NCBI RefSeq assembly: GCF_004363655.1 | Contig: NZ_SNZH01000014.1 | Location: forward strand, 1-64,000 | From: Tahibacter aquaticus | GTDB taxonomy: Bacteria; Pseudomonadota; Gammaproteobacteria; Xanthomonadales; Rhodanobacteraceae | Length of the DNA: 64,000 nucleotides | Direction: 5' to 3' | Shown: positions 1 through 64,000 of the stretch, one piece after another | How positions within the stretch are numbered: position 1 is the stretch's first letter | How the letters are laid out: the number at the start of each line of letters is the position of its first letter | Made by a program: the position numbers and the translations under genes | The notes under the pieces: model-generated | Told to the model about the DNA's origin: nothing | The model's input: the letters and a program-made list of their open reading frames with translations, nothing else | The model's database searches: none

Positions 1-305
1 TGCGCTTGCTCGCGTACTCCCCGTCGCCGAAGCTCATCTGGTCCATCGGTTATGTCCTGCTGCTGCGTGGGCTAATCTCAGCACAAAATGGGGGGGCTTG
101 TTCAGACCTTCCATAGGCGAACGGTAGGCCCACTGGTCGGAAAGGGAACTTACGAAGGACATATAGAAGCCGCGAAAGACCTCAAGGCGGGACTAAACAA
201 CGACATCCAAGATTTTGATACAAGCGGATGCGGTAGTCACTTCAAGATACCGCAACGAGTGCGCTCAGTCGCCGATATGGCCATTCCGACAAAACCGACA
301 TTAAG
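1..305. other. Window edge without a confident gene
   Basis: No gene is supported here. A plus-strand frame runs in from the window edge and stops at 114-116. Its residues are hydrophobic around IWSIGYVLLLRG, so it could be the last 37 codons of a membrane protein that begins outside the window, but this is too short to assign. The 73-codon frame at 88-309 has no ribosome binding site and no recognisable family. Base composition is mixed and lower in GC than the rest of the window. Confidence 0.3.
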
Positions 306-1049
306 ATGATAAATATTAATTTTGATAAATTACTATTTGTTTTAAGTGCTGACGCGCTGGTGCGCTTCGCTCTGCCAGGTTTAGATGAAATCAGTTTGGA
401 AAAAATCAGGGATATTGCCAGGACTGAAATAGATCGTTTCATGGATGGGGGCAGTAACTACTATATGGAAGTTGACTTCTCCGAAGGCAGGAAGTCTGAA
501 ACTGCGAGGGACTTTCTTCTTGCTGTGCGAGCCCTTAAGAATGGGTCGCTCATTGCGGACGAAATTTCTTCCCTCGCCGCTAGCAACGCTGTCGCGACCG
601 GTGGCTACCATAATGCGAGGTCAAAACTCAGATCCATCGCCGCACGTTTCTGCTACCTGAAAACTGAAGATCTGCTCGTAATTCCAACCCCATATTTGCA
701 GGAAATCGCGCTTAATTTAGAGGTTCATGATTTAAACCCGCTCTATTTTGACTTTTCGTCGACGCTGCAGGCCATCGAATCCGCCGAACCAGCTTCTCCA
801 TGGGATAAGCGCGTGCTAGGTCCCGAGCTTTTCGATGGCATTGACGGCGTTGTAAGGCTGGCTGCGAAAGAAATGGTCGAAGGGGGGGCGGCAGTTCGTT
901 TCTTGCAAGGATGGAGAAACTTCCTCCCTTCAGGGCAATTCGTTGATGTCATCCAATACCTTGCTGAAGAAGCTCGCGCAGAATTAGCCGATTCGAACGG
1001 AGTGGAGCTGGGGATCGTTCTGAATATGTTGAAATTTTCTCGTGAATGA
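306..1049 (+). CDS. Hypothetical protein, orphan accessory gene
   Basis: A 247-residue soluble protein that I do not recognise. It has no signal peptide and no obvious membrane segment. Composition is that of a normal globular protein, with alternating helical stretches such as EISLEKIRDIARTEIDRFM near residues 28-46. Isoleucine, asparagine and AT-rich codons are much more frequent than in the genes that follow, which suggests transfer from a lower-GC source. The ATG at 306 is preceded by only a weak purine stretch (ttaag), so translation may be poor. It sits directly beside an IS5-type remnant. I see no catalytic motif. It could be a cargo or defence gene, but nothing in the sequence proves that. 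Confidence 0.6.
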   Translation: MININFDKLLFVLSADALVRFALPGLDEISLEKIRDIARTEIDRFMDGGSNYYMEVDFSEGRKSETARDFLLAVRALKNGSLIADEISSLAASNAVATGGYHNARSKLRSIAARFCYLKTEDLLVIPTPYLQEIALNLEVHDLNPLYFDFSSTLQAIESAEPASPWDKRVLGPELFDGIDGVVRLAAKEMVEGGAAVRFLQGWRNFLPSGQFVDVIQYLAEEARAELADSNGVELGIVLNMLKFSRE

Positions 1050-1057
1050 TTGCCGTC

Positions 1058-1350
1058 TGGGCATGACGAAGCTGGCGTGACGGAAGCGACGTAGTTGCTC
1101 CTCGGCATGGAAAGTGTGGTGTATGCGGATGCGGGCTACACCGGCGCGGACAAGGGCGCCGCACGCAAGGGACTGGACTGTGGCAGATCGCGCGCAAGCG
1201 TGGTGGTCAAGGTGATACCAGAGGGGCGTGAGGAGCAAGCGATCCAGAAAGCGGAAAAACGTAAGGCTAGTTTCCCTCTGTGTCTTGGATCGCAAGACAA
1301 GATCAACGATCTTTTGGCACATTCGAGTTGCTACTCGGCTTGTTCCTATC
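1058..1350 (+). mobile_element. IS5-family transposase remnant
   Basis: Degenerate 3' part of an IS5-type DDE transposase. In frame, the segment around 1095-1200 reads ESVVYADAGYTGADK followed by a degraded copy of the usual ARK-type stretch, which matches the conserved region near the second catalytic Asp of this family. An in-frame stop (tag at about 1092) precedes it. The reading frame then drifts, with only a trace of the expected C-terminal LFxLFxLANL-like segment near 1315-1350. No terminal inverted repeats or target duplication are visible. It is a dead fragment. Confidence 0.65.
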
Positions 1351-1596
1351 GGTCGTAAGAACTAGCTTTTCTCCACCCACCACTCCGCCGCCAAGCGCGC
1401 CGTCTCCATCGGTGGCCGCATTGCCGCCGTCGAGCAGAATGTCCACGATCCTTGCGTCTTTCCTGCCGATGTACTCGCTCGGGTGCTCGCGCTGTCTTGT
1501 CGAGTTCTTGCCGTCGCTGGCTGCCGCAAATCCGGCGTCGCCGGGAGGCAACTTCGGCGGATTGATGCATTGGATGGAAGGGCGCGTTTGATCAGT
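1303..1596 (-). pseudogene. Broken reading frame, unidentified protein fragment
   Basis: A frame of about 97 codons that opens right after a TAG (1597-1599) and has no good start. It reads like real protein: INPPKLPPGDAGF near its beginning, then EYIGRKDARIVDILLDGG and a Gly-rich end. A second minus-strand frame just upstream (about 1600-1700) also has protein-like composition, so a single frameshifted gene is possible. Its 3' end overlaps the IS5 remnant. I cannot name the family. The rest of 1351-1752 holds no other gene that I can support. Confidence 0.3.
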
Positions 1597-1752
1597 CTAT
1601 TGGGTAGATCGGCAACGGCTTTGCTACGTGGCTTTTCGAAATGACCGTTCCATACGCCGGCGGCTTCGGGCCGACTGTTTGAGTGGCGTCGCTGGTGCGG
1701 ATAGGCGTGCGGATGCGCTATCCGGCAGGAATCAACTTTCAGGGGGAATTGC

Positions 1753-4700
1753 ATGAGATACACAGGTATTCATCTATTGGTCGGCCTGGCGTGCGCGACA
1801 GCGGCGGGTGGCGTGTGGGCGCAGGCTGTCACGACATCGGCTGGCGCCGGTGGAGGGATCTGGCAGGACGTCGCGGAAACGTCGGTCGCGCGCACTGCGC
1901 AGCGCACCATCGTGCCGGCGCGCTTTCGCACGCTGTCGCTGGATAACCGTGCGCTGGGCCAGCTGCTGGCTACGGCGCCGCTGGAGGCGCAGCAGAATGT
2001 GCGCTCCAGTCCCGTCACGCTGTCGCTGCCTTTGCCGGACGGCAAGTTCGCGGACTTTCGCATTGTCGAATCGCCGATCATGCAGCCCGGCCTTGCGGCA
2101 AAGTATCCGCAGATCCGCACCTATCTCGGCCAGGGCATCACCGATCCCGGTGCCAGCCTGCGCTTCGATGTGACGCCGAAGGGCCTGCGCGCGCAGATTC
2201 TTTCAGCGGCCGGCGCGGTATACATCGATCCGTACCAGAAGAACGACACGGCGCATTACATCGCCTACGCCAAGACCGACTACGCGCGCAGCGGCGAGCC
2301 GATGAAGTGCACAGTGAAAGATGCGCATGGCGTCACGTTGGGCAGCGAGGCCGTGCAGCAGAGCGACGTGTCGCCGCTGCCGAACGTCTCGTCCGGCGGC
2401 ACGCTGCGCACCTACCGTCTCGCGCTGTCGGCGACCGGCGAATACACCACCTTCCAGGGCGGCACGGTCGCCGATGCGCTGGGCGGCATGGTGTCGACCA
2501 TGAACCGCGTCAATGGCATCTACGAGCGCGAAGTCGGTGTGCGCATGGTGCTGGTCGACAACAGTGACCTGAACATCTATACCGACGCGGCAACCGATCC
2601 GTTCACCAACGATGACGGTTCCTCGCTGCTCGACGAAAACCAGTGGGCGGTCGACAAGTATGTCGGCAGCGCCAACTACGATATTGGCCACGTGTTCAGC
2701 ACCGGCGGTGGCGGCATTGCCGGCCTGGGGTCGGTCTGTGCCGAAGGCGGCAAGGCGAACGGCGTGACGGGTTCGGGCGCGCCGACCGGCGATGCCTACG
2801 ACGTCGACTACGTCGCCCATGAAATGGGCCACCAGTTCGGCGGGCCGCATACCTTCAACAGCACGGTAAGCAGCTGCGGCAGCGGCAATCGCGAAGCGAC
2901 AGATGCCTACGAAACCGGCTCGGGCATCACCATCATGGCCTATGCGGGCATCTGCGGTTCGGAAAACCTGCAGCCGCACAGCGAGGATTATTTCCACCGC
3001 TCCAGCTTGAACCGCATCTTCACCTTCATTGCCGGCGACGGCAATTGCGGTGTGTCCAGCGCCACCGGCAACACGCCGCCGACCGTCAGCACGGCGCCGG
3101 CGTTCACGATTCCGGCGCGCACGCCGTTCACGCTGACAGCAACCGGCAGCGATGCCGACGGCGATGCGCTGACCTATCTGTGGGAGCAGATGGATCTCGG
3201 TACCGCGACCAGTGGCGGTGCGTTGACCGACGCCGGCTCGCGTCCGCTGTTCCGTTCGTTCGACCCGACGCCGGATCCGTCGCGCACTTTCCCCAGTCTA
3301 CGCTTCATTTTGAACAATGCGAATGTGGTACCGAATACGGCACCCTTGCCTGGTACTGCCTCGCCCAACGTGTATACCGGCGAACTGTTGCCGACCACCA
3401 GCCGCACGCTGAACTTCCGCGTGACCGTGCGCGACAACCGCGCTGGTGGCGGCGGCACCAACGAAGCGTCGACGGTGCTCACGGTCAACAACACGGCGGG
3501 TCCGTTTGCGATCACCGCACCGAATACGGCGGTGAGCTGGGCGGCCGGTTCCACGCAGACCGTGACCTGGAACGTGGCGAACACCAGCGCCGCGCCGGTG
3601 AATACCGCAAACGTCGCGATCAAGCTGTCGCTGGATGGCGGCAACTCCTGGCCCGTCGTGCTCGCCCCGAGCGTGGCGAACAACGGCACGGCGAACGTCA
3701 CGGTGCCGGCCAACGTGCCGGCATCGGCGCAGGCGCGTGTGAAAGTGGAAGCCATCGGCAATGTGTACTTCGATATTTCCGATGCCAACTTCGCTATCAG
3801 CGGCACGAACACGGCGCCGACGATTACCGTTACCGGTCCGCTTGCCGTGCGCCAGGGCAGCCCGGCCGCCACCGCCAACGTCGCGACCGTTGCCGATACG
3901 CAGGACGCTGCCGGTACACTCAGCGTGGCGCTGGGCAACGTGCCGCAGGAACTCACCGCATCGGTCGCCAACAGCGGCGGCACGGTCGCGTTGACGGCCG
4001 CGGCCTCGTGCGCGCTGGTGACGCCGACCAGCGGCAGCAAGATCTATCCGCTGCTGCTCACTGTCACCGACAGCGCCGGTTCGACCACGACGAATACTGT
4101 CAACGTGCAGGCCAGCACCAACCAGGCGCCGACGCTGGGCACCTATGCCGGCCAGATCATGACGCGCGTTAGCAGTGCGACATTCACGCCCTCGGCCGCA
4201 CCGGGTGATCCGAACAACAACTACGTCGGCGTGTCGGTATCGCCAACGTCGCTCCCGGGCGGCGGCACGGTGGCTATCGCGGCGAACGGCACGGTCACCG
4301 TCACCACCGTGGCCGGCACCACGTATGGCTACTACAAGATTCGCGCGACGGCGGTCGATACCTGCGGCGCGGCCGAAACGCGCGAGTTCACGGTGCAGGT
4401 CACCACGCCGGAACCGCTGCTCAACTTCCGCAGCGCAACCGTCAACACCGACAACAACCTGATCGAGCCGAACGAGTGCAATGCGGCCACGGTGAGCCTC
4501 TGGAACGAAGGTGCCAGCGGCGCAACCGCGATCGCCAGCACGCTGTCGACGACGACCCCGGGCGTGACCATCACGCAGGCGGCGTCGCCGTACGCGAACC
4601 TTGCCGCCGCGGCCACGGGCGGCAATACCACGGCCTACCAGATCAGCACCGCATCCACGGTCGTGTGCTTCAGCACCATCGACCTTACCCAGACGGTCAC

Positions 4701-5448
4701 CTATGCCGGCGGCGGTTCGCCGCGCGTGGTGAACTTCAGCCTGCCGGTGGGGCGTCCGGTGGCGTCGACCTATCAGTTCACGCAAGGCACGGGCGGCACG
4801 ATCACGACGACCGGCACCTTCCTGGCCGGTACGCGCGTCGATGACGGCATTGTTTCGCTGACGGTACCAGCCGGCTTCAACTTCTCCATCCTCAACACGC
4901 CGGTGGCCGGCGGAAGCACCTTGCGCGTGAGCACGAACGGCAATATCCAGTTCGTCTCCTCGGGCGGTACCGAAGCCTGGGGCAACACGCCCTTGCCTGC
5001 CTTCGGCAGTGGCGGCGGTTCGGACGTGTTCCCCGTCAACGCACCGACATTGTTTGCGTACTGGGAAGACATCAACCTGAGCGCTGCGAACAAGGGTGTC
5101 TACACCGAGCTTACCGGCGTGGCGCCGAACCGCGTATTCAAGGTGGAATGGCGCGGCGCCCTTGTCTCCGACGACAGCGCCGTCGACTTCGCCGTGCTGT
5201 TCCGCGAAGGCTCGAACGTGTTCGACATCGTCTATAACAACGCCGCGGGTGCGGACGGCAGCAGCGCGACCATCGGCTGGCAGGCGGCGGATCACGGTGG
5301 CGATTTCACCGCGTTCTCCATCAACCGCCCGGTCATCACGGCCGCGGGCACCAAGCTCACCTCGAGCATCGCGCCGGCGCTGTGCACGATCGGCACCGGC
5401 ATGTGCGCGAGCGGCGACTTGATCTTCAAGAACAGCTTCGAACCCTAG
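1753..5448 (+). CDS. Large secreted reprolysin-like zinc metalloprotease
   Basis: A 1231-residue exported protease. Residues 1-23 form a signal peptide ending in VWAQA. A propeptide-like region follows, then the metzincin catalytic domain: zinc motif HEMGHQFGGPH at 356-366 (E357 is the catalytic base) and the Met-turn IMAY with M395. Residues of about 430-1060 form several Ig/cadherin-like segments rich in Thr, Ala and Val, typical of secreted multidomain proteases. The C-terminus is GDLIFKNSFEP, a short conserved-looking tail seen on many exported proteins of this group. The ATG at 1753 follows an AGGGGGAA ribosome binding site. A strong hairpin follows the stop. The substrate is unknown. 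Confidence 0.85.
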   Translation: MRYTGIHLLVGLACATAAGGVWAQAVTTSAGAGGGIWQDVAETSVARTAQRTIVPARFRTLSLDNRALGQLLATAPLEAQQNVRSSPVTLSLPLPDGKFADFRIVESPIMQPGLAAKYPQIRTYLGQGITDPGASLRFDVTPKGLRAQILSAAGAVYIDPYQKNDTAHYIAYAKTDYARSGEPMKCTVKDAHGVTLGSEAVQQSDVSPLPNVSSGGTLRTYRLALSATGEYTTFQGGTVADALGGMVSTMNRVNGIYEREVGVRMVLVDNSDLNIYTDAATDPFTNDDGSSLLDENQWAVDKYVGSANYDIGHVFSTGGGGIAGLGSVCAEGGKANGVTGSGAPTGDAYDVDYVAHEMGHQFGGPHTFNSTVSSCGSGNREATDAYETGSGITIMAYAGICGSENLQPHSEDYFHRSSLNRIFTFIAGDGNCGVSSATGNTPPTVSTAPAFTIPARTPFTLTATGSDADGDALTYLWEQMDLGTATSGGALTDAGSRPLFRSFDPTPDPSRTFPSLRFILNNANVVPNTAPLPGTASPNVYTGELLPTTSRTLNFRVTVRDNRAGGGGTNEASTVLTVNNTAGPFAITAPNTAVSWAAGSTQTVTWNVANTSAAPVNTANVAIKLSLDGGNSWPVVLAPSVANNGTANVTVPANVPASAQARVKVEAIGNVYFDISDANFAISGTNTAPTITVTGPLAVRQGSPAATANVATVADTQDAAGTLSVALGNVPQELTASVANSGGTVALTAAASCALVTPTSGSKIYPLLLTVTDSAGSTTTNTVNVQASTNQAPTLGTYAGQIMTRVSSATFTPSAAPGDPNNNYVGVSVSPTSLPGGGTVAIAANGTVTVTTVAGTTYGYYKIRATAVDTCGAAETREFTVQVTTPEPLLNFRSATVNTDNNLIEPNECNAATVSLWNEGASGATAIASTLSTTTPGVTITQAASPYANLAAAATGGNTTAYQISTASTVVCFSTIDLTQTVTYAGGGSPRVVNFSLPVGRPVASTYQFTQGTGGTITTTGTFLAGTRVDDGIVSLTVPAGFNFSILNTPVAGGSTLRVSTNGNIQFVSSGGTEAWGNTPLPAFGSGGGSDVFPVNAPTLFAYWEDINLSAANKGVYTELTGVAPNRVFKVEWRGALVSDDSAVDFAVLFREGSNVFDIVYNNAAGADGSSATIGWQAADHGGDFTAFSINRPVITAAGTKLTSSIAPALCTIGTGMCASGDLIFKNSFEP

Positions 5449-5477
5449 TCGCCATGCAGTAGCGGTTGGATAGCACC

Positions 5478-5505
5478 GAGCCCGGCCCCGTGCCGGGCTC
5501 TTTTT
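5478..5505 (+). terminator. Rho-independent terminator of the metalloprotease gene
   Basis: Perfect 9-bp stem gagcccggc (5478-5486) / gccgggctc (5492-5500) with a 5-nt loop, followed by five T. It lies 29 bp past the stop of the protease gene. Confidence 0.85.
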
Positions 5506-5527
5506 GTCCGGTGGCTTGTTTCACATT

Positions 5528-5561
5528 ACGGCCAGCCCTTGCGTTGCAGGGGGCTGGCCGT
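5528..5561. terminator. Long hairpin between convergent genes
   Basis: Inverted repeat acggccagccc (5528-5538) / gggctggccgt (5551-5561) with a further short stem inside the loop. It lies between the protease gene and the convergent esterase gene. It has no T-run on either strand, so it may be a Rho-assisted or mRNA-stabilising structure rather than a classical terminator. Confidence 0.4.
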
Positions 5562-5697
5562 CGCATGAGGCGGAGTCGAATCATCCTTGCGGCCTGTTCG
5601 CCGTTTCCCGCTGGCACAGCCTGTGGACGGCATGCTCGCGGATACGTCGGCGACAATGGCAGAAATCCAGCCTGTCTGGCGAAAGCCGCGGGCCTGG

Positions 5698-7011
5698 CTA
5701 TTTTCCCAGCACCGCGATCAGCGCGTCGGGAAACGTCTGCTGCCAGTACGCGTAGTGGTGGCCGCCGATGAATTCATGGTAGTCCACGGCATAACCTTTT
5801 CCGCGCAGCACGGACGCCAGCATTCGATTGGCGTAGATCATGCCCGCGGACTCCCACAGTCCCGCTTCCAGATAGAAGCGCACCGGTCTTTTCTTCGATT
5901 CGGCGATCTGCTTGATCAGCCAGCCGGCTTTGGCGCTGGGGCCGGGCTCTGTCTGGTATTCGCGCCACCACCAGTACGAACCCGATTGGGAAATGACCTG
6001 CCCGAAGGCTTGCGGATGGCGGTAGGCGAGGTGTGCGGCGGCCAGGCCACCAAGGCTGGACCCGCAGGCAATGGTTTTGCGCGGGTCCGCCGTCAGCCGG
6101 TAGCGCTGCTGCAGATGGGGCAGTACCTCATCGACGATGAACGCAGGAAAGCGATCGTTCGGCGGCAGGTCGGTATCGCGCGTGCCGGCGGAGTGGACGA
6201 ACACGGCAATCACGGGTGGGATCTTTCCCGCGGCGATCAGATTGTCGAGGATGGTCGGCGCCGCGATCTGGTCGAGATAGGCTTCGGCGTCGAACACCAG
6301 TAGCAGAGGCAGTCGCGGGGAGTGCGCGGCATATCCTGCTGGTGTGTAGACCGTCAGCGTTCGCTTTCCCTGCAGTGCAGCGCTGTCGAACTCCTCCTTG
6401 TGCACGGTGCCGGCCGGAACGCCGGCTTTCGCCTGCAGGTAGACGTTTTCCTTCGCGGCGGGGCCGGTGGCTACCGACTGCGCCTCTGCCGGCGCGCTGC
6501 CGCGTGGGAAGGTTGCCGGGTTCAGCGGATCGGGAAACAGCTCGTAGCGGATGCCTTCTATGGTGAAGCGATCCCGCGACAAGGTGGATTTCTGCATCCC
6601 TTGCGGGGCGCGCAGCCGATAGATCAGGCGTGCGTTGCGCGGCATGAGGTAGCTGGTAAACCAGACGCTGGTGTTTCCCAGCCGGGAAAATGGATCGTTG
6701 ATGGTGCGTGTGGGAAAGGACGCGCCAAGGCGGATATTGATCGCGTCCTCGTCGGGGTCTGCTCGCCACAGGAAGGTGAACAGCGCTTCGTCCGGGTGAC
6801 CGGGAAGGTCTTCGATCAGGGGCGAATGGACGGTTTCTATTTCGCGCCAAAAGGCATCGATGGCGTTTGCGTCGTGGCGGTCGACCTCGGCCAGCAGCGC
6901 CGCAAGTCGAGGGCTTTGCAAGGCCGCGCGCTCGCTGTCCTGGGCTCGCGCGCAGGCGCAAAAGGCGATCAGCAGGCATAGCCGCAAGGCGAACATGTAG
7001 CGCGACGGCAT
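5698..7011 (-). CDS. Secreted alpha/beta-hydrolase, enterochelin-esterase-like (PF00756 type)
   Basis: A 437-residue exported serine esterase. Residues 1-23 form a signal peptide (LCLLIAFCACARAQ). The N-terminal half resembles the beta-sandwich that precedes the catalytic domain in Fes/IroD enzymes. The catalytic domain starts near residue 200 (VYTPAGY...LPLLLVFDAE). It carries the nucleophile elbow CGSSLGG with Ser319, a conserved DTDLPPNDRF loop and a late His in IGGHHYAYW. Members cleave iron-siderophore or other esters. No siderophore genes adjoin it, so the substrate cannot be named. It stands alone and is convergent with the protease gene. Confidence 0.8.
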   Translation of the reverse strand: MPSRYMFALRLCLLIAFCACARAQDSERAALQSPRLAALLAEVDRHDANAIDAFWREIETVHSPLIEDLPGHPDEALFTFLWRADPDEDAINIRLGASFPTRTINDPFSRLGNTSVWFTSYLMPRNARLIYRLRAPQGMQKSTLSRDRFTIEGIRYELFPDPLNPATFPRGSAPAEAQSVATGPAAKENVYLQAKAGVPAGTVHKEEFDSAALQGKRTLTVYTPAGYAAHSPRLPLLLVFDAEAYLDQIAAPTILDNLIAAGKIPPVIAVFVHSAGTRDTDLPPNDRFPAFIVDEVLPHLQQRYRLTADPRKTIACGSSLGGLAAAHLAYRHPQAFGQVISQSGSYWWWREYQTEPGPSAKAGWLIKQIAESKKRPVRFYLEAGLWESAGMIYANRMLASVLRGKGYAVDYHEFIGGHHYAYWQQTFPDALIAVLGK

Positions 7012-7371
7012 GTCGGGCCGTTCCTCGAAAGAAGGTCGATGCTACCAGCGTCTTTGGGCCTGGGCATTCGGCGGCGGCGTCAACACGTGCGTTCATGGCG
7101 AGAAGGCCAAGGTGAGCGCGCTGTTGACTCCGCCCGTCGATGTTTCGCCGGCCAACGGGCGCGGAGAGCGAAGACGATCCCGTACGTTGAAAAATTTCCG
7201 CACGCAGCGTCAGGCGCCTTGAGCCGTCGCGCATGCAGGCGCTGCGGTGACTGCCGCATGGCCAAGCCACACCGCATTGACACTCAGATAAGGTAGGCTC
7301 TTGGACTGGCCGCATTTGTTGCGGCGCAACAAGCGGCCGGTGTAGCATCGCGCCGCACTTTGGAGAGGCTT
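7012..7371. other. Divergent intergenic region between esterase and phaE
   Basis: 360 bp that must hold the promoters of the esterase (minus) and phaEC (plus). No open frame with protein character and no convincing consensus promoter or operator was seen. Confidence 0.5.
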
Positions 7372-8469
7372 ATGTCGAATTCAGCGCAAGACTGGATGAA
7401 CCAATGGCAGGCGCTGGCGCAGCGCTATTGGGATGGCTGGAAGTCGCAGGGTGTCACGCCCCCGGCCGGATTCGGCAAGCTGGATGCGAATGCTCCCTGG
7501 CAGGCCGCGCTGGACCAGTGGTCGCAGCTGTTCGGCAAGGGCAACTCGCAGAGCGACGTGGTCGACCGCGTCACCGCCAATGCCAAATCGTATGTGTCGC
7601 TGATGCAGTCCATGCTCAACAGTTCGCTGGGACAGGGCGGCGACGGCAGTGCCGCGGCCTGGACCGAGGCGCTGCGCAACGGCTTCAATATCCCGGGCAT
7701 GGACCCGGCGATGTGGAACAATCCACTCGGCACCAATTTCCGCGATATGGCGGGCCAGGGTGCCAAGGGTTTCGAACAGCTGATGGCCGAGTTCAGCCGC
7801 GGCGTCGGCCCATTCAAGCAGGAAATGCTCAGTGGCCTTGGCATGCCGGCCTTCGGCCTGGCGCGCGAGCACCAGGAACGCTGGCAGGCACTGGGTACAG
7901 CCCTGGTCGAGTACCAGGAGCAGACCAACCGCTATAACACCCTGATCCTCAAATCCAGCCAGCAGGGCTTCGAACGCTTCCAGTCCAAGCTGGCCGAGCG
8001 CGAGGAACCGGGCCGGCAGCTCGACTCGGTACGTGCGGTCTACGACCTGTGGATCGATTCGGCCGAAGAAGCCTACGGCGAGATCGCCCTGTCGGACGAA
8101 TTCCGCAAGGTCTACGGCGCCATGGTCAACGCACAGATGCGCGTGCGTTCGCTGATGCAGCTCGAAGTCGAACAGCAGACGCGCCAGCTCGGGATTCCCA
8201 CGCGCACCGAACTCAAGGGCGTGGAGAAGTCGGTGCAGGAACTGCGCCGCAATCTGAAAAACACCCAGGAAGCCGGCAGTATCGACCTGGCCGGCGAAAT
8301 TGCCGCATTGCGCGCCGAAGTGGCTGCGTTGAAGCAGCAGCTGGCCGATGCCAGGCCGGCGGCGGGCAAGCCGGCCGAGAGCGCACCTGTCGCCAGCAAA
8401 CCTGCCGCGGGCAAGCCGGCTGCTGCCGATGCCGGCACCGCCGCCCCGACCAAAAAGACGAAGCGCTAA
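7372..8469 (+). CDS. phaE: Class III poly(R)-hydroxyalkanoate synthase subunit PhaE
   Basis: A 365-residue non-catalytic partner of PhaC in class III polyhydroxyalkanoate synthases, which polymerise hydroxyacyl-CoA on the granule surface. The sequence begins SNSAQDWMNQWQALAQRYWDGW and is helical throughout, with the conserved central block YDLWIDSAEEAYGE and a C-terminal coiled coil near 280-330 (EKSVQELRRNLKNTQ...IAALRAEVAALKQQL). The last 40 residues are an Ala/Pro/Lys tail ending PTKKTKR. ATG 7372 is chosen because ggagagg lies just in front of it; an in-frame TTG at 7360 would swallow that site. phaC follows 9 bp later. Confidence 0.9.
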   Translation: MSNSAQDWMNQWQALAQRYWDGWKSQGVTPPAGFGKLDANAPWQAALDQWSQLFGKGNSQSDVVDRVTANAKSYVSLMQSMLNSSLGQGGDGSAAAWTEALRNGFNIPGMDPAMWNNPLGTNFRDMAGQGAKGFEQLMAEFSRGVGPFKQEMLSGLGMPAFGLAREHQERWQALGTALVEYQEQTNRYNTLILKSSQQGFERFQSKLAEREEPGRQLDSVRAVYDLWIDSAEEAYGEIALSDEFRKVYGAMVNAQMRVRSLMQLEVEQQTRQLGIPTRTELKGVEKSVQELRRNLKNTQEAGSIDLAGEIAALRAEVAALKQQLADARPAAGKPAESAPVASKPAAGKPAAADAGTAAPTKKTKR

Positions 8470-8478
8470 GGAACCGCC

Positions 8479-9543
8479 ATGGGCCCGATCCGTATCGAAC
8501 CGCAGAAGGCGCTGGACGACGCGTTGAAGCTGCAGCAGAAACTGTCCGCCGGTGCGCAGACCTTGCGCTCGCTGGACCCGGTCACCTTTGGCGTGACGCC
8601 GAAGGAAGCCGTCTACAAAGACGACAAAGTCACTTTGTACCGTTTCAAGGGCGAGCGCGCGCCGACGCAGAAGACGCCGCTGCTGATCTGCTATGCGCTG
8701 GTCAACACGCCCTACATGGTCGACCTGCAGGACGACCGTTCGCTGGTGAAGAACCTGCTGGCCCAGGGCCAGGACGTCTATCTGATCGATTGGGGCTATC
8801 CGGACGGTTCCGACAAGTACCTGACCCTGGACGACTACATCAACGGCTACCTGCGCCGTTGCGTGGATTTCCTGCGCAAGTCGCACGGCGTGGACGCGAT
8901 CAACCTGCTCGGCATCTGCCAGGGCGGCGCCTTCTCGCTTTGCTTCAGTTCCATCTATCCGGACAAGGTGAAGAACCTGGTCACCATGGTGACGCCGGTG
9001 GATTTCCACACGCCGGACAACATGCTGTCGCACTGGGTGCAGGACCTGGACGTCGATCTGTTCGTCGACACGCTGGGCAATATCCCGGCCGACCTGATGA
9101 ACTACTGCTACCTGACCCTCAAGCCCATGCGCCTGAACCAGCAGAAGTACGTCGGCCTGGTGGACATTCTGGACAACAAGACCGAACTGGAAAATTTCCT
9201 GCGCATGGAAAAGTGGATCTTCGATTCGCCGGACCAGGCGGGCGAAGCGTTCCGCCAGTTCATCAAGGATTTCTACCAGGGCAACAAGCTGCTCAAGGGC
9301 GGCCTGTCGATCGGCGACAAGCGCGTCGACCTGAAGAACATCTCCGCACCGGTGCTGAACATTTTCGCGGAACAGGATCACCTGGTTCCGCCTGCCGCCT
9401 CGCGCGCGCTGAAGGACGCGGTGGGCAGCAGCGACTATTCGCAGATCGCGTTCAAGGGCGGCCATATCGGCATCTATGTCTCCGGCCGCGCCCAACGCGA
9501 AGTGCCGCCGGCGATTCATGAGTGGCTGGCGAAGCGATCCTGA
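8479..9543 (+). CDS. phaC: Class III poly(R)-hydroxyalkanoate synthase catalytic subunit PhaC
   Basis: A 354-residue alpha/beta-hydrolase-fold synthase, the usual length for class III PhaC. It uses a Cys nucleophile in a lipase-like box: GICQGG with Cys147. The Asp of the triad is D300 in FAEQDHLVP and the His is H329 in GGHIGIY. Substrate is (R)-3-hydroxyacyl-CoA, normally short chain length. It is translated from an operon with phaE, with phaE first, whereas phaC-phaE is the more familiar order in Allochromatium. No phaA or phaB is in the window. A perfect 10-bp hairpin follows the stop. Confidence 0.93.
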   Translation: MGPIRIEPQKALDDALKLQQKLSAGAQTLRSLDPVTFGVTPKEAVYKDDKVTLYRFKGERAPTQKTPLLICYALVNTPYMVDLQDDRSLVKNLLAQGQDVYLIDWGYPDGSDKYLTLDDYINGYLRRCVDFLRKSHGVDAINLLGICQGGAFSLCFSSIYPDKVKNLVTMVTPVDFHTPDNMLSHWVQDLDVDLFVDTLGNIPADLMNYCYLTLKPMRLNQQKYVGLVDILDNKTELENFLRMEKWIFDSPDQAGEAFRQFIKDFYQGNKLLKGGLSIGDKRVDLKNISAPVLNIFAEQDHLVPPAASRALKDAVGSSDYSQIAFKGGHIGIYVSGRAQREVPPAIHEWLAKRS

Positions 9544-9551
9544 TGCCCCGA

Positions 9552-9574
9552 GGCCCGGCGCATTGCGCCGGGCC
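9552..9574 (+). terminator. Hairpin after phaC
   Basis: Perfect inverted repeat ggcccggcgc (9552-9561) / gcgccgggcc (9565-9574) with a 3-nt loop, 8 bp past the phaC stop. It has no T-run, so termination strength is uncertain. Confidence 0.55.
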
Positions 9575-9678
9575 GCCCGGAAAACCGTTGTGTTTCGTAG
9601 CACGCGGCCGCGTCCAGACCTGCCGCTGCGTGATGGCGTCGGGCCGAACTTGGCCCCGGCGACGGCTGATGCGCAGCC

Positions 9679-10152
9679 TTATCTTTTTGTCTTTCTTGCT
9701 TTTTTTGTCACGGGTGGGTAGTCCCGCAGCCCCGCCAGCGCGTTCGCACCCTCGGCGAACCGGTCATCCTTGCACAAGTTGTAAAGCAGGCATTCCATCA
9801 TGGTTTCTTTCCGAAACTCAGGTGGATAGAGATCGCTGAATGCGTCGTTGTTGCCGCCCTTCTTCAGGATCAAGGGCCGGTATTGCCAATGCCTGCGGCC
9901 GGCGAAGCGCAGCGTCCGTTCACGCAGGAAGTCCGACAGTTCTTCTGCTGCTCCCACCGCGAAAGTCGCCAGATTGTCGATATCCTCATCGAGATCGAGG
10001 ACCTGGACATTCAGCAGAAGAATGTCGCCGATACGCCGAAAGCGCTCCTCTGCCTCGGCCGGCGTCAAGGCTGCGCTGTCGAGCACAGCCTTTTCGATAT
10101 CTTCCATTTCCAGCAACGGAGATTGTGTAATCGTATGGGCTTCCGTGCTCAT
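9679..10152 (-). CDS. Hypothetical protein with basic C-terminal tail
   Basis: A 157-residue soluble protein that I do not recognise. The N-terminal half is acidic and helical (LTPAEAEERFRRIGDILLL, VLDLDEDIDNLATFAVGAAEELSDFLRER). The middle has a compact YRPLILKKGGNNDAF block. The last ten residues are strongly basic, ending in KKARKTKR. It lies downstream of the DUF697/EcsC-like gene on the same strand (61-bp gap), so the two may be co-transcribed, and it is convergent with phaC. The protein-like composition, the standard ATG and the fit between neighbours support a real gene. A link with PHA granules is only suggested by position and the shared basic tail. Confidence 0.6.
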   Translation of the reverse strand: MSTEAHTITQSPLLEMEDIEKAVLDSAALTPAEAEERFRRIGDILLLNVQVLDLDEDIDNLATFAVGAAEELSDFLRERTLRFAGRRHWQYRPLILKKGGNNDAFSDLYPPEFRKETMMECLLYNLCKDDRFAEGANALAGLRDYPPVTKKARKTKR

Positions 10153-10213
10153 TTCTGTCCCGGATGAGGTGCTGCGGTCCTAGCCATTGCCTTGTGCCCG
10201 GACCGGGCAGCAG

Positions 10214-11149
10214 CTAATCGTCCTTCCGCGTTTTCCGCGTCGGCTTCGGCGCAGCCTTGGCCTTGCCCGGCTTGCCAGCCGCCCGGGAGTTCGTTGTTGC
10301 AGCCTTGGGTGCGGCTTTCTTCGCAGACGCTTTTGTTGCGGCCCCTGTCGAAGCCTTCGCCGCTGCCTTGTTCACTTCTGCCTTCTTTGCCGCCGCCCGC
10401 GGCTTGCGCGGCGCCTTCTTCGGCCTGGCCGCGGCATCGTCCGGCGACGCTTCGGCCGTTTCTTCGCCACTGTCGAAATCCGCCAGGTCGCTGCGCCCGA
10501 ACGGATTCATCGCCTTGAACTTGGCCGTGACCTTGGCCAGTGTGCCCAGGGCCTCGCGCGTGGCACTGACCGACCAGTCCCAGACACGGCGTTCGTCCAC
10601 GCCGGTGAAGGCACGGAAGGCCTCGGCCAGGCTGTCGGCTGGTGCGGCGCCGACCTTTGCGAAGGCTTCGGCGCGGCGGCCGATGGCATAGGTTGTCGCG
10701 GCGTTGCCGACGGCGCTGGTGAGCACGCCGATCAGCGGCGCGACGCGGCTGAACACGCTGCCGCCGAGCTTGGAACCGAAGCGTCCGAGGATGCGCCGGC
10801 CGATCGCATCGACGCCGAGACTGGCGCCCGCGCCCAGGGCGCTGATCTGCGCGATCAGCGGCCGGCGCAGCGCGTCGGGCAGGGGCAGTTCGTACAGGGT
10901 CAGGGTGTCTTCGATCAGCTGTTCCTGGATCGCCGTGACGGCGGCCATGTCGGCCAGCTCGCCCAGGGTGAAGCGCAACAGCACGCCGGCGCCGGGAATG
11001 GCGCCGACCAGTGCCGACAGCGCGCCGACGCCGGCCGCCTTGATGCAGGCCGTGCGCAGCAGGGCCTGGAATTGTGCGTCGCGCTGCTGTTCGGGCGACG
11101 TGCTTGCGCGCTTGGCCGGTATCTCCGTGCTAGGCTTTCGCGATGCCAT
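10214..11149 (-). CDS. DUF697/EcsC-like protein with histone-like Lys/Ala tail
   Basis: A 311-residue protein. Residues 30-180 contain the small hydrophobic hairpins of DUF697/EcsC-like proteins (GALSALVGAIPGAGVLLRFTL, and later APLIGVLTSAVGNAATTYAIGRRA). The part from about 225 to the end is a low-complexity Lys/Ala/Pro tail of the type found in AlgP, PhaF and bacterial histone H1-like proteins, which bind DNA or polyanions. Its ATG (11147-11149) overlaps the start codon of the divergent ABC transporter gene. Function is unknown; position near phaEC makes a granule or nucleoid role possible but unproven. Family placement is from recall of sequence pattern only. Confidence 0.7.
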   Translation of the reverse strand: MASRKPSTEIPAKRASTSPEQQRDAQFQALLRTACIKAAGVGALSALVGAIPGAGVLLRFTLGELADMAAVTAIQEQLIEDTLTLYELPLPDALRRPLIAQISALGAGASLGVDAIGRRILGRFGSKLGGSVFSRVAPLIGVLTSAVGNAATTYAIGRRAEAFAKVGAAPADSLAEAFRAFTGVDERRVWDWSVSATREALGTLAKVTAKFKAMNPFGRSDLADFDSGEETAEASPDDAAARPKKAPRKPRAAAKKAEVNKAAAKASTGAATKASAKKAAPKAATTNSRAAGKPGKAKAAPKPTRKTRKDD

Positions 11150-12921
11150 CTTCCACCTCTTCGTTTGCTGCCTTGTGGCAGCTTATTCGTCATGCGCGTC
11201 CGTACCGCGCCCGTTTCATAGCCGCCAGCCTGTGTTCGGTGGCGAACAAATTGTTCGATGTCGCGCCGGAAATCCTGATCGGCATCGCCATCGATGTGGT
11301 GGTACGCGGCCAGGGTTCCTTTGTGGCCGGGTTCGGCGTGACCGATCCCCTGCAGCAAGTCTACCTGCTGGGCGCACTCACCCTGGCCATCTGGGTGTTC
11401 GAGTCGATCTTCGAGTTTGCCTATCTGGTGCTGTGGCGCAACCTGGCCCAGGACCTGCAGCACGAACTGCGCAGCTCGGCCTATGCGCATGTGCAGAACC
11501 TCGACCTGGCCTATTTCGAAGACCGCTCCAGCGGCGGCCTGGTCGCCATTCTCAACGACGACGTGAACCAGCTGGAACGCTTCCTCAATGGCGGCGCCAG
11601 TGAGCTGATCCAAGTGGTGGTGACGGTACTGGCCTGCGGCGCGGTGTTCTTCGCCATTTCTCCACAGATTGCGGTGATGGCCTTCCTGCCGATCCCGGTG
11701 ATTCTCTGGGGCGCGTTCTATTTCCAGCGCAAGGCCGGGCCGCGCTACGACGTGGTGCGGGAAAAGGTGTCGGCCCTGTCGGGCCGCCTGTCGAACAACC
11801 TGGCCGGCATCGCCACCATCCGCAGCTTCGCCGCGGAGGAACGCGAGCTGGAGCGCCTACGCCAGGAAAGCATGGCCTACGTGGCAGCGAACCGGCATGC
11901 GATCCGCCTGAGTTCGGCCTTCGTGCCGCTGATCCGCATGGCCATCCTGTTCGGCTTCCTGTGCACCTTCGTGCGCGGCGGCCAGCTGGTGCTGGAAGGT
12001 CATTTGCAGGCGGGTTTCTATGCGGTGCTCGTATTCCTGACCCAGCGCCTGCTGTGGCCGCTGACGCGCCTGGCCGAGACCATCGACCTGTTCGAACGCG
12101 CCATGGCCTCGACCCGGCGCATCCTCGGCCTGCTCGCCACGCCGTATTCGATCCGCGATGCGGAGCAGACCTTGCCGGATCATCCGGCCCGCGGCGAGAT
12201 CGCGCTGAAAGACCTGCATTTCACCTATGCCAACGGCAGCGAAGTACTGCACGGCGTGGACTTGACCATCGCGGCCGGGCGCACGCTGGCCCTGGTCGGC
12301 GCGACCGGCGGCGGCAAGAGCTCGCTGATCAAGCTGCTGCTGCGTTTCTACGAGCCCAGCCGCGGCGAGATTCGCCTGGACGGCCGGCCGCTGGCGGCGT
12401 ATCCGCTGAGCTGGCTGCGCAGCCAGATCGGCTGGGTGGCACAGGATGTATTCCTGTTCGACGGCTCAGTGCGCGACAACATCGCCTACGGCCGGCCGGG
12501 CGCCAGCGAAGCCGACATCGTCAATGCGGCGATGGCGGCCGAGGCGCACGAGTTCATCCTGCGCCTGCCGCAGGGCTATGACACGCCGGTCGGCGAGCGC
12601 GGCGTCAAGCTGTCGGGCGGCCAGCGCCAGCGCCTGTCGATTGCCCGCGCGCTGCTGAAAGATCCGCCTGTGCTGCTGCTGGACGAAGCCACCAGCGCGG
12701 TGGACAACGAAACCGAGGCCGCGATCCAGCGTTCGCTCGCGCGGCTGGCGCACCAGCGCACGGTGATCGTGATCGCGCACCGGCTGTCGACCATCGTGCA
12801 GGCGGACCAGATTGCCGTGATCGAGCAGGGCCGTGTGGTCGAGTGCGGCACGCACCCGGAACTGATTGCGCGGGGCGGCAGCTACGCGGCGCTGTGGCGG
12901 GTGCAGACCGGCACGGCGTGA
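11143..12921 (+). CDS. ABC transporter, fused permease/ATPase (MsbA/lipid exporter type)
   Basis: A 592-residue half-transporter with the order TM-domain then ATPase. Six membrane helices span about 20-320 (for example AVFFAISPQIAVMAFLPIPV and MAILFGFLCTFVRGG). The ATPase has Walker A GATGGGKSS (K392), signature LSGGQ at 490-494, Walker B VLLLDE with E515, D-loop TSAVD and H-loop H546. It works as a homodimer in the inner membrane and exports a hydrophobic or peptide substrate that cannot be named. ATG 11143 gives the usual family N-terminus; its leader lies inside the divergent gene, whose start codon it overlaps. Confidence 0.88.
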   Translation: MPSSTSSFAALWQLIRHARPYRARFIAASLCSVANKLFDVAPEILIGIAIDVVVRGQGSFVAGFGVTDPLQQVYLLGALTLAIWVFESIFEFAYLVLWRNLAQDLQHELRSSAYAHVQNLDLAYFEDRSSGGLVAILNDDVNQLERFLNGGASELIQVVVTVLACGAVFFAISPQIAVMAFLPIPVILWGAFYFQRKAGPRYDVVREKVSALSGRLSNNLAGIATIRSFAAEERELERLRQESMAYVAANRHAIRLSSAFVPLIRMAILFGFLCTFVRGGQLVLEGHLQAGFYAVLVFLTQRLLWPLTRLAETIDLFERAMASTRRILGLLATPYSIRDAEQTLPDHPARGEIALKDLHFTYANGSEVLHGVDLTIAAGRTLALVGATGGGKSSLIKLLLRFYEPSRGEIRLDGRPLAAYPLSWLRSQIGWVAQDVFLFDGSVRDNIAYGRPGASEADIVNAAMAAEAHEFILRLPQGYDTPVGERGVKLSGGQRQRLSIARALLKDPPVLLLDEATSAVDNETEAAIQRSLARLAHQRTVIVIAHRLSTIVQADQIAVIEQGRVVECGTHPELIARGGSYAALWRVQTGTA

Positions 12922-12990
12922 GGCGCGGCGCGATTTGAGCCGCAACGGCGCTGCGCTATCCTTGCGCGTTCGCCTTCACGAGTCTTGCCC

Positions 12991-14007
12991 ATGTCCGATC
13001 TGGACCGCCACGACACCATCCGCGCCGTGCATTGGCGCGGCGACCGCCTGAGCCTGCTCGACCAGCGCCTGCTGCCGTTCGAGGAACGCTTCGTCGACTG
13101 CCGCAGCGCCGCCGAGGTAGCCCAGGCGATCAAGGATCTGGTAGTGCGCGGCGCGCCGGCCATCGGCATCGCCGCGGCCTGGGGCGTGGTGCTGGCGGCG
13201 CAGCAGGATGCAGCCACGCTGGACAGCGCCGTGCGTACCTTGCGTGCCTCGCGGCCGACGGCAGTGAACCTGATGTGGGCGCTGGACCGCATGCTCGGCC
13301 TGGGCAGCGACGTCGCGGCGCTGACTGCCGAAGCCCAGGCCATCCAGGACGAAGATCTCGCCGCCAACCGGCATATGGGCGAACTGGGCGCGGCGCTGCT
13401 GGCCGGCGGCGGCGTGCTCACGCACTGCAATACCGGCTCGCTTGCCACCGCCGGCTTCGGCACGGCGCTGGGCGTGATCCGCAGCGGCTATGCCGCCGGC
13501 AAGATTTCCCAGGTGTATGCGGGCGAGACGCGGCCCTGGCTGCAGGGTGCACGCCTGACCATGTTCGAACTGGTGCGCGACGGCATTCCGGCCACGCTGA
13601 TCGCCGATTCGGCCGCGGCGCACCTGATGCGTTCGGGCGCGGTGCAATGGGTGATCGTCGGTGCCGACCGCATCGCCGCCAACGGCGATACGGCGAACAA
13701 GATCGGCACCTATCAACTGGCCATTTCGGCACGCCACCACGGCGTGAAATTCATGGTGGTGGCACCGTCTTCGACGGTGGACATGGCCACCGCCGACGGC
13801 GCGGCGATCGAGATCGAACTGCGCGATACGACGGAACTGCTGAGCATGGCCGGCAAGCGCACCGTGGTCGAAGGCGCGCAGGCCTGGAACCCGGTCTTTG
13901 ACGTGACGCCGGCCTCGCTGATCGATGCCATCGTCACCGAGCGCGGCGTGATCGAGCATCCGGACCGGCATGCCATGGCCAGGCTGTTCACGCCGGGGCA
14001 GCACTGA
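12991..14007 (+). CDS. mtnA: S-methyl-5-thioribose-1-phosphate isomerase
   Basis: A 338-residue methionine-salvage enzyme that converts 5-methylthioribose-1-phosphate to methylthioribulose-1-phosphate. Family blocks are intact: [33 protein letters not shown] with the catalytic Cys146, and [18 protein letters not shown] with the catalytic Asp226. Length is normal. ATG 12991 is preferred over an in-frame TTG at 12985. It is the first gene of a tight three-gene run; the glycosyltransferase starts 1 bp after its stop. No other mtn gene is in the window. Confidence 0.93.
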
Positions 14008-14008
14008 C

Positions 14009-14944
14009 ATGACATCCATCGCACAGGCGCGGCGTATCGCCGTGCTGATTCCCTGCTACAACGAGGCGATTGCGATCACTGCCGTCGTCGACGATTTCCG
14101 CCGCGCCCTGCCGCAGGCGCAGATCCACGTATTCGACAACAACTCCAGCGACGGCACGGCCGAGGTTGCGGCCAAGGCCGGTGCCATTGTGCACAGTGTG
14201 AAATTGCAGGGTAAGGGCCATGTGGTGCGGCGCATGTTTGCCGACATCGACGCCGACGCCTATGTGATGGTCGACGGCGACGATACCTACGACGCGGCCA
14301 GTGCACCGGCACTGATCGAGCGGCTGTTCGCGGAAAAGCTCGATACCGTCGTCGGCGTGCGCAAGCCCATCCACGCCGACGTGCACCGGCCCGGCCATGC
14401 CTTCGGCAATCGCATGCTGACCGGTTTCCTGAGCTATCTGTTCGGGCGCAACTGTTCCGACATCCTGTCGGGCTACCGGGTGTTTTCGCGCCGCTTCGCC
14501 AAGTCGTTCCCGGTGCTGAGCCAGGGTTTCGAGATCGAGACCGAACTGACTGTGCACGCGCTGGAATTGAAAATGGCCGTGGCCGAGGTGGTCACGCCGT
14601 TCAAGGAGCGGCCGGAAGGCTCGCACAGCAAGCTGTCGACGGTGCGCGACGGTATCCGCATCGTGGTGACCATGGTGCGTCTGTTTGGCGCGGAACGGCC
14701 GCTGGCGTTCTATTCGCTGATCGCCGCCGTGCTGGCGCTGCTGGCGGTACTGCTTGCGGTGCCGCTGTTCGTCACCTATGCGGAAACCGGCCTGGTGCCG
14801 CGTTTTCCGACCGCCATCCTGTCGACCGGGCTGATGCTGCTGGCAGCGCTGGCCTTCTTCGCCGGGCTGATTCTCGATACCGTCACGCGCGGCCGGCGCG
14901 AGCTGAAGATGCTGGCGTACCTGAGCCAGCGCGCGCCGGAATAG
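14009..14944 (+). CDS. GT2 glycosyltransferase, polyprenyl-phosphate sugar synthase type
   Basis: A 311-residue enzyme with an N-terminal GT-A domain (VLIPCYNEAIAITAVVDDF, then VMVDGDDTYD as the DXD nucleotide-sugar site) and two C-terminal membrane helices (LIAAVLALLAVLLAVPLFV and LMLLAALAFFAGLILDTV). Such proteins load a sugar from a nucleotide donor onto undecaprenyl phosphate in the inner membrane. The gene starts 1 bp after mtnA and is followed by a GtrA-family gene, the usual flippase partner. Together they probably supply a lipid-linked sugar for modifying a surface glycan. Confidence 0.87.
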   Translation: MTSIAQARRIAVLIPCYNEAIAITAVVDDFRRALPQAQIHVFDNNSSDGTAEVAAKAGAIVHSVKLQGKGHVVRRMFADIDADAYVMVDGDDTYDAASAPALIERLFAEKLDTVVGVRKPIHADVHRPGHAFGNRMLTGFLSYLFGRNCSDILSGYRVFSRRFAKSFPVLSQGFEIETELTVHALELKMAVAEVVTPFKERPEGSHSKLSTVRDGIRIVVTMVRLFGAERPLAFYSLIAAVLALLAVLLAVPLFVTYAETGLVPRFPTAILSTGLMLLAALAFFAGLILDTVTRGRRELKMLAYLSQRAPE

Positions 14945-14946
14945 CC

Positions 14947-15333
14947 ATGCCGCAATTCCTGCTGTTCTGCGTCGGCGGCGTGATCGGCTTTGTCGTCGAT
15001 GCGGGTGTGCTGCGTGTGCTGGTCAGCCTGCTCGGCATGAATGCGTACGCGGCGCGGCTGGTGTCGTTCCTGGTCGCGGCCACGTCGACCTGGCTGTGGA
15101 ACCGGCACACCACCTTCAATGGCACGCGCAATTTCGGTCTGCTCGGCGAATGGTCGCGCTACCTGCTGGCGATGAGCGGCGGTTTCGCAGTGAATTATTC
15201 CACCTATGCACTGATGTACGCCTTCCTGCCGCTGGTGCGGCAGTATCCGGAGCTGGGTGTGGCAGCCGGTTCGGTCGCTGGCATGGCGGTGAACTGGATT
15301 TCTTCGCGTCTGTGGATCTACCGGCAGCCATAG
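14947..15333 (+). CDS. GtrA family membrane protein (putative lipid-linked sugar flippase)
   Basis: A 128-residue protein with four membrane helices, the size and pattern of GtrA (PF04138). It begins PQFLLFCVGGVIGFVVDAGV, has the conserved SFLVAATSTWLWNRHTTFN block after helix 2, and ends in a helix with VNWISSRLWIY. GtrA proteins are thought to flip undecaprenyl-phosphate-linked glucose or a similar sugar made by the GT2 partner, which is the gene 2 bp upstream. It ends 7 bp before the convergent dioxygenase gene, with no visible terminator between. Confidence 0.85.
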   Translation: MPQFLLFCVGGVIGFVVDAGVLRVLVSLLGMNAYAARLVSFLVAATSTWLWNRHTTFNGTRNFGLLGEWSRYLLAMSGGFAVNYSTYALMYAFLPLVRQYPELGVAAGSVAGMAVNWISSRLWIYRQP

Positions 15334-15340
15334 GCGGTGT

Positions 15341-16006
15341 TCACGGCGAAAGCGCGCAGCTGGCATAGCCGGGAATGTTCAGGCCCAGGCGGATGTCCCG
15401 CGTGACCTGCCATGTCCCGCTGCGGTCGCGGCGCGGTTCGGCCAGGCCGCTGCCGCCGCGCAACGCGGCTGTGTGCCGGGCGCGGTAGGGCGCCAGGCGC
15501 GCGTCGTCGCTGAAGTGGATGTCGTCGATGTAGTAGGTGCAGCGGCCGGGTTCGATCACGTGCAGGTGGATGTGCTGCGGATCGATGCGGCCGGGGTAGC
15601 CGCCCGGGCGGATGCTGTCGAAACGGTAGCGGCCTTGTGCATCGCTGCGTACCCAGCTGCGCAGGCGGCCGTGCGGTTCGGCGCTGCTGCCGCGCAGGGC
15701 TGCAGCGCTCGGGTAATGGCCGCTGGCATCGGTGTGGTAGGCATAGATCACGATACCGGCAGCGGGCCTGCCCTGGGCATCCAGTACCTGGCCCTGTACC
15801 TGCAGTGCTTCCCCCGGTTGGCCGGCGGGCGCGATGCGCGCGCTGCTGGCGAAGGTCGCTGGCATGCCGGCGAATACCGCGTCGCAGCCTTCGCAGGGCA
15901 GGCCGACGATGGGCTCGGCCGGTGCGGCCCAGGCAGCGCCGGCAGCGAGGCCGCTGGCGAGCAGCAGCAGGAAATCGCGGCGTTCGAAGGGTGGCGCGGT
16001 CGTCAT
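15341..16006 (-). CDS. Exported intradiol ring-cleavage dioxygenase family protein
   Basis: A 221-residue member of the protocatechuate/catechol dioxygenase fold (PF00775). The N-terminus has a twin-arginine motif (RRDFLLLLASGLAAGAAWA), so a folded iron protein would go to the periplasm by Tat. The beta-sandwich has the family block VIYAYHTDASGHYP (first Tyr ligand region), RYRFDSIRPGGYPGR, and the His pair in DPQHIHLHVI. The four metal ligands (two Tyr, two His) appear to be present. Extracytoplasmic members of this family are common and mostly uncharacterised. No aromatic catabolism genes adjoin it, so the substrate is unknown. Confidence 0.8.
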   Translation of the reverse strand: MTTAPPFERRDFLLLLASGLAAGAAWAAPAEPIVGLPCEGCDAVFAGMPATFASSARIAPAGQPGEALQVQGQVLDAQGRPAAGIVIYAYHTDASGHYPSAAALRGSSAEPHGRLRSWVRSDAQGRYRFDSIRPGGYPGRIDPQHIHLHVIEPGRCTYYIDDIHFSDDARLAPYRARHTAALRGGSGLAEPRRDRSGTWQVTRDIRLGLNIPGYASCALSP

Positions 16007-16129
16007 GGCTGGTCCGGGGTTTTTGCCAGGCCGCCAGCCTAGGCCAAAGCCGTGGCGTTGCGCGCGCGGATTTTCCCAAGCGTTGCCCGCATGCGCCGAA
16101 GCGAAGCTGGCGCGCCTGGCTCTGCCGCG

Positions 16130-17035
16130 TTACGGCCCCAGCATGGCCGGCACGTGCGCCACCAGCGCATCGATTGCCGCCCGCGTTTTCGACGGCAGGT
16201 AGCGCGACTGCGGCCAGACCGCGTGGACCTCGCTGGAGACCGTGTGCTGGCTGCTGGTGACCAGGGCCAGCTCGCCGCTGCGCAGGCGCGGTGCCATCAG
16301 CCAGCACGGCAGCCAGGCCAGGCCGTGGCCGGCGACTGCCGCATCGGCAATCACCTGCACATCGTCGAAGCGCAGCCGCGTACCGATGCTGAGTTCCTGC
16401 ACCGTGCCGTCGGCGTCACGGATACGCCATTGCGCCGACTGCGCGTTGAGGCCGTAGACGATGGCCGTATGCGTGGCGAAATCTGCTGCCGCCTGCGGCG
16501 TGCCATGGCTGGCCAGATAGCTGGGCGCGGCGCAGATGCCCATCGCCTGCGTGCCCAGTCGGCGTGCGGCCAGCGTGGCGCTGTCGCGCAGCGGGCCTAT
16601 GCGCACGGCCAGGTCGAAGCCTTCCTCGACCAGGTCGACGACGCGGTCGCTGAAGGAAATGTCCACGTGTAGCTTTGTGTGCAAGCGGCCCAGCGCGGTC
16701 AGCACCGGCGCCACGCAGTGGCGGCCGAACAGCAGCGGCGCACTGACGCGCAGGCGGCCGCCGGGTTCGCGCCGGCCGCTGTCGAAGGCGGCTTCGGCGG
16801 CCTCGAGCTCGGCCAGGGCGCGCACGCAGTGCTCGTAATAGGCCTGGCCGTCTTCGGTCAGGTTCTGCTGCCGCGTAGTGCGGTGGAACAGGCGCGTGCC
16901 CAGGCGCTGCTCCAGCCGCGCAATGGCTTTGCCGACGGCGGAGCGGGTCAGCCCCAGGCGCTCGGCGGCAAGCGCGAAGCTGCCCGCGTCGACGGCGTAG
17001 ACGAAGGTGTCGATACCGGCAAGGCGGTCGTTCAT
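16130..17035 (-). CDS. LysR-family transcriptional regulator
   Basis: A 301-residue regulator with an N-terminal winged helix (TFVYAVDAGSFALAAERLGLTRSAVGKAIARLEQRLGTRLF) and a periplasmic-binding-like effector domain. The start MNDRLAG at 17035 gives the standard LysR N-terminus; an upstream extension to 17167 is in frame but has no family match and would cover the intergenic region. It is divergent from the dehydrogenase gene, the usual arrangement for a LysR regulator and its target. The effector is unknown. Confidence 0.88.
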   Translation of the reverse strand: MNDRLAGIDTFVYAVDAGSFALAAERLGLTRSAVGKAIARLEQRLGTRLFHRTTRQQNLTEDGQAYYEHCVRALAELEAAEAAFDSGRREPGGRLRVSAPLLFGRHCVAPVLTALGRLHTKLHVDISFSDRVVDLVEEGFDLAVRIGPLRDSATLAARRLGTQAMGICAAPSYLASHGTPQAAADFATHTAIVYGLNAQSAQWRIRDADGTVQELSIGTRLRFDDVQVIADAAVAGHGLAWLPCWLMAPRLRSGELALVTSSQHTVSSEVHAVWPQSRYLPSKTRAAIDALVAHVPAMLGP

Positions 17036-17165
17036 GGCTTTATTGGTTCCTCGTTGGATACACAGATAGTAGCAACTCTCTCCACTGGTGCCATTCGAGA
17101 ACCTATATCGTATGCACCGTTGCGGCGCCACCGGCGCTGCCGATCTCACTGACTTGGAGCACGAC

Positions 17166-18179
17166 ATGCAGGCCTATCACGTCCACCCCGGCAGGAATTT
17201 CGACGGCATCGTGCCGGTCACGCGCAGCGTTGCAGCGCCTGGCCCGGGCGAGGTGCGCGTGCGCATCCGTGCCGTCGCGCTGAACTACCGCGACCTGATG
17301 GTGATTCGCGGCGACTACCTCGGCAGCGATGCCGCGCCGGTGATTCCCACCTCGGACGGCGCCGGCGAGGTGATCGAAGTCGGTGCCGCGGTGACGCGCT
17401 TCAAGGCGGGCGACCGCGTGGCAACGACGTTCTTCCGCAACTGGATCGAAGGTCGCGCCACGCCGGAGAAGACGGCGCAATCCTTCGGTGGCGCGATCGA
17501 CGGCTTCCTGGCCGAGGAAGTCGTGCTGTCGCAGGATGCACTGGTCGCAGTGCCCGAGCACCTCGACTTTGCCGAGGCCGCCACGCTGACCTGTGCCGGT
17601 GTGACGGCGTGGAATTCACTGTTTGTCGAAGGCGATGCGCGGCCTGGCGACAGCGTGCTGCTGCTGGGCACCGGTGGCGTCTCGGTATGGGGTCTGCAGC
17701 TGGCCAAGGCCGCGGGTCTGCAGGCGCTGATTACCTCGTCCAGCGATGCCAAGCTGGAACGCGCCCGCGCGCTGGGTGCGGATACGGCCATCAACTACAC
17801 CACGACGCCGCACTGGCATGAGCCGGTGCTGGCGGCGACCCGGGGCGAAGGCGTCGAAGTCGTGATCGAAGTCGGCGGTGCAGGTACCTTGAAGCAGTCG
17901 CTGCTGGCTACGCGCATGGGCGGCACGGTTGCCATTGTCGGCGGCGTATCCGGCTGGGGCAGCGAAGTCGATCCGTTCCAGCTGATCCGCGGTGCCAAGC
18001 GCGTGAGCGGCATCTACGTCGGCAGCCGGGCCATGTTGCAGGATCTGTCGCGGTTCGTCGCCCTGCACAAGATCAGGCCCGTGGTCGACCGCGTGTTTCC
18101 GTTTGCCCAGGCGCGCGCGGCCTATGAATACCTGGCCAGTGGCAGCCATTTCGGCAAGGTGGTCATTGCGCTCGATTGA
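17166..18179 (+). CDS. NAD(P)-dependent medium-chain alcohol dehydrogenase/quinone oxidoreductase
   Basis: A 337-residue MDR-superfamily oxidoreductase. It has the GroES-like N-terminal domain (VRIRAVALNYRDLMVIRGDY, then PVIPTSDGAGEVIEVG) and a Rossmann domain with VLLLGTGGVSVWGLQLAKAAG as the dinucleotide motif. The Cys-rich structural zinc loop of classical alcohol dehydrogenases is absent, so it is closer to the zinc-independent YhdH/quinone-reductase side. ATG 17166 follows ggag at 17155-17158. Probably controlled by the divergent LysR gene. The substrate is unknown. Confidence 0.85.
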   Translation: MQAYHVHPGRNFDGIVPVTRSVAAPGPGEVRVRIRAVALNYRDLMVIRGDYLGSDAAPVIPTSDGAGEVIEVGAAVTRFKAGDRVATTFFRNWIEGRATPEKTAQSFGGAIDGFLAEEVVLSQDALVAVPEHLDFAEAATLTCAGVTAWNSLFVEGDARPGDSVLLLGTGGVSVWGLQLAKAAGLQALITSSSDAKLERARALGADTAINYTTTPHWHEPVLAATRGEGVEVVIEVGGAGTLKQSLLATRMGGTVAIVGGVSGWGSEVDPFQLIRGAKRVSGIYVGSRAMLQDLSRFVALHKIRPVVDRVFPFAQARAAYEYLASGSHFGKVVIALD

Positions 18180-18223
18180 GCGGCTGCGGGATTGTGTAAT
18201 TCGAGCAGTCGTATACCGGGCGA

Positions 18224-18322
18224 CGGTGCCATTCGCGTTGCTCATCGCACCCTACGAACGCCATGCCGCAAATGTCGGCCCGTGACTCGCGTAGGGCGCG
18301 ATGAGCGCAGCGAATTGCGCCG
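18224..18322. repeat. REP-like inverted repeat pair
   Basis: Two 33-nt arms (18224-18256 and 18290-18322) are imperfect inverted copies with about six mismatches, separated by 33 bp. The core gctcatcgc-nccctacg is shared. A 19-nt copy of the core, identical to the reverse complement of the right arm, occurs again at 31586-31604 after another gene. This fits a dispersed extragenic palindrome family. It lies in the gap between two convergent genes. Confidence 0.6.
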
Positions 18323-18345
18323 CCGCCGTACGTCGCAGCATAGGC

Positions 18346-19758
18346 TCAGGGCGACGGTTCAAGCCCGCTTGTGCGCCGCGCCGAGGCAAAACAGCCGGCC
18401 AGGCACAACAGCACCAGCGGCGGAAATGCATGCAGGTAGCGAAACGACACGATATGCGAGAACAGCAGCTGCCCGGCGACCAGGCCCAGTGCGCTCAGGC
18501 ACAGCAGCAAGGCAGCGTTGCGGCGCTGCTGCCACTGGCGCAGCAGGACGATCAGGCCCAGCGGCGCCAGTGCGAACAGGCAGACGATAAGCCAGTTGCC
18601 CATGCGCTCGAAGTAAAGCGCGACCGGGTTGCGCACTTCGTGGAAGCGACTGGCGTCGTAGCCGAGACGGTCGCGCAGTTTTTCCACCGCGTCGGCCGAC
18701 AGCGGGCGTGTACCCAGGTCGTCGGCCATGCGGGTCCGGGTTTCCTGGGCAACGAAATAGTCTGCCGTGGTCGCGGCGGCCAGGCGCAGAAAGCCGGGTA
18801 TATCGTCGCGCAGGGCCAGCGAGGCGAGGCGGCGCGCCTTATTCTCGGTATCTGCTCCGGCGGCGCGGCGCAGCACGGCGATCAGGCCGTCGTCCAGCCA
18901 TAGCTGTGCTTCGCGCTGGCGCGGCGCGCGCAGATCGGGGCCTACCTGCGTGAGCAGGTCTGCCGGCAAACCGACTTCCTGCAAGTGTTCCGGCCTGAGC
19001 AGCGGCGCGACCAGGCCGAGACGGAAAGTGCCGCTGCTTTGCAGGTAAGTGCGCGGACCTTCGGACAGGCGTCCGTACCAATATTGATAGGCGTTGTGCA
19101 GCAGTGCCGTGGCGGCCAGCGCAATCGTGGCGTGGCCGGCTACGCGCAACCAGTTCAGGCGGCCACGCTTGTGCGCCAGCGGCACCAGCGCCGGCAGCAG
19201 GGCGAAGCCCAGCACCATCGGCAGCAGGCTCATACGCAGGGCCACCGTGGCAATGCCGAACAGCGCCACCGCGAGCAGCCAGGGCCACCATTGCTTGCGC
19301 AGGTAGGCGAAACCGCAGGCGAGCATGCCGAGCAGGCACAGGCAACCCAGGCTTTCCGCCATCATCATGCGTTCGTAGAACAGCTGGGCCGGGTCCAGCG
19401 CCAGTGCGCAGGCCAGTACGGCGGCCAGGCGCCGGTCGGCGCCGAGGTCGATGCAGGCGATGCGCGCGAGCAGCAGCGCACTGAATACGCCGCACAGGGA
19501 TTGCGCGATCAGCAGGCCGTACAGGGAGCCCGGCAGCAACGCGCTCGCCGCGACGAACTTGCCGTAGAGGAAGGATCGGTCCGGCGGAATCCAGCCGGTA
19601 AGCGCGGTATGCAGATAGCTTTCCGAGTCGCCGAGGAAAAAGCGCATGGTCGGATCGAACAGGGCCAGCACCAGTTTGATCGTGACCAGCACCGCGGCCA
19701 GTACTAGCCAGTAGCGCGACGCCGGTACGCTGCGTGCAGTGGTGGGAATCAGCAGCAT
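18346..19758 (-). CDS. Polytopic membrane protein, GT39/ArnT-like
   Basis: A 470-residue integral membrane protein with about ten hydrophobic helices. The N-terminal loop after helix 1 reads LFDPTMRFFLGDSESYL, where acidic residues (D..E) sit as in the catalytic loop of GT-C glycosyltransferases such as ArnT and PMT. A soluble insert lies near 225-340, and the last helices end in SFRYLHAFPPLVLLCLAGCF. Such enzymes move a sugar from a polyprenyl phosphate to lipid or protein at the outer face of the inner membrane. The assignment is by topology and loop pattern, not a clear family signature. Confidence 0.6.
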   Translation of the reverse strand: MLLIPTTARSVPASRYWLVLAAVLVTIKLVLALFDPTMRFFLGDSESYLHTALTGWIPPDRSFLYGKFVAASALLPGSLYGLLIAQSLCGVFSALLLARIACIDLGADRRLAAVLACALALDPAQLFYERMMMAESLGCLCLLGMLACGFAYLRKQWWPWLLAVALFGIATVALRMSLLPMVLGFALLPALVPLAHKRGRLNWLRVAGHATIALAATALLHNAYQYWYGRLSEGPRTYLQSSGTFRLGLVAPLLRPEHLQEVGLPADLLTQVGPDLRAPRQREAQLWLDDGLIAVLRRAAGADTENKARRLASLALRDDIPGFLRLAAATTADYFVAQETRTRMADDLGTRPLSADAVEKLRDRLGYDASRFHEVRNPVALYFERMGNWLIVCLFALAPLGLIVLLRQWQQRRNAALLLCLSALGLVAGQLLFSHIVSFRYLHAFPPLVLLCLAGCFASARRTSGLEPSP

Positions 19759-19919
19759 CGGCGGGCGTGTCGAGGTCGGGAACCGCGAATGCTAACCGAT
19801 CGCTTTGGGCTTGGCGTGGCCGGGCCGGTTCTATCGCGCAAGTGCCTCCGCCAGCGACGTGGCGGGCTCCCCGGCCGGCAGGCAAGCACGGTGTGGCTGC
19901 TGCCGGGCATGGCGCCGAC

Positions 19920-19933
19920 TTGACTTCGATCAA
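19920..19933 (+). promoter_or_regulatory. Fnr/Anr-type binding site upstream of azurin
   Basis: TTGAC-TTCG-ATCAA matches the Fnr consensus TTGAT-N4-ATCAA at 9 of 10 half-site positions. It lies 59-72 bp before the azurin ATG. A Fnr-type protein with all Fe-S cysteines is encoded at 29501-30238. Low-oxygen activation of azurin, and perhaps of the downstream cco genes, is the natural reading. Confidence 0.65.
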
Positions 19934-19991
19934 GGCGGCGCCAGCGCCTTGGGACCAGACTGCGGCCATCCTAACCGCCAGAGAGATCACC

Positions 19992-20432
19992 ATGCGTTTG
20001 CTCGTGCTTTCCGCCTTGCTGCTGTCGGCTGCCGCGGCCCAGGCCGACGATTGCGTCATCGACCTCAAGGCCGACGATGCGATGAAGTTCGATCGCAGCG
20101 AAGTCACCGTCGCGGCCAGTTGCAAAAGTATCGAAATCAAACTGAGCCACATCGGCAAGCTACCGGTGGCAGCCATGGGGCATAACGTGGTGATCGCCGA
20201 AACGGCGAACCTGCAAGGTGTGGCTCAGGACGGCCTCAAGGCTGGTGCCGCGGCGAACTACGTCGCAGCCGACGACAAGCGCGTTGTCGCGCATACCACG
20301 CTGGTCGGCGGCGGTGCCTCCACGTCGGTGAAGTTCGCCGGCACCGCGCTCAAGGCCGGTGGCGACTACAGCTTCTTCTGTTCGTTTCCCGGCCACTGGG
20401 CCGTGATGAAGGGCAAGCTCACGGTCAAGTGA
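19992..20432 (+). CDS. azu: Azurin, periplasmic blue copper protein
   Basis: A 146-residue type-1 copper protein that shuttles single electrons in the periplasm, for example from the bc1 complex to a terminal oxidase or reductase. Residues 1-18 are a signal peptide ending in AAAQA. Copper ligands are all present with azurin spacing: H64 in AMGHNVVI, then C130, H135 and M139 in [14 protein letters not shown]. The start ATG 19992 follows agaga. A Fnr-like site lies upstream, and the cbb3 oxidase genes follow, which makes azurin a likely electron donor to that oxidase. Confidence 0.95.
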
Positions 20433-20442
20433 GCGCACGCGG

Positions 20443-20472
20443 CGCCGGCGGGTCACTGAGTTCCCGCCGGCG
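20443..20472 (+). terminator. Hairpin between azurin and ccoN
   Basis: Perfect 10-bp stem cgccggcggg (20443-20452) / cccgccggcg (20463-20472), 10-nt loop, no T-run. It probably protects the azurin mRNA end or partly separates azurin from the oxidase operon. Confidence 0.5.
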
Positions 20473-20536
20473 TCTGCACCTTGCAACCGCCGCGCACTGC
20501 GGCGACCGCGCCGTCGCGCGCGCTTCGAGGTTCCGC

Positions 20537-21973
20537 ATGATCAATCCACCTGTGGACGAACGCTATAACGATGGCGTCGTGCGCCAGTTCGCGCTGATGA
20601 CCGTGGTCTGGGGCATCGTCGGCATGGCTGTCGGCGTGCTGATTGCTGCCCAGCTGTACTGGCCGACGCTGTTCGAAGGCATTGCCTGGCTCAGCTACGG
20701 CCGCCTGCGCCCGCTGCATACCAATGCGGTGATTTTCGCCTTCGGCGGCTGCGCATTGATGGGCACCAGCCTGTACGTGGTGCAGCGCACCTGCCATGTA
20801 CGCCTGTTCTCCGACCGGCTGGCCAGCTTCGTGTTCTGGGGCTGGCAGGCGGTGATCGTCAGCGCTGCCGTCACCTTGCCGCTGGGCTTTACCCAGGGCA
20901 AGGAATACGCCGAGCTGGAATGGCCAATCGACATTCTGATCACCCTGGTCTGGCTGTCCTATGCGGCGGTGTTCTTCGGCACGCTGCTGCGCCGGCGCGT
21001 GGCACACATCTATGTGGCGAACTGGTTCTACGCCAGCTTCATCGTTGCCGTAGCGCTGCTGCACGTGGTCAATAACCTGGCGCTGCCGGTGGGCTGGTTC
21101 AAGTCATACTCGGTGTATACCGGCGCGGTCGATGCGATGGCGCAGTGGTGGTACGGCCATAACGCGGTCGGGTTTTTCCTCACCGCTGGCTTTCTCGGCA
21201 TGATGTACTACTTCGTGCCCAAGCAGGCCGGACGGCCGGTGTATTCGTACCGACTTTCCATTGTGCATTTCTGGGCATTGATTGCGATCTACATGTGGGC
21301 CGGCCCGCATCACCTGCAATACACCGCGCTGCCCGACTGGGCGCAGTCGCTGGGCATGGTGTTTTCGCTGGTGCTGCTGGCACCGAGCTGGGGCGGTGCG
21401 ATCAACGGCGTGATGACCCTGTCCGGCGTCTGGCACAAGCTGCGTACCGATCCGATCATCAAGTTCCTCGTCGTCGCGCTGTCGTTCTACATGATCGCCA
21501 CCTTCGAGGGGCCGATGATGTCGATCAAGACGGTCAACAGCCTAAGCCACTACACCGACTGGACCGTAGGCCATGTGCATGCGGGAGCACTGGGCTGGGT
21601 GGCGATGATCAGCCTGGGCTCCCTCTACGCCATGTGGCCGCGCCTGCTCGGCCTGAAGCAGATGTGGTCGGAACGCCTGATCGACGCGCACTTCTGGCTG
21701 CATACGCTGGGCGTTGTTTTCTACATTGCATCAATGTGGATTGCTGGCGTGATGCAGGGCCTGATGTGGCGCGCCACCAATGCCGACGGCACCTTGAGCT
21801 ACAGCTTCGTCGAATCGCTGGCAGCGACCTACCCGTATTACCTGATCCGCCTGTTCGGCGGGCTGCTGGTACTGGCTGGCATGGGCCTGATGGCCTGGAA
21901 CGTCTGGCAGACCTGGCGCAGCGCGCGGACTACCGAAGACCCGGCCGTTCTTCCCGTAGCCACGGCCCATTGA
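20537..21973 (+). CDS. ccoN: cbb3-type cytochrome c oxidase subunit I
   Basis: A 478-residue catalytic subunit with twelve membrane helices; it reduces oxygen at the heme b3/CuB centre with high affinity. Visible ligand regions: [14 protein letters not shown] (low-spin heme), [18 protein letters not shown] and [14 protein letters not shown] (CuB histidines), [11 protein letters not shown] (heme b3 side). Start ATG 20537 gives the family N-terminus [18 protein letters not shown]; the frame could extend to 20429 but that would cross the upstream hairpin. First gene of ccoNOQP. Confidence 0.96.
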
Positions 21974-21982
21974 GCGAACGCC

Positions 21983-22618
21983 ATGAACGAACATTCCCAC
22001 GCAAAGATCGAAAAGAACGTCGGTCTGATGGCGGTGCTGATCGCCGTCGCGATCAGCTTCGGCGGCCTGGCCGAAATCGTACCGCTGATGTACCAGGCGG
22101 AAACCATCCAGCCCTTGCCCGGCGTGACGCCGTACCCGCCGCTGCAACTGGCCGGGCGCGACGTTTACGTGCGGGAAGGCTGCTACAACTGCCATTCGCA
22201 GATGATCCGCACCTTGCGTTTCGAGACCGAACGCTACGGCCATTACTCGCTGGCCGGCGAGTCGGTCTACGACCGGCCGTTCCAGTGGGGCAGCAAGCGT
22301 ACCGGGCCCGATCTGGCCCGTGTCGGCGGGCGCTATTCGGACGACTGGCACCGGATGCACCTGACCGACCCGCGCAGCGTCGTGCCGGAATCGAACATGC
22401 CGTCGTATGCCTGGCTGCAGAGCACGCCGCTGGATGCAGCGCTGATGCAGAAAAAGCTCGCCGCGCTACGCACACTGGGCGATCCCTACAGCGACGAGCA
22501 GATCGCTGCAGCAAAGACAGAGCTGGACGGCAAGAACGAACTCGACGCCGTCGTCGCCTATCTGCAGGGACTGGGCCGGCACGCACCGGCGGCGGCAGCA
22601 GCAGGAGATCAGCCATGA
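21983..22618 (+). CDS. ccoO: cbb3-type cytochrome c oxidase subunit II (mono-heme cytochrome c)
   Basis: A 211-residue membrane-anchored cytochrome c. One helix near 15-35 ([21 protein letters not shown]) anchors it; the heme site is EGCYNCHSQ with C67, C70 and H71, and a distal Met is available in SNMPSYAWL. It passes electrons from CcoP to CcoN. It follows ccoN by 9 bp and overlaps ccoQ by ATGA. Confidence 0.95.
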
Positions 22619-22770
22619 GCGCGGGCACGGTATCGGGTGCGGTGACGGCGGTATTGCTGGCGCTGTTTGTCGGCGCCTGGGCCTGGGCCTGGAGTGAGCG
22701 GCGGCGTGCGGGTTTCGAGGCGGCGGCGCGGCTGCCGCTGGATGAAGACGAGACGGAGGCGCAGCCATGA
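22615..22770 (+). CDS. ccoQ: cbb3 oxidase small subunit CcoQ
   Basis: A 51-residue protein with one membrane helix ([21 protein letters not shown]) and a short charged cytoplasmic tail, [20 protein letters not shown], the classic CcoQ pattern. It stabilises the complex. ATG 22615 overlaps the ccoO stop (ATGA) and its own stop overlaps the ccoP start (ATGA), so the three genes are translationally coupled. Confidence 0.9.
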
Positions 22771-23666
22771 GCAACGGCTGGTCGTGGTATGTGATCGCGT
22801 TGGTGGTGCTGAACCTGGCTGGTTGCGTCTGGCTGCTATGGTGGACCGGCAAGCGCCGTCCGGGCGATCCGGCGCCGGAAGACACCAGCCACTACTGGGA
22901 CGGCGATCTGACCGAATACAACAAGCCGATGCCGCGCTGGTGGCTGGGCCTGTTCTATCTCAGCATCGTGTTCAGCGTCGGCTATCTGGTGTATTACCCC
23001 GGCCTGGGCAACTGGGTCGGCAGTTCGGGCTGGACCTCGCCGCGCGAACACAATGTAGACAAGGCACAAAACGATACGCGCATCGCTGCGACGTTCGCGC
23101 CGTATGCGCAGGTTTCGCTGCCCGAGCTGGCGCGCGATCCCGCCGCCCTGCGCCTGGGCCAGGCCATCTTCGCCAACCAGTGCGCTGCCTGCCATGGTGC
23201 CGACGCCCGCGGCGCACGCGGCTTTCCCGACCTGACCGATGCGATCTGGCATTGGGGCGGCAAGCCCGAAGACGTGCTGGCCTCGGTCGCTGACGGCCGC
23301 CAGGCGATGATGCCGGCGCTGGCCAGCGCACTGGGTGGCGAACAGGGAATTGCCGAGACCATCGCCTATGTGCAGTCGCTGTCGGGGCAGAAGGTCGATG
23401 CGGCACTCGCTGCCGCCGGCGCGCCGCGCTTTGCGGTCTGCGCCGCCTGCCATGGTGCCGACGGCAAGGGCAATGCGCTGCTCGGTGCGCCGGACCTGAG
23501 CGACACCTATTGGCTTTACGGCGGCGACACGGCGAGCATCCGCGAAACGCTGGAAAAAGGCCGCAGCGGCCAGATGCCGGCGCATGCACAGGCGCTCGGC
23601 GCGGCGCGGGCACGCGTGGTCGCGGCCTGGGTCTACAGCCGTTCGCAACCGCAAGCGCAGCCATGA
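22767..23666 (+). CDS. ccoP: cbb3-type cytochrome c oxidase subunit III (di-heme cytochrome c)
   Basis: A 299-residue subunit with two N-terminal helices (YVIALVVLNLAGCVWLLWW and LGLFYLSIVFSVGYLVYY) and two periplasmic cytochrome c domains. Heme motifs are CAACHGAD at C139/C142/H143 and CAACHGADG at C225/C228/H229. It is the entry point for electrons from azurin or soluble cytochrome c. The TEYNKPMPRWW segment between the helices is typical of the family. It overlaps the next small gene by ATGA. Confidence 0.95.
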   Translation: MSNGWSWYVIALVVLNLAGCVWLLWWTGKRRPGDPAPEDTSHYWDGDLTEYNKPMPRWWLGLFYLSIVFSVGYLVYYPGLGNWVGSSGWTSPREHNVDKAQNDTRIAATFAPYAQVSLPELARDPAALRLGQAIFANQCAACHGADARGARGFPDLTDAIWHWGGKPEDVLASVADGRQAMMPALASALGGEQGIAETIAYVQSLSGQKVDAALAAAGAPRFAVCAACHGADGKGNALLGAPDLSDTYWLYGGDTASIRETLEKGRSGQMPAHAQALGAARARVVAAWVYSRSQPQAQP

Positions 23667-23962
23667 AACCGCCTTGCCCTGCCGATTGCGACCCGGCTCC
23701 GCGGCCTGCGCTGCAGCGCTGGGGCGCCATTCTCTGGCCCAGCTTCTTCGCCGCCGGCGTCTGCACCGTGGTGTTTTTTGCCCTGGTCGATCCGCTGGAA
23801 TGGCGCGAGCTGACTTTTCCCGGCGCGGACATCGGCCGAGAATGGGGTTATACCTTGGGATTCTTTGCTTTCTGGACGGCTACTGCCAGTTCCAGCCTGT
23901 TCACCTGGCTGCTGCTGCGCCCTGCCAGCCGCTTCAACCGCGTGGACAGGCGGCGCGCGTGA
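23663..23962 (+). CDS. Small membrane protein inside the cco operon
   Basis: A 99-residue protein with two membrane helices (ILWPSFFAAGVCTVVFFAL and YTLGFFAFWTATASSSLFTWLLL) and a basic C-terminus. I do not know a characterised family. Its start overlaps the ccoP stop (ATGA) and its stop overlaps the ccoG GTG start (GTGA), so it is translationally coupled on both sides and very likely a real part of the operon. The N-terminus holds two cysteines (PPCPADCDP). A role in assembly or copper delivery is possible but only by position. Confidence 0.75.
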   Translation: MKPPCPADCDPAPRPALQRWGAILWPSFFAAGVCTVVFFALVDPLEWRELTFPGADIGREWGYTLGFFAFWTATASSSLFTWLLLRPASRFNRVDRRRA

Positions 23963-25518
23963 GCAAGCGCATTCCCGTGTTGCTGCAGGACGCCGCGCCG
24001 GCCGCGCTGTACCAGGCCGAGGGCAAGGTCTATCCACGTTCGATCCGCGGCCGCTACGATCGTCTGCGCCGGCTTGCGGTCGTCGTACTGCTGGGCATGT
24101 ATTACGTTTTCCCCTGGCTGCAATGGGATGGCCGCCAGGCGGTGCTGTTCGACCTGCCGGCGCGTCGCTTCTACGTGTTCGGCCTGGCCTTCTGGCCGCA
24201 GGATTTCGTCTTTCTGGCGCTGCTGCTGATTATCGCGGGCATCGCCCTGTTCTTCTTCACCGCGGTAGCCGGGCGCCTGTGGTGCGGCTACGCCTGTCCG
24301 CAGACGGTGTGGACCGAAGTGTTTCTATGGATGGAGCAGTGGACCGAAGGCGACCGCCTGCGCCGGCTCAAGCTCGATGCCGCGCCGTGGACGCGGGACA
24401 AGCTGCAGCGCAAGGCGGCAAAGCATGCGTTGTGGCTGCTGTTCGCGCTGTGGACCGGTTTTACCTTTGTGGCTTTTTTTACGCCAGCGCGGGAGCTGGC
24501 GCAGCGCGTGCCGTCCCTGACCCTGGGCGGCTGGGAGACGTTCTGGATTCTGTTCTACGCGCTGGCGACCTGGGGCAATGCGGGCGTATTGCGCGAACAG
24601 GTGTGCAAGTACATGTGTCCGTATGCGCGCTTCCAGGGCGCGATGTTCGACCGCAATACCCTGATCATTGCCTACGATCCGCTGCGCGGCGAACCGCGCG
24701 GCCCGCGCCAGCGCGGCCTGGCCGGCGTGGCCGCGCGCGGCCGCGGACTGCTGTCGCTGGCCCAGGCCGAGTACTGGCTGATACAGGCGCAGCAGTACGC
24801 CAGCGCGGCCTTGCGCGCGCTGGACGTGCGCCGCACGACCGCTGCGGTGGAAGCATCCGGTTCGGACGTGCTGCCGGCACAGAAAGCAGCCGTGCAGGCA
24901 CTGGGTGATTGCATCGACTGCACCTGGTGCGTACAGGTCTGCCCGGTTGGCATCGATATTCGCAACGGGCTGCAATACGAGTGCATTGCCTGCGGCGCCT
25001 GCATCGACGCCTGCGATCAGGTGATGGACAAGCTGGACTATCCGCGTGGATTGATCCGCTATTCCACCCAGAACGCCGTGGACGCCAAGCCTACGCGTGT
25101 ACTGCGGCCGCGCGTAATCGTCTACGGCCTGCTGCTGCTGGCCTTGCTGGCCGGCTGGAGCTGGGGTGTGCTGCATCGCTCGCCGCTGATCGTCGAGGTG
25201 CTGCGCGATCGCAATGCGCTGTACCGCGTGGCCGTCGACGGCGCGATCGAGAACGGCTACAGCCTGAAACTGGCCAACAAGCTGGCACAGCCGCGGCGCT
25301 TGCGCATTGCCACGGCCCCGGGTTCGGCGGTGCAGTTGCGCCAGGGCGCATTCGAGGTGGAACTGGCGGCGGAAAGCGTGCTGGCCGTGCCGTTGACTTT
25401 GGCGGCGCCGGCCGCAGGACTGCCACGGCGCCAGGATATTTCTCTGCTTGTGGAAAACGTCGACGGCACGCCGCTGCGTGTCGCCGTGACCACCGCTTTT
25501 TTCGGACCTGTGCCATGA
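23959..25518 (+). CDS. ccoG: cbb3 oxidase maturation protein CcoG (membrane ferredoxin-like)
   Basis: A 519-residue protein with about five membrane helices. Family marks are GRLWCGYACPQTVWTEVFLWMEQWTEGDR, the REQVCKYMCPYARFQ motif, and a two-cluster 4Fe-4S ferredoxin site (CIDCTWCVQVCP, then CIACGACIDACD). The C-terminal periplasmic Ig-like domain starts near residue 400. CcoG is known to reduce copper (Cu2+ to Cu+) for loading CuB. The start is GTG 23959 overlapping the previous stop as GTGA; no ATG in frame is better. Confidence 0.93.
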   Translation: MSKRIPVLLQDAAPAALYQAEGKVYPRSIRGRYDRLRRLAVVVLLGMYYVFPWLQWDGRQAVLFDLPARRFYVFGLAFWPQDFVFLALLLIIAGIALFFFTAVAGRLWCGYACPQTVWTEVFLWMEQWTEGDRLRRLKLDAAPWTRDKLQRKAAKHALWLLFALWTGFTFVAFFTPARELAQRVPSLTLGGWETFWILFYALATWGNAGVLREQVCKYMCPYARFQGAMFDRNTLIIAYDPLRGEPRGPRQRGLAGVAARGRGLLSLAQAEYWLIQAQQYASAALRALDVRRTTAAVEASGSDVLPAQKAAVQALGDCIDCTWCVQVCPVGIDIRNGLQYECIACGACIDACDQVMDKLDYPRGLIRYSTQNAVDAKPTRVLRPRVIVYGLLLLALLAGWSWGVLHRSPLIVEVLRDRNALYRVAVDGAIENGYSLKLANKLAQPRRLRIATAPGSAVQLRQGAFEVELAAESVLAVPLTLAAPAAGLPRRQDISLLVENVDGTPLRVAVTTAFFGPVP

Positions 25519-26030
25519 ATTCAGATCGCATCCCGCGCGATTCGCGCGCGCTGCGCCAGCCGGTGTTCTGGCTGGTGCTGGGCCTGCCGCTGCTGGGCAT
25601 CGTCGCCGGTATCGGTATCGTCGTCGCCGCCGTCGCCAGCGGCGGCAGCGACGCCTTGAGCCTGTCGGTACGGCGCACCGCGCAGATCCAGACCGAAGAC
25701 ACCGCAGCCGATCTCGCCGCCTTGCAGCGCGGCCTGCGGGCGCGCCTGCAACTGGACAAGGAACGCGGCGTATTCAGTCTGCAGATCGACGGCACTGTCG
25801 ATGCGGCCACGCAGGATCTGCAATTGCGCCTGCTGCATCCACTGCGCGCGCAGTGGGACCGGCAAGTGACCCTGGCGCGTAGCGGCGATCATTGGCAGGG
25901 CCGCAGCGAGGCCGATCTGAGCGGCGCCTGGAATCTGCGCCTGCAGCCGGCCGACGCGAGCTGGCGCCTGGGCGGCCGGCTCGACGCTTCCGCCGTGCAG
26001 GCGCGGCTGCAGCCGCTATGGCAGCAGTAG
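25515..26030 (+). CDS. ccoH: FixH/CcoH family protein
   Basis: A 171-residue protein with one N-terminal helix (PVFWLVLGLPLLGIVAGIGIVVAAV) and a periplasmic beta-rich domain in which a short stretch LRARLQLDKERGVFSLQI leads the FixH fold. FixH/CcoH binds and stabilises assembling cbb3 subunits. ATG 25515 overlaps the ccoG stop (ATGA), and its end overlaps ccoI by 13 bp. Confidence 0.85.
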   Translation: MNSDRIPRDSRALRQPVFWLVLGLPLLGIVAGIGIVVAAVASGGSDALSLSVRRTAQIQTEDTAADLAALQRGLRARLQLDKERGVFSLQIDGTVDAATQDLQLRLLHPLRAQWDRQVTLARSGDHWQGRSEADLSGAWNLRLQPADASWRLGGRLDASAVQARLQPLWQQ

Positions 26031-28414
26031 CCGACGCTGTCTTGGGGGAAGTCGCCGCCGGTTGTTTCCACTGCGGCGAAACCTTGCCGTTGCTGCCGTT
26101 GCGGCTGGACATCGCGGGCGAAACGCGCGCTGTCTGCTGCAGCGGCTGTGCCGCGGCGGCCAGTTGGATCCGCGACAACGGCCTGGGCCAGTACTACCAG
26201 CTGCGCCAGGCCGATGCCGCTCGCGTGAACACCCGCACGCAGGATTACAGCGACTGGATGGACGAGGAGCTGCTGGCCGGGCATGCGCGTGCGGTGCCGG
26301 GCGGACTCGAAATCACCGTGCTGAGCAGCGCCATGCGCTGCGCCGCCTGCGCCTGGCTGATCGGCGCTGCGCTGCGCAAGCTGCCGGGTACGCTCGAAGC
26401 CAGCGCCAATGCGCTGACCGGTCGCATCCGCTTGCAGTGGAATCCGCAACAGGTGGCTTTGTCCACACTGTTGCAGCAGCTGGACAGCCTGGGCTATGCG
26501 CCCAGCCTGGCCACGGGCGGCGTGCGCGAACGCGAGACGCGCCGCCAGTGGCGCCGCGACGTGCTGCGCCTGGGCCTGGCCGGCCTCGGTGCGATGCAGG
26601 CAATGATGTTCGCCGAGGTCTTGTATCTGGACAGTGCCGGCGAAATGAGCCTGGCGACGCGGGATTTCCTGCGCTGGATCACCCTGCTCGTGGCCACGCC
26701 GGTGGTTTTCGTCGCCGGCTGGCCTTTTCTGGCCGGCCTGGCACGCGGCCTGCGCCAACGGCAGTGGGACATGGACGTGCTGGTCGGCAGCTCGGTGCTG
26801 CTGGCCTATGGGTTCAGCCTGGTCGAAACCCTGCGCGGCGGCGCACAGGTCTGGTTCGATGCGGCGGTGATGTTCGTGTTCCTGCTGCTTGCCGCGCGCC
26901 AGCTGGAAAGCTGGGTACGCCGGCGCGCTTGTGCACAAGTGGATGCGTTGGCGCAGGTGCGCCCGGCGCTGGCCCTGCGTGAAGGCGCCGACGGTACCTG
27001 CCAGCGCGTCGCGCTAGGCCGGATCAGGCCGGGCGATGTGCTGCAGGTGGCGGTGGGCGAGGTGGTGCCGGCCGACGGCGAACTGCTTGATGCCGCGGCG
27101 AGCCTGGACGAAGCGCTGCTCAGCGGCGAGGCCTTGCCGGTACTGCGCCAGCCGGGCGAGACGCTGGCCGCGGGCAGCCTGTGCTGCAGCGCACCGCTGC
27201 GCCTGCGTGTGCTGCGCACCGGTGCGGATACACGCCTGGCCGAACTGACGCGCCTGGTCGGCCGCGCGCAGGAACAGCGTCCGCACCTGGCGCGTGTCGC
27301 CGATCGCGTGGCGCGTCATTTCATTGCCGCCCTGTTCGTCACCGCCGTGCTGGTTTTCGCGCTGTGGTGGCGGCTGCAGCCCGAGCGCGCGTTCGAAGTG
27401 GCCCTGGCTACGCTGGTGATCAGTTGTCCCTGCGCCTTGTCGCTGGCGATACCGGCTGCCCTGGCCGCGGCGCACGACAGCCTGGCGCGGCGCGGGGTAC
27501 TGGCCTTGCGTCCCGATGCGCTGGAAACGCTGGCACGCCTCGATGTGCTGCTGCTGGACAAGACCGGCAGCCTGACCACGCCACAGCCGCTGCTCGACAC
27601 GGTTCAGGTCTTCGGCAGCCTCGACGTGGCCCAGGCCAGGACGTTGGCGGCGGCCTTGCAATGCGATGCGAGTCATCCGCTGGCTGCGGCATTCGGTACA
27701 TCGATGGCGGCAGCCGGCGAAGTGCAGCAGCGCCGCCTGTGTGCAGGGCAGGGCGTGGAAGGGGTGGTCGACGGCGTCTGCTATCGGCTGGGACGGGCCG
27801 ACTTCGCCGCGGCTCGCGACGACGACGGGGCGATCTGGCTCGGCGACGGCAACGCTGCAATTGCTAGTTTTTCCATTAAACAACAATTGCGCGAGGACGC
27901 GGCAGCCGCTGTTGCCGCGCTGCGCGCCCAGGGCGTGAGGCTGGAACTGGCCAGTGGCGACGGTGTCGCCGCAGTGGCGGAAATCGCCGCGGCACTCGGC
28001 ATTGCCGACTGGCGTGCGCGCCAGTCGCCGCAAGACAAGCTGGCGCGGGCGCGCGAACTGCAACAGCAGGGACATATCGTCGGCATGCTTGGCGACGGCA
28101 TCAACGATGCGCCGATACTGGCCGGTGCCGATGTCTCGTTCGCTTTCGCCGGCGGTGCTGCGCTGACCCACCGCGCCGCCGACCTGGTCTTGACCGGTAC
28201 GCGCCTGCTGCGCATCGCCGAAGCGATTGCTCTGGCGCGGCAGACGCGCCGCATCGTGCGCCAGAACCTGGCCTGGGCGCTGGCCTACAACGCCATCGCA
28301 CTGCCGTTCGCGGCCTGCGGCCTGGTGTCGCCCGCGCTGGCTGCACTGGGTATGACAGCGTCGTCGCTGCTGGTGGTGCTGAACGCCTTGCGCCTGCTGC
28401 GGGCCGTGCCATGA
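26018..28414 (+). CDS. ccoI: Copper-transporting P-type ATPase CcoI/FixI
   Basis: A 798-residue P1B-type ATPase that exports copper for cbb3 oxidase assembly. N-terminal Cys-rich stretch C16FHC19 and CCSGC, then a heavy-metal-binding motif C108-A-A-C111. Eight helices are expected; the membrane metal site is CPC at 470-472. Phosphorylation site DKTG begins at D514, and the hinge GDGINDAP lies at 692-699. Start ATG 26018 lies inside the end of ccoH; the upstream in-frame region has no family match. Confidence 0.94.
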   Translation: MAAVADAVLGEVAAGCFHCGETLPLLPLRLDIAGETRAVCCSGCAAAASWIRDNGLGQYYQLRQADAARVNTRTQDYSDWMDEELLAGHARAVPGGLEITVLSSAMRCAACAWLIGAALRKLPGTLEASANALTGRIRLQWNPQQVALSTLLQQLDSLGYAPSLATGGVRERETRRQWRRDVLRLGLAGLGAMQAMMFAEVLYLDSAGEMSLATRDFLRWITLLVATPVVFVAGWPFLAGLARGLRQRQWDMDVLVGSSVLLAYGFSLVETLRGGAQVWFDAAVMFVFLLLAARQLESWVRRRACAQVDALAQVRPALALREGADGTCQRVALGRIRPGDVLQVAVGEVVPADGELLDAAASLDEALLSGEALPVLRQPGETLAAGSLCCSAPLRLRVLRTGADTRLAELTRLVGRAQEQRPHLARVADRVARHFIAALFVTAVLVFALWWRLQPERAFEVALATLVISCPCALSLAIPAALAAAHDSLARRGVLALRPDALETLARLDVLLLDKTGSLTTPQPLLDTVQVFGSLDVAQARTLAAALQCDASHPLAAAFGTSMAAAGEVQQRRLCAGQGVEGVVDGVCYRLGRADFAAARDDDGAIWLGDGNAAIASFSIKQQLREDAAAAVAALRAQGVRLELASGDGVAAVAEIAAALGIADWRARQSPQDKLARARELQQQGHIVGMLGDGINDAPILAGADVSFAFAGGAALTHRAADLVLTGTRLLRIAEAIALARQTRRIVRQNLAWALAYNAIALPFAACGLVSPALAALGMTASSLLVVLNALRLLRAVP

Positions 28415-28767
28415 CGATCTTGCTATTGCTGGTGCCGATCAGCGTGCTGCTGCTAGGTGCTGCAGTCGCCGCGTTTGCATGGGCCGTGCGCACGGGCCAG
28501 TTCGACGATCTGGATACGCCGGCCGTGGCGATGCTGGTCGAGACGGACGACTCGATCGCGGCCTGCGATGGCGATGCCGCGGCCGGCAAGCGCCGTGTCG
28601 GTAGTGCGCCGAGCGCCGCTGCGCGTGCTGCAGCGGACAGCGGCGACTGTCCGCGCGCTTCGCGCCTGCGTTCCGCCGGCAGCGGTGGCGCCTGGGACTG
28701 GTCGTGGCCGATCGCGCGTGCCCGGCGTGGACGCGAGCTGGCGCAAGGCGACGGCGATGCCGATTGA
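28411..28767 (+). CDS. ccoS: cbb3 assembly protein CcoS with long C-terminal extension
   Basis: A 118-residue protein. The first 47 residues are a standard CcoS: helix ILLLLVPISVLLLGAAVAAFAWA, then VRTGQFDDLDTPA. CcoS is normally 45-75 residues; here a low-complexity Ala/Arg/Ser tail of about 70 residues follows and overlaps the next gene by 11 bp. The start overlaps the ccoI stop (ATGA). The tail may be a true extension or a frameshift/lost stop; the first part is certain. Confidence 0.85.
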   Translation: MTILLLLVPISVLLLGAAVAAFAWAVRTGQFDDLDTPAVAMLVETDDSIAACDGDAAAGKRRVGSAPSAAARAAADSGDCPRASRLRSAGSGGAWDWSWPIARARRGRELAQGDGDAD

Positions 28768-29482
28768 TTTCGTCGCGCTGGCGGCTGCGCTGCTCAGCGG
28801 GCTGTTCGGCAGCCTGCATTGCGCGGCGATGTGCGGCGGCATTGCGACTGGCCTGGGCTCCTGCGGTGGCCAGGCGCGCGGCAGTTTCGGCGTGGCGCTG
28901 CGGGTGAATGCGGGGCGGCTGCTCGGCTATGTACTGGCCGGCCTGCTGGTCGGTGCGCTGGGTGCCGGTCTGCTGCAGCTGGTCGATGCCAGCGGCCTGG
29001 GCACGCTGCTGCGCGTACTGTCGGGAGCCGTACTCGTCGCCGTCGCGTTGCGTTTGCTAGATGTGCACAAAAAATACAAATTACCCGGTGGCGCCGGGGC
29101 TGGCCTGTGGCGCTGGCTGGCACCGCTGCAGCGGCGTCTGCTGCCGGCGACGACGCCGGCTCGCCAATGGCTGCTGGGCATGCTGTGGGGCTGGCTGCCC
29201 TGCGGCCTGAGCAGCTCGCTGTTGCTGGCAGCCTGGCTGCAGGCCGATTGGCTCAATGCGGCATTGACCATGGCTGCATTCGGCCTGGGTACCTTGCCGC
29301 TGATGCTGCCGCTGACCTGGAGCGGCGTGCAGCTGGGCCGGCGACTGGCACAGCCGGCCTGGCGGCGCAGTGCCGCAGCGCTGGTACTGAGTGCAGGCGT
29401 GCTGACGATGACCGCACCGTGGCTGCTGCAGGTGCCGGCCTTGCAGGGCGTTCTCGGTGCACTGGGGTGCCGCGGCCATTGA
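28757..29482 (+). CDS. SafE/TauE-like membrane protein of the cco locus (CcoH2-type)
   Basis: A 241-residue protein with six or seven helices. It has the family start LAAALLSGLFGSLHCAAMCGGI, with the conserved HCAxMCGG copper-type motif, and a second LGMLWGWLPCGLSSSLL motif. Such SafE-type (DUF2 domain PF13386) proteins adjoin ccoS in many proteobacteria and are linked to copper or heme supply for cbb3. It overlaps ccoS by 11 bp, so it is part of the operon. It is convergent with the fnr gene, 18 bp apart. Confidence 0.85.
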   Translation: MPIDFVALAAALLSGLFGSLHCAAMCGGIATGLGSCGGQARGSFGVALRVNAGRLLGYVLAGLLVGALGAGLLQLVDASGLGTLLRVLSGAVLVAVALRLLDVHKKYKLPGGAGAGLWRWLAPLQRRLLPATTPARQWLLGMLWGWLPCGLSSSLLLAAWLQADWLNAALTMAAFGLGTLPLMLPLTWSGVQLGRRLAQPAWRRSAAALVLSAGVLTMTAPWLLQVPALQGVLGALGCRGH

Positions 29483-29500
29483 TGCCGCGACGCGAGGGTT

Positions 29501-30238
29501 TCAATGCAAGGCGTGGCCGTGCACTGCGTCGGCGATCTGACGCTGCTGCAACAGACGCACCTGGCGGCCGCGCACGGCGATGACGCCGTCGTCCTGCAGC
29601 TTGGTAAAACTGCGGCTGACGGTTTCTATGACCAGGCCGAGATAGCTGCCGATGTCTTCCCGTGTCATCGGCAGAGCGAACGCGCTGCCGTCCTGGCCCA
29701 GCGTCTCGAAGCGCTGCGACAGGCTATGCAGGAACAGCATCACGCGGTCGTTGGCCTGGCGCCGGCTCATCATTTCCAGATGGTCCTGGTCGCGTCCCAT
29801 GCTGCGGCCGATCACGCGCAGCAGCTGGCGCTGCAGTCCCGGCACCTGCGCGGCAACGTGATGCAATTCCTCCAGCGGTACTTCGCAGACCCGGGCATTT
29901 TCCAGCGCGATGGCATCGCAGCGATGCTGGCCGTGGCCTAGCGCGTCCAGTCCGATCAGTTCGCCCGGCAGATGGAAGCCGATGACCTGCTGCTCGCCAT
30001 CGGCGCTGCAGGCTACGGTCTTGAACGAGCCCTCGCGTGCAACGTAGATACGCGCGGCGCCGCTGCCGACGCGAAACAGATGTTCGCCGCGCGCAACCGG
30101 CTTGCGCCGCTTCACCACGCGATCCAGCCGCTCCACATCGCTGGCAACGATGCCGGCAGGCAGGCATAGCTGGCGCAGCGAACAATTGGCGCAATTGCGC
30201 CGCAGGGTTTCCAGATCGACGACGGGGGCTGTTTCCAT
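29501..30238 (-). CDS. fnr: Fnr/Anr-type oxygen-responsive regulator
   Basis: A 245-residue Crp/Fnr-family activator. It keeps the N-terminal Fe-S cysteines C16, C19 and C25 (CANCSLRQLC) and the fourth, C118 (NARVCEVPLEEL), so it should sense oxygen by a 4Fe-4S cluster. The cNMP-binding-like core and the dimer helix (VIGRSMGRDQDHLEMM) follow. The HTH contains MTREDIGSYLGLVIETVSRSF, with the E-x2-SR contact residues of Fnr, which fits the TTGAT-type site near azurin. It is convergent with the cco operon. Confidence 0.93.
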   Translation of the reverse strand: METAPVVDLETLRRNCANCSLRQLCLPAGIVASDVERLDRVVKRRKPVARGEHLFRVGSGAARIYVAREGSFKTVACSADGEQQVIGFHLPGELIGLDALGHGQHRCDAIALENARVCEVPLEELHHVAAQVPGLQRQLLRVIGRSMGRDQDHLEMMSRRQANDRVMLFLHSLSQRFETLGQDGSAFALPMTREDIGSYLGLVIETVSRSFTKLQDDGVIAVRGRQVRLLQQRQIADAVHGHALH

Positions 30239-30334
30239 GCGGCGAGCATAGTGGGGCGTATCTGCCGGCGGGCTGGCTGCGACGAAATGTCGTAGGAGGA
30301 CTTTGGTCGATTCTGGTGAGTAGTCAGGCTGGTT

Positions 30335-30419
30335 GGTTTACGTCCACCGACGTCTCTCCGCCAGACAGCAAAAAGGGGCCGTTGGGCCCCTTCTCGCTGT
30401 CTGGCGGAGAGAGTGGGAT
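30335..30419. repeat. 85-bp direct repeat, copy 1 (tRNA-Ser 3'-end module)
   Basis: Identical to 30518-30602 over 85 bp. In tRNA orientation it begins with the last 18 nt of the tRNA (30402-30419, from the T arm to CCA) and continues through the terminator hairpin and the inverted copy of the tRNA end. The distance between copies is 183 bp. Confidence 0.9.
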
Positions 30420-30517
30420 ATGTTCGGCCCATCCCTGGGCCTCACCCCTCGCGCGTTGCGCGAGGGGCCAGCCTGCGGCTGTCTTGATTCGCTCCCGGCG
30501 AATCAATCGAACCGGTG

Positions 30518-30602
30518 GGTTTACGTCCACCGACGTCTCTCCGCCAGACAGCAAAAAGGGGCCGTTGGGCCCCTTCTCGCTGTCTGGCGGAGAGAGTGGG
30601 AT
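30518..30602. repeat. 85-bp direct repeat, copy 2 (contains tRNA-Ser 3' end)
   Basis: Identical to 30335-30419. Positions 30585-30602 are the 3' end of the functional tRNA-Ser gene. Inside it, 17-nt inverted arms (30536-30552 and 30579-30595) flank the terminator, so the tRNA acceptor strand plus CCA is repeated in inverted orientation just past the terminator. Confidence 0.9.
30553..30575 (-). terminator. Terminator of tRNA-Ser
   Basis: On the minus strand, an 8-bp stem aaggggcc/ggcccctt (arms 30568-30575 and 30556-30563) with a 4-nt loop runs into five T (30553-30557). It lies 10 nt past the encoded CCA. An identical hairpin lies 183 bp further on (30370-30392). Confidence 0.85.
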
Positions 30603-30674
30603 TCGAACCCACGGTGGGTATAAGCCCACGGCAGTTTTCAAGACTGCTGCCTTAAACCGCTCGGCCATCTCTCC
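30585..30674 (-). tRNA. serT: tRNA-Ser (anticodon UGA)
   Basis: 90 nt including an encoded CCA (30585-30587) and discriminator G (30588). Acceptor stem GGAGAGA/TCTCTCC is perfect. The D arm is TGGCCGAGCGGTTTAAGGCA, the anticodon loop is CT-TGA-AA closed by gcagt/actgc, the long variable arm is that of a class II tRNA (GTGGGCTTATACCCAC), and the T loop is GGTTCGAATCC. It decodes UCA and other UCN codons. Confidence 0.97.
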
Positions 30675-30692
30675 GAAGTTTTATTCAACGAA

Positions 30693-30721
30693 ATCAAACA
30701 GTGACTCTGAGTTAGTTGCAA
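30693..30721 (-). promoter_or_regulatory. Likely promoter of tRNA-Ser
   Basis: On the minus strand, TTGCAA (30716-30721), 17 bp, TTTGAT (30693-30698); the tRNA 5' end follows 18 nt after the -10 element. Spacing is right, but each hexamer matches the consensus at only four of six positions. Confidence 0.5.
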
Positions 30722-30879
30722 TCTTGAGACTATAGCCGCGAAGCATAGCGAATCCCGGCGCGGAGCTCCACGAGGACTGCGGGGAAATGCTCAGGCAGCG
30801 GTGTAAATTGCAACCGTACAGATTGTTTTGGCGCGAGTGCTGACGTAGTTTGCAGGGGCTGCAAATGGGGAGTAGGGAT

Positions 30880-31566
30880 GTGATTAACGTTGTCCTCATT
30901 GACGACCACTTGCTGGTGCGTAACGGCTACCGTGCCATGCTCGACCGACGGCCGGAGTTTGCCGTCGTCGGCGAGGCTGGCGACGGCGAGGCCGGGCTTG
31001 CGCTGATTCGCAAGCTGGAGCCCGATATTGCGGTGCTGGATCTGCATATGCCGCGGCTCACCGGTGTCGAAGTGACGGAACGGGTTCGCCGTAGCGAGTT
31101 GAAGACGCGCGTGGTGATCGTGACGGTGGCCGGCGAGGCGCCGTTTCCGCGGCGGTTGCTGGAGGCGGGGGCATCGGGTTATCTGACCAAGGCCTGCCCG
31201 GCCGAGGAGTTCATCCTCGCCTTGCAGCAGGTTGCCGACGGGCGCCGTTACCTCGCGCCGTCGATTGCGCAGCAACTGGCGATGGAATCGGTCGATGGCG
31301 GCGGCGGATCGCCGTTCGACCGCCTGACGACGCGAGAGCTGGAAATCGCGATACGGCTGGCCCAGGGCGACGATGCGCAAACCTTGTCGCGTTTTCTCAG
31401 CATCAGCGACAAGACCATCTCTACGCACAAGTCGAATATTTTCGCCAAGCTGGATATCGACAATGTTGTCGCACTGGCGCATCTGGCCAATGTGCATGGC
31501 GTGCTGCATCTGGGCAACGCGCTGGAGACGGCCAACGGCACGCGACGGCGGCGGCGCCAGCGCTAG
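30880..31566 (+). CDS. NarL/FixJ-family response regulator, GacA/UvrY-like
   Basis: A 228-residue two-component regulator. The receiver domain has phosphoacceptor D54 (IAVLDLHMP) and the conserved Lys in YLTKACPAEE. The LuxR-type HTH at about 145-205 reads LTTRELEIAIRLAQGDDAQTLSRFLSISDKTISTHKSNIFAKL. I chose GTG 30880 because it gives MINVVLIDDHLLVR, the GacA/UvrY N-terminus, with aggga just upstream; an in-frame ATG at 30865 would add five residues and is also possible. The domain order and sequence resemble GacA, which controls small regulatory RNAs, but no sensor kinase or uvrC adjoins it. Confidence 0.87.
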   Translation: MINVVLIDDHLLVRNGYRAMLDRRPEFAVVGEAGDGEAGLALIRKLEPDIAVLDLHMPRLTGVEVTERVRRSELKTRVVIVTVAGEAPFPRRLLEAGASGYLTKACPAEEFILALQQVADGRRYLAPSIAQQLAMESVDGGGGSPFDRLTTRELEIAIRLAQGDDAQTLSRFLSISDKTISTHKSNIFAKLDIDNVVALAHLANVHGVLHLGNALETANGTRRRRRQR

Positions 31567-31585
31567 CGTGCAGGGCGTTGGAAGG

Positions 31586-31604
31586 GCGCTCATCGCGCCC
31601 TACG
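31586..31604 (+). repeat. Core of the REP-like repeat found at 18.2 kb
   Basis: The 19 nt gcgctcatcgcgccctacg are identical to the reverse complement of 18290-18308. It lies between the response regulator stop and the terminator at 31622. Confidence 0.55.
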
Positions 31605-31621
31605 TGTTCGCTTCCAACGAG

Positions 31622-31648
31622 AGAGGCCCGCCATTGGCGGGCCTCTTT
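31622..31648. terminator. Bidirectional terminator between response regulator and rne
   Basis: Perfect 11-bp stem agaggcccgcc (31622-31632) / ggcgggcctct (31636-31646) with a 3-nt loop, followed by T on the plus strand. It separates two convergent genes. Confidence 0.8.
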
Positions 31649-31652
31649 GGGT

Positions 31653-34600
31653 TTACGGCGTGGACTCGTCGTCCTTGGCTTCGCTGACGGGTTTGTCGTC
31701 AGCACTGGCCGCGGGAGGCGTTCGCAGGGCGGTGACTACGGCCTGACGCACGCTTTGGCCGGCCGGCGTTTCGCTGCGCGGTTCGGGCATGCCCAGGGAC
31801 AGCTGGGCAGTGGCGGTTGTCGGCTTGTCGCTGGTGCTTTCGCTGGAACGCGCGGTACTGCTAGCAGCACCCGGGATCGGTGCGGAGCGGGCCGGGCCCG
31901 GTGCTACCGGCGTTTTCGACGCGATCGCAGCGCTGCCCGGCGGTGGCGGCGTTACCGCGGCCGGCGGCGGCAGTATCGCGCTGGGTGGAGTGACGGGGAT
32001 CGGTGCAGTGCGCTGCGGAGCCGGTGCACTCGGCGCAGCAGCAATCGGCGCCGGCTTGGCCGGTGCGATGGCCGTGGCTTGTACCGGAGCGACGGAAGCA
32101 GCAGGCGTGGTGACAGGCGTCGCGGGGATCGGTGCCGAAGCGATCGGTGCGGTTGCTGCAGTAACCGGAGCCGAAGCCACCGGAGCCGAAGCCGCCGGAG
32201 CCGAAGCCACCGGAGCCGAAGCCACCGGAGCCGAAGCCACCGGAGCCGAAGCCACCGGAGCCGAAGCCACCGGAGCCGAAGCCACCGGAGCCGAAGCCAC
32301 CGGAGCCGAAGCCACCGGAGCCGAAGCCACCGGAGCCGAAGCCACCGGAGCCGAAGCCACCGGAGCCGAAGCCACCGGAGCCGAAGCTGCCGGAGCCGAA
32401 GCTGCCGGAGCCGAAGCTGCCGGAGCCGAAGCTGCCGGAGCCGAAGCTGCCGGCTTGTCCACTTCTACGCTTTTCGCTGCACTTTCTACTGCGGTTGCGG
32501 CGGCTGGAGTGCTGGCCGCTGCAGGATCTTCCGACCGGGCCTGCGGTGCCACGGGCGAAACGGCTGCGGAGGCTACGGCGGCGATGCCGTTGCTGTCGGC
32601 AGCTGCCGTAGACGGTACGGTTTCATGCACGGCCTGTTCGTCGCGTACGGCTTTTTCACGCGGTTCGCGGACTTCACGACCTTCGCGCGGTTCGCGGCCT
32701 TCACGCGGCGCACGGCCTTCGCGCGGTTCCCGTACTTCGCGGGGCTCGCGCGGTTCGCGGGGCTCACGTACTTCGCGAGGTTCGCGCGGTTCGCGCACTT
32801 CCCGCGGTTCGCGGGCTTCGCGCGGTTTGTTGCTTTCTGCATTCGTCGCGTTGGCTACAACGCCGTCGCTGCCTTCGCCTTCGCCCTCTTCGTCGTCGAA
32901 GTCGGCGTCGGTCGAACCGTCGGCCTGCTCGGCACCGCCTTCGTTGCGGCGGCGGCGGCGGCCACCGCGGCGTCCGCGGCGGCGACGTCCGCCTTCGCGG
33001 CCGCTGTCGTCAGCGGCAATGCCCGGAGCGGCGTCGCCATTCTCGACCGCTTCACCGGCAGCGGCCGCAACGGCGGCTTCGGCCAGCTTGGCTGCTTCCT
33101 TGGCTTCGGCGTTCAGTGCGCTGGGCGGTGCCGGCGTACGCGTATCGGGACGGCCTTCAACCGCTGTACGCGCTTCCACGGGCTTGGCTGCGTCGGTGCG
33201 CGGCTCGACGGGCTTACTCTCGGCACGGGCCTCGCCCTGGCGCTGCGTGTTCGGATTGGCGCGGTTTTCCTGCGGCGCCCGCTGCTCCTGCGGCGGGCGC
33301 TTTTCCTGGCGTTCCTGCTTGTCCGGGCGTTCGCCCTTGGGCTGCTGGCCCTGGGCTGCGGCCTGGCGCTGTTCCTTGTCCGGACGTGGCTCCTTGTCCT
33401 GGCGCTGCGACTGGCCGGCCTTGTTCTGCGGCTGGCCCTGGGCTTCGCCACGGGCGGGCTTGGCATCGCGCGGCGCATCGCCGCGACCGCTGCGCTGTTC
33501 GCTGCGGCCGCCACGCTGGTCGCGGCCGCCACGGCCACCCCGCTGGTCGCGGTCATTGCCGCGCGGCGGCAGCGGGCGCTGTGCCGGCTTGATCGGCGCG
33601 GTCACGACCGGTTCGCTGCGCGGAGCCGGGGCTTCGCCCGTGAACATGGCCAGCATGCGGGCAAAGAAGCCTTGCTTGGGGGCCGTCGTGCGCGGGCTGG
33701 CAACCAGCGGTGCCGTTGCGACAGGGGCGGCAACTTCGTCGCTTTCCGGTCGCAGCGGTGCGGGGCTGGCCGGTACGACGCGGCTGACCGCGGGGCGTTC
33801 CGGTTCTTCGCTGGGCTGCGCGACCTGCGGCGGCGGGGTGACCACGATCGGGGTGAGGCGGTCGTAGCTCGGCCGTGGCGCGTCGCCGATGTCGGCGCTC
33901 TTGATGCGCTGGATTTCCAGGTGCGGCGTTTCCAGCTTTTCGTCGGCGACGATGATCACCGCCACGTCATGGCGCTGTTCGATTTCGCTGACCTGGCGGC
34001 GCTTTTCGTTGAGCAGGAAGTTGGCGACGTCGGACGGCGCCTGCACCAGCACCTGGCCGGTGTTGTCCTTCATCGCGTGTTCCTCGACCAGGCGCAGGGC
34101 CGACAGGGACAGCGATTCGATGCTGCGGATGCGGCCGTGGCCGGTGCAGCGCGGGCAGACGATCTGGGTCGACTCGCCCAGGCTGGGACGCAGGCGCTGG
34201 CGCGACATTTCCATCAGGCCGAAGCGCGAGATGCGGCCGAGCTGCACGCGGGCGCGGTCGAGCTTGAGCGCGTCTTTCAGCGTTTCCTCGACTTCGCGCT
34301 GGTGGCGCGGGCTGTCCATGTCGATGAAGTCGATCACGATCAGGCCGCCGGCATCGCGGATGCGCAGCTGGCGCGCGATCTCGATGGCCGCTTCGCGGTT
34401 GGTGTTGAACGCGGTTTCCTCGATGTCGCCGCCCTTGGTCGCCTTGGCCGAATTGATGTCGATGGCCGTCAGTGCTTCGGTCTGGTCGATCACGATGGAG
34501 CCGCCCGAAGGCAGCCGCACGGTGCGCTCGAACGCGTTCTCGATCTGGGTTTCGATCTGGAAGCGCGAGAACAGCGGGGTGGTGTCCTTGTACAGCTTGA

Positions 34601-35360
34601 GCTTGCGCAGGTTGTTCGGCATGACCTGCTGGACGAAGTCGCGCGCGTCCTGGAACAGGTCTTCGTGATCGATGAGGATCTCGCCGACGTCATTGCGCAG
34701 GTAGTCGCGCAGCGCGCGGATGATGAGCTTGGATTCCTGGTAGATCAGGAACGGACTGGAGCGCGAGGTGGCGGCTTCGGAAATCGCCTTCCACAGCTGC
34801 AGCAGGTAGTCCAGATCCCATTGCAGTTCTTCCGCGTCGCGGCCCATGCCGGCCGTGCGGATGATCAGGCCCATGTCGTCGGGGCAGTTGAGGTGGTCCA
34901 TGACCTCCTTGAGGTTGGCCCGGTCCTCGCCTTCGATGCGGCGCGAGACGCCGCCGGCCCGCGGGTTGTTCGGCATCAGCACCATGTAGCGGCCGGCCAG
35001 GGAGATGAACGTGGTCAGGGCAGCGCCCTTGTTGCCGCGTTCTTCCTTCTCGACCTGGACGACGATCTCCTGGCCTTCCTTGATCAGCTCGCGGATGCCG
35101 GCGCGGTTGTGGTCGACGCCCGGAGTGAAGTATTCGCGGGCAACTTCCTTCAGGGGAAGGAAGCCGTGGCGCTCGCCGCCGTATTCGACGAAGCAGGCTT
35201 CCAGCGAGGGCTCGACCCGGGTGATGCGGCCCTTGTAGATGTTGGCCTTTTTCTGTTCCTTGGACGGGATTTCGATATCGAGGTCGAACAGGTTCTGGCC
35301 GTCCACGATGGCCACACGCAACTCTTCACGCTGAGTCGCGTTGATCAACATGCGTTTCAT
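31653..35360 (-). CDS. rne: Ribonuclease E with long repeat-rich C-terminal region
   Basis: A 1235-residue endoribonuclease, the core of the RNA degradosome; it also processes rRNA and tRNA. The N-terminal catalytic half follows E. coli closely: S1 domain near 35-120, catalytic Asp in AIDINSAK (about 303) and VIDFIDMD (about 346), and the zinc-link CPRCTGHG near 404. The C-terminal half is disordered. It has a basic stretch (about 590-700, rich in RGGRDQRGG and QRQ), an Arg/Glu/Pro repeat zone ([11 protein letters not shown], about 843-901) and 19 tandem [10 protein letters not shown] pentapeptides near 970-1065. The divergent rluC gene and long leader match the E. coli arrangement. Confidence 0.95.
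32167..32451. repeat. 19 tandem 15-bp units inside rne
   Basis: 285 bp made of 19 uninterrupted 15-bp units. On the plus strand the unit is ggagccgaagccacc; one unit has gccgcc and the last five have gctgcc at the end. In RNase E they encode pentapeptides of Ala, Ser, Ala, Pro and Val/Ala. Array length is likely to vary between strains by slippage. Confidence 0.95.
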
Positions 35361-35827
35361 TGTAGTGATTCCGTAATGCGCTCCACCGCCAACGGCGCGG
35401 AAGGCGCATACCTCGCAGGTTTACCCTGCGCTACGCAGCCAGAGGCTGCGTACGGAAAGACCGGGAAACCCGGTCGGCGGACGACGGTGGCGCACTGCGC
35501 CGGTCCGGCGCCGTCCTGGCTGCGCACTCTCGCGACTGTCGCCGGGAGCGCGGTGTTGTTCTGGTCCGCCGCGACTCGCGCCGCGCCGGTACGTCATTTA
35601 TTGCCTTGCACTACCGCAGACCCTCCGCGGCGCTTGCCGCGCTGCGGGCAATCTCCGACCCGATCCGTTACGATGCGGCCGGTCACCACGGCGGTTCCGG
35701 TCAGGAATGCGCAGGGGACGGCAACACAGTCAACGGGTAGGTGCATCGCGAAACGATGGTCAAATACCTCGTTCCTTGACGCGAAGTGCGGCCCAAGTCT
35801 ACCAGCTGACAGCAGATTTTTTCAATC
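35361..35827. other. rne leader and rne/rluC divergent control region
   Basis: 467 bp without a gene. In the rne sense (minus) it holds three neighbouring hairpins: cgcagg/cctgcg (35414-35430), tacgcagcc-aga-ggctgcgta (35432-35452) and gaccggg-aaa-cccggtc (35459-35475). E. coli rne also has a long leader with hairpins through which RNase E limits its own mRNA. A similar feedback is likely here but not shown. The promoters of both genes must lie in the AT-richer part near 35700-35827. Confidence 0.6.
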
Positions 35828-36799
35828 GTGACGCGAACTTCGGGCAATTCCCCAGACGCTGGGTCAGGCGTGAAGCTGGTCCGCGTCGCTGATGATCGCG
35901 ACGGACAGCGCATCGACAATTTTCTGGTCGGGCAACTCAAGGGCGTGCCCAAGAGCCTGATCTACCGCATCGTGCGCACCGGGCAGGTGCGCGTGAACGG
36001 CAAGCGGGCCAAGCCGGATACACGCCTGGCGTCCGGCGACGAGGTGCGTATTCCGCCCGTGCGCGTAGCCGAGCGCGAGGAAGGCGCGGCGCCGTCGCGC
36101 GGCCTGACCGATCGCATCGGCAACGCCATCATTTACGAGGACAAGGATTTCCTGGTCCTGTCCAAGCCGGCCGGCATCGCCGCGCATGGCGGCTCCGGCA
36201 TCAGCCATGGCGCGATCGAGCTGCTGCGCGCGCTGCGCCCGAACGACAGCATCGAACTGGTGCATCGCCTGGATCGCGACACCAGCGGCGTGCTGGTGCT
36301 GGCGCGGCGGCGCGCGGCCCTGACCGGTCTGCAGGAGCAGATCCGCGAGAACCGCACGACCAAGCAATACCTCTGCCTGCTGCAGGGCAAGCTGCCGCGT
36401 GCCGCGCTGAGCGTGAATGCGCCGCTGCGCAAGTCCATCCTGCAGGGCGGCGAACGCATGGTGCGGGTGGAGGATGGCGGCAAGCCCTCCCTCACGCATT
36501 TCAAAACGATAGAGCTGTACAGCATGGCGGCCCTGGTCGAGGCGACGCTGGAAACCGGCCGCACCCACCAGATCCGCGTACATAGCCAGCACTTGGGCCA
36601 CCCCATTGCCGGCGACGAGAAATACGGCGACGCCGAATTCAACAAGTCGCTCAAGCCCTACGGCGTGCGCCGGCTGTTTCTGCATGCCAAGCATTTCGGC
36701 TTCGAGCTGGGCGGCAAGACATACGCATTCTCGGCGCCGCTGGCGGACGACCTGGCAGTGGTGCTGGACAAGCTGCCGGCCGCCAAGGGCAAGAAGTAG
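35828..36799 (+). CDS. rluC: 23S rRNA pseudouridine(955/2504/2580) synthase
   Basis: A 323-residue RluA-family enzyme that makes pseudouridine in 23S rRNA. The N-terminal S4 domain (IDNFLVGQLKGVPKSLIYRIVRTGQVRVNGKR) is followed by the catalytic domain with VHRLDRDTSGVLVLAR, where the first Asp after RL is the nucleophile, and GRTHQIRVHSQHLGHPIAGDEKYG. The start is GTG 35828. It is divergent from rne, the order found in E. coli, which supports RluC rather than RluD. Confidence 0.92.
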   Translation: MTRTSGNSPDAGSGVKLVRVADDRDGQRIDNFLVGQLKGVPKSLIYRIVRTGQVRVNGKRAKPDTRLASGDEVRIPPVRVAEREEGAAPSRGLTDRIGNAIIYEDKDFLVLSKPAGIAAHGGSGISHGAIELLRALRPNDSIELVHRLDRDTSGVLVLARRRAALTGLQEQIRENRTTKQYLCLLQGKLPRAALSVNAPLRKSILQGGERMVRVEDGGKPSLTHFKTIELYSMAALVEATLETGRTHQIRVHSQHLGHPIAGDEKYGDAEFNKSLKPYGVRRLFLHAKHFGFELGGKTYAFSAPLADDLAVVLDKLPAAKGKK

Positions 36800-36888
36800 G
36801 TACAGGCGGGTCAGGCCGAGCAGCCTCATGACTTCATGCTGGCGGAGCGCCTTTCCTCGCGCCGGCTCTCCGCTATGATCCAGAACTT

Positions 36889-38721
36889 ATGTCGCGCATC
36901 CGCCAGCTCCCTATCGAATTGATCAACCAGATCGCCGCCGGCGAGGTGATCGAGCGTCCGGCTTCGGTGGTGAAGGAACTGGTCGAGAACAGCCTCGACG
37001 CCGGTGCGCGCCGTGTCGAGATCGAGGTGGAAGAGGGCGGCGCGCGCCTGATCCGCGTGCGCGACGACGGCGGCGGCATCGTCGCCGATGACCTGCCGCT
37101 GGCGATCAGTGCCCATGCCACCAGCAAGATCGCCAGCTTCGACGACCTGGAGCGCGTAGCCACCCTGGGCTTTCGCGGCGAGGCCTTGCCGAGCATTGCC
37201 TCGGTCTCGCGCTTTGCCCTGACTTCGCGGCCGGCGGCGCAGGAACATGCGCTGCGGGTGGAAGTCGATGGCGGCAAGCCGCAGCCGCCGCGACCGGCGC
37301 AGCATCCGGCCGGCACCACCATCGAAGTGCGTGACCTTTTCTACAACGTGCCGGCGCGGCGCAAATTCCTGCGCGCGGAACGTACCGAATTCGGCCGCAT
37401 CGACGAACTGATTGCCTCGCTGGCGCTGGTCCGCACCCAGGTGGAATTCCGCCTGACTCACAACGGCAAGGCGGTACGCCTGCTGCGTCCGGCCAGCGAC
37501 GAGGCGACTGTAGCGGTGCGCATCGGCGATCTGCTCGGCGAAGAATTCCTGCAGCAAAGCCTACGCATCGATCACGCGGCGGCGGGCCTGCGCCTGAGCG
37601 GCTGGGTCGGCCTGCCGACGGCATCGCGGGCCCAGGCCGACCAGCAGTACTTTTATGTGAACGGCCGTCTGGTGCGCGACAAGATCGTCGCCCATGCAGT
37701 GCGCCAGGCATATGCGGACGTGCTGTTCCATGGCCGTCATCCGGCCTTCGTGCTGTTCCTGGAGCTGGACCCGCTGGGCGTGGACGTGAACGTGCATCCG
37801 GCCAAGAGCGAAGTGCGCTTCCGCGAATCGCGCCTGGTGCACGATTTTCTCTATCGCACGCTCAACGACGCGCTGGCACAGACGCGCGCCGGCAGCGCGC
37901 CGTCGATAGCGGCCGTGCCGCTGCCGCAACTGCAGGCAGGCAGCGGCGGCCATGCCAACGGCTATGGCGAATGGCGCGGACAGAGCAATCTGGGCCTGGG
38001 CACACGCGAGCCACTGGCCGACTATGCCGCGCTGTTGGGCCAGGCTCCGTTGAATACGGCTTCTTTTGCACAAGCGTCACCTGTGGATAATGCAGCATTT
38101 GTAGCCGCTTGCGCCGCCGCCGACGACGGCAGCGAGGCACCGCCGCTGGGCTTTGCCCTGGCCCAGCTGCACGGCATCTATGTGCTGGCGCAGAACGCTC
38201 ACGGACTGGTGCTGGTCGACATGCATGCGGCGCACGAGCGCATTACCTACGAACGCCTGAAAACCGCCCAGGCCGGGCAGGGCATACGTGCCCAGCTGCT
38301 GCTGGTGCCGATCTCCATCGCCGTGAGCGAACGCGAGGCCGCCTGTGTCGAGGACCAGGCCGCGCGTTTCGCCGAACTGGGCTTCGAACTGCAGCGCAGC
38401 GGTCCGCAGAGCGTGCTGGTGAAGCGCCTGCCGACCCTGCTCGACGGCGCCGATGCGACCCGGCTGATCCGCGACGTGATCGCCGACCTTCTCGCCCAGG
38501 GCAATTCGCGCCGCATCGAGGAAGCCGGCAACGACGTGCTGGCGACCATGGCCTGCCACGGCTCGGTGCGCGCCAACCGGCGCCTGGGCCTGCCCGAGAT
38601 GAACGCGCTGCTGCGCGACATGGAAGCGACCGAGCGGTCCGGCCAGTGCAACCACGGCCGGCCAACCTGGGTACAGCTTTCGATTGCGGAACTCGACCGC
38701 CTGTTCCTGCGCGGTCGCTGA
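36889..38721 (+). CDS. mutL: DNA mismatch repair protein MutL
   Basis: A 610-residue GHKL ATPase that links MutS to strand removal. N-terminal motifs are complete: [43 protein letters not shown] and [13 protein letters not shown]. The C-terminal domain carries [12 protein letters not shown], close to the DQHA-x2-E-x4-E endonuclease motif, plus [12 protein letters not shown] and QCNHGRPTW, also parts of the metal site. Unlike E. coli MutL, this protein probably nicks DNA itself. rluC lies 89 bp upstream on the same strand. Confidence 0.94.
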
Positions 38722-38756
38722 CGATGTGCAACTTTGGCTTGATAGAGGATTGAACG

Positions 38757-39659
38757 ATGTCGCTATTGCTAGCTGCAACGATGGCCGGAATGATGGCTGC
38801 AGGCGTGGATCTGAGCAGTGCTTCCGTCGATGACGACGAGCGCTATCGCATCGAAGTGCTGAACTGGCGTTCCGACCGCCTGCAGCGGCTGAAGAAGCCG
38901 GATAGCTGGCTCAGCCTGATCGGCCTGCACTGGCTCAAGGACGGCGATAACCGCGTCGGCAGCGCCAAGGACAACGATGTGGTGCTGAGCAAGGGGCCGC
39001 CCAAGGTCGGCGTGGTCACGGTCGCCGGCGGCCAGGTCAGCATTGCGCTGGAACCCGGCGTGGGCGCGCTCAACGGCAGCGAGGCACGCAAGGGCGTGCT
39101 GCGCGACGACAGCACGCCGCGTCCGACCTATGTCGGCTTCGACAGCGTCACCTTCTACCTGATCGACCGCGACGGCAAGAAAGCGCTGCGGGTCAAGGAC
39201 AGCGAAGCCGCAACCCTGAAGAACTTCAAGGGGCTGGACTATTTCGACCTGGCCAAGGACTGGCGCGTCGAGGCCAAGTGGGAGGCGTTCGATCCGCCGA
39301 AGACCATGGAAATCCCGACCATCACCGGCGGCGTGGAAAAATATACCGTGCCGGGCAAGGCCACGTTCGAGCGCGACGGCAAGAAGTTCGAAGTGCAGCC
39401 GGTGCTGGAAACTGCCGATGCCAAGGAACTGTTCCTGATCTTCTCGGACAAGACCAGCGGCAAGGAAACCTACGGCGCAGCGCGTTTCCTCTACGCACCG
39501 CTGCCGGCCGACGGAAAAGTCGTGCTGGATTTCAACAAGGCCTACAACCCGCCCTGTGCGTTCACGCCGTATGCGACCTGTCCGCTGGCGCCGCCGGAAA
39601 ACAAACTCAATGTGCGCGTGACCGCGGGCGAGAAGAAGTACAAGGGGGCGGCGCACTGA
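38757..39659 (+). CDS. DUF1684 domain-containing protein
   Basis: A 300-residue protein matching the DUF1684 pattern: NWRSDRLQRLKKPDSWLSLIGLHWLKDGDNRVG near the start, a central FKGLDYFDLAKDWRVEAKWE block, and the end AYNPPCAFTPYATCPLAPPENKLNVRVTAGEKK. The short hydrophobic N-terminus (LLLAATMAGMMAAGVDL) may be a weak signal peptide. The function of the family is unknown. The gene follows mutL by 35 bp and precedes a phosphoesterase gene by 7 bp, so all three may be co-transcribed. Confidence 0.85.
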   Translation: MSLLLAATMAGMMAAGVDLSSASVDDDERYRIEVLNWRSDRLQRLKKPDSWLSLIGLHWLKDGDNRVGSAKDNDVVLSKGPPKVGVVTVAGGQVSIALEPGVGALNGSEARKGVLRDDSTPRPTYVGFDSVTFYLIDRDGKKALRVKDSEAATLKNFKGLDYFDLAKDWRVEAKWEAFDPPKTMEIPTITGGVEKYTVPGKATFERDGKKFEVQPVLETADAKELFLIFSDKTSGKETYGAARFLYAPLPADGKVVLDFNKAYNPPCAFTPYATCPLAPPENKLNVRVTAGEKKYKGAAH

Positions 39660-39666
39660 GGCAATC

Positions 39667-40179
39667 GTGCGCGTGCTGATCGTGTCGGATACGCATGGCT
39701 GCGTCGATGCGCGCATCTGCGCGCTGGCGCAGGCGTGCGACCGGGTCGTGCACGGCGGCGACGTCGGCGATGCCGCAGTGCTCGATGCACTGGGCGGCGC
39801 GGTCAGTGCGGTGCGCGGCAACAACGACACGGCGGCGAAATGGCCGGCGGCACAGCAGCAGCGCCTGCAGCAATTGCCGCTGCAGGCCGAACTGGAGCTG
39901 CCCGGCGGCCGCCTGGTCGTGGTGCACGGCGACGCCTGGCCGGCCCGCGGCCGGCATGCCGCCCTGCGCCGGGCCTTCGCCACCGCGCGGGCTGTGGTCT
40001 ACGGTCACAGCCACCGGCTGGCGATCGACAGCGACGCGCTGCCGTGGATTCTCAATCCCGGTGCCGGCGGCCGCGCCCGCACCCATGGCGGTCCTAGCTG
40101 CCTGCTGCTGCAGGCAGCTGCCGACGCCTGGCAGGTGGAAGCGCGGCAGTTCGGCGGCGGTTTTCGCGACACGCTCTGA
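39667..40179 (+). CDS. YfcE/MJ0936-family metallophosphoesterase
   Basis: A 170-residue phosphodiesterase. Metal-binding motifs are in order: VSDTHGCVD, VHGGDVGD, GNNDTAAKW, VHGDAW and YGHSHRLAID. Length and motif order fit the YfcE group, which hydrolyses phosphodiesters with Mn2+. The start is GTG 39667; no nearer ATG is in frame. Its physiological substrate is unknown. Confidence 0.87.
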   Translation: MRVLIVSDTHGCVDARICALAQACDRVVHGGDVGDAAVLDALGGAVSAVRGNNDTAAKWPAAQQQRLQQLPLQAELELPGGRLVVVHGDAWPARGRHAALRRAFATARAVVYGHSHRLAIDSDALPWILNPGAGGRARTHGGPSCLLLQAAADAWQVEARQFGGGFRDTL

Positions 40180-40216
40180 TTCGACGCGGCATGGCATTCC
40201 AGCGAGGGGAGCTTGG

Positions 40217-40981
40217 ATGGAATTTTCCAATCGGGGACAAAAGCTTTTTCTGATCCTGACGGCGATCTTCGTCGCCAACGCGATCCTGGCCGAGCTGATC
40301 GGCGTGAAGATCTTCTCGCTGGAAGACACGCTCGGCGTGCAGCCGTTCAACTGGAACCTGTACGGCCAGACCGGGTCGCTGAGCTTCACCGCCGGCACCT
40401 TGCTCTGGCCGGTGGTGTTCGTGATGACCGACGTGATCAACGAATACTTCGGCCGCCGCGGCGTGCGCATGATTTCATGGCTCGCCGTATTCCTGATCCT
40501 CTACGCGTTCGCGTTTGCCTTCGCTGCAATCGCGCTGGCGCCGGCCAGCTGGTGGGTGAAGGTAGGCGAGGCACAGGGCGTGCCCGACATGCAGGCCGCG
40601 TTCGCACAGATCTTCGGCCAGGGGCTGTGGACCATCGGCGGCTCGGTCACGGCGTTCCTGGTCGGCCAGATTGTCGATGTCGGCATCTTCCATGCCATCC
40701 GCAAGCGCACCGGCGAAAAACACATCTGGCTGCGCGCGACCGGCTCGACCCTGGTGTCGCAGATCTTCGACAGCCTGATCGTGCTGTACATCGCCTTCGT
40801 GATTGGTCCGCAGCACTGGAGCCTGGGCCTGTGGCTGGCCGTGGCCACGGTGAACTATGTATACAAAGTGTGTGCCGCGGTCGCGCTGACTCCGGTCATC
40901 TATGCGATGCGGCGCGGACTGGACGCGTGGCTGGGCGCCGAGCTCAGCGCGCAACTCAAGGCCAAGGCGGCCGCCGCCTGA
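40217..40981 (+). CDS. yhhQ: Queuosine precursor transporter (VUT family, YhhQ-type)
   Basis: A 254-residue protein with about six helices. Family features are ANAILAELIGVKIFSL in helix 1, LLWPVVFVMTDVINEYFGRRGVR in helix 2 and ATGSTLVSQIFDSLIVLYIAF near the C-terminus. Members import preQ0, preQ1 or related bases for tRNA queuosine synthesis. ATG 40217 has gagggga at good spacing; the frame could extend to 39695 but that overlaps the previous gene entirely. I saw no preQ1 riboswitch in the 37-bp gap upstream. Confidence 0.9.
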   Translation: MEFSNRGQKLFLILTAIFVANAILAELIGVKIFSLEDTLGVQPFNWNLYGQTGSLSFTAGTLLWPVVFVMTDVINEYFGRRGVRMISWLAVFLILYAFAFAFAAIALAPASWWVKVGEAQGVPDMQAAFAQIFGQGLWTIGGSVTAFLVGQIVDVGIFHAIRKRTGEKHIWLRATGSTLVSQIFDSLIVLYIAFVIGPQHWSLGLWLAVATVNYVYKVCAAVALTPVIYAMRRGLDAWLGAELSAQLKAKAAAA

Positions 40982-41013
40982 CGACGCAACCCCAACCTTC
41001 GGGAAAACCTCCG

Positions 41014-42576
41014 ATGCAAGCCAGCACGACCAGCGACGCCGCGAAGATGCCGCGGCAAATTCCTTACATCATCGGTAACGAGGGCTGCGAGCGTTTCAGT
41101 TTCTACGGCATGCGCAACATCCTGGTGCAGTTCCTGATCACCTCGATCCTGCTGTCGCATATCCCGCTCGGCGACGAGCGCCAGCTCGCCGCCAAGGACT
41201 TGATGCACACCTTCATGATCGGTGTGTATTTCTTTCCCTTGCTGGGCGGCTACCTGGCCGACCGTTTCTTCGGCAAGTACAACACCATCCTGTGGTTCAG
41301 CCTGATCTACTGCGCCGGCCAGTTCTGTCTGGCGCTGTTCGTCGATCATCGTCTCGGCTTTTTTGTCGGCCTGGGCCTGATTGCGCTGGGTTCCGGCGGC
41401 ATCAAGCCGCTGGTCGCGTCCTTCGTCGGCGACCAGTTCACCCAGGCCAACAAGCACCTGGCCAAGATCGTCTTCGACGGCTTCTACTGGATCATCAATT
41501 TCGGCTCGCTGTTCGCCTCGCTGCTGATGCCGCTGTTCCTGAAGAACTACGGCGCCCAGGTCGCCTTCGGCATTCCCGGCGTGCTGATGCTGATCGCCAC
41601 GCTGGTGCTGTGGCTGGGCCGGCGCCAGTACGTGATGGTGCCGCCGATGAGCCAGGCCGATCCGGACTCGTTCTTCCGCGTCGCCCGCACGGCCCTGCTG
41701 ACCCGCCGGCCTGGCGAAGGCCGGCCGGGGCTGATCGTCGCCATCGCCGGCGCAGTGCTGGCGCTGGCGGCGCTGGTGTTTGCGCCCCAGCTCGGCGTCG
41801 TCATCGCCATCTGCCTGGCCCTGGTTGCCTTGCTCGCCGGCATCGGCGGCGGCGCCTGGCTGCAGCTGGACCGCGCGCGCGGCCTGCATTCCGATGTCGC
41901 CGTCGACGGCGTGCGCAGCGTGTTGCGCGTGCTGGTGATCTTTGCCCTGGTCACGCCGTTCTTCTCGCTGTTCGACCAGAAGGCGTCGACCTGGGTGATC
42001 CAGGGCAATGCCATGACCAAGCCCGAGTGGTTCGTCTCCTCGCAGATGCAGGCCTTGAACCCGGCTCTGGTGATGATCCTGATTCCGTTCAACAACCTGG
42101 TGCTGTACCCGTGGCTGCGCCGCATCGGCTGGGAAGCCACGGCGCTGCGCCGCATGACCGCGGGCATCGCCTTCAGCGGCCTGGCCTGGATCGTGATCGG
42201 CGGTATCCAGGTGGTGATGGACGGCGGCAATGCCATGTCCATCGTCTGGCAGGTGCTGCCGTATGCGCTGCTGACCTTCGGCGAAGTGCTGGTATCGGCA
42301 ACCGGGCTGGAATTCGCCTACAGCCAGGCGCCGGCAGCGATGAAGGGCGTGGTGATGAGCTTCTGGAACCTCACCACCACCATCGGCAATCTGTGGGTAT
42401 TGCTGGCCAACCTGGCCGTGCGCAACGAAACCCTGACCGGCTCCATCGCCACGACCGGCTTCAGCGTGACCGCGTTCCAGATGTTCTTCTTCGCTGCGTT
42501 CGCACTGATCGCGGCGCTGATCTTCGGCCTGTATGTGCGAGGTTATAAAGAAGTGGACAATTACCGGGTGACTTAG
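41014..42576 (+). CDS. Proton-coupled oligopeptide transporter (POT family)
   Basis: A 520-residue MFS carrier with about 14 helices that imports di- and tripeptides with protons. The helix-1 motif NEGCERFSFYGMRN is the ExxERFxxYG POT signature. The PTR2 region reads FDGFYWIINFGSLFASLLMP. ATG 41014 gives the family N-terminus. It follows yhhQ by 32 bp. A hairpin with six A (T on the other strand) follows the stop and belongs to the next, convergent gene. Confidence 0.9.
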   Translation: MQASTTSDAAKMPRQIPYIIGNEGCERFSFYGMRNILVQFLITSILLSHIPLGDERQLAAKDLMHTFMIGVYFFPLLGGYLADRFFGKYNTILWFSLIYCAGQFCLALFVDHRLGFFVGLGLIALGSGGIKPLVASFVGDQFTQANKHLAKIVFDGFYWIINFGSLFASLLMPLFLKNYGAQVAFGIPGVLMLIATLVLWLGRRQYVMVPPMSQADPDSFFRVARTALLTRRPGEGRPGLIVAIAGAVLALAALVFAPQLGVVIAICLALVALLAGIGGGAWLQLDRARGLHSDVAVDGVRSVLRVLVIFALVTPFFSLFDQKASTWVIQGNAMTKPEWFVSSQMQALNPALVMILIPFNNLVLYPWLRRIGWEATALRRMTAGIAFSGLAWIVIGGIQVVMDGGNAMSIVWQVLPYALLTFGEVLVSATGLEFAYSQAPAAMKGVVMSFWNLTTTIGNLWVLLANLAVRNETLTGSIATTGFSVTAFQMFFFAAFALIAALIFGLYVRGYKEVDNYRVT

Positions 42577-42591
42577 TGGCGTGCAACGGAT

Positions 42592-42626
42592 AAAAAAGCC
42601 GGCCTGCCTTCCGTGAGCGCGCCGGC
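42592..42626 (-). terminator. Terminator of the DUF1161 gene
   Basis: On the minus strand, gccggc (42621-42626) pairs with gccggc (42598-42603) across a 17-nt loop and runs into six T. The stem is short, so strength is moderate. Confidence 0.5.
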
Positions 42627-42641
42627 AACGGGGTCGTTGGT

Positions 42642-42905
42642 TCAGCGCTGGGCGACTGCTGCCGGCTGTGACTGCGCCGGCGCGCGCTGGTAGACGATGC
42701 GGTCGCTGCCGCCGTTGCAGGTGCCGACGGTCTTGCGTTCGTCCTGGCTGTCCTTGGCGACGATGTCGAGCCGGTAGCTGCTAACGCCCTTGGCATCGAG
42801 CCTGGCGGCGATCTCGGTCTTGAGCTCCTCGCAGGGCTTGCGTGCCCAGCTGGACGCCGAGCTGAGGAACAGGGCGATGGCGAGGACGGTCAGGACGGTT
42901 TTCAC
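42642..42905 (-). CDS. DUF1161-family small periplasmic protein
   Basis: An 87-residue exported protein. Signal peptide VLTVLAIALFLSSASSWA, then KPCEELKTEIAARLDAKGVSSYRLDIV and VGTCNGGSDRIVYQ, the two-cysteine pattern of DUF1161. The Cys pair probably forms a disulfide. Function of the family is unknown. The last dozen residues are a Gln/Ala/Pro tail. Confidence 0.85.
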   Translation of the reverse strand: MKTVLTVLAIALFLSSASSWARKPCEELKTEIAARLDAKGVSSYRLDIVAKDSQDERKTVGTCNGGSDRIVYQRAPAQSQPAAVAQR

Positions 42906-43058
42906 GAGAGTTCTCCGGTGGTGGGCGCTGCAGCGTGCTTGCTGCTGGAGAACAGCTTGCCGTCCGCGCCTGTCGGCGTTCTGGGCAAGTTATGGCAATG
43001 TGCTGACGCTTCGTGTCCTGGCCGGGCCGGCGCGGACTGTCTGCAGTGCTGGAGCCGT

Positions 43059-43322
43059 ATGAGCTGGTACGTCTATCTGATCGAATGCCGCGACGGCAGC
43101 ATCTATACCGGCATCGCCATCGACGTCGCCGCGCGCTATGCGGCGCACGTGGCGGGCAAGGGCGCGCGCTATACGCGATCACATCCGCCGCAGCGGCTGC
43201 TGGCCGCGTTCGCAGTGGCCGACAAGTCGGCAGCCTTGCGCGAGGAACTGCGCATCAAGCGGCTGACGCCAGTGCAGAAGCGCGCCTATGCACACTCCGC
43301 CGAGCCCGCTGCCGCCAGCTGA
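43059..43322 (+). CDS. GIY-YIG nuclease-domain protein
   Basis: An 87-residue single-domain protein: WYVYLIECRDGSIYTGIAIDVAARYAAH is the GIY-YIG core (here V-Y-L and Y-T-G), followed by the catalytic-type Arg and a Glu in REELRIKRLTPVQKRAY. It resembles the small UPF0213/YhbQ group, which acts on DNA structures. ATG 43059 follows ggag directly; the frame could start earlier, but that part has no family match. Confidence 0.85.
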   Translation: MSWYVYLIECRDGSIYTGIAIDVAARYAAHVAGKGARYTRSHPPQRLLAAFAVADKSAALREELRIKRLTPVQKRAYAHSAEPAAAS

Positions 43323-43473
43323 GCGGTTTCCCACGGTGACGTGCTGTCGCCGTTTCGATGCATTCGCGAAACGTCGTCCGGCCGCTTCGTTCATGCGGCG
43401 TGACTTCCGGCCCGGGAGCTACTGTTAGATTCACACTATCGTTCACTCACGCATATTCAGCAGTGAGCGGCAG

Positions 43474-43839
43474 ATGGAAGATACCGATAGCCATCGCAAG
43501 AAGTTCGCCCGGGAGCTCAGCGCCGGCACTGTCTCGCTGGTGCTGCTGGCCGTACTGGCGCGTTCGAACGAGCCGCTGTACGGCTACCAGATCGCCAAGC
43601 AGCTGGAACGCGACGGCGACGGCGTGCTGATCGGCAAGCAGAGCGCGCTGTATCCGGTACTGCGCAACCTCTGTGCCGCCGGCCTGCTCGACAGCGAGGT
43701 CGAGCCGTCCGTGACCGGGCCACCGCGGCGCTACTACCGCGCCACTGAACTGGGAAAAACCGTGTTGCGCGAATGGGAGGCCGCCTGGTCGGCTACGCGC
43801 GATTTCGTCGACAGTGTTATCGAGGGGCAAACCACATGA
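43474..43839 (+). CDS. PadR-family transcriptional regulator
   Basis: A 121-residue winged-helix regulator. The PadR core reads LSAGTVSLVLLAVLARSNEPLYGYQIAKQLE, then LYPVLRNLCAAGLLDSEVE and GPPRRYYRATELGKTVL. PadR proteins usually repress the adjacent gene and respond to a small molecule or stress. The stop overlaps the start of the downstream membrane-protein gene (ATGA), so the two are coupled and probably autoregulated together. Confidence 0.9.
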   Translation: MEDTDSHRKKFARELSAGTVSLVLLAVLARSNEPLYGYQIAKQLERDGDGVLIGKQSALYPVLRNLCAAGLLDSEVEPSVTGPPRRYYRATELGKTVLREWEAAWSATRDFVDSVIEGQTT

Positions 43840-44729
43840 ACCGGCCAACGCCACGCAGTATCGATGAGTACCTGGACCAGCTGCGCGATGCGCTGGGCGG
43901 GCAGGACCCGGCCCTGATCCAGGACGCGCTGTACGACGCCGAAGACCATCTGCGTGCGGAGTTCGCCGAGCACCCGCACACGCCGCCGACCGAACTGCTG
44001 GCGCGCATCGCCAACAGCTATGGCGCACCGGACGAAGTGGCCGAGATCTATCGCGACAAGGAAGTGGTGGTGCAGCGCGCCCTGCGCACGCCAGCCCGGC
44101 CGCCGGCGAAAACAGCGCTGGCCAGTTTCTTCGGCGTGGCGCTGGACCCGCGCGCCTGGGCCTCGATGTTCTACATGCTGCTGGCCCTGCCCACGGGCAT
44201 CTTCTATTTCACCTGGGCGGTGACCGGGCTGTCGCTGTCGCTGGGCATGATCGTGCTGATCATCGGCCTGCCGCTGACGGTGCTGTTCCTGGCCACGGTG
44301 CACGCGATCTCCCTGGTGGAAGGTCGCATCATCGAAGTCATGCTGGGCGAACGCATGCCGCGCCGGCCGGTCTACGGGCCGCGCAATCTGCCGCTGCTGG
44401 AGCGGGTCAAGAACCTGTTCACCGATGCACGCACCTGGGGCACCTTGTTTTACATGGTGCTGATGCTGCCGCTGGGCATCTTCTATTTCACCGTGCTGAT
44501 CACCGGCCTGAGTATTGGCCTGGCGCTGATGCTCAATCCGCTGATCTACCACTTCACCGGCCTGGGCCTGATCAATATCAACGAAGACGTCTGGATGGCG
44601 CCGCTGTGGCTGCAGCCGTTCCAGGTGGTGTTCGGCCTGCTGCTGCTGTTCGGCATGATGCACCTGGCCCGCGGTGTGGGTCGCCTGCAGGGTGCGCTGG
44701 CCAAGCAGTTGCTGGTACAGACGGGCTGA
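43836..44729 (+). CDS. Sensor-like membrane protein paired with PadR
   Basis: A 297-residue protein. The N-terminal 85 residues are a DUF1700-like helical domain (IDEYLDQLRDALGGQDPALIQDALYDAEDHL). It is followed by two repeats of a helix-pair unit; FFGVALDPRAWASMFYMLLALPTGIFYF and LFTDARTWGTLFYMVLMLPLGIFYF are clear internal duplicates (PF13796 'putative sensor' type). PadR/DUF1700 pairs are common and thought to act in envelope or surface control. Its ATG overlaps the padR stop. Confidence 0.82.
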   Translation: MNRPTPRSIDEYLDQLRDALGGQDPALIQDALYDAEDHLRAEFAEHPHTPPTELLARIANSYGAPDEVAEIYRDKEVVVQRALRTPARPPAKTALASFFGVALDPRAWASMFYMLLALPTGIFYFTWAVTGLSLSLGMIVLIIGLPLTVLFLATVHAISLVEGRIIEVMLGERMPRRPVYGPRNLPLLERVKNLFTDARTWGTLFYMVLMLPLGIFYFTVLITGLSIGLALMLNPLIYHFTGLGLININEDVWMAPLWLQPFQVVFGLLLLFGMMHLARGVGRLQGALAKQLLVQTG

Positions 44730-44782
44730 GACGGCAGCGGCCGGCTGCGCAGCACAGGGATGTGCGGGCCGGCGCCAGCGCG

Positions 44783-44798
44783 GCGAAAAATTTTTCGC
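44783..44798. promoter_or_regulatory. 16-bp perfect palindrome before the ECF42-type promoter
   Basis: gcgaaaaatttttcgc is a perfect palindrome just upstream of the -35 element at 44805. It could end the upstream transcript (5 T) or act as an operator or UP-like element. Confidence 0.4.
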
Positions 44799-44804
44799 GC
44801 GCCG

Positions 44805-44831
44805 TGTCGATTCGCGTCTCTCCTGCACGAC
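44805..44831 (+). promoter_or_regulatory. Candidate ECF42-type promoter of the YciI-SRPBCC-sigma module
   Basis: TGTCGA (44805-44810), 17 bp, CGAC (44828-44831). As I recall the published ECF42 consensus, it is TGTCGA at -35 and CG(A/T)C at -10; both match. It lies 56 bp before the YciI start, in a module that encodes an ECF42-like sigma factor, so autoregulation is expected. Confidence 0.6.
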
Positions 44832-44886
44832 GCTTGAGCAGAACCGGCGCCAATGGGGCGGCGGCACGCTGCAAGGAGAGACGACG

Positions 44887-45312
44887 ATGCGCTGCATGAT
44901 CCTGGTCAAGGCCAACCACGACACCGAAAACGGCGTGATGCCGAGCGAACAGCTGCTGGCCGACATGGGCCGCTACAACGAAGAACTGGTCAAGGCCGGT
45001 ATCATGCTGGCCGGCGAAGGCCTGCATCCCAGCGCGCGTGGTGCGCGCGTACGCTTCGACGGCAGCCAGCGCAGCGTGATCGATGGCCCGTTCGCCGAAA
45101 CCAAGGAGCTCATCGCCGGCTTCTGGCTGTGGCAGGTGCGTGACCTGGACGAGGCGATCGAATGGGTCAAGCGCTGCCCCAATCCCACCGGCGAAGCGTC
45201 GGAAATCGAAATCCGACCGCTGTTCGAAGCCGCTGACTTCGGCGAAGAATTCACCCCGGAGCTGCGCGAACAGGAAGAACGCCTGCGCGCCGAGATTGCC
45301 GCACGCCAGTAA
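44887..45312 (+). CDS. YciI/DGPF-family protein
   Basis: A 141-residue ferredoxin-like-fold protein. It begins MRCMILVKANHDTE and carries the hallmark motif VIDGPFAETKELIAGFW, the 'DGPF' signature of proteins encoded next to ECF42 sigma factors. The C-terminal 35 residues are acidic and helical (FGEEFTPELREQEERL). Function is unknown; YciI-like proteins have been suggested to act on small molecules. First gene of a three-gene module with a well-placed ECF42-type promoter. Confidence 0.9.
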   Translation: MRCMILVKANHDTENGVMPSEQLLADMGRYNEELVKAGIMLAGEGLHPSARGARVRFDGSQRSVIDGPFAETKELIAGFWLWQVRDLDEAIEWVKRCPNPTGEASEIEIRPLFEAADFGEEFTPELREQEERLRAEIAARQ

Positions 45313-45371
45313 TCGCCGCACCGTCCGCGCCGCGCGCGGACGGCGCAAGCCCCGTCGCCGAGGAAATTGCC

Positions 45372-45899
45372 ATGTTCAAGATCATCGTTCTGGTTGTCAT
45401 TGCGGCCATCGCCGCCGCGCTTGTCGCTGCCGCGTTCCGGCCCGATTCGTTCCGTGTCGAACGTTCCATCCGCATCAAGGCCAGCGCGGAGAAGATCTAC
45501 GCCTACCTCGACGATTTCCACCGCTGGACGGCCTGGTCGCCGTGGGAAAAGCTCGATCCGGCACTGGCGCGCGAGTACAGCGGCAGCACCAGCGGCAAGG
45601 GCGCGATCTATGCCTGGCAGGGCAACAACAAGGTCGGACAGGGGCGCATGGAAATCATCGAATCCGTCCCGCATTCCCGGCTCGCGATCAAGCTCGATTT
45701 CCTCAAGCCGTTCGAGGCACACAATACTGCGGAGTTCACATTGAAACCGGTCGGCGACGAGATCGCGCTGAACTGGGCCATGTCCGGACCGCAGCCGTAC
45801 CTGTTCCGGCTGATGGGTCTGTTCGTCAGCATGGACAAAATGGTCGGCAAGGATTTCGAAGCCGGCCTGGCAGCGCTCAAGGCCAGCGCCGAAAGCTGA
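45372..45899 (+). CDS. SRPBCC-family protein with N-terminal membrane anchor
   Basis: A 175-residue protein: one hydrophobic helix (IIVLVVIAAIAAALVAAAF) followed by a START/SRPBCC fold (IRIKASAEKIYAYLDDFHRWTAWSPWEKLDP, then GKDFEAGLAALKASAE at the end). The fold binds hydrophobic ligands. It sits between the YciI gene (59 bp) and the sigma factor gene (52 bp) and is probably co-transcribed. Confidence 0.85.
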   Translation: MFKIIVLVVIAAIAAALVAAAFRPDSFRVERSIRIKASAEKIYAYLDDFHRWTAWSPWEKLDPALAREYSGSTSGKGAIYAWQGNNKVGQGRMEIIESVPHSRLAIKLDFLKPFEAHNTAEFTLKPVGDEIALNWAMSGPQPYLFRLMGLFVSMDKMVGKDFEAGLAALKASAES

Positions 45900-45951
45900 G
45901 CCCGGAACCTGAGCCTGTACACCCACGACACCGACTGCAGGGAGCAACGCG

Positions 45952-47217
45952 ATGAGTGGTGCCACGCACAAGACCATAGCCACGGTTTGGCGTATGGAAT
46001 CCACGCGCCTGATCGGCGGACTGATGCGCCTGGTGCGCGACATCAGCCTGGCCGAAGACCTGGCCCAGGACGCCCTCGTCGCCGCACTGGAGCAATGGCC
46101 GCAATCGGGTGCGCCGGACAATCCCGGTGCCTGGCTGATGGCTGCCGCCAAGCACCGCGCTATCGATCGCATCAGGCGCAATGAAATGAGCACGCGCAAG
46201 CATGACGAGCTGGGCCAGGAACAGGAACTGCGGCAATTGCTGCTATTGCCCGACAGCGAGACGCTGCTCGACGACAGCGTAGGCGACGACGTGCTGCGCC
46301 TGATTTTCATCGCCTGTCATCCGGTGCTGTCCAACGATGCGCGCGTGGCGCTGACCCTGCGCCTGATCGCCGGCCTGAGCACAGACGAGATTGCCCGTGC
46401 CTTCCTCGCTTCCGAGGCCACCATTGCGCAGCGCATCGTCCGCGCCAAGCGTAGCCTGACCGCGGCCAAGGTGCCGTTCGAAGTACCGGCGGCGAACGAT
46501 CTGGCGGCGCGCCTGGCCTCCGTGCTTGGCGTGATCTACCTGGTTTTCAACGAAGGCTATGCCGCCACTGCCGGCGACGACTGGATGCGGCCGCAGCTGT
46601 GCGAAGAGGCGTTGCGCCTGGGCCGCGTGCTCGGCGCGCTGATGCCGCAGCAAGCCGAGGTGCAGGGATTGCTGGCGCTGATGGAAATCCAGGCCTCGCG
46701 TATGCCGGCGCGCACCGATGCCCAGGGCGATCCGATACTGCTGCTGGAGCAGGACAGGGCGCGCTGGAACCGGCTCGCGATACGCCGCGGCCTGGCTGCG
46801 CTGGGCAAGGCCGAGAAACTGGGCGGTGCGTTCGGTCCGTATGCCTTGCAGGCCGCCATCGCCGCCTGTCATGCGCGTGCGACGGTTGCCGCCGATACCG
46901 ACTGGCCGCGCATTGCCGCGCTGTATGACGCACTGGCGCAACTGTCGCCTTCGCCTGTGATCGAGCTCAACCGCGCCATGGCAGTGGCAATGGCATTTGG
47001 CGCCGAGTCGGGCCTGGCGATCGCCGACGCCTTGCTCGACGAACCGGCCCTGGCCAACTACCACTGGCTGCCCAGCCTGCGCGCCGATCTGCTGTTCAAG
47101 CTGGGCCGGCGTGCGCAAGCGGCCGACGAATTCCGCCGCGCGGCGGCGCTGACGCGCAATGCACGCGAGCAGGCAGCGCTCAACCGCCGCGCAGTCGAAT
47201 GCGAACCACTGGACTAA
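45952..47217 (+). CDS. ECF sigma factor, ECF42-like, with C-terminal TPR-like domain
   Basis: A 421-residue sigma factor. Region 2 (RLIGGLMRLVRDISLAEDLAQDALVAALEQWP, then NPGAWLMAAAKHRAIDRIRR) and region 4 (LTLRLIAGLSTDEIARAFLASEATIAQRIVRAKRSL) occupy the first 185 residues. The remaining 235 residues form the helical DUF6596/TPR-like extension typical of ECF42 (VIYLVFNEGYAATAGDDWMR, later FGPYALQAAIAACHARA). There is no anti-sigma gene nearby. In this group the extension itself controls activity. Confidence 0.9.
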   Translation: MSGATHKTIATVWRMESTRLIGGLMRLVRDISLAEDLAQDALVAALEQWPQSGAPDNPGAWLMAAAKHRAIDRIRRNEMSTRKHDELGQEQELRQLLLLPDSETLLDDSVGDDVLRLIFIACHPVLSNDARVALTLRLIAGLSTDEIARAFLASEATIAQRIVRAKRSLTAAKVPFEVPAANDLAARLASVLGVIYLVFNEGYAATAGDDWMRPQLCEEALRLGRVLGALMPQQAEVQGLLALMEIQASRMPARTDAQGDPILLLEQDRARWNRLAIRRGLAALGKAEKLGGAFGPYALQAAIAACHARATVAADTDWPRIAALYDALAQLSPSPVIELNRAMAVAMAFGAESGLAIADALLDEPALANYHWLPSLRADLLFKLGRRAQAADEFRRAAALTRNAREQAALNRRAVECEPLD

Positions 47218-47265
47218 GCCGTCCGGTGCAAGCCTGCGTGTCCGCGTTGCGTACTGTGACCGACC

Positions 47266-47592
47266 TCAGTCGGCCTGCTTCACGTCGCTCAGCTGGCCGA
47301 TGACGTCGCGTGCCCAGATGACTTTGTCGTTGAGGTCGAACTGGATGACGGTATGCCGATTGTTGCCGCTGCGATAGAACAGGCGCTGTCCCAGCTTGAC
47401 CTCGCGATTGCGATACACGGCCTTCTCGAACAGCGGCTCTCCGGCCGCGTCGATGACGCGCGCCCGGCTGTCGCCTGCGCTGATTACCTTGGAACCCAGG
47501 CGGGCGCTGTCGGACGATGAGCCGGTGAGCTGGTGTGCGGTGCAATTGGCGGCAAACAGCAATGCCGCGCAGGCTACAAGATGTCGAAACAT
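47266..47592 (-). CDS. DUF2845-like exported small protein
   Basis: A 108-residue protein with a signal peptide (LVACAALLFAANCTA, perhaps a lipobox at AANC). The mature part reads LGSKVISAGDSRARVIDAAGEPLFEK, then VIQFDLNDKVIWARD, a pattern like DUF2845/SmpA-type small envelope proteins. Function is unknown. It is convergent with the sigma factor gene (48-bp gap). Confidence 0.65.
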   Translation of the reverse strand: MFRHLVACAALLFAANCTAHQLTGSSSDSARLGSKVISAGDSRARVIDAAGEPLFEKAVYRNREVKLGQRLFYRSGNNRHTVIQFDLNDKVIWARDVIGQLSDVKQAD

Positions 47593-47726
47593 GGATTTTT
47601 CCCCTGGATGGATGGCTGCCGCGTGGCGTGGCTGAGTTTTTCCCGCGTGCCGGGTCGTGGATAAGAGAATGCGCGCGCCGTCGACCTTGTCCAGTTTCTT
47701 CGCGAACGCGCTGTTTGCGCCGTAGA

Positions 47727-48179
47727 CACTTTATCGAGTTGCCCGGCTGTCAGGCATTTCAGCAAGCGCAGGCCGAGCAGCAGATGGTGGCGATGCCAGC
47801 CGAACAGGCCCAGCCGCGGCACCTGCGCCACGGCGGCGTTCAGATCGTCGGGGACCAGTACGCGGCGCAATTGCTCGACGCGGTCGAACACCAGCAGGGC
47901 GGTGCGGTGGCCAATCGCAAAGCCCTGCGGCGGGTGCAGGCGCACCCACAAGGCACGCAGTACCGCCCAGATCAGCGCCGCCAGCGGAATGATCAGCTTG
48001 ATCGCCAGTGCTTTGAGAAACAGCAGCGAAAGCGCTGCGGCCAGCAGCAGCAAGGCCACGCTGGCCAGATAGCCGTAGCCGAGCAGGGCCAGCGCGAGCA
48101 GGCGGCGTTTGTAGGCGGCTGGGTTCCGCTGCAGCAGCTTTTGCAGCCGGGCGACCTGCTGTTCGCATTCCGCGTGCGT
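47727..48179 (-). pseudogene. Decayed M48-family metalloprotease (N-terminal part)
   Basis: The frame reads ECEQQVARLQKLLQRNPAAYKRRLLALALLGYGYLASVALLLL, then LRALWVRLHPPQGFAIGHRTALL, LNAAVAQVPRLGLFGWHRHHLLLGL and LLKCLTAGQLDKV. These match the N-terminal membrane part and substrate region of M48 peptidases. It is broken in three ways: the expected start codon is ACG (48177-48179) and no ATG or GTG lies upstream before a stop at 48228-48230; about eight residues are missing before LVPDDLNAAV; and the zinc motif HExxH that should follow QLDKV is gone, replaced by unrelated sequence. Confidence 0.65.
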
Positions 48180-48277
48180 CGCCGGTGTTCCTGCTTGCTG
48201 CGATGATTGCGGGGATAGGCGGCGGCTTCAATCGGCGGTACCGGGGGCCGCCGTATGCGTCTGTTAGCAGGTTTGCG

Positions 48278-49603
48278 CTACTCCCGCGGCCGGTACCGGG
48301 CCAAAGCCAGCCATAGCTGCTGCGCCAAGCGCAGCGCACGTTCCCGCTGCAGGCCACGCAGGCCGATTTCCAGCACCAGGCCGCGCTCGGCAATGACGAT
48401 CTGGGCCGGTTCGCCATTGCTGTCGAAGACGTAGGCGAGTGGCCCCGGCGAACCCAGGGTCGCCGTCGTGCTGTCGCCGAAGTTATTGCCGGCTTCGGCC
48501 AGGATCAGGGCCAGGGTCTGCGCCAACGGCCGGCCCCCGGCCGCTGCGTCGGTGTACAGGCTCAGCTGAATCTGGGAGGCGTCGCCGGACTGTTCGAGCT
48601 GGCGGAACTGACAGTTGCCGGCGACGCCATCGCCCTGGCGCCCGGGCAGGGCCAGGGGATAGCTGATGGTTTCGGCCACGACGGGCAGGCCGAAGGCGCA
48701 GGCGTCGAGTGTTTCCACGCCGGCCAGGCGATGGCGGCAACCGCCGAGCAACGGCAACAGCGCGATCAGGCCCAGGGCGAGGCCGCGTTGCCAGCGGCGG
48801 CGGGTTGCGGCGAGGTCGCCGCTGCCGGCCCAGATCGACGTGACCGGTTCGCGCCGTGCCGCGTCCAGGCGCCGCGCCAGCTGTGGCAGATGCCGTGCCG
48901 GCACGCCCGGGTAGAGGTGATGTTCCAGGTGGTACAGCATGTTGAAGGTCGGCCCGTCCAGCCAGCGCTGGCGCTGGCTGCGGGCGCGGTCGTGGCTGTG
49001 TTCGCAGCCACGGTGCACGCTCCAGATGCCAACCATGGGCACGGCTGCATTGGCCAGGAGCAAGGCGATCGACACGGTCTGCAAGGCCGTACTGCCGCTG
49101 CTCCAGATCATGGCCTGGCTTGCGGCAATGGCACCGAGTTCCACCTGTATCCAGCGTCGCTGGCGCGGGCTGCCGCGGCGCAGGGCATGGATATGGATCA
49201 GCAGCGGATAGACCGGGCTATGCCATAGCGCCGCCCAGAAGCCGAGCTTGCCGATCTGGCCTTCCAGATCGTCCTCGGCCAGGCAATGCCGATGATGGTG
49301 CAGATGCGTGTGCTCGATCGCGTGCAGGGCGCCGCCAAGCAACACGCTGAGCAGGAACAGCAGGCGGTCGCTGCTGCGCCTGCCCAGGCCCAGATTGCGG
49401 TGGTAGAGGTCGTGGGTCAGGCGCAGGCCGGCGGTGAAGAACAGCGCGCTCGCCACCAGGGCGGCGAAGGTCCAGCGGGCGTGTGCCAGGCCCAGGGCCA
49501 GTGCCAGCCAGGGCAATGGCTGTAGCAGCTCCGCAGCGCGCTGGGCCGGGCTCAGCGCTACCAGGTCGCGCCAGCGGATCGACGGGGCAAGCGACTCAGT
49601 CAT
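48278..49603 (-). CDS. Fatty acid desaturase fused to a lipoprotein-like C-terminal domain
   Basis: A 441-residue protein. Residues 1-280 are a membrane di-iron desaturase (PF00487): His boxes LTHDLYH, HTHLHHHRH and LEHHLYP, with hydrophobic hairpins between. It would introduce a double bond in a fatty acid or hydroxylate a lipid. Near 275-289 a second signal-like helix ends in the lipobox LLGGC (C289), followed by a 150-residue domain (LDACAFGLPVVAETISYPLALPGRQ...) resembling a small envelope lipoprotein. No internal stop was found. It may be a true fusion or two genes joined by a lost stop. It overlaps the next gene by 8 bp. Confidence 0.8.
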   Translation of the reverse strand: MTESLAPSIRWRDLVALSPAQRAAELLQPLPWLALALGLAHARWTFAALVASALFFTAGLRLTHDLYHRNLGLGRRSSDRLLFLLSVLLGGALHAIEHTHLHHHRHCLAEDDLEGQIGKLGFWAALWHSPVYPLLIHIHALRRGSPRQRRWIQVELGAIAASQAMIWSSGSTALQTVSIALLLANAAVPMVGIWSVHRGCEHSHDRARSQRQRWLDGPTFNMLYHLEHHLYPGVPARHLPQLARRLDAARREPVTSIWAGSGDLAATRRRWQRGLALGLIALLPLLGGCRHRLAGVETLDACAFGLPVVAETISYPLALPGRQGDGVAGNCQFRQLEQSGDASQIQLSLYTDAAAGGRPLAQTLALILAEAGNNFGDSTTATLGSPGPLAYVFDSNGEPAQIVIAERGLVLEIGLRGLQRERALRLAQQLWLALARYRPRE

Positions 49604-49979
49604 GCGCCTGCTCCCGCTGGCGCCGGCGCAGGCCGGGACGGTAGCGAGTGAACAGCAGGTAGCTCGCTTCCAGTCCGCGGCGCAGCCAGCTCAGGCGGCG
49701 TATCGGCGCCACCAGCAGGCGCCAGCCCGGCAGTGCCGCCCACAGGCACAGGTGCGCATCGAGTCCGCGCCAGAGCCGGCCGTCGCCGTCGCGCACATGC
49801 AGCAGGGTCAGTGCGGCAGCGAGGTCGAACGCTTCGTTAGCCAGTACATCGCCGCCACCGGCCAGGTCACGCCAGACAATGGCGGCCTGCGGAGCCAGGC
49901 GGCGGTAGTTGGCGACTTCGCGGCGGCAGACCGGGCAGTAGCCGTCGAAAAATACGGTGATGGGCGGGACAGAGGACAT
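49596..49979 (-). CDS. DCC-family thiol-disulfide oxidoreductase-like protein (DUF393)
   Basis: A 127-residue thioredoxin-like protein. The motif FFDGYCPVCRREV near residue 12 gives the DxxCxxC pattern of the DCC family, and the C-terminus is a YLLFTRYRPGLRRR stretch. Function in bacteria is unclear; several members adjoin lipid desaturases. It overlaps the desaturase gene by 8 bp, so the two form an operon with this gene first. Confidence 0.85.
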   Translation of the reverse strand: MSSVPPITVFFDGYCPVCRREVANYRRLAPQAAIVWRDLAGGGDVLANEAFDLAAALTLLHVRDGDGRLWRGLDAHLCLWAALPGWRLLVAPIRRLSWLRRGLEASYLLFTRYRPGLRRRQREQAHD

Positions 49980-50165
49980 GGCAGGACTCGCAGCCGGGAA
50001 GACCAGGCCAGCCTCGCGCCGGCCTGCCCCGCTGCGCTTCCGCTATGCGAAGACAGGAACAGATTTTCTGCCGCGGATTCGCGTGTCCTTTTCAATCAAT
50101 AGCTTGGCTGTTTCCAGAATGATAGGAACGCAATGCTGTCGGCGCTTTCCGTGGCGCCGGCCGGT

Positions 50166-51176
50166 TCAGTCCGTGCCGGCGCGCTTGCGGAAACGCCCGG
50201 GTACCTCGCCGGCGATCTCGCGGAATGCGCTGTAGAAATTCGATTGCGAGGTAAAGCCGACGGCCAGGCCTATGGACAGCACCGAAGCGTCCGGTTCGGC
50301 CAGCAGCAGGCGCTTGGCTGCTTCCACCCGGTGTTCGCGCACGTAGCGCGAGAAGCCGATGCCGAAGCGGGTATTGATCAGCTCCGACAGCTGGTGCGGG
50401 GTCAGCTCCAGCTGTTGCGCCAGGCTGGCCAAGCTCAGGTTTTCGTCGACATAGACCTTTTCCTCGCCCATCAGCTGCTTGAGGCGGACCAGCTTCTGCT
50501 CCTGGTCGACCCGGCCCAGGGTCGAACTGGCATAGGCATTGCGCACCGCCTCGGCGGTGCGGCCCAGCAGATCGGGAAAGCGCAGCAGCAGATAGACGAT
50601 CAGCCAGAAAGCCAGGCCGATCAGGCTGGAATAGCCCAGGAAGAATGCACGCTCGCTATACCAGGGTGTGCTCAGGCCCAGGCCGAGAATCAGCAGCGCG
50701 ATACCAGCGAAACCGGCGAAGGCGACGGCTTCCACGCGGAAATGCCGGCGCTGCGAGCGCAGGCCGTAGACCAGGCGCAGCAACAGCAGCGCATGCAGCG
50801 CGCCGAACACGAACGACAAGGGCACGGCCAGCGTCGCCGGCAGCCACGGCACCAGCAGCAGTGGCGCGAAATGCAGCAGGCGCAGCGGACTGGCCGTGTC
50901 CGGCGGGCGCAATACACCGAGGAAGAACAGGTAGAACGCCGGATCGACGCAAAACAGCAGTGCGGCGTAGTAGCGCGCATGGAACAAGTCGCCGCCATGC
51001 AGCAGGTAGTCGCCGTGCAGCAACTGCAGGCTGGCCATTCCCAGCAACAGCACGATCGCGGCCAGGCGCGAACCCGGGCTTTGTTCGGCCGTGCCATAGC
51101 CGCTGAGATTGGCCAGCAACAGCAACAGCGCGCTGCCGACGGAAAAGCCGATCAACAGCAGGGCAAAAGTGAGCAT
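50166..51176 (-). CDS. Membrane-anchored AraC-family transcriptional regulator
   Basis: A 336-residue protein with seven or so helices in the first 215 residues (TFALLLIGFSVGSALLLLLANL ... LGYSSLIGLAFWLIVYLLLRF) and a C-terminal AraC HTH pair (LSLASLAQQLELTPHQLSELINTRFGIGFSRYVREHRVEAAKRLL, then VLSIGLAVGFTSQSNFYSAFREIAG). Such 7TM-AraC proteins are thought to sense membrane or periplasmic signals. Start ATG 51176 is preferred; the upstream extension to 51272 is Arg/Cys-rich and not protein-like. Its target is unknown; the divergent ArsR/AHSA1 pair is a candidate by position. Confidence 0.85.
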   Translation of the reverse strand: MLTFALLLIGFSVGSALLLLLANLSGYGTAEQSPGSRLAAIVLLLGMASLQLLHGDYLLHGGDLFHARYYAALLFCVDPAFYLFFLGVLRPPDTASPLRLLHFAPLLLVPWLPATLAVPLSFVFGALHALLLLRLVYGLRSQRRHFRVEAVAFAGFAGIALLILGLGLSTPWYSERAFFLGYSSLIGLAFWLIVYLLLRFPDLLGRTAEAVRNAYASSTLGRVDQEQKLVRLKQLMGEEKVYVDENLSLASLAQQLELTPHQLSELINTRFGIGFSRYVREHRVEAAKRLLLAEPDASVLSIGLAVGFTSQSNFYSAFREIAGEVPGRFRKRAGTD

Positions 51177-51291
51177 AGGCGCGCATGGGCAGCAGCCGCA
51201 GGAGGGGCGAGGATGACGACAGCGCTTGCCGCGGCGCAAGCGTGTCCTTCCGGCTTGACGCCAGGGCTGCATTCTGAGAAATTCACCAAAT

Positions 51292-51303
51292 GGTTAATTA
51301 ACC
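51292..51303 (+). promoter_or_regulatory. Palindromic operator before the ArsR gene
   Basis: GGTTAATTAACC is a perfect 12-bp palindrome 13-24 bp before the ArsR start codon; a related half-site, aggttagt, follows at 51307. This is where an ArsR-type autorepressor usually binds. Confidence 0.55.
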
Positions 51304-51315
51304 GAAAGGTTAGTA

Positions 51316-51672
51316 ATGCAGTCTACCCTGTCCGCCGACGCACTCAGCCTGACCTTTGCCGCCCTGGCCGATCCGACCCGCCGCGCCATCCTGGCGCGCC
51401 TGGCCCAGGGCGAGAGCTCGGTCACCGAATTGGCCCAGCCTTTTGCGATCAGCCTGCCGGCCATCACCAAGCACCTGAAAGTGCTGCAGCGCGCCGGCCT
51501 GATCAGCCGCGGCCGCCAGGCGCAGTGGCGGCCCTGCAAGCTCGAAACCGCACCGTTGCGCGATGTCTCCGCCTGGGTCGATCTGTACCGCCGGCAGTGG
51601 GAAAGCCGGCTGGACCGGCTGGGCGAATTTCTGCAGGAAAACCACCCCCAGGAGTCCAACAATGAAGGCTGA
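51316..51672 (+). CDS. ArsR-family regulator (SdpR-like, no metal motif)
   Basis: A 118-residue winged-helix repressor: SLTFAALADPTRRAILARLAQGESSVTELAQPFAISLPAITKHLKVLQRAGLISR is the ArsR core. The metal-binding CxC of arsenic or cadmium sensors is absent. This matches the group that sits in front of AHSA1/SRPBCC genes and senses something other than metals. The stop lies 11 bp inside the next gene, so the two are coupled. Confidence 0.9.
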   Translation: MQSTLSADALSLTFAALADPTRRAILARLAQGESSVTELAQPFAISLPAITKHLKVLQRAGLISRGRQAQWRPCKLETAPLRDVSAWVDLYRRQWESRLDRLGEFLQENHPQESNNEG

Positions 51673-52153
51673 TACCTCTTCCACTGCTGTAGAACACTCC
51701 GTCGCCCATGCCCAGTTCACGCTGCAGCGGGTCTATCCGGTTTCGCCCGAGCGCGTGTTCCGTGCCTGGGCTGACCCCGCGGCGAAGAACCGCTGGTTCG
51801 TGGAGGGCGAGGGCTGGGAAATCACCGAATACAGCCACGACTTTCGCGTCGGCGGGCGCGAACGCGGCCGCTTTGCGCAGAAGCAGGGCGATCCGGTCTA
51901 TACCGACGAAACGGTGTACTTCAACATCGTGCCGCAGCAGCGCATCGTGCTGGGCTATTCGATGGCGCGCGACGGCACGCCTATTTCCGCGTCGCTGCTG
52001 ACGGTGGAATTGCGCGCCGAAGGCGATGCCACGCGCCTGATCCTGACCGAACAGGGGGCCTTCCTTGACGGTCACGATGCGACGCAGACGCGCGAACTGG
52101 GCTGGAGCGAGCTGCTGAGCGCGCTGGGCAAGGAGGTTGCGCGCGCCGGGTAA
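51662..52153 (+). CDS. AHSA1/SRPBCC-domain protein
   Basis: A 163-residue START-fold protein of the AHSA1 group: FTLQRVYPVSPERVFRAWADPAAKNRWF at the start, VGGRERGRF in the middle, and LTEQGAFLDG with a C-terminal helix. Members bind hydrophobic ligands; their role with ArsR partners is not settled. ATG 51662 overlaps the ArsR stop. Confidence 0.88.
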   Translation: MKADTSSTAVEHSVAHAQFTLQRVYPVSPERVFRAWADPAAKNRWFVEGEGWEITEYSHDFRVGGRERGRFAQKQGDPVYTDETVYFNIVPQQRIVLGYSMARDGTPISASLLTVELRAEGDATRLILTEQGAFLDGHDATQTRELGWSELLSALGKEVARAG

Positions 52154-52278
52154 AATCGCCGCGGGCCACATGTCGATTCCGGCATCGCCGATTCGACGCC
52201 TGTTACAGAAGCGGGCGACTCAGGCCATGCCGGTAGCGGCGCTTCGTCCCATCTACTGAACCCATCGGAGCCTGTCCC

Positions 52279-52869
52279 ATGTGCCTGCACCCACGCCTGT
52301 TCGCCCTGCTTGCCGCTACTGCTGTGCTGCCCGCCTATGCGGCGCCGGAAAAATACGTGATCGATCCGGACCACACCTACCCCAGCCTGGAAATGCCGCA
52401 TATGGGCCTGTCGGTCTGGCGCGGCAAATTCAACCGCAGCAGCGGCGAAATCCAGCTCGACCTGGCAGCGAAGAAGGGCAGTGTGCGTGTGGAAACCGAG
52501 GCCGACAGCATCGACTTCGGCATGGATGCGATGCACGAGCATGCGGTCAAGGAAGATTGGCTCAATGCGGCCAAATTCCCGAAATTGATTTATCGCGGCG
52601 AGCTGCAGTTCAGTGGCGACAAGCCGACCTCGGTCAAAGGCGAGCTGAGCCTGCGCGGCATCGCCAAGCCGCTGACCCTGGAGATCAAGAGCTTCGCCTG
52701 CATGGAGCATCCCTACTTCAAGAAACCGGTCTGCGGCGCCGATGCGGTGGGGCAGCTGGATCGTGCCGACTGGGGCATGAGCCAGTACAGCGACAACGGC
52801 ATGGGCAAGATCACGATCCGGATTCAGGTTGAGGCGTTCAAGGATGCGTTGCCCGAAGTACCGAAATAA
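52279..52869 (+). CDS. YceI-family periplasmic lipocalin-like protein
   Basis: A 196-residue exported protein: signal peptide LFALLAATAVLPAYA, then the YceI beta-barrel starting YVIDPDHTYPSLEMPHMGLS and RGKFNRSSGEI, with VKEDWLNAAKFPKLIYRGELQFSGD and KPVCGADAVGQLDRADWGMSQY. YceI proteins bind polyprenoid lipids or amides. An upstream ggag gives good spacing. Monocistronic as far as can be seen. Confidence 0.9.
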   Translation: MCLHPRLFALLAATAVLPAYAAPEKYVIDPDHTYPSLEMPHMGLSVWRGKFNRSSGEIQLDLAAKKGSVRVETEADSIDFGMDAMHEHAVKEDWLNAAKFPKLIYRGELQFSGDKPTSVKGELSLRGIAKPLTLEIKSFACMEHPYFKKPVCGADAVGQLDRADWGMSQYSDNGMGKITIRIQVEAFKDALPEVPK

Positions 52870-52894
52870 GCAAAAACCGCGTGCCGGCGAGCGT

Positions 52895-53060
52895 GGGGGT
52901 TAAGCCGAAGGCGCACCCCCAGCATCGAGGTATCGCAGCTACAAAGAACCCATGCCGAACGACATTCCGCCGCTTGCGGAACAGCGAACAAGCTGCTCCG
53001 GCATGGGGATTTCGATACGAAATGCCGCGATGTCGGAGTGCGCCTGCGGCTTGCCCCGAC
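52895..53060. repeat. Cluster of extragenic hairpins between yceI and radA
   Basis: Four hairpins in 166 bp: gggggt..gcc-gaa-ggc..accccc (52895-52920), ttccgc-cgctt-gcggaa (52965-52981), cggcat...atgccg around atttcg/cgaaat (52999-53027), and gtcgg..gcc-tgc-ggc..ccgac (53032-53060). The first and last share the same architecture (GC stem with a 3-nt loop after gcc) and look like REP-type elements. They fill the gap between two convergent genes. Confidence 0.6.
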
Positions 53061-53082
53061 CTACGTCTATTGCCAGGGCACG

Positions 53083-54462
53083 TCACTGCATGATCGCATC
53101 CAGCGCCTCGCTCAACCGGTCCACTCCGATAACTTCCATTTCGCCAATCTTGCCTTTCTTCGGCGCATTCGCCCGCGGCACCACGGCGCGCAGGAATCCG
53201 TGCGTGGCGGCTTCCTTGAGCCGCTCCTCGCCGTTGGGCACCGGACGAATTTCGCCGGACAGGCCGACTTCGCCGAAGGCGACCAGTTTGTCAGCCAGCG
53301 CCCGGTCGCGAAAACTGGACAATATGGCGAACAGGATGGGCAGGTCGGCGGCGGTTTCCTGTACGCGGATGCCGCCGACCACGTTGACGAAGACGTCCTG
53401 GTCGTAAACTGCTGCGCCGCCGTGGCGATGCAGCACGGCCAGCAGCATGGCAAGGCGGTTCTGCTCCAGGCCCAGGGCGACGCGGCGCGGGTTGGCCAGC
53501 GGCGACTGGTCGACCAGGGCCTGTACTTCCACCAGCAGCGGCCGCGTACCTTCGCGCGTGACCATTACCGCGCTGCCCGGTGTCGGCCCGGTGTGTGCGG
53601 AAAGGAAAATCGCTGACGGGTTGGGTACTTCGCGCAGGCCTTTGTCCGACATGGCGAACACGCCGAGTTCGTTGACCGCGCCGAAGCGGTTCTTGAACGC
53701 GCGCAGCACGCGGAAGCGGCTGCCGGATTCGCCTTCGAAATACAGCACCGCATCGACCATGTGTTCCAGCACGCGGGGGCCGGCGATGCCGCCCTCCTTG
53801 GTCACGTGGCCGACCAGGAAGACGCTGATGCCGCTTTCCTTGGCGAAACGGGTCAGTTTGGCGGCCGATTCGCGCACCTGGCTGACCGAACCTGGCGCGG
53901 CGGTCAGCAGTTCGGTCCAGATGGTCTGGATGGAGTCGATGATCAGCACGCGCGGCTTGTGCGCGGCGGCATGTTCGACAATGCGCTCGACGCAGGTTTC
54001 CGCCAGCGCGCGCAACGGCGCCAGCGACAGGCCCAGGCGCAGTGCGCGTGCAGCAACCTGGGCCAGCGATTCTTCGCCGGTGACGTACAGGCTGCTGATG
54101 CGTTCGCCCAGCGCGCCCAGCATCTGCAGCAACAAGGTGGATTTTCCGATGCCGGGATCGCCGCCAATCAGCACGACCGAACCTTCGACCAGGCCGCCAC
54201 CGAGTACGCGATCAAGCTCGCCGATGCCGATCGAGGTGCGCGCCTCGACCAGTTGTGCAACCTCGCTCAGCGACTGCACCTGCGGCGCGGCGGCGGCGCC
54301 GGCATAGCCGCTGCGGCGGCCGGTGGCCGGGGCAGGTTTGGCCGGACCGAGCACGATTTCGCTGAGCGTGTTCCAGACGCCGCAGTCGGCGCACTGGCCC
54401 TGCCATTTATTGTGTTCGCTACCGCATTCGCTGCAGACGTAGGCGGTCTTGGCTTTGGCCAT
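53083..54462 (-). CDS. radA: DNA repair protein RadA
   Basis: A 459-residue RecA-like branch-migration helicase used in recombination. N-terminal zinc finger CSECGSEHNKWQGQCADC at 10-27, Walker A GDPGIGKSTLLLQ near 95-107, the RadA-specific KNRFGAVNELGVF motif near 255, and a C-terminal Lon-like domain (AVYDQDVFVNVVGGIRV). Start MAKAKTAYVC at 54462 gives the standard N-terminus. Last gene of the minus-strand block that includes alr, dnaB, rplI, rpsR and rpsF. Confidence 0.95.
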   Translation of the reverse strand: MAKAKTAYVCSECGSEHNKWQGQCADCGVWNTLSEIVLGPAKPAPATGRRSGYAGAAAAPQVQSLSEVAQLVEARTSIGIGELDRVLGGGLVEGSVVLIGGDPGIGKSTLLLQMLGALGERISSLYVTGEESLAQVAARALRLGLSLAPLRALAETCVERIVEHAAAHKPRVLIIDSIQTIWTELLTAAPGSVSQVRESAAKLTRFAKESGISVFLVGHVTKEGGIAGPRVLEHMVDAVLYFEGESGSRFRVLRAFKNRFGAVNELGVFAMSDKGLREVPNPSAIFLSAHTGPTPGSAVMVTREGTRPLLVEVQALVDQSPLANPRRVALGLEQNRLAMLLAVLHRHGGAAVYDQDVFVNVVGGIRVQETAADLPILFAILSSFRDRALADKLVAFGEVGLSGEIRPVPNGEERLKEAATHGFLRAVVPRANAPKKGKIGEMEVIGVDRLSEALDAIMQ

Positions 54463-54609
54463 GGGCGGAATCCTGTGTCGGGGGCGGCGTAGGCAAGACT
54501 TTGCGCATGCCGCTGCAGCAGCGCTGGTCGGATGAGGGCGCAACAGCGCGCCGCAGCATCGCAACGATGGGTCGCAGATGGCGAGACTGCAAGGCTGCAG
54601 CCATACGCT

Positions 54610-55686
54610 TCAGTCTTCGACGAACAGTACGCGCTTGGTCATGCCGCAGGTGAGGTCGTAGGAAATGGTGCCGGCCGCGTCGGCGATGCGTTCCGCTGGC
54701 AGGCCGCGGCCCCAGAGCACGGCGCGGTCGCCCAGGCGCGCCGACGGCGCCTGGCGCAGGTCCAGCGTGATCAGGTCCATCGACACGCGGCCGATCACGT
54801 AGGCGAACTCGCCGCCGATCAGCACCGGCGTGCCGCTGGCGGCGCTGCGCGGATAGCCGTCGCCGTAGCCGATGGAAATCACGCCGACGTCCATGTCGTC
54901 GGGGCAGGTCCAGGTGCCGGCGTAGCCGACTTTCTCGCCCTGCCGCAGCCGGTTGATCGCGATCAGCCGCGACGACAAGGTCATGGCCGGGGCGAAGCCC
55001 AGCTCGCTGCCGCTTTTGCCGGCGACGACGGAAAGACCGTATAGCAAACCACCGGCACGCACCCAGTCGCTGCGGGCCGCCGGCCAGCCGAGCAGGCCGG
55101 CGGAATTGGACAGGCAGCGCTCGCCCGGCAGGTGCCGGGTGACTTCGTCGAAGCGCGCAATCTGTGTTGCCGTGGTGGTGCTGTCGAATTCGTCGGAGGC
55201 GGCGAAATGCGTCATCAGCACGATGTCGTCGTGCAGCGTCGCCAGCGCGCGCAGGCGATCGTGCACGACTGCCACCTGTTCCGGCGCAAAGCCCAGCCGG
55301 TGCATGCCGGTGTCGATCTTCAGCCAGACGCGCAGCGGCCGGCTGTCGCGGTCGGCTTCCAGCCATTGCAGCTGCGCCTCGTGGTGAATGACGGCGTCGA
55401 GCTGCAGCCGGCGCATTTCGGCCAGGTCGGCCGCCTCGTCCGGGCCGGACAGCACGACAATGCGCTGGCGCAGGCCCGCAGCGCGCAGGCGCAGGCCGTC
55501 GGCGATGGCGGCGACGCCGAAGGCGTCTGCGTCGGCCAACGCGCGCGCCACGCGTTCCAGGCCATGGCCGTAGCCGTCGGCCTTGACCACGGCCATGATG
55601 TTGGCGCCATGGCTCAGCGCGCGGATGCGGGCGAGATTGGCGCGCAGCGCGGACAGGTGAATGGTGGCGACAGTAGTGCGGCTCAC
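54610..55686 (-). CDS. alr: Alanine racemase
   Basis: A 358-residue PLP enzyme that makes D-alanine for peptidoglycan. PLP lysine K35 lies in VVKADGYGHG; the catalytic Tyr of the second domain is in the GYAGTW block, followed by VGVISIGYGDGYPR. The usual IDTGMHRLGF and SNSAG motifs are also present. Length is normal. It lies between dnaB and radA, as in many gammaproteobacteria. Confidence 0.95.
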   Translation of the reverse strand: MSRTTVATIHLSALRANLARIRALSHGANIMAVVKADGYGHGLERVARALADADAFGVAAIADGLRLRAAGLRQRIVVLSGPDEAADLAEMRRLQLDAVIHHEAQLQWLEADRDSRPLRVWLKIDTGMHRLGFAPEQVAVVHDRLRALATLHDDIVLMTHFAASDEFDSTTTATQIARFDEVTRHLPGERCLSNSAGLLGWPAARSDWVRAGGLLYGLSVVAGKSGSELGFAPAMTLSSRLIAINRLRQGEKVGYAGTWTCPDDMDVGVISIGYGDGYPRSAASGTPVLIGGEFAYVIGRVSMDLITLDLRQAPSARLGDRAVLWGRGLPAERIADAAGTISYDLTCGMTKRVLFVED

Positions 55687-55844
55687 GGCGGGCTGGGTCG
55701 GGCAGAAATCGCTAAAGGGAAAAGTTCAATCGGATACGCAGCGTGCGGTGCCGCGGCGAGCAGCCTGCGGCTGGCGCAGACGTGCCGGCGCGGCGTGCGT
55801 CTGCGCTATCGCGTCATGACTGCTGCAGCGCCGAGCCGGGGCCG

Positions 55845-57239
55845 TTACTCGTACGCGCCCAGATAATTGTCCGAGGCATGGTTCTCGAACTTGGTGTACT
55901 GGCCCAGGAAGGTGAGCTTGACGCTGCCGGTGGGGCCGGAACGCTGCTTGCCGATGATGATTTCGGCCAGGCCCTTGTCGGGCGAATCCTGGTTGTAGTA
56001 GTCGTCGCGGTAGATAAACATGATCACGTCGGCGTCCTGTTCGATAGCGCCCGATTCGCGCAGGTCGGCCATGACCGGGCGCTTGTCCTGGCGCTGTTCC
56101 AGCGAGCGGTTGAGCTGGGACAGGGCGATCACGGGCACGTTCAGCTCTTTCGCCAAGGCCTTCAGGTTGCGCGAGATTTCTGAAATTTCGGTGGCGCGAT
56201 TCTCCTTGTTCCCGGGCACCTGCATCAGCTGCAGGTAGTCGATCACGATCAGGCCCAGGTCGTGCTCGCGCTTGAGGCGGCGGCAGCGCGCACGCAATTC
56301 CGACGGCGACAGCGCCGGCGTGTCGTCGATGAAGATCTTGGCTTCCGACAGCAGGGTGATTGCTGCGGTCACGCGCGGCCATTCCTCTTCCTGGATGTCG
56401 CCGTTGCGCAGATGCTGCTGGTTGATGCGGCCGACCGAGGAAATCAGGCGGAAGGCGAGCTGCGAGGCCGACATTTCCATGGAGAACACGGCGACAGCGC
56501 GCTTGGTCTTCATGGCGGCGTATTCGGCCATGTTGAGCGAGAACGCGGTCTTGCCCATGGCGGGGCGCGCGGCGACGATGATCAGGTCAGACGGCTGCAG
56601 GCCGGCTGTCATTTCGTCGAGGTCGGTGAAGCCGGTCGGCATGCCGGTGACGGTGCCGCGGTTCTCGAAGCGGTGATGCAGGATGGCGAAGGCATCCTTG
56701 ACCGCGGTGCGCATGGGCACGAAGCCCTGGCGGCCGCGCGAACCGGCTTCGGCGATGCGGAACACGCGCTGCTCGGCGGTTTCGAGGATTTCCTGCGTGC
56801 TGCGGCCATCGGGAGCAAAACCGTCGCTGGCGATCTCGGTGCCGGCGTCGATGAGCTGCCGCAGTACCGACTTTTCACGCACGATGTCGCAGTAGGCAAT
56901 GATGTTCGCTGCGCTGGGCGTGGTATTCGCCAGCTGCACGATATAGGCCGTACCGCCTACCAGGTCGGCCAGGCCCTGCGCTTCGAACCATTCGCCCAGC
57001 GTGACGGCGTCGCAGGGCATGCTCTTGTTCGACAGCTCGGCCACGGCGCGGAAGATGACGCGGTGGTCCTTGCGGTAGAAGTCGTCCTCGCTGAGGCGAT
57101 CGGCGACTTTGTCCCAGGCCTCGGGCGACAACATCAGCCCGCCCAGTACGGCTTGCTCGGCGTCTACCGAATGCGGCGGTACGCGCAGGGCGTCGATGCT
57201 GCGCGCGGCAGCAGGTTTACGGTCAGGCGAAGCGGCCAT
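55845..57239 (-). CDS. dnaB: Replicative DNA helicase DnaB
   Basis: A 464-residue hexameric helicase at the replication fork. The N-terminal domain begins RVPPHSVDAEQAVLGGLML; the RecA-like domain has Walker A ARPAMGKTAFSLN near 225-237, Walker B-type LIVIDYLQLM, and the arginine-finger region KRPVMADLRESGAIEQDAD. ATG 57239 is chosen; the frame extends to 57539 but the extra 100 residues are Arg-rich and match nothing. Confidence 0.95.
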   Translation of the reverse strand: MAASPDRKPAAARSIDALRVPPHSVDAEQAVLGGLMLSPEAWDKVADRLSEDDFYRKDHRVIFRAVAELSNKSMPCDAVTLGEWFEAQGLADLVGGTAYIVQLANTTPSAANIIAYCDIVREKSVLRQLIDAGTEIASDGFAPDGRSTQEILETAEQRVFRIAEAGSRGRQGFVPMRTAVKDAFAILHHRFENRGTVTGMPTGFTDLDEMTAGLQPSDLIIVAARPAMGKTAFSLNMAEYAAMKTKRAVAVFSMEMSASQLAFRLISSVGRINQQHLRNGDIQEEEWPRVTAAITLLSEAKIFIDDTPALSPSELRARCRRLKREHDLGLIVIDYLQLMQVPGNKENRATEISEISRNLKALAKELNVPVIALSQLNRSLEQRQDKRPVMADLRESGAIEQDADVIMFIYRDDYYNQDSPDKGLAEIIIGKQRSGPTGSVKLTFLGQYTKFENHASDNYLGAYE

Positions 57240-57646
57240 TGAATTCTCGCGGCGAGCGACTGGCACGGCCTTCGATGATGCGAAGCGCCGTCTCGTCTGT
57301 CGAGACAACAAGCTGGGGTCAGCCTGTGGGTAAGTTGTGGAGTCGTGTGTATCGCGTTCAGCCAGCCGGACGCGGGTGCTGCCAGATCGTAAGCGGCGGC
57401 CGTGGACGCCTCTGATGGAAACGCAAGCGCGTGCTGCAACACGACAGGCCAGTCCCGATGCACCACGGGCTGCAGCGTAGCGCCACCTGGCGCGCTGCGG
57501 ACCAAGTACGAACGAGCTCCCTGGCGCGCTGCGGACCAAAACGAACGGGCGCCCTGGGGCGCCCGTCGCTAGGTAGTGCCTGTGCGCTGCTGCAGCGGTG
57601 GATCGGGCCTGCTGGCCTGGTCCACTGCGGCGCTGGCGCGCGCCGA
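57240..57646. other. Gap between rplI and dnaB with 19-bp direct repeats and terminator
   Basis: 407 bp without a gene. It has two copies of ctggcgcgctgcggaccaa (57487-57505 and 57521-57539), 34 bp apart, and the hairpin acgggcgcc-ctgg-ggcgcccgt (57545-57566). The dnaB promoter should lie near 57240-57400. Confidence 0.6.
57545..57566 (-). terminator. Probable terminator of rpsF-rpsR-rplI
   Basis: Perfect 9-bp stem with a 4-nt loop, about 80 bp after the rplI stop. On the minus strand it is followed by tcgtttt, a weak T-run. Confidence 0.55.
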
Positions 57647-58093
57647 TCAGCCGGCGGTGACGATGACCTTGACCGTGGTGTGCACGTCGGCGTGCAGATG
57701 GACCTGCACTTCGAATTCGCCGATGTGGCGCAGCGGGCCTTCGCCCATGACCACTTCGGACTTTTCCAGCGGCTTGCCGGCGGCGGTGAAGGCTTCGGCG
57801 ATGTCGCGCGGGCCGACCGAACCGAACAGCTTGCCTTCCGGGCTGGCATTGGCGCTGAGGGTGACGCTGGCGCCTTCCAGGGCGGCCTTGCGGCCTTCGG
57901 CGCCGGACAGCACCTGGTTTGCCTTGGCTTCGAATTCAGCGCGGCGCTGTTCGAACTGGGCGACGTTGTCGGCGGTGGCCGGCACGGCCTTGCCCTGCGG
58001 AACGAGGTAGTTGCGGCCGTAACCCGGCTTCACATTGACCTTGTCGCCGAGCACGCCGAGGTTCTTCACTTTCTGCAGCAGGATGAGTTGCAT
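57647..58093 (-). CDS. rplI: 50S ribosomal protein L9
   Basis: A 148-residue ribosomal protein: [35 protein letters not shown] is the N-terminal rRNA-binding domain, followed by the long connecting helix and the C-terminal domain ending [17 protein letters not shown]. Start ATG 58093 gives the standard N-terminus; the frame to 58327 is an extension without meaning. It follows rpsR by 218 bp. Confidence 0.97.
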
Positions 58094-58311
58094 GAGATTC
58101 TCCGATTCGTTAGCACCCGGATCGGCACTCGTTGAAAAACGGTGCCGGAATTCTACGGATGCAGCGGTGGCTGTCCGAATCGCGATGTCGCTAAACGTCG
58201 CGAGACTCGATTCTTCAAACCCTGTCCCCTGAGCTTGCACGGGGAGAGGAGGAGCGACCGTCGCTCGCAAGCAAGCGACGGGTGTATCAGCTAATCGCCA
58301 AGCCTGCTGGC

Positions 58312-58536
58312 TTAGTGGTTGTCGCAATACGGCAGCAGCGACAGGAAACGGGCGCGCTGGATAGCGATGCCGAGCTGGCGCTGGTATTTGGCCTTGGTGC
58401 CGGTGATGCGGCTCGGCACGATCTTGCCGGTTTCGCCGACGTACTGGCGCAGGGTGTTCAGATCCTTGTAATCGATCTCGACCGTGCCTTCAGCGGTGAA
58501 ACGGCAGAACTTCTTGCGGCGGAAAAATTTCGACAT
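58312..58536 (-). CDS. rpsR: 30S ribosomal protein S18
   Basis: A 74-residue protein: [64 protein letters not shown]. Complete and of normal length. It binds S6 and 16S rRNA. It lies 14 bp after rpsF; priB is absent between them. Confidence 0.97.
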
Positions 58537-58550
58537 GGTGGTCTCCTGGC

Positions 58551-58958
58551 TCAGGCCGCTTCGGCATCGTTGGAATCGGCATTGCCGCCGAAACCGCCTT
58601 CATCGTCATCGCGACGACGGCGATCGCCGTTCTTCTCGTCCTTGGTCTTCATGATGAAGGACTGCTCGGTGACGGCTTCGTCGCGCACCAGGATCAGGTG
58701 GCGCAGCACGGCGTCGTTGAAGCGGAAGCCCGATTCGAGTTCGGTCAGCACGGTCTGGCTGCACTCGATGTTCATCATGACGTAGTGGGCTTTGGCCAGG
58801 TTCTGGATCGGGAACGCGAGCTGACGGCGGCCCCAGTCTTCCAGACGGTGGATGGCGCCCTTGTCGCCTTCGATCAGCGTCTTGTAACGCTCGATCATGG
58901 CGGGCACCTGTTCGCTCTGGTCCGGATGGACCAGGAACACGATTTCATAATGACGCAT
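58551..58958 (-). CDS. rpsF: 30S ribosomal protein S6
   Basis: A 135-residue protein: [25 protein letters not shown], then [29 protein letters not shown] and [22 protein letters not shown]. The acidic C-terminal tail ends in [18 protein letters not shown] 58958 follows a strong AAGGAG. First gene of the ribosomal operon. Confidence 0.97.
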
Positions 58959-59308
58959 GGAAACTCCTTGTGGATGTCGCAGACCGGCGAATGCCGCTGC
59001 GCAGCCTCCCGCGGCGCGGTGAGGCAAGGCCCGCTACCGGACGGCAGACGGGGGCGCGCATTCTAGGGGAGGGGGCGGGGCTTGGCAAGTTGTTGAAGCG
59101 AAAGCACGGTATGCCTGTGCCGGCGCGCCTGCTTCCTGGCGCGGACGGACATTTTTGGGCAGAGTGCTGCCAACGCTGCCTTTGCCGCATCGACAGGGCT
59201 GCAGCCGGAGCCGAGCCGACCGAAACGGCTCGCGGCCGGCTGCTGCGATCGGGCCGGCCGCGTCGTGCCATCGCCGTTCTCTTCTTCAGCCACGAGGGAT
59301 CGCAATCC
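58959..59308. other. Divergent control region of rpsF and the TonB receptor gene
   Basis: 350 bp. It holds the rpsF promoter (59060-59088) and a leader of about 95 nt in front of rpsF. The plus strand towards the receptor gene shows no clear promoter or Fur-like box. Confidence 0.5.
59060..59088 (-). promoter_or_regulatory. Sigma70-type promoter of rpsF-rpsR-rplI
   Basis: On the minus strand: TTGCCA (59083-59088), 17 bp, TAGAAT (59060-59065). Both hexamers match the consensus at four or five of six positions with ideal spacing. The start of transcription should be near 59053, giving a leader of about 95 nt. Confidence 0.75.
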
Positions 59309-61603
59309 ATGACGACGCCGAACCGCCGCGCCCGCGGCCCCTATCTGAGCGGCCTGGCCGCGGCCATTGCCCTGGCCCTGCCGGGCGCTGTCGCAGCCGA
59401 GGAGCTGGCCCAGCGCGAACCCGACGAGAAGGCTTCCGCCGAGGCGCCGGCACTGGAGACCGTCACCGTCACCGCGCAGCGCCGGCTGGAGAATATCCAG
59501 GACGTGCCGATGGCGATCACCGCGGTCGAAAGCGAGAAGCTGGAGGTGCTGGGCTCGGGTGGCGACGACATCCGCTTCCTGTCGGGCCGGCTGCCCAGCC
59601 TGAATATCGAGTCGTCGTTCGGCCGCGCGTTTCCGCGCTTCTATATCCGCGGCCTGGGCAATACCGATTTCGACCTCAACGCGTCGCAGCCGGTATCGCT
59701 GGTGTATGACGGCGTGGTACAGGAAAACCCCATTCTCAAGGGCTTTCCGATCTTCGATCTGGACCAGGTCGAAATGGCGCGCGGCCCGCAGGGCACCTTG
59801 TTCGGGCGGAATTCGCCGGCCGGCGTGATCAAGTTCGAATCGGCCAGGCCGCAGCAAGAGTTCGGCGGCTACGCCAGGCTCAGCTACGGCAGCTATGGCA
59901 CGACCAACCTGTCCGGCGCGGTTACCGGCGCGCTGGGCGCGTCTACCTCGGCGCGCCTGTCGGTGCTGAACCAGCGCCGCGAAGACTGGGTCGACAACAC
60001 GCGCAACGGCCCCGGCGACGACCTGGAAGGCTATCGCGAGAGCGCTGCACGCCTGCAACTCCTGCATCAGCCCAGCGATGCGTTCGAGGCCTTGCTCAAC
60101 CTGCATGCGCGCAAGCTCGACGGCACGGCGCGGCTGTTCCGCGCCAACATCATTCAGCAAGGCACGAACGACCTGGTGCCGGGCTTCCAGCGCGACCGTG
60201 TCAGCATCGACGGCCGCAACGAGCAAGACCTCAGCCAGTTCGGCGCCAATCTGCGCCTGCGTTGGGATCTGGGCGGCACGACCCTGCATTCGATCACCGG
60301 CTACGAAAGCGTCGATGCGTACAGCCGCGGCGATATCGACGGCGGCTATGGCGCGGTGTTCCTCGGCGAAGGCAACTACGGGCCGGGCCTGATTCCGTTT
60401 CCGGCCGAATCTGCCGACGGCTTGCCCAACCACCGCCAGCTGACCCAGGAATTCCGCCTCGAATCCAACGAATGGGGCCGCTTCGACTGGCAGGCCGGCG
60501 TGTTCGGCTTCGACGAATCCATCGACGTCGACACGTTCAGCTACGACACCCTGGCACCGGGCCAGCCGCAGAATGGCTATGCCACGCAAAAACAGGACAA
60601 CCAGGCCTGGGCCGTGTTCGCCTCGGGCGACTACGACCTGACCGAACGCCTGAAACTGCGCGGCGGCGTGCGCTACAGCGACGATCGCAAGGAGTTCACC
60701 GCGGCGCGCGTGGTCGGTCCGTTCGGTCCGCCGATCGCGCCGATCCGCATCAGCCCTACCGATACCGACGTGAGCTGGGATCTGAGTGCCGTCTACCAGG
60801 CCAACGAAACGGTCAACCTGTATGGCCGCGTTGCCCGCGGTTTCCGCGCGCCCAGCGTGCAGGGCCGGCTGATGTTCGCCGATGCCACCTTGCCCAGCGA
60901 CGAGCTGGTCACCGTGGCCGAGTCGGAAACCGTGCTGTCCTGGGAAGGCGGCATCAAGGCGCAGCTGTGGCAGAACCGCCTGCGCCTGGGCTTCTCGCTG
61001 TATCACTACACCATCGACGATCCGCAGCTCACCGCGGTTGGCGGCAATGCCAACATCGCGCGCCTGGTCAATGCGGACAAGGCTGTCGGCCGCGGCGCCG
61101 AGCTGGACCTGGAAGCGCTGCTGAGCGAACGCCTGCTGGTCACCGTGGGGGCGAGCTTCAACGACACCGAAATACAGGACGACAGCCTGGCGGTATTCCA
61201 GTGCGCCGCGCCCTGTACCGTGCTGGACCCGGCTGGCAGCGTCGCCGGTACGGCCCGCATCGACGGCAATCCGCTGCCGCAGGCGCCGCGCCATGTCTAC
61301 AACCTCACGGCGCGCTACGGCATACCCATGGCCGGTGGCGAATTCTTTATCTATACCGATTGGGCGTATCGCAGCAAAGTAAACTTTTTCCTGTACGAGT
61401 CGGTGGAGTTCACCGGCAAGGCGCTGCTCGAAGGCGGTCTGCGCCTGGGCTACAACTGGAACTACGGCGACTACGAGCTCGCCCTGTTCGGGCGCAACAT
61501 CACCGACCGGGAAGTCATCGTCGGCGGCCTGGACTTCAATAACCTGAACGGCTTCCTCAACGAGCCGCGCACCTGGGGCGTGGAGTTCAAGGCGACGTTT
61601 TAA
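59309..61603 (+). CDS. TonB-dependent outer-membrane receptor
   Basis: A 764-residue receptor. Signal peptide LSGLAAAIALALPGAVAA, a TonB-box-like ETVTVTAQ near 53-60, plug domain (VPMAITAVESEKLEVLG ... GPQGTLFGRNSPAGVIKFESA) and a 22-strand-type barrel ending in aromatic Phe (TWGVEFKATF). It is of the CirA/FecA-unlike, IroN/SuxA-neutral type; the substrate cannot be told. ATG 59309 has gaggga upstream; the frame to 58970 has no signal peptide. Confidence 0.92.
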   Translation: MTTPNRRARGPYLSGLAAAIALALPGAVAAEELAQREPDEKASAEAPALETVTVTAQRRLENIQDVPMAITAVESEKLEVLGSGGDDIRFLSGRLPSLNIESSFGRAFPRFYIRGLGNTDFDLNASQPVSLVYDGVVQENPILKGFPIFDLDQVEMARGPQGTLFGRNSPAGVIKFESARPQQEFGGYARLSYGSYGTTNLSGAVTGALGASTSARLSVLNQRREDWVDNTRNGPGDDLEGYRESAARLQLLHQPSDAFEALLNLHARKLDGTARLFRANIIQQGTNDLVPGFQRDRVSIDGRNEQDLSQFGANLRLRWDLGGTTLHSITGYESVDAYSRGDIDGGYGAVFLGEGNYGPGLIPFPAESADGLPNHRQLTQEFRLESNEWGRFDWQAGVFGFDESIDVDTFSYDTLAPGQPQNGYATQKQDNQAWAVFASGDYDLTERLKLRGGVRYSDDRKEFTAARVVGPFGPPIAPIRISPTDTDVSWDLSAVYQANETVNLYGRVARGFRAPSVQGRLMFADATLPSDELVTVAESETVLSWEGGIKAQLWQNRLRLGFSLYHYTIDDPQLTAVGGNANIARLVNADKAVGRGAELDLEALLSERLLVTVGASFNDTEIQDDSLAVFQCAAPCTVLDPAGSVAGTARIDGNPLPQAPRHVYNLTARYGIPMAGGEFFIYTDWAYRSKVNFFLYESVEFTGKALLEGGLRLGYNWNYGDYELALFGRNITDREVIVGGLDFNNLNGFLNEPRTWGVEFKATF

Positions 61604-61617
61604 GCGCTTGCGGCAAT

Positions 61618-61646
61618 AAAAAACCGCCCGGCAGATGCCGGGCGGT
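61618..61646. terminator. Bidirectional terminator between TonB receptor and DUF1501 genes
   Basis: Perfect 10-bp stem accgcccggc (61623-61632) / gccgggcggt (61637-61646) with a 4-nt loop. Six A on its left give a T-run for the minus strand. It serves at least the DUF1501 transcript. Confidence 0.85.
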
Positions 61647-61669
61647 CAGGTCGATGCGCTGCGCGCGAC

Positions 61670-63157
61670 TCAGGCCATGAAGCCGAGATTGTTGGTGGGG
61701 AAGTTCGGCAGGTTGGGGAAGATCGCGTTGAGATCGTTGGTGCTGGTCACGCCCATCCAGCGCGCCAGCGTCGCGGCGACCTGGTCTACGCTGGTGGACG
61801 GAATGGTCTGGCCGCGGGTGAAGCTGATGGCGTTGTTGAGCGCTTGGTCGGGGAAGGTGCCGTAGAGACGGCCGCCGTTGACGGCGCCGCCCATGACCAT
61901 CTGCACGCCGCCCCAGGCATGGTCGGAACCATTGCCGTTGGAGCTGAGCGTGCGGGCGAATTCGCTCATGGTGAAGGTGGTCACCTCGTTCTGCGCGCCC
62001 AGTTCGCCCAGTGCCGCCCAGAACGCGCCCATGGCCTGCGACACGCGGTTGAGCAGTGCGCCATGGCCGTTGGTGGCGGTCGACATCAGGTTGTCGTGCA
62101 GGTCGAAGCCGCCGAAGCGCACGTAGTAGATCTGGCGCTGGTGCTGGATCTGGCCATTGCCTTCGCGCGAGATCTTGATCATGCGCGCGACCATCTTGAG
62201 CTGGTCGGCCAGCGAGTTGCCGGTCGGGAACACGGTCGTCACATTGCCCGAACCGTCGGCCGCGGTCAGGGCCGAGTTGACCAGGTCGTACAGATCGCGC
62301 CCGCGCTTGAAGGTGCGGGCGTATTCCTTGGTGAGCAGCGAGGTATTCGAGGTATCCGCCAGCAACAGGTCGAGCGCGCCGGCGCGCTGCGAGCCGTAGG
62401 TGCCGCCGGTGCTGTTGGCCGCGTTGTAGATATTCGCCAGGCCGGTCAGGCCGCCCGAGGACATCTGGTAGGGAAAGGTGTCCTGGCCGACTTCGAACCG
62501 GTTGGAACCGGCCAGCGAGATGCACGGCGACAGCGCCTGGTTGAGGTTGTTCAGGCGCACCTTGTCGGCGACCAGTCCACCCCAGCCTTCGTTGGCCAGG
62601 CTGGTGCGCGCCAGATGCCAGAGGTTTTCCTGGTCGTTGTGCGAATACAGCTGCGGCGGACGCAGGGTCGGCGAGCTGTTGTATTCGGTCTTGGTGATCG
62701 GCCGCAGCAAGGTGCCGCAGTTGGCGATGAAGGCGAGCTTGTTGGCACGGTAGATCGTCGCCACGTCGCTCATGCCGCCGGCGTAGTTGGCGTTGCCCGG
62801 ATTGACCGCGTACTGGCCGCTGCCGGCGCTGTCGTTGATCTGGAACTGGCTGGTCAGGGCGGCGCGGTCGATGCCGAGTCCGCCTGCATTAGTGGTGGCG
62901 TTGTAGATGCCGCTGCGTGCCGTCGCATAGGTGGCGTGGCGCGCGGTGTCATAGGGCAGCAGCATGTTCCAGGAATCGTTGCCGCCGGACAGATACACAC
63001 AGACCAGGGCGCGGTAATTCGGCACCGGCGCCGTGCTGGCGGCCAGGGCCGAACCCATCAGTTTCAGCTGCGGCAGCAGCGCCGAGGCGCCGCCGGCACA
63101 CAGCGTCGCGCCCAGGGCCTTGAGGAACTGCCGGCGGTTTTGTTCGGAATGTTTCAT
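61670..63157 (-). CDS. DUF1501 protein, Tat-exported
   Basis: A 495-residue protein related to alkaline-phosphatase/sulfatase-like folds (DUF1501, PF07394). N-terminal Tat signal: NRRQFLKALGATLCAGGASALLP. Conserved blocks are ALVCVYLSGGNDSWNMLLPYD, RFGGFDLHDN, and HAWGGVQMVMGGAVNGGRLYG near the end. DUF1501 genes are nearly always followed or preceded by DUF1800, as here (11-bp gap). The pair is widespread and its role is unknown; it is often linked to export or metal-dependent hydrolysis. Confidence 0.9.
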   Translation of the reverse strand: MKHSEQNRRQFLKALGATLCAGGASALLPQLKLMGSALAASTAPVPNYRALVCVYLSGGNDSWNMLLPYDTARHATYATARSGIYNATTNAGGLGIDRAALTSQFQINDSAGSGQYAVNPGNANYAGGMSDVATIYRANKLAFIANCGTLLRPITKTEYNSSPTLRPPQLYSHNDQENLWHLARTSLANEGWGGLVADKVRLNNLNQALSPCISLAGSNRFEVGQDTFPYQMSSGGLTGLANIYNAANSTGGTYGSQRAGALDLLLADTSNTSLLTKEYARTFKRGRDLYDLVNSALTAADGSGNVTTVFPTGNSLADQLKMVARMIKISREGNGQIQHQRQIYYVRFGGFDLHDNLMSTATNGHGALLNRVSQAMGAFWAALGELGAQNEVTTFTMSEFARTLSSNGNGSDHAWGGVQMVMGGAVNGGRLYGTFPDQALNNAISFTRGQTIPSTSVDQVAATLARWMGVTSTNDLNAIFPNLPNFPTNNLGFMA

Positions 63158-63168
63158 CGCGGCAGTCC

Positions 63169-64000
63169 TCAGCGTTGCGTGGCGAATTCGGGCGACATGG
63201 CGGCGATCTGCAGCAGCGAGCGGGCTTTCTCGCTCGGCGTCGCGCCGTTCATGAAGCTCAGCATGTTGGTCAGCGTGGTACGCGTGTTGCTGGACATGGC
63301 GCCGTAGAACATGCGCTGGTTGACGTCTTCGACCATCGCCGCCGGCGTGGCCAGCGCGGCCAGTGCGGTCACGTCGATCAGCGGCCGGTCGGTCGGCGGG
63401 TTGGTCATGCCGACGTAGTAGCGGAAGGTGTAGTCGGCCAGGCTGTTGGAGATCGAATACGTCGTGCCTTCGTTGATGATCTGCATCTCCGGCGCGAACT
63501 GGTTGGCGTCGGCCAGCGGGCCGGGATGCTGGTAGTCGGGTTCGTAGAAATTGAACACCGTGGCGGCGCCGAGCGGACGCTGCGCATACGCGCCGGTCGG
63601 ATTGGTCATGCCCATGCGGATCTCGCCGTAGGCCGTGGCGGCCGGCAGCTGGAACGGCCAGGCGCGCAATACCGCCGTCAGGCGCAGCAGCGGTTCGCGC
63701 ACCTTGCCGAAAGTTGCCGGCGGCGTGTTGTTGCGCGCTTCCGTATCGAGCAATACCTGCTTGATCACGGCGGCCAGGTCGCCGCGTTCGCTGTCGCCGT
63801 TGTTGTTGAATTTCTGCGCGACGCGAGTGATGTAGGCCGGCGACGGATTGCTGGTGGTGAAGCGCTGGATCAGCTGGCGCGCAATGAACGGACCGACGTT
63901 GGCGTGCGAGGCCAGCAGGTTGAGTCCGTCGCGCACATCGTTGGCGCAGCTCTGTCCGGCCGGAATGGTGGTATTGCCGACGACGACCTTGGCCGTGACA
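63169..64000 (-). CDS. DUF1800 protein, partial (runs off the window)
   Basis: The C-terminal 277 residues of a DUF1800 (PF08811) protein; the frame is open to the last base, so the 5' end lies outside. Visible family blocks: DGLNLLASHANVGPFIARQLIQRF, GDLAAVIKQVLLDTEAR and YAQRPLGAATVFNFYEPDYQHPG. An apparent GTG start at 63936 is only internal; upstream codons (VVVGNTTIPAGQSCAND) continue the family sequence. First gene of the DUF1800-DUF1501 pair. Confidence 0.88.
   Translation of the reverse strand, partial: VTAKVVVGNTTIPAGQSCANDVRDGLNLLASHANVGPFIARQLIQRFTTSNPSPAYITRVAQKFNNNGDSERGDLAAVIKQVLLDTEARNNTPPATFGKVREPLLRLTAVLRAWPFQLPAATAYGEIRMGMTNPTGAYAQRPLGAATVFNFYEPDYQHPGPLADANQFAPEMQIINEGTTYSISNSLADYTFRYYVGMTNPPTDRPLIDVTALAALATPAAMVEDVNQRMFYGAMSSNTRTTLTNMLSFMNGATPSEKARSLLQIAAMSPEFATQR

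Follow-up and report, generated by a model that had tools for sequence, protein, structure and literature searches.

A tRNA-linked repeat behind a serine tRNA gene of Tahibacter aquaticus, probably built around a mobile palindromic element

We analysed a window of 64,000 nt from Tahibacter aquaticus (positions 1 to 64,000 of NZ_SNZH01000014.1), in which the gene of tRNA-Ser(UGA) is followed by a second copy of its own 3' end. Sequence comparison makes it quite probable that this locus is a tRNA-linked repeat (TLR), in which a mobile palindromic element occupies the T-loop of the duplicated tRNA 3' end. The recognition of the 87-nt spacer between the repeat copies as a member of a family of four-hairpin cores is new, as is a TLR in this group of bacteria. 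The results offer a testable origin of TLRs, as mobile palindromic elements with empty and filled sites, and they connect tRNA- and rRNA-linked repeats, palindromic elements inside proteins and the CsrA-binding small RNA of the rrnB terminator region. Our queries of the open-access literature returned no link between TLRs and in-frame mobile elements; the term 'tRNA-linked repeat' lay outside these queries and an earlier description may exist.

Results

All features of the locus lie on the minus strand. The intact tRNA-Ser(UGA) occupies 30585-30674 (ARAGORN; Rfam tRNA model, 61.1 bits), and repeat analysis places two direct repeats of 89 nt, 99% identical and spaced by 183 nt, at its 3' end. 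The proximal copy (30514-30602) comprises the last 18 nt of the tRNA itself (30585-30602), the trailer, a terminator-like hairpin and then the trailer and the tRNA 3' end once more in inverted orientation, and the distal copy (30331-30419) comprises a copy of the last 18 nt (30402-30419), the trailer and a second terminator-like hairpin. In the tRNA sense both copies open with the same 18 nt, ATCCCACTCTCTCCGCCA, which form the end of the tRNA; GACAGC follows, and then a hairpin that is rich in G+C and has TTTTT (30553-30573 and 30370-30390). Around each hairpin, inverted-repeat analysis identified a quasi-palindrome (30536-30595 proximal, 30353-30412 distal) with arms of 28 nt that are 93% complementary and whose outer 17 nt, TCTCTCCGCCAGACAGC, repeat the tRNA end and trailer in reverse. 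The folding energy of the 272-nt repeat locus is -194.6 kcal/mol, whereas shuffled sequences average -105.8 (sd 5.6; z -16). The repeat structure at this tRNA is real and not the product of chance.

The initial annotation had already recognized much of this plan. Its period of 183 and its identity of 18 nt with the tRNA end stand, while its repeats of 85 bp measure 89 nt, its array is one of direct repeats in two copies rather than a long one, and the 17-nt inverted arms that copy the tRNA end backwards are the outer part of arms of 28 nt. The terminators that it placed behind the tRNA ends are so labelled by inspection, the consensus terminator scan having made no call at the sense hairpins of the window. 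Open reading frames of up to 232 codons cross the tRNA and the repeats on both strands (30037-30735) and are probably spurious.

The 87 nt between the repeat copies, absent from that first description, turned out to be the informative part of the locus. This core (30420-30506, from the covariance models R1 and R2 and the predicted fold) lies between GGTTCGA and ATCCCAC, i.e., between a second copy of the 5' half of the T-loop (GGTTCGA, 30507-30513), which in the consensus structure pairs with GAAC at the 3' end of the core, and the distal repeat. It folds into four hairpins: H1 (30484-30506, loop CGGGA), H2 (30469-30481), H3 (30444-30468) and H4 (30426-30441, loop AGGGAT). The module was first seen in relatives fetched by DNA similarity. 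We built R1 from eight copies and R2 from 133 copies, all from Lysobacterales, which are the R1 matches in 80 fetched regions; these regions are a chosen subset of the places with R1 matches, and one scan of the fetched stretches took in 60 of 120. The core of the window scores 103.6 bits with R1 (at 30414-30513) and 90.2 bits with R2.

The alignment of the family argues for a conserved structure. All 32 stem pairs of the core have changes on both sides, and 92.3% of the paired cells are complementary, against 69.2% in shuffled and 33-43% in slid alignments, figures that lean toward the core structure because the alignment was fitted to the model. The stems vary in sequence, whereas GGA in the loops of H1 (CNGGA) and H4 (CANGGATG) is 82-91% conserved per position; H1 and H4 of the window carry the GGA in hairpin loops that characterizes CsrA titrators of the CsrB/RsmZ type. 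The end columns of the core read GA-C and GA(A/G)(C/T), and by eye many cores have a GA-rich internal loop in H4. Cores are also poorer in stop codons than their own shuffles (4.63 of six frames open, against 3.44), which fits residence in genes and proves nothing.

R1 finds a single copy in the genome of the window and no second one among the 150 of 3681 first-look candidates that were scored. In the set of relatives, 39 of 61 genomes have R1 matches, that of the window included; one genome of our collection, Dyella tabacisoli (G009, NZ_KZ857185.1; Lysobacterales), belongs to the same family, Rhodanobacteraceae, as the window. The initial annotation had proposed a comparison of copy number among relatives, and presence and number do vary: R1 finds copies in two of the seven congeners (G001 and G007) and none in the other five. 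R2 matches occur in 103 of 274 genomes of the class sample and in 59 of 299 of the phylum sample, the genome of the window being counted in both. The phylum-wide positives include 16 genomes of the window's class (its own among them) and 43 outside, 38 of which belong to one heavily sampled family. Copy numbers in these two samples are lower bounds, because at most 16 candidates were scored per genome, and counts are biased by R1 and R2 having been built from copies with GGA loops. With 150 candidates scored in each (E 0.001), some genomes have many matches: at least 65 in G305, 42 in G195, 26 in G030, 21 in G184 and 13 in G141.

Many cores sit beside tRNA genes. In the 80 regions, 92 of the 133 R1 matches are within 600 nt of a tRNA, 90 of them on the tRNA strand and two on the opposite one; this bias may reflect selection on RNA rather than on the target sequence. 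The nearest tRNAs are those of Ser (four anticodons), Gln, Tyr, Arg, Gly, Phe and Pro, and the core lies downstream of the tRNA in 67 cases and upstream in 25. The initial annotation, which spoke of a different tRNA in a distant group, understated the case, since these 67 of the 133 matches, up to 600 nt downstream, involve tRNAs for Ser, Gln, Tyr and Arg. When the core is on the same strand and less than 300 nt downstream of the tRNA, the last 17 nt of the local tRNA follow it at 80% identity or more in 30 of 58 cases, against 46 of 1662 control comparisons with tRNAs of another amino acid. The inverted arm resembles the local tRNA at this level less often than the direct copy does (13 of 58, control 4 of 1662). 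In G050 the core is also found in copies of the anticodon loop. Class-wide, 15 of the 29 best loci have a tRNA within 600 nt, and five of the others are incomplete stretches in which the position of the core was not placed. T-loop sites are favoured by both models, because the training copies were flanked by GGTTCGA and AATCC.

At the orthologous locus, a tRNA-Ser beside the response-regulator gene, G004 and G006 have no unit. G007 has a pair of units there, both upstream of the tRNA, and their cores share 87-88% identity with the core of the window, where a single unit lies downstream. Hence, the presence, place and number of units vary within the genus. A tRNA intron was considered and dropped, because the 3' half of the acceptor is not properly present in the tRNA copies that are interrupted in G007, and excision would therefore not restore a tRNA.

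Away from tRNAs, some cores by eye sit in other palindromes. Others are inside MITEs, which allow a comparison of filled and empty sites. A MITE of G181 with ends CTAGCCCGGATATTGCACCAAGG has many copies with and without the core (L298-L304, L314-L343): among 30 loci, seven carry it and 18 have the uninterrupted GTCCTGA(A/G)ATCG or a close variant, the remaining five not being displayed. The insertion adds a net 72 nt, with no visible target duplication. A second MITE-like repeat, in G305 (TTAACGTGAAAGTCGCGAAGCACG...), contains the core in the majority of the displayed sites (L346-L358), and bare tandem arrays of cores occur with periods of 72 and about 68 nt. In three genomes (L070, L083, L089) the core interrupts a duplicated stretch at what is apparently the same non-RNA site; we take this stretch to resemble the start of an MBL-fold gene.

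Other copies lie within protein genes. A BREX locus of G195 (L294, G195:C1:1264000-1283500; PglZ, BrxHI, PglXI and BrxC by PADLOC) has 12 R2 matches in 19.5 kb. Nine of them are in the genes of PglZ, BrxHI and BrxC, where three fall at predicted ends of genes and six in the interior; five are in sense and four in antisense, and all are in frame and free of stops; the PglX gene of the locus has none. These insertions were judged by open frames and profile breaks rather than by comparison with intact homologous DNA, and the searches of PDB, Pfam and PADLOC with the G195 proteins served only to locate such breaks. In most cases a profile alignment is interrupted where a core lies. The best stretch of BrxHI stops at residue 639 (core at 635-665), that of PglZ begins at 272 (core at 246-275), the DUF6079 stretch stops at 968 (core at 963-992), and the second RapA match begins at 663. 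An exception is the best PADLOC model of BrxC, which spans 56-1320 continuously, with 34 more residues than profile positions. NuoG of the same genome (L344, G195:C1:3570300-3571400) has six tandem repeats of 72 nt, the last one partial, in frame before the Fer2_4 domain, so that its N-terminal extension consists of 24-residue repeats derived from tandem cores. An open frame of 137 codons with a core in G184 had no Pfam match.

Two other accounts of these sites were dropped. Integron attC sites do not fit, because the clustered cores of G195 and G184 lie on both strands and partly inside genes; their border motifs are also in the wrong order relative to the attC consensus. Pairing of the loop with the target (GGAU with AUCC) does not fit either, as the loops are unchanged at targets without AUCC, e.g., L071.

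The initial annotation had compared the locus with the tyrT operon and rtT RNA of Escherichia coli, and this comparison was borne out: the shared plan is that of the E. coli TLRs (PMC8144298), and R2 matches the core of the window, RrB and, weakly, RttR. According to this source, TLRs were first described in 1978 in E. coli, which has 22 of them at ten loci, each with a copy of 18-19 bp of the gene's 3' end, and a function is known only for RrA, RrB and RrF; earlier work cited there is that of Egan and Landy 1978, Bosl and Kersten 1991 and 1994, and Rudd 1999. The unit of the window shares two features of this class, namely 18 nt of identity with the 3' end of the upstream tRNA and, by R2, a core related to those of E. 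coli. We ran R2 with filters off on 41.6 kb of selected stretches of E. coli K-12. The top match is rrB (59.7 bits, E 2.4e-10), over the full length of the model. The tyrT units follow with 32.4 (RttR), 29.3, 25.9 and 22.4 bits, the units behind tRNA-Lys with 26.0, 25.2, 24.2 and 22.9, and those behind tRNA-Arg with 22.9, 18.8 and 13.9, over an apparent background of three matches at 12.6 bits. The matches other than rrB are weak, and the GGTTCGA and AATCC borders add to their scores. With R1 alone, three of the tyrT units score 21.9, 19.8 and 17.0 bits.

The Rfam model of RtT (RF00391, gathering threshold 45 bits) has no match in the window, either at gathering or at E values up to 10. Among related arrays from seven sources its best score is 44.1 bits, below gathering, at a tRNA-Tyr unit of G022 (L084), followed by G030 (L103; 39.3 and 38.4), G184 (L362; 38.8), G036 (L116; 36.2 twice and 33.0) and Rheinheimera (L154; 30.1), with no match in L079 and L087. 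For rrB, a search of Rfam at E 0.1 gave no match to a family of its own kind.

The layout of the locus is closest to that of RrA, RrB and RrF: gene 3' end, terminator, structured core with GGA in two loops, 18-nt copy of the 3' end, and terminator. It differs from RrB by the gene involved, tRNA-Ser instead of 5S rRNA, and by long stretches that surround each terminator-like hairpin and repeat the trailer and tRNA end in inverted form. Furthermore, PMC8144298 reports RrB as conserved within Enterobacteriales by BLAST, whereas the core described here extends to other orders and classes of the phylum. RtT/RttR resembles the locus in its period (178 in E. coli, 183 here), its GGTTCGA ... AATCC borders and its hairpins GCCGCAGGC and CCCGAAGGG, but by eye its E. 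coli cores have neither of the GGA loops. The consensus scan calls no sense-strand terminator in the tyrT units, and the same scan misses those of the window. Other reports describe RtT as carrying a tandem GA motif (PMC7657543) and an RtT-annotated RNA as upregulated at low temperature in Thioalkalivibrio (PMC8092127); where Salmonella genomes were compared, rtT RNA is listed among the variable-number repeats, with a unit of 175 bp (PMC2658671).

By description, the palindromic elements of Rickettsia are like the core in being short palindromes in frame in unrelated genes. They are about 150 bp long and form ten families (PMC10969869), in contrast to the four hairpins and 70-90 nt or so of the core, and the in-frame habit holds for the cores of G195, whereas the copy of the window adjoins a tRNA. 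The GTAG/CGTC REPs are also palindromic and sometimes within ORFs, but measure 20-40 bp and have a GTAG or CGTC tag at one end (PMC3733652), and the ends of the core have neither tag.

Discussion

Our results suggest that an 87-nt element of four hairpins came to lie in the T-loop of a duplicated tRNA-Ser 3' end. Such a duplication would keep the functional tRNA intact, with the last 18 nt of the tRNA and the terminator copied behind the element, and the tRNA context could supply transcription and processing signals to some copies. We infer that the copy of the window arose by movement, and the order of events given here is conjectural. Movement at the DNA level is argued by the cores found in MITEs, palindromes and genes in both orientations. 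The persistence of the family requires no tRNA-specific task, because its members are also found in other palindromes, MITEs and coding sequences. A Y1 transposase is a candidate for the mobilising enzyme, being enriched in genomes with the core (80 of 103, against 106 of 171 without it; p 0.008) though not always found (23 of the 103 core-positive genomes have no match). Against this reading, the single copy in the genome of the window and the lack of copies in five of seven congeners give no sign of recent mobility in this lineage.

Simpler histories of the locus seem far less plausible. A plain tandem duplication of the tRNA 3' end, with a spacer that is palindromic by chance, would account for two copies only and for the failure to find a second core among the 150 of 3681 candidates scored in the genome. 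Chance is contradicted by the relatives of this spacer in 103 of 274 genomes of the class, by its strong covariation and by its place between GGTTCGA and AATCC at many tRNAs, and we give this reading almost no credit. Many attB sites also yield direct repeats from a tRNA 3' end that break in the T-loop. The locus could therefore be the scar of an integrative element, the alternative named by the initial annotation, given that its direct repeats are the last 18 nt of the tRNA with the break in the T-loop. Yet cores with similar ends also occur at places remote from tRNAs, such as MITEs, palindromes and genes, and the orthologous tRNA of two congeners has no unit. None of the 16 phage-integrase-family matches of the genome is on the contig of the window, the three flanking genes tested against Pfam encode a CRP-type regulator, a response regulator with a LuxR-type domain and RNase E, and among relatives no island was seen at L008, L009 and L012, where the tRNA was viewed with some 1.5 kb to its left and right. 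An att-site scar is thus very improbable.

A different question is whether the core acts as RNA, e.g., as a decoy that binds CsrA by its GGA loops once transcribed. The conservation of these loops on variable stems points in this direction, and so does the dual-terminator layout common to the locus and RrB. According to PMC8144298, RrA, RrB and RrF lie between T1 and T2 of rrnA, rrnB and rrnD, are processed from read-through products and bind Hfq and CsrA; RrB, the 59.7-bit match of R2, binds CsrA in vitro, and its mutant with three GGA changed gave no shift in the range tested. CsrA action is thus supported for RrB of E. coli, and the copy of the window might act likewise. Since a terminator-like hairpin precedes the core, any RNA from it, such as the released small RNA that the initial annotation held plausible, would need read-through, as reported for RrB in that source, and processing would presumably follow. 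Against this role, four of the nine copies in BREX genes are antisense, so that the mRNA would carry TCC loops, the RttR cores of E. coli lack GGA loops by eye, and two congeners have no unit at all. In PMC8144298, moreover, a predictor of the CsrB/C family gives scores under 0.01 to the 19 TLRs that belong to tRNA operons of E. coli, and deletion of rrA, rrB and rrF had modest effects. Our counts are also biased, because the models were built from copies with GGA loops. On balance we think it unlikely that the core of the window works through CsrA.

A broader reading goes beyond this locus, and we advance it tentatively, as a possibility that we doubt more than we trust. The TLRs of E. coli, RttR and RrB included, might be the tRNA- and rRNA-resident copies of a phylum-wide mobile family of four-hairpin elements, whose insertion would duplicate no target sequence and would often take place at GA^A in a palindrome loop, but also in frame within genes. 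The conserved GGA loops would then make the transcribed copies portable CsrA decoys, to which the host tRNA or rRNA gene gives a promoter, terminators and a processing site.

The window has two further features of note. Its matches to the Rfam families sX4 and MH_s15 are below gathering and were set aside, MH_s15 mostly matching the terminator palindrome; the consensus of sX4 (RF02223) contains a tRNA-Ser-like sequence and gives below-threshold matches at tRNA-Ser and tRNA-Tyr genes. Finally, the RNase E gene (31653-35360, minus strand) has a long repeat encoded in its C-terminal region.
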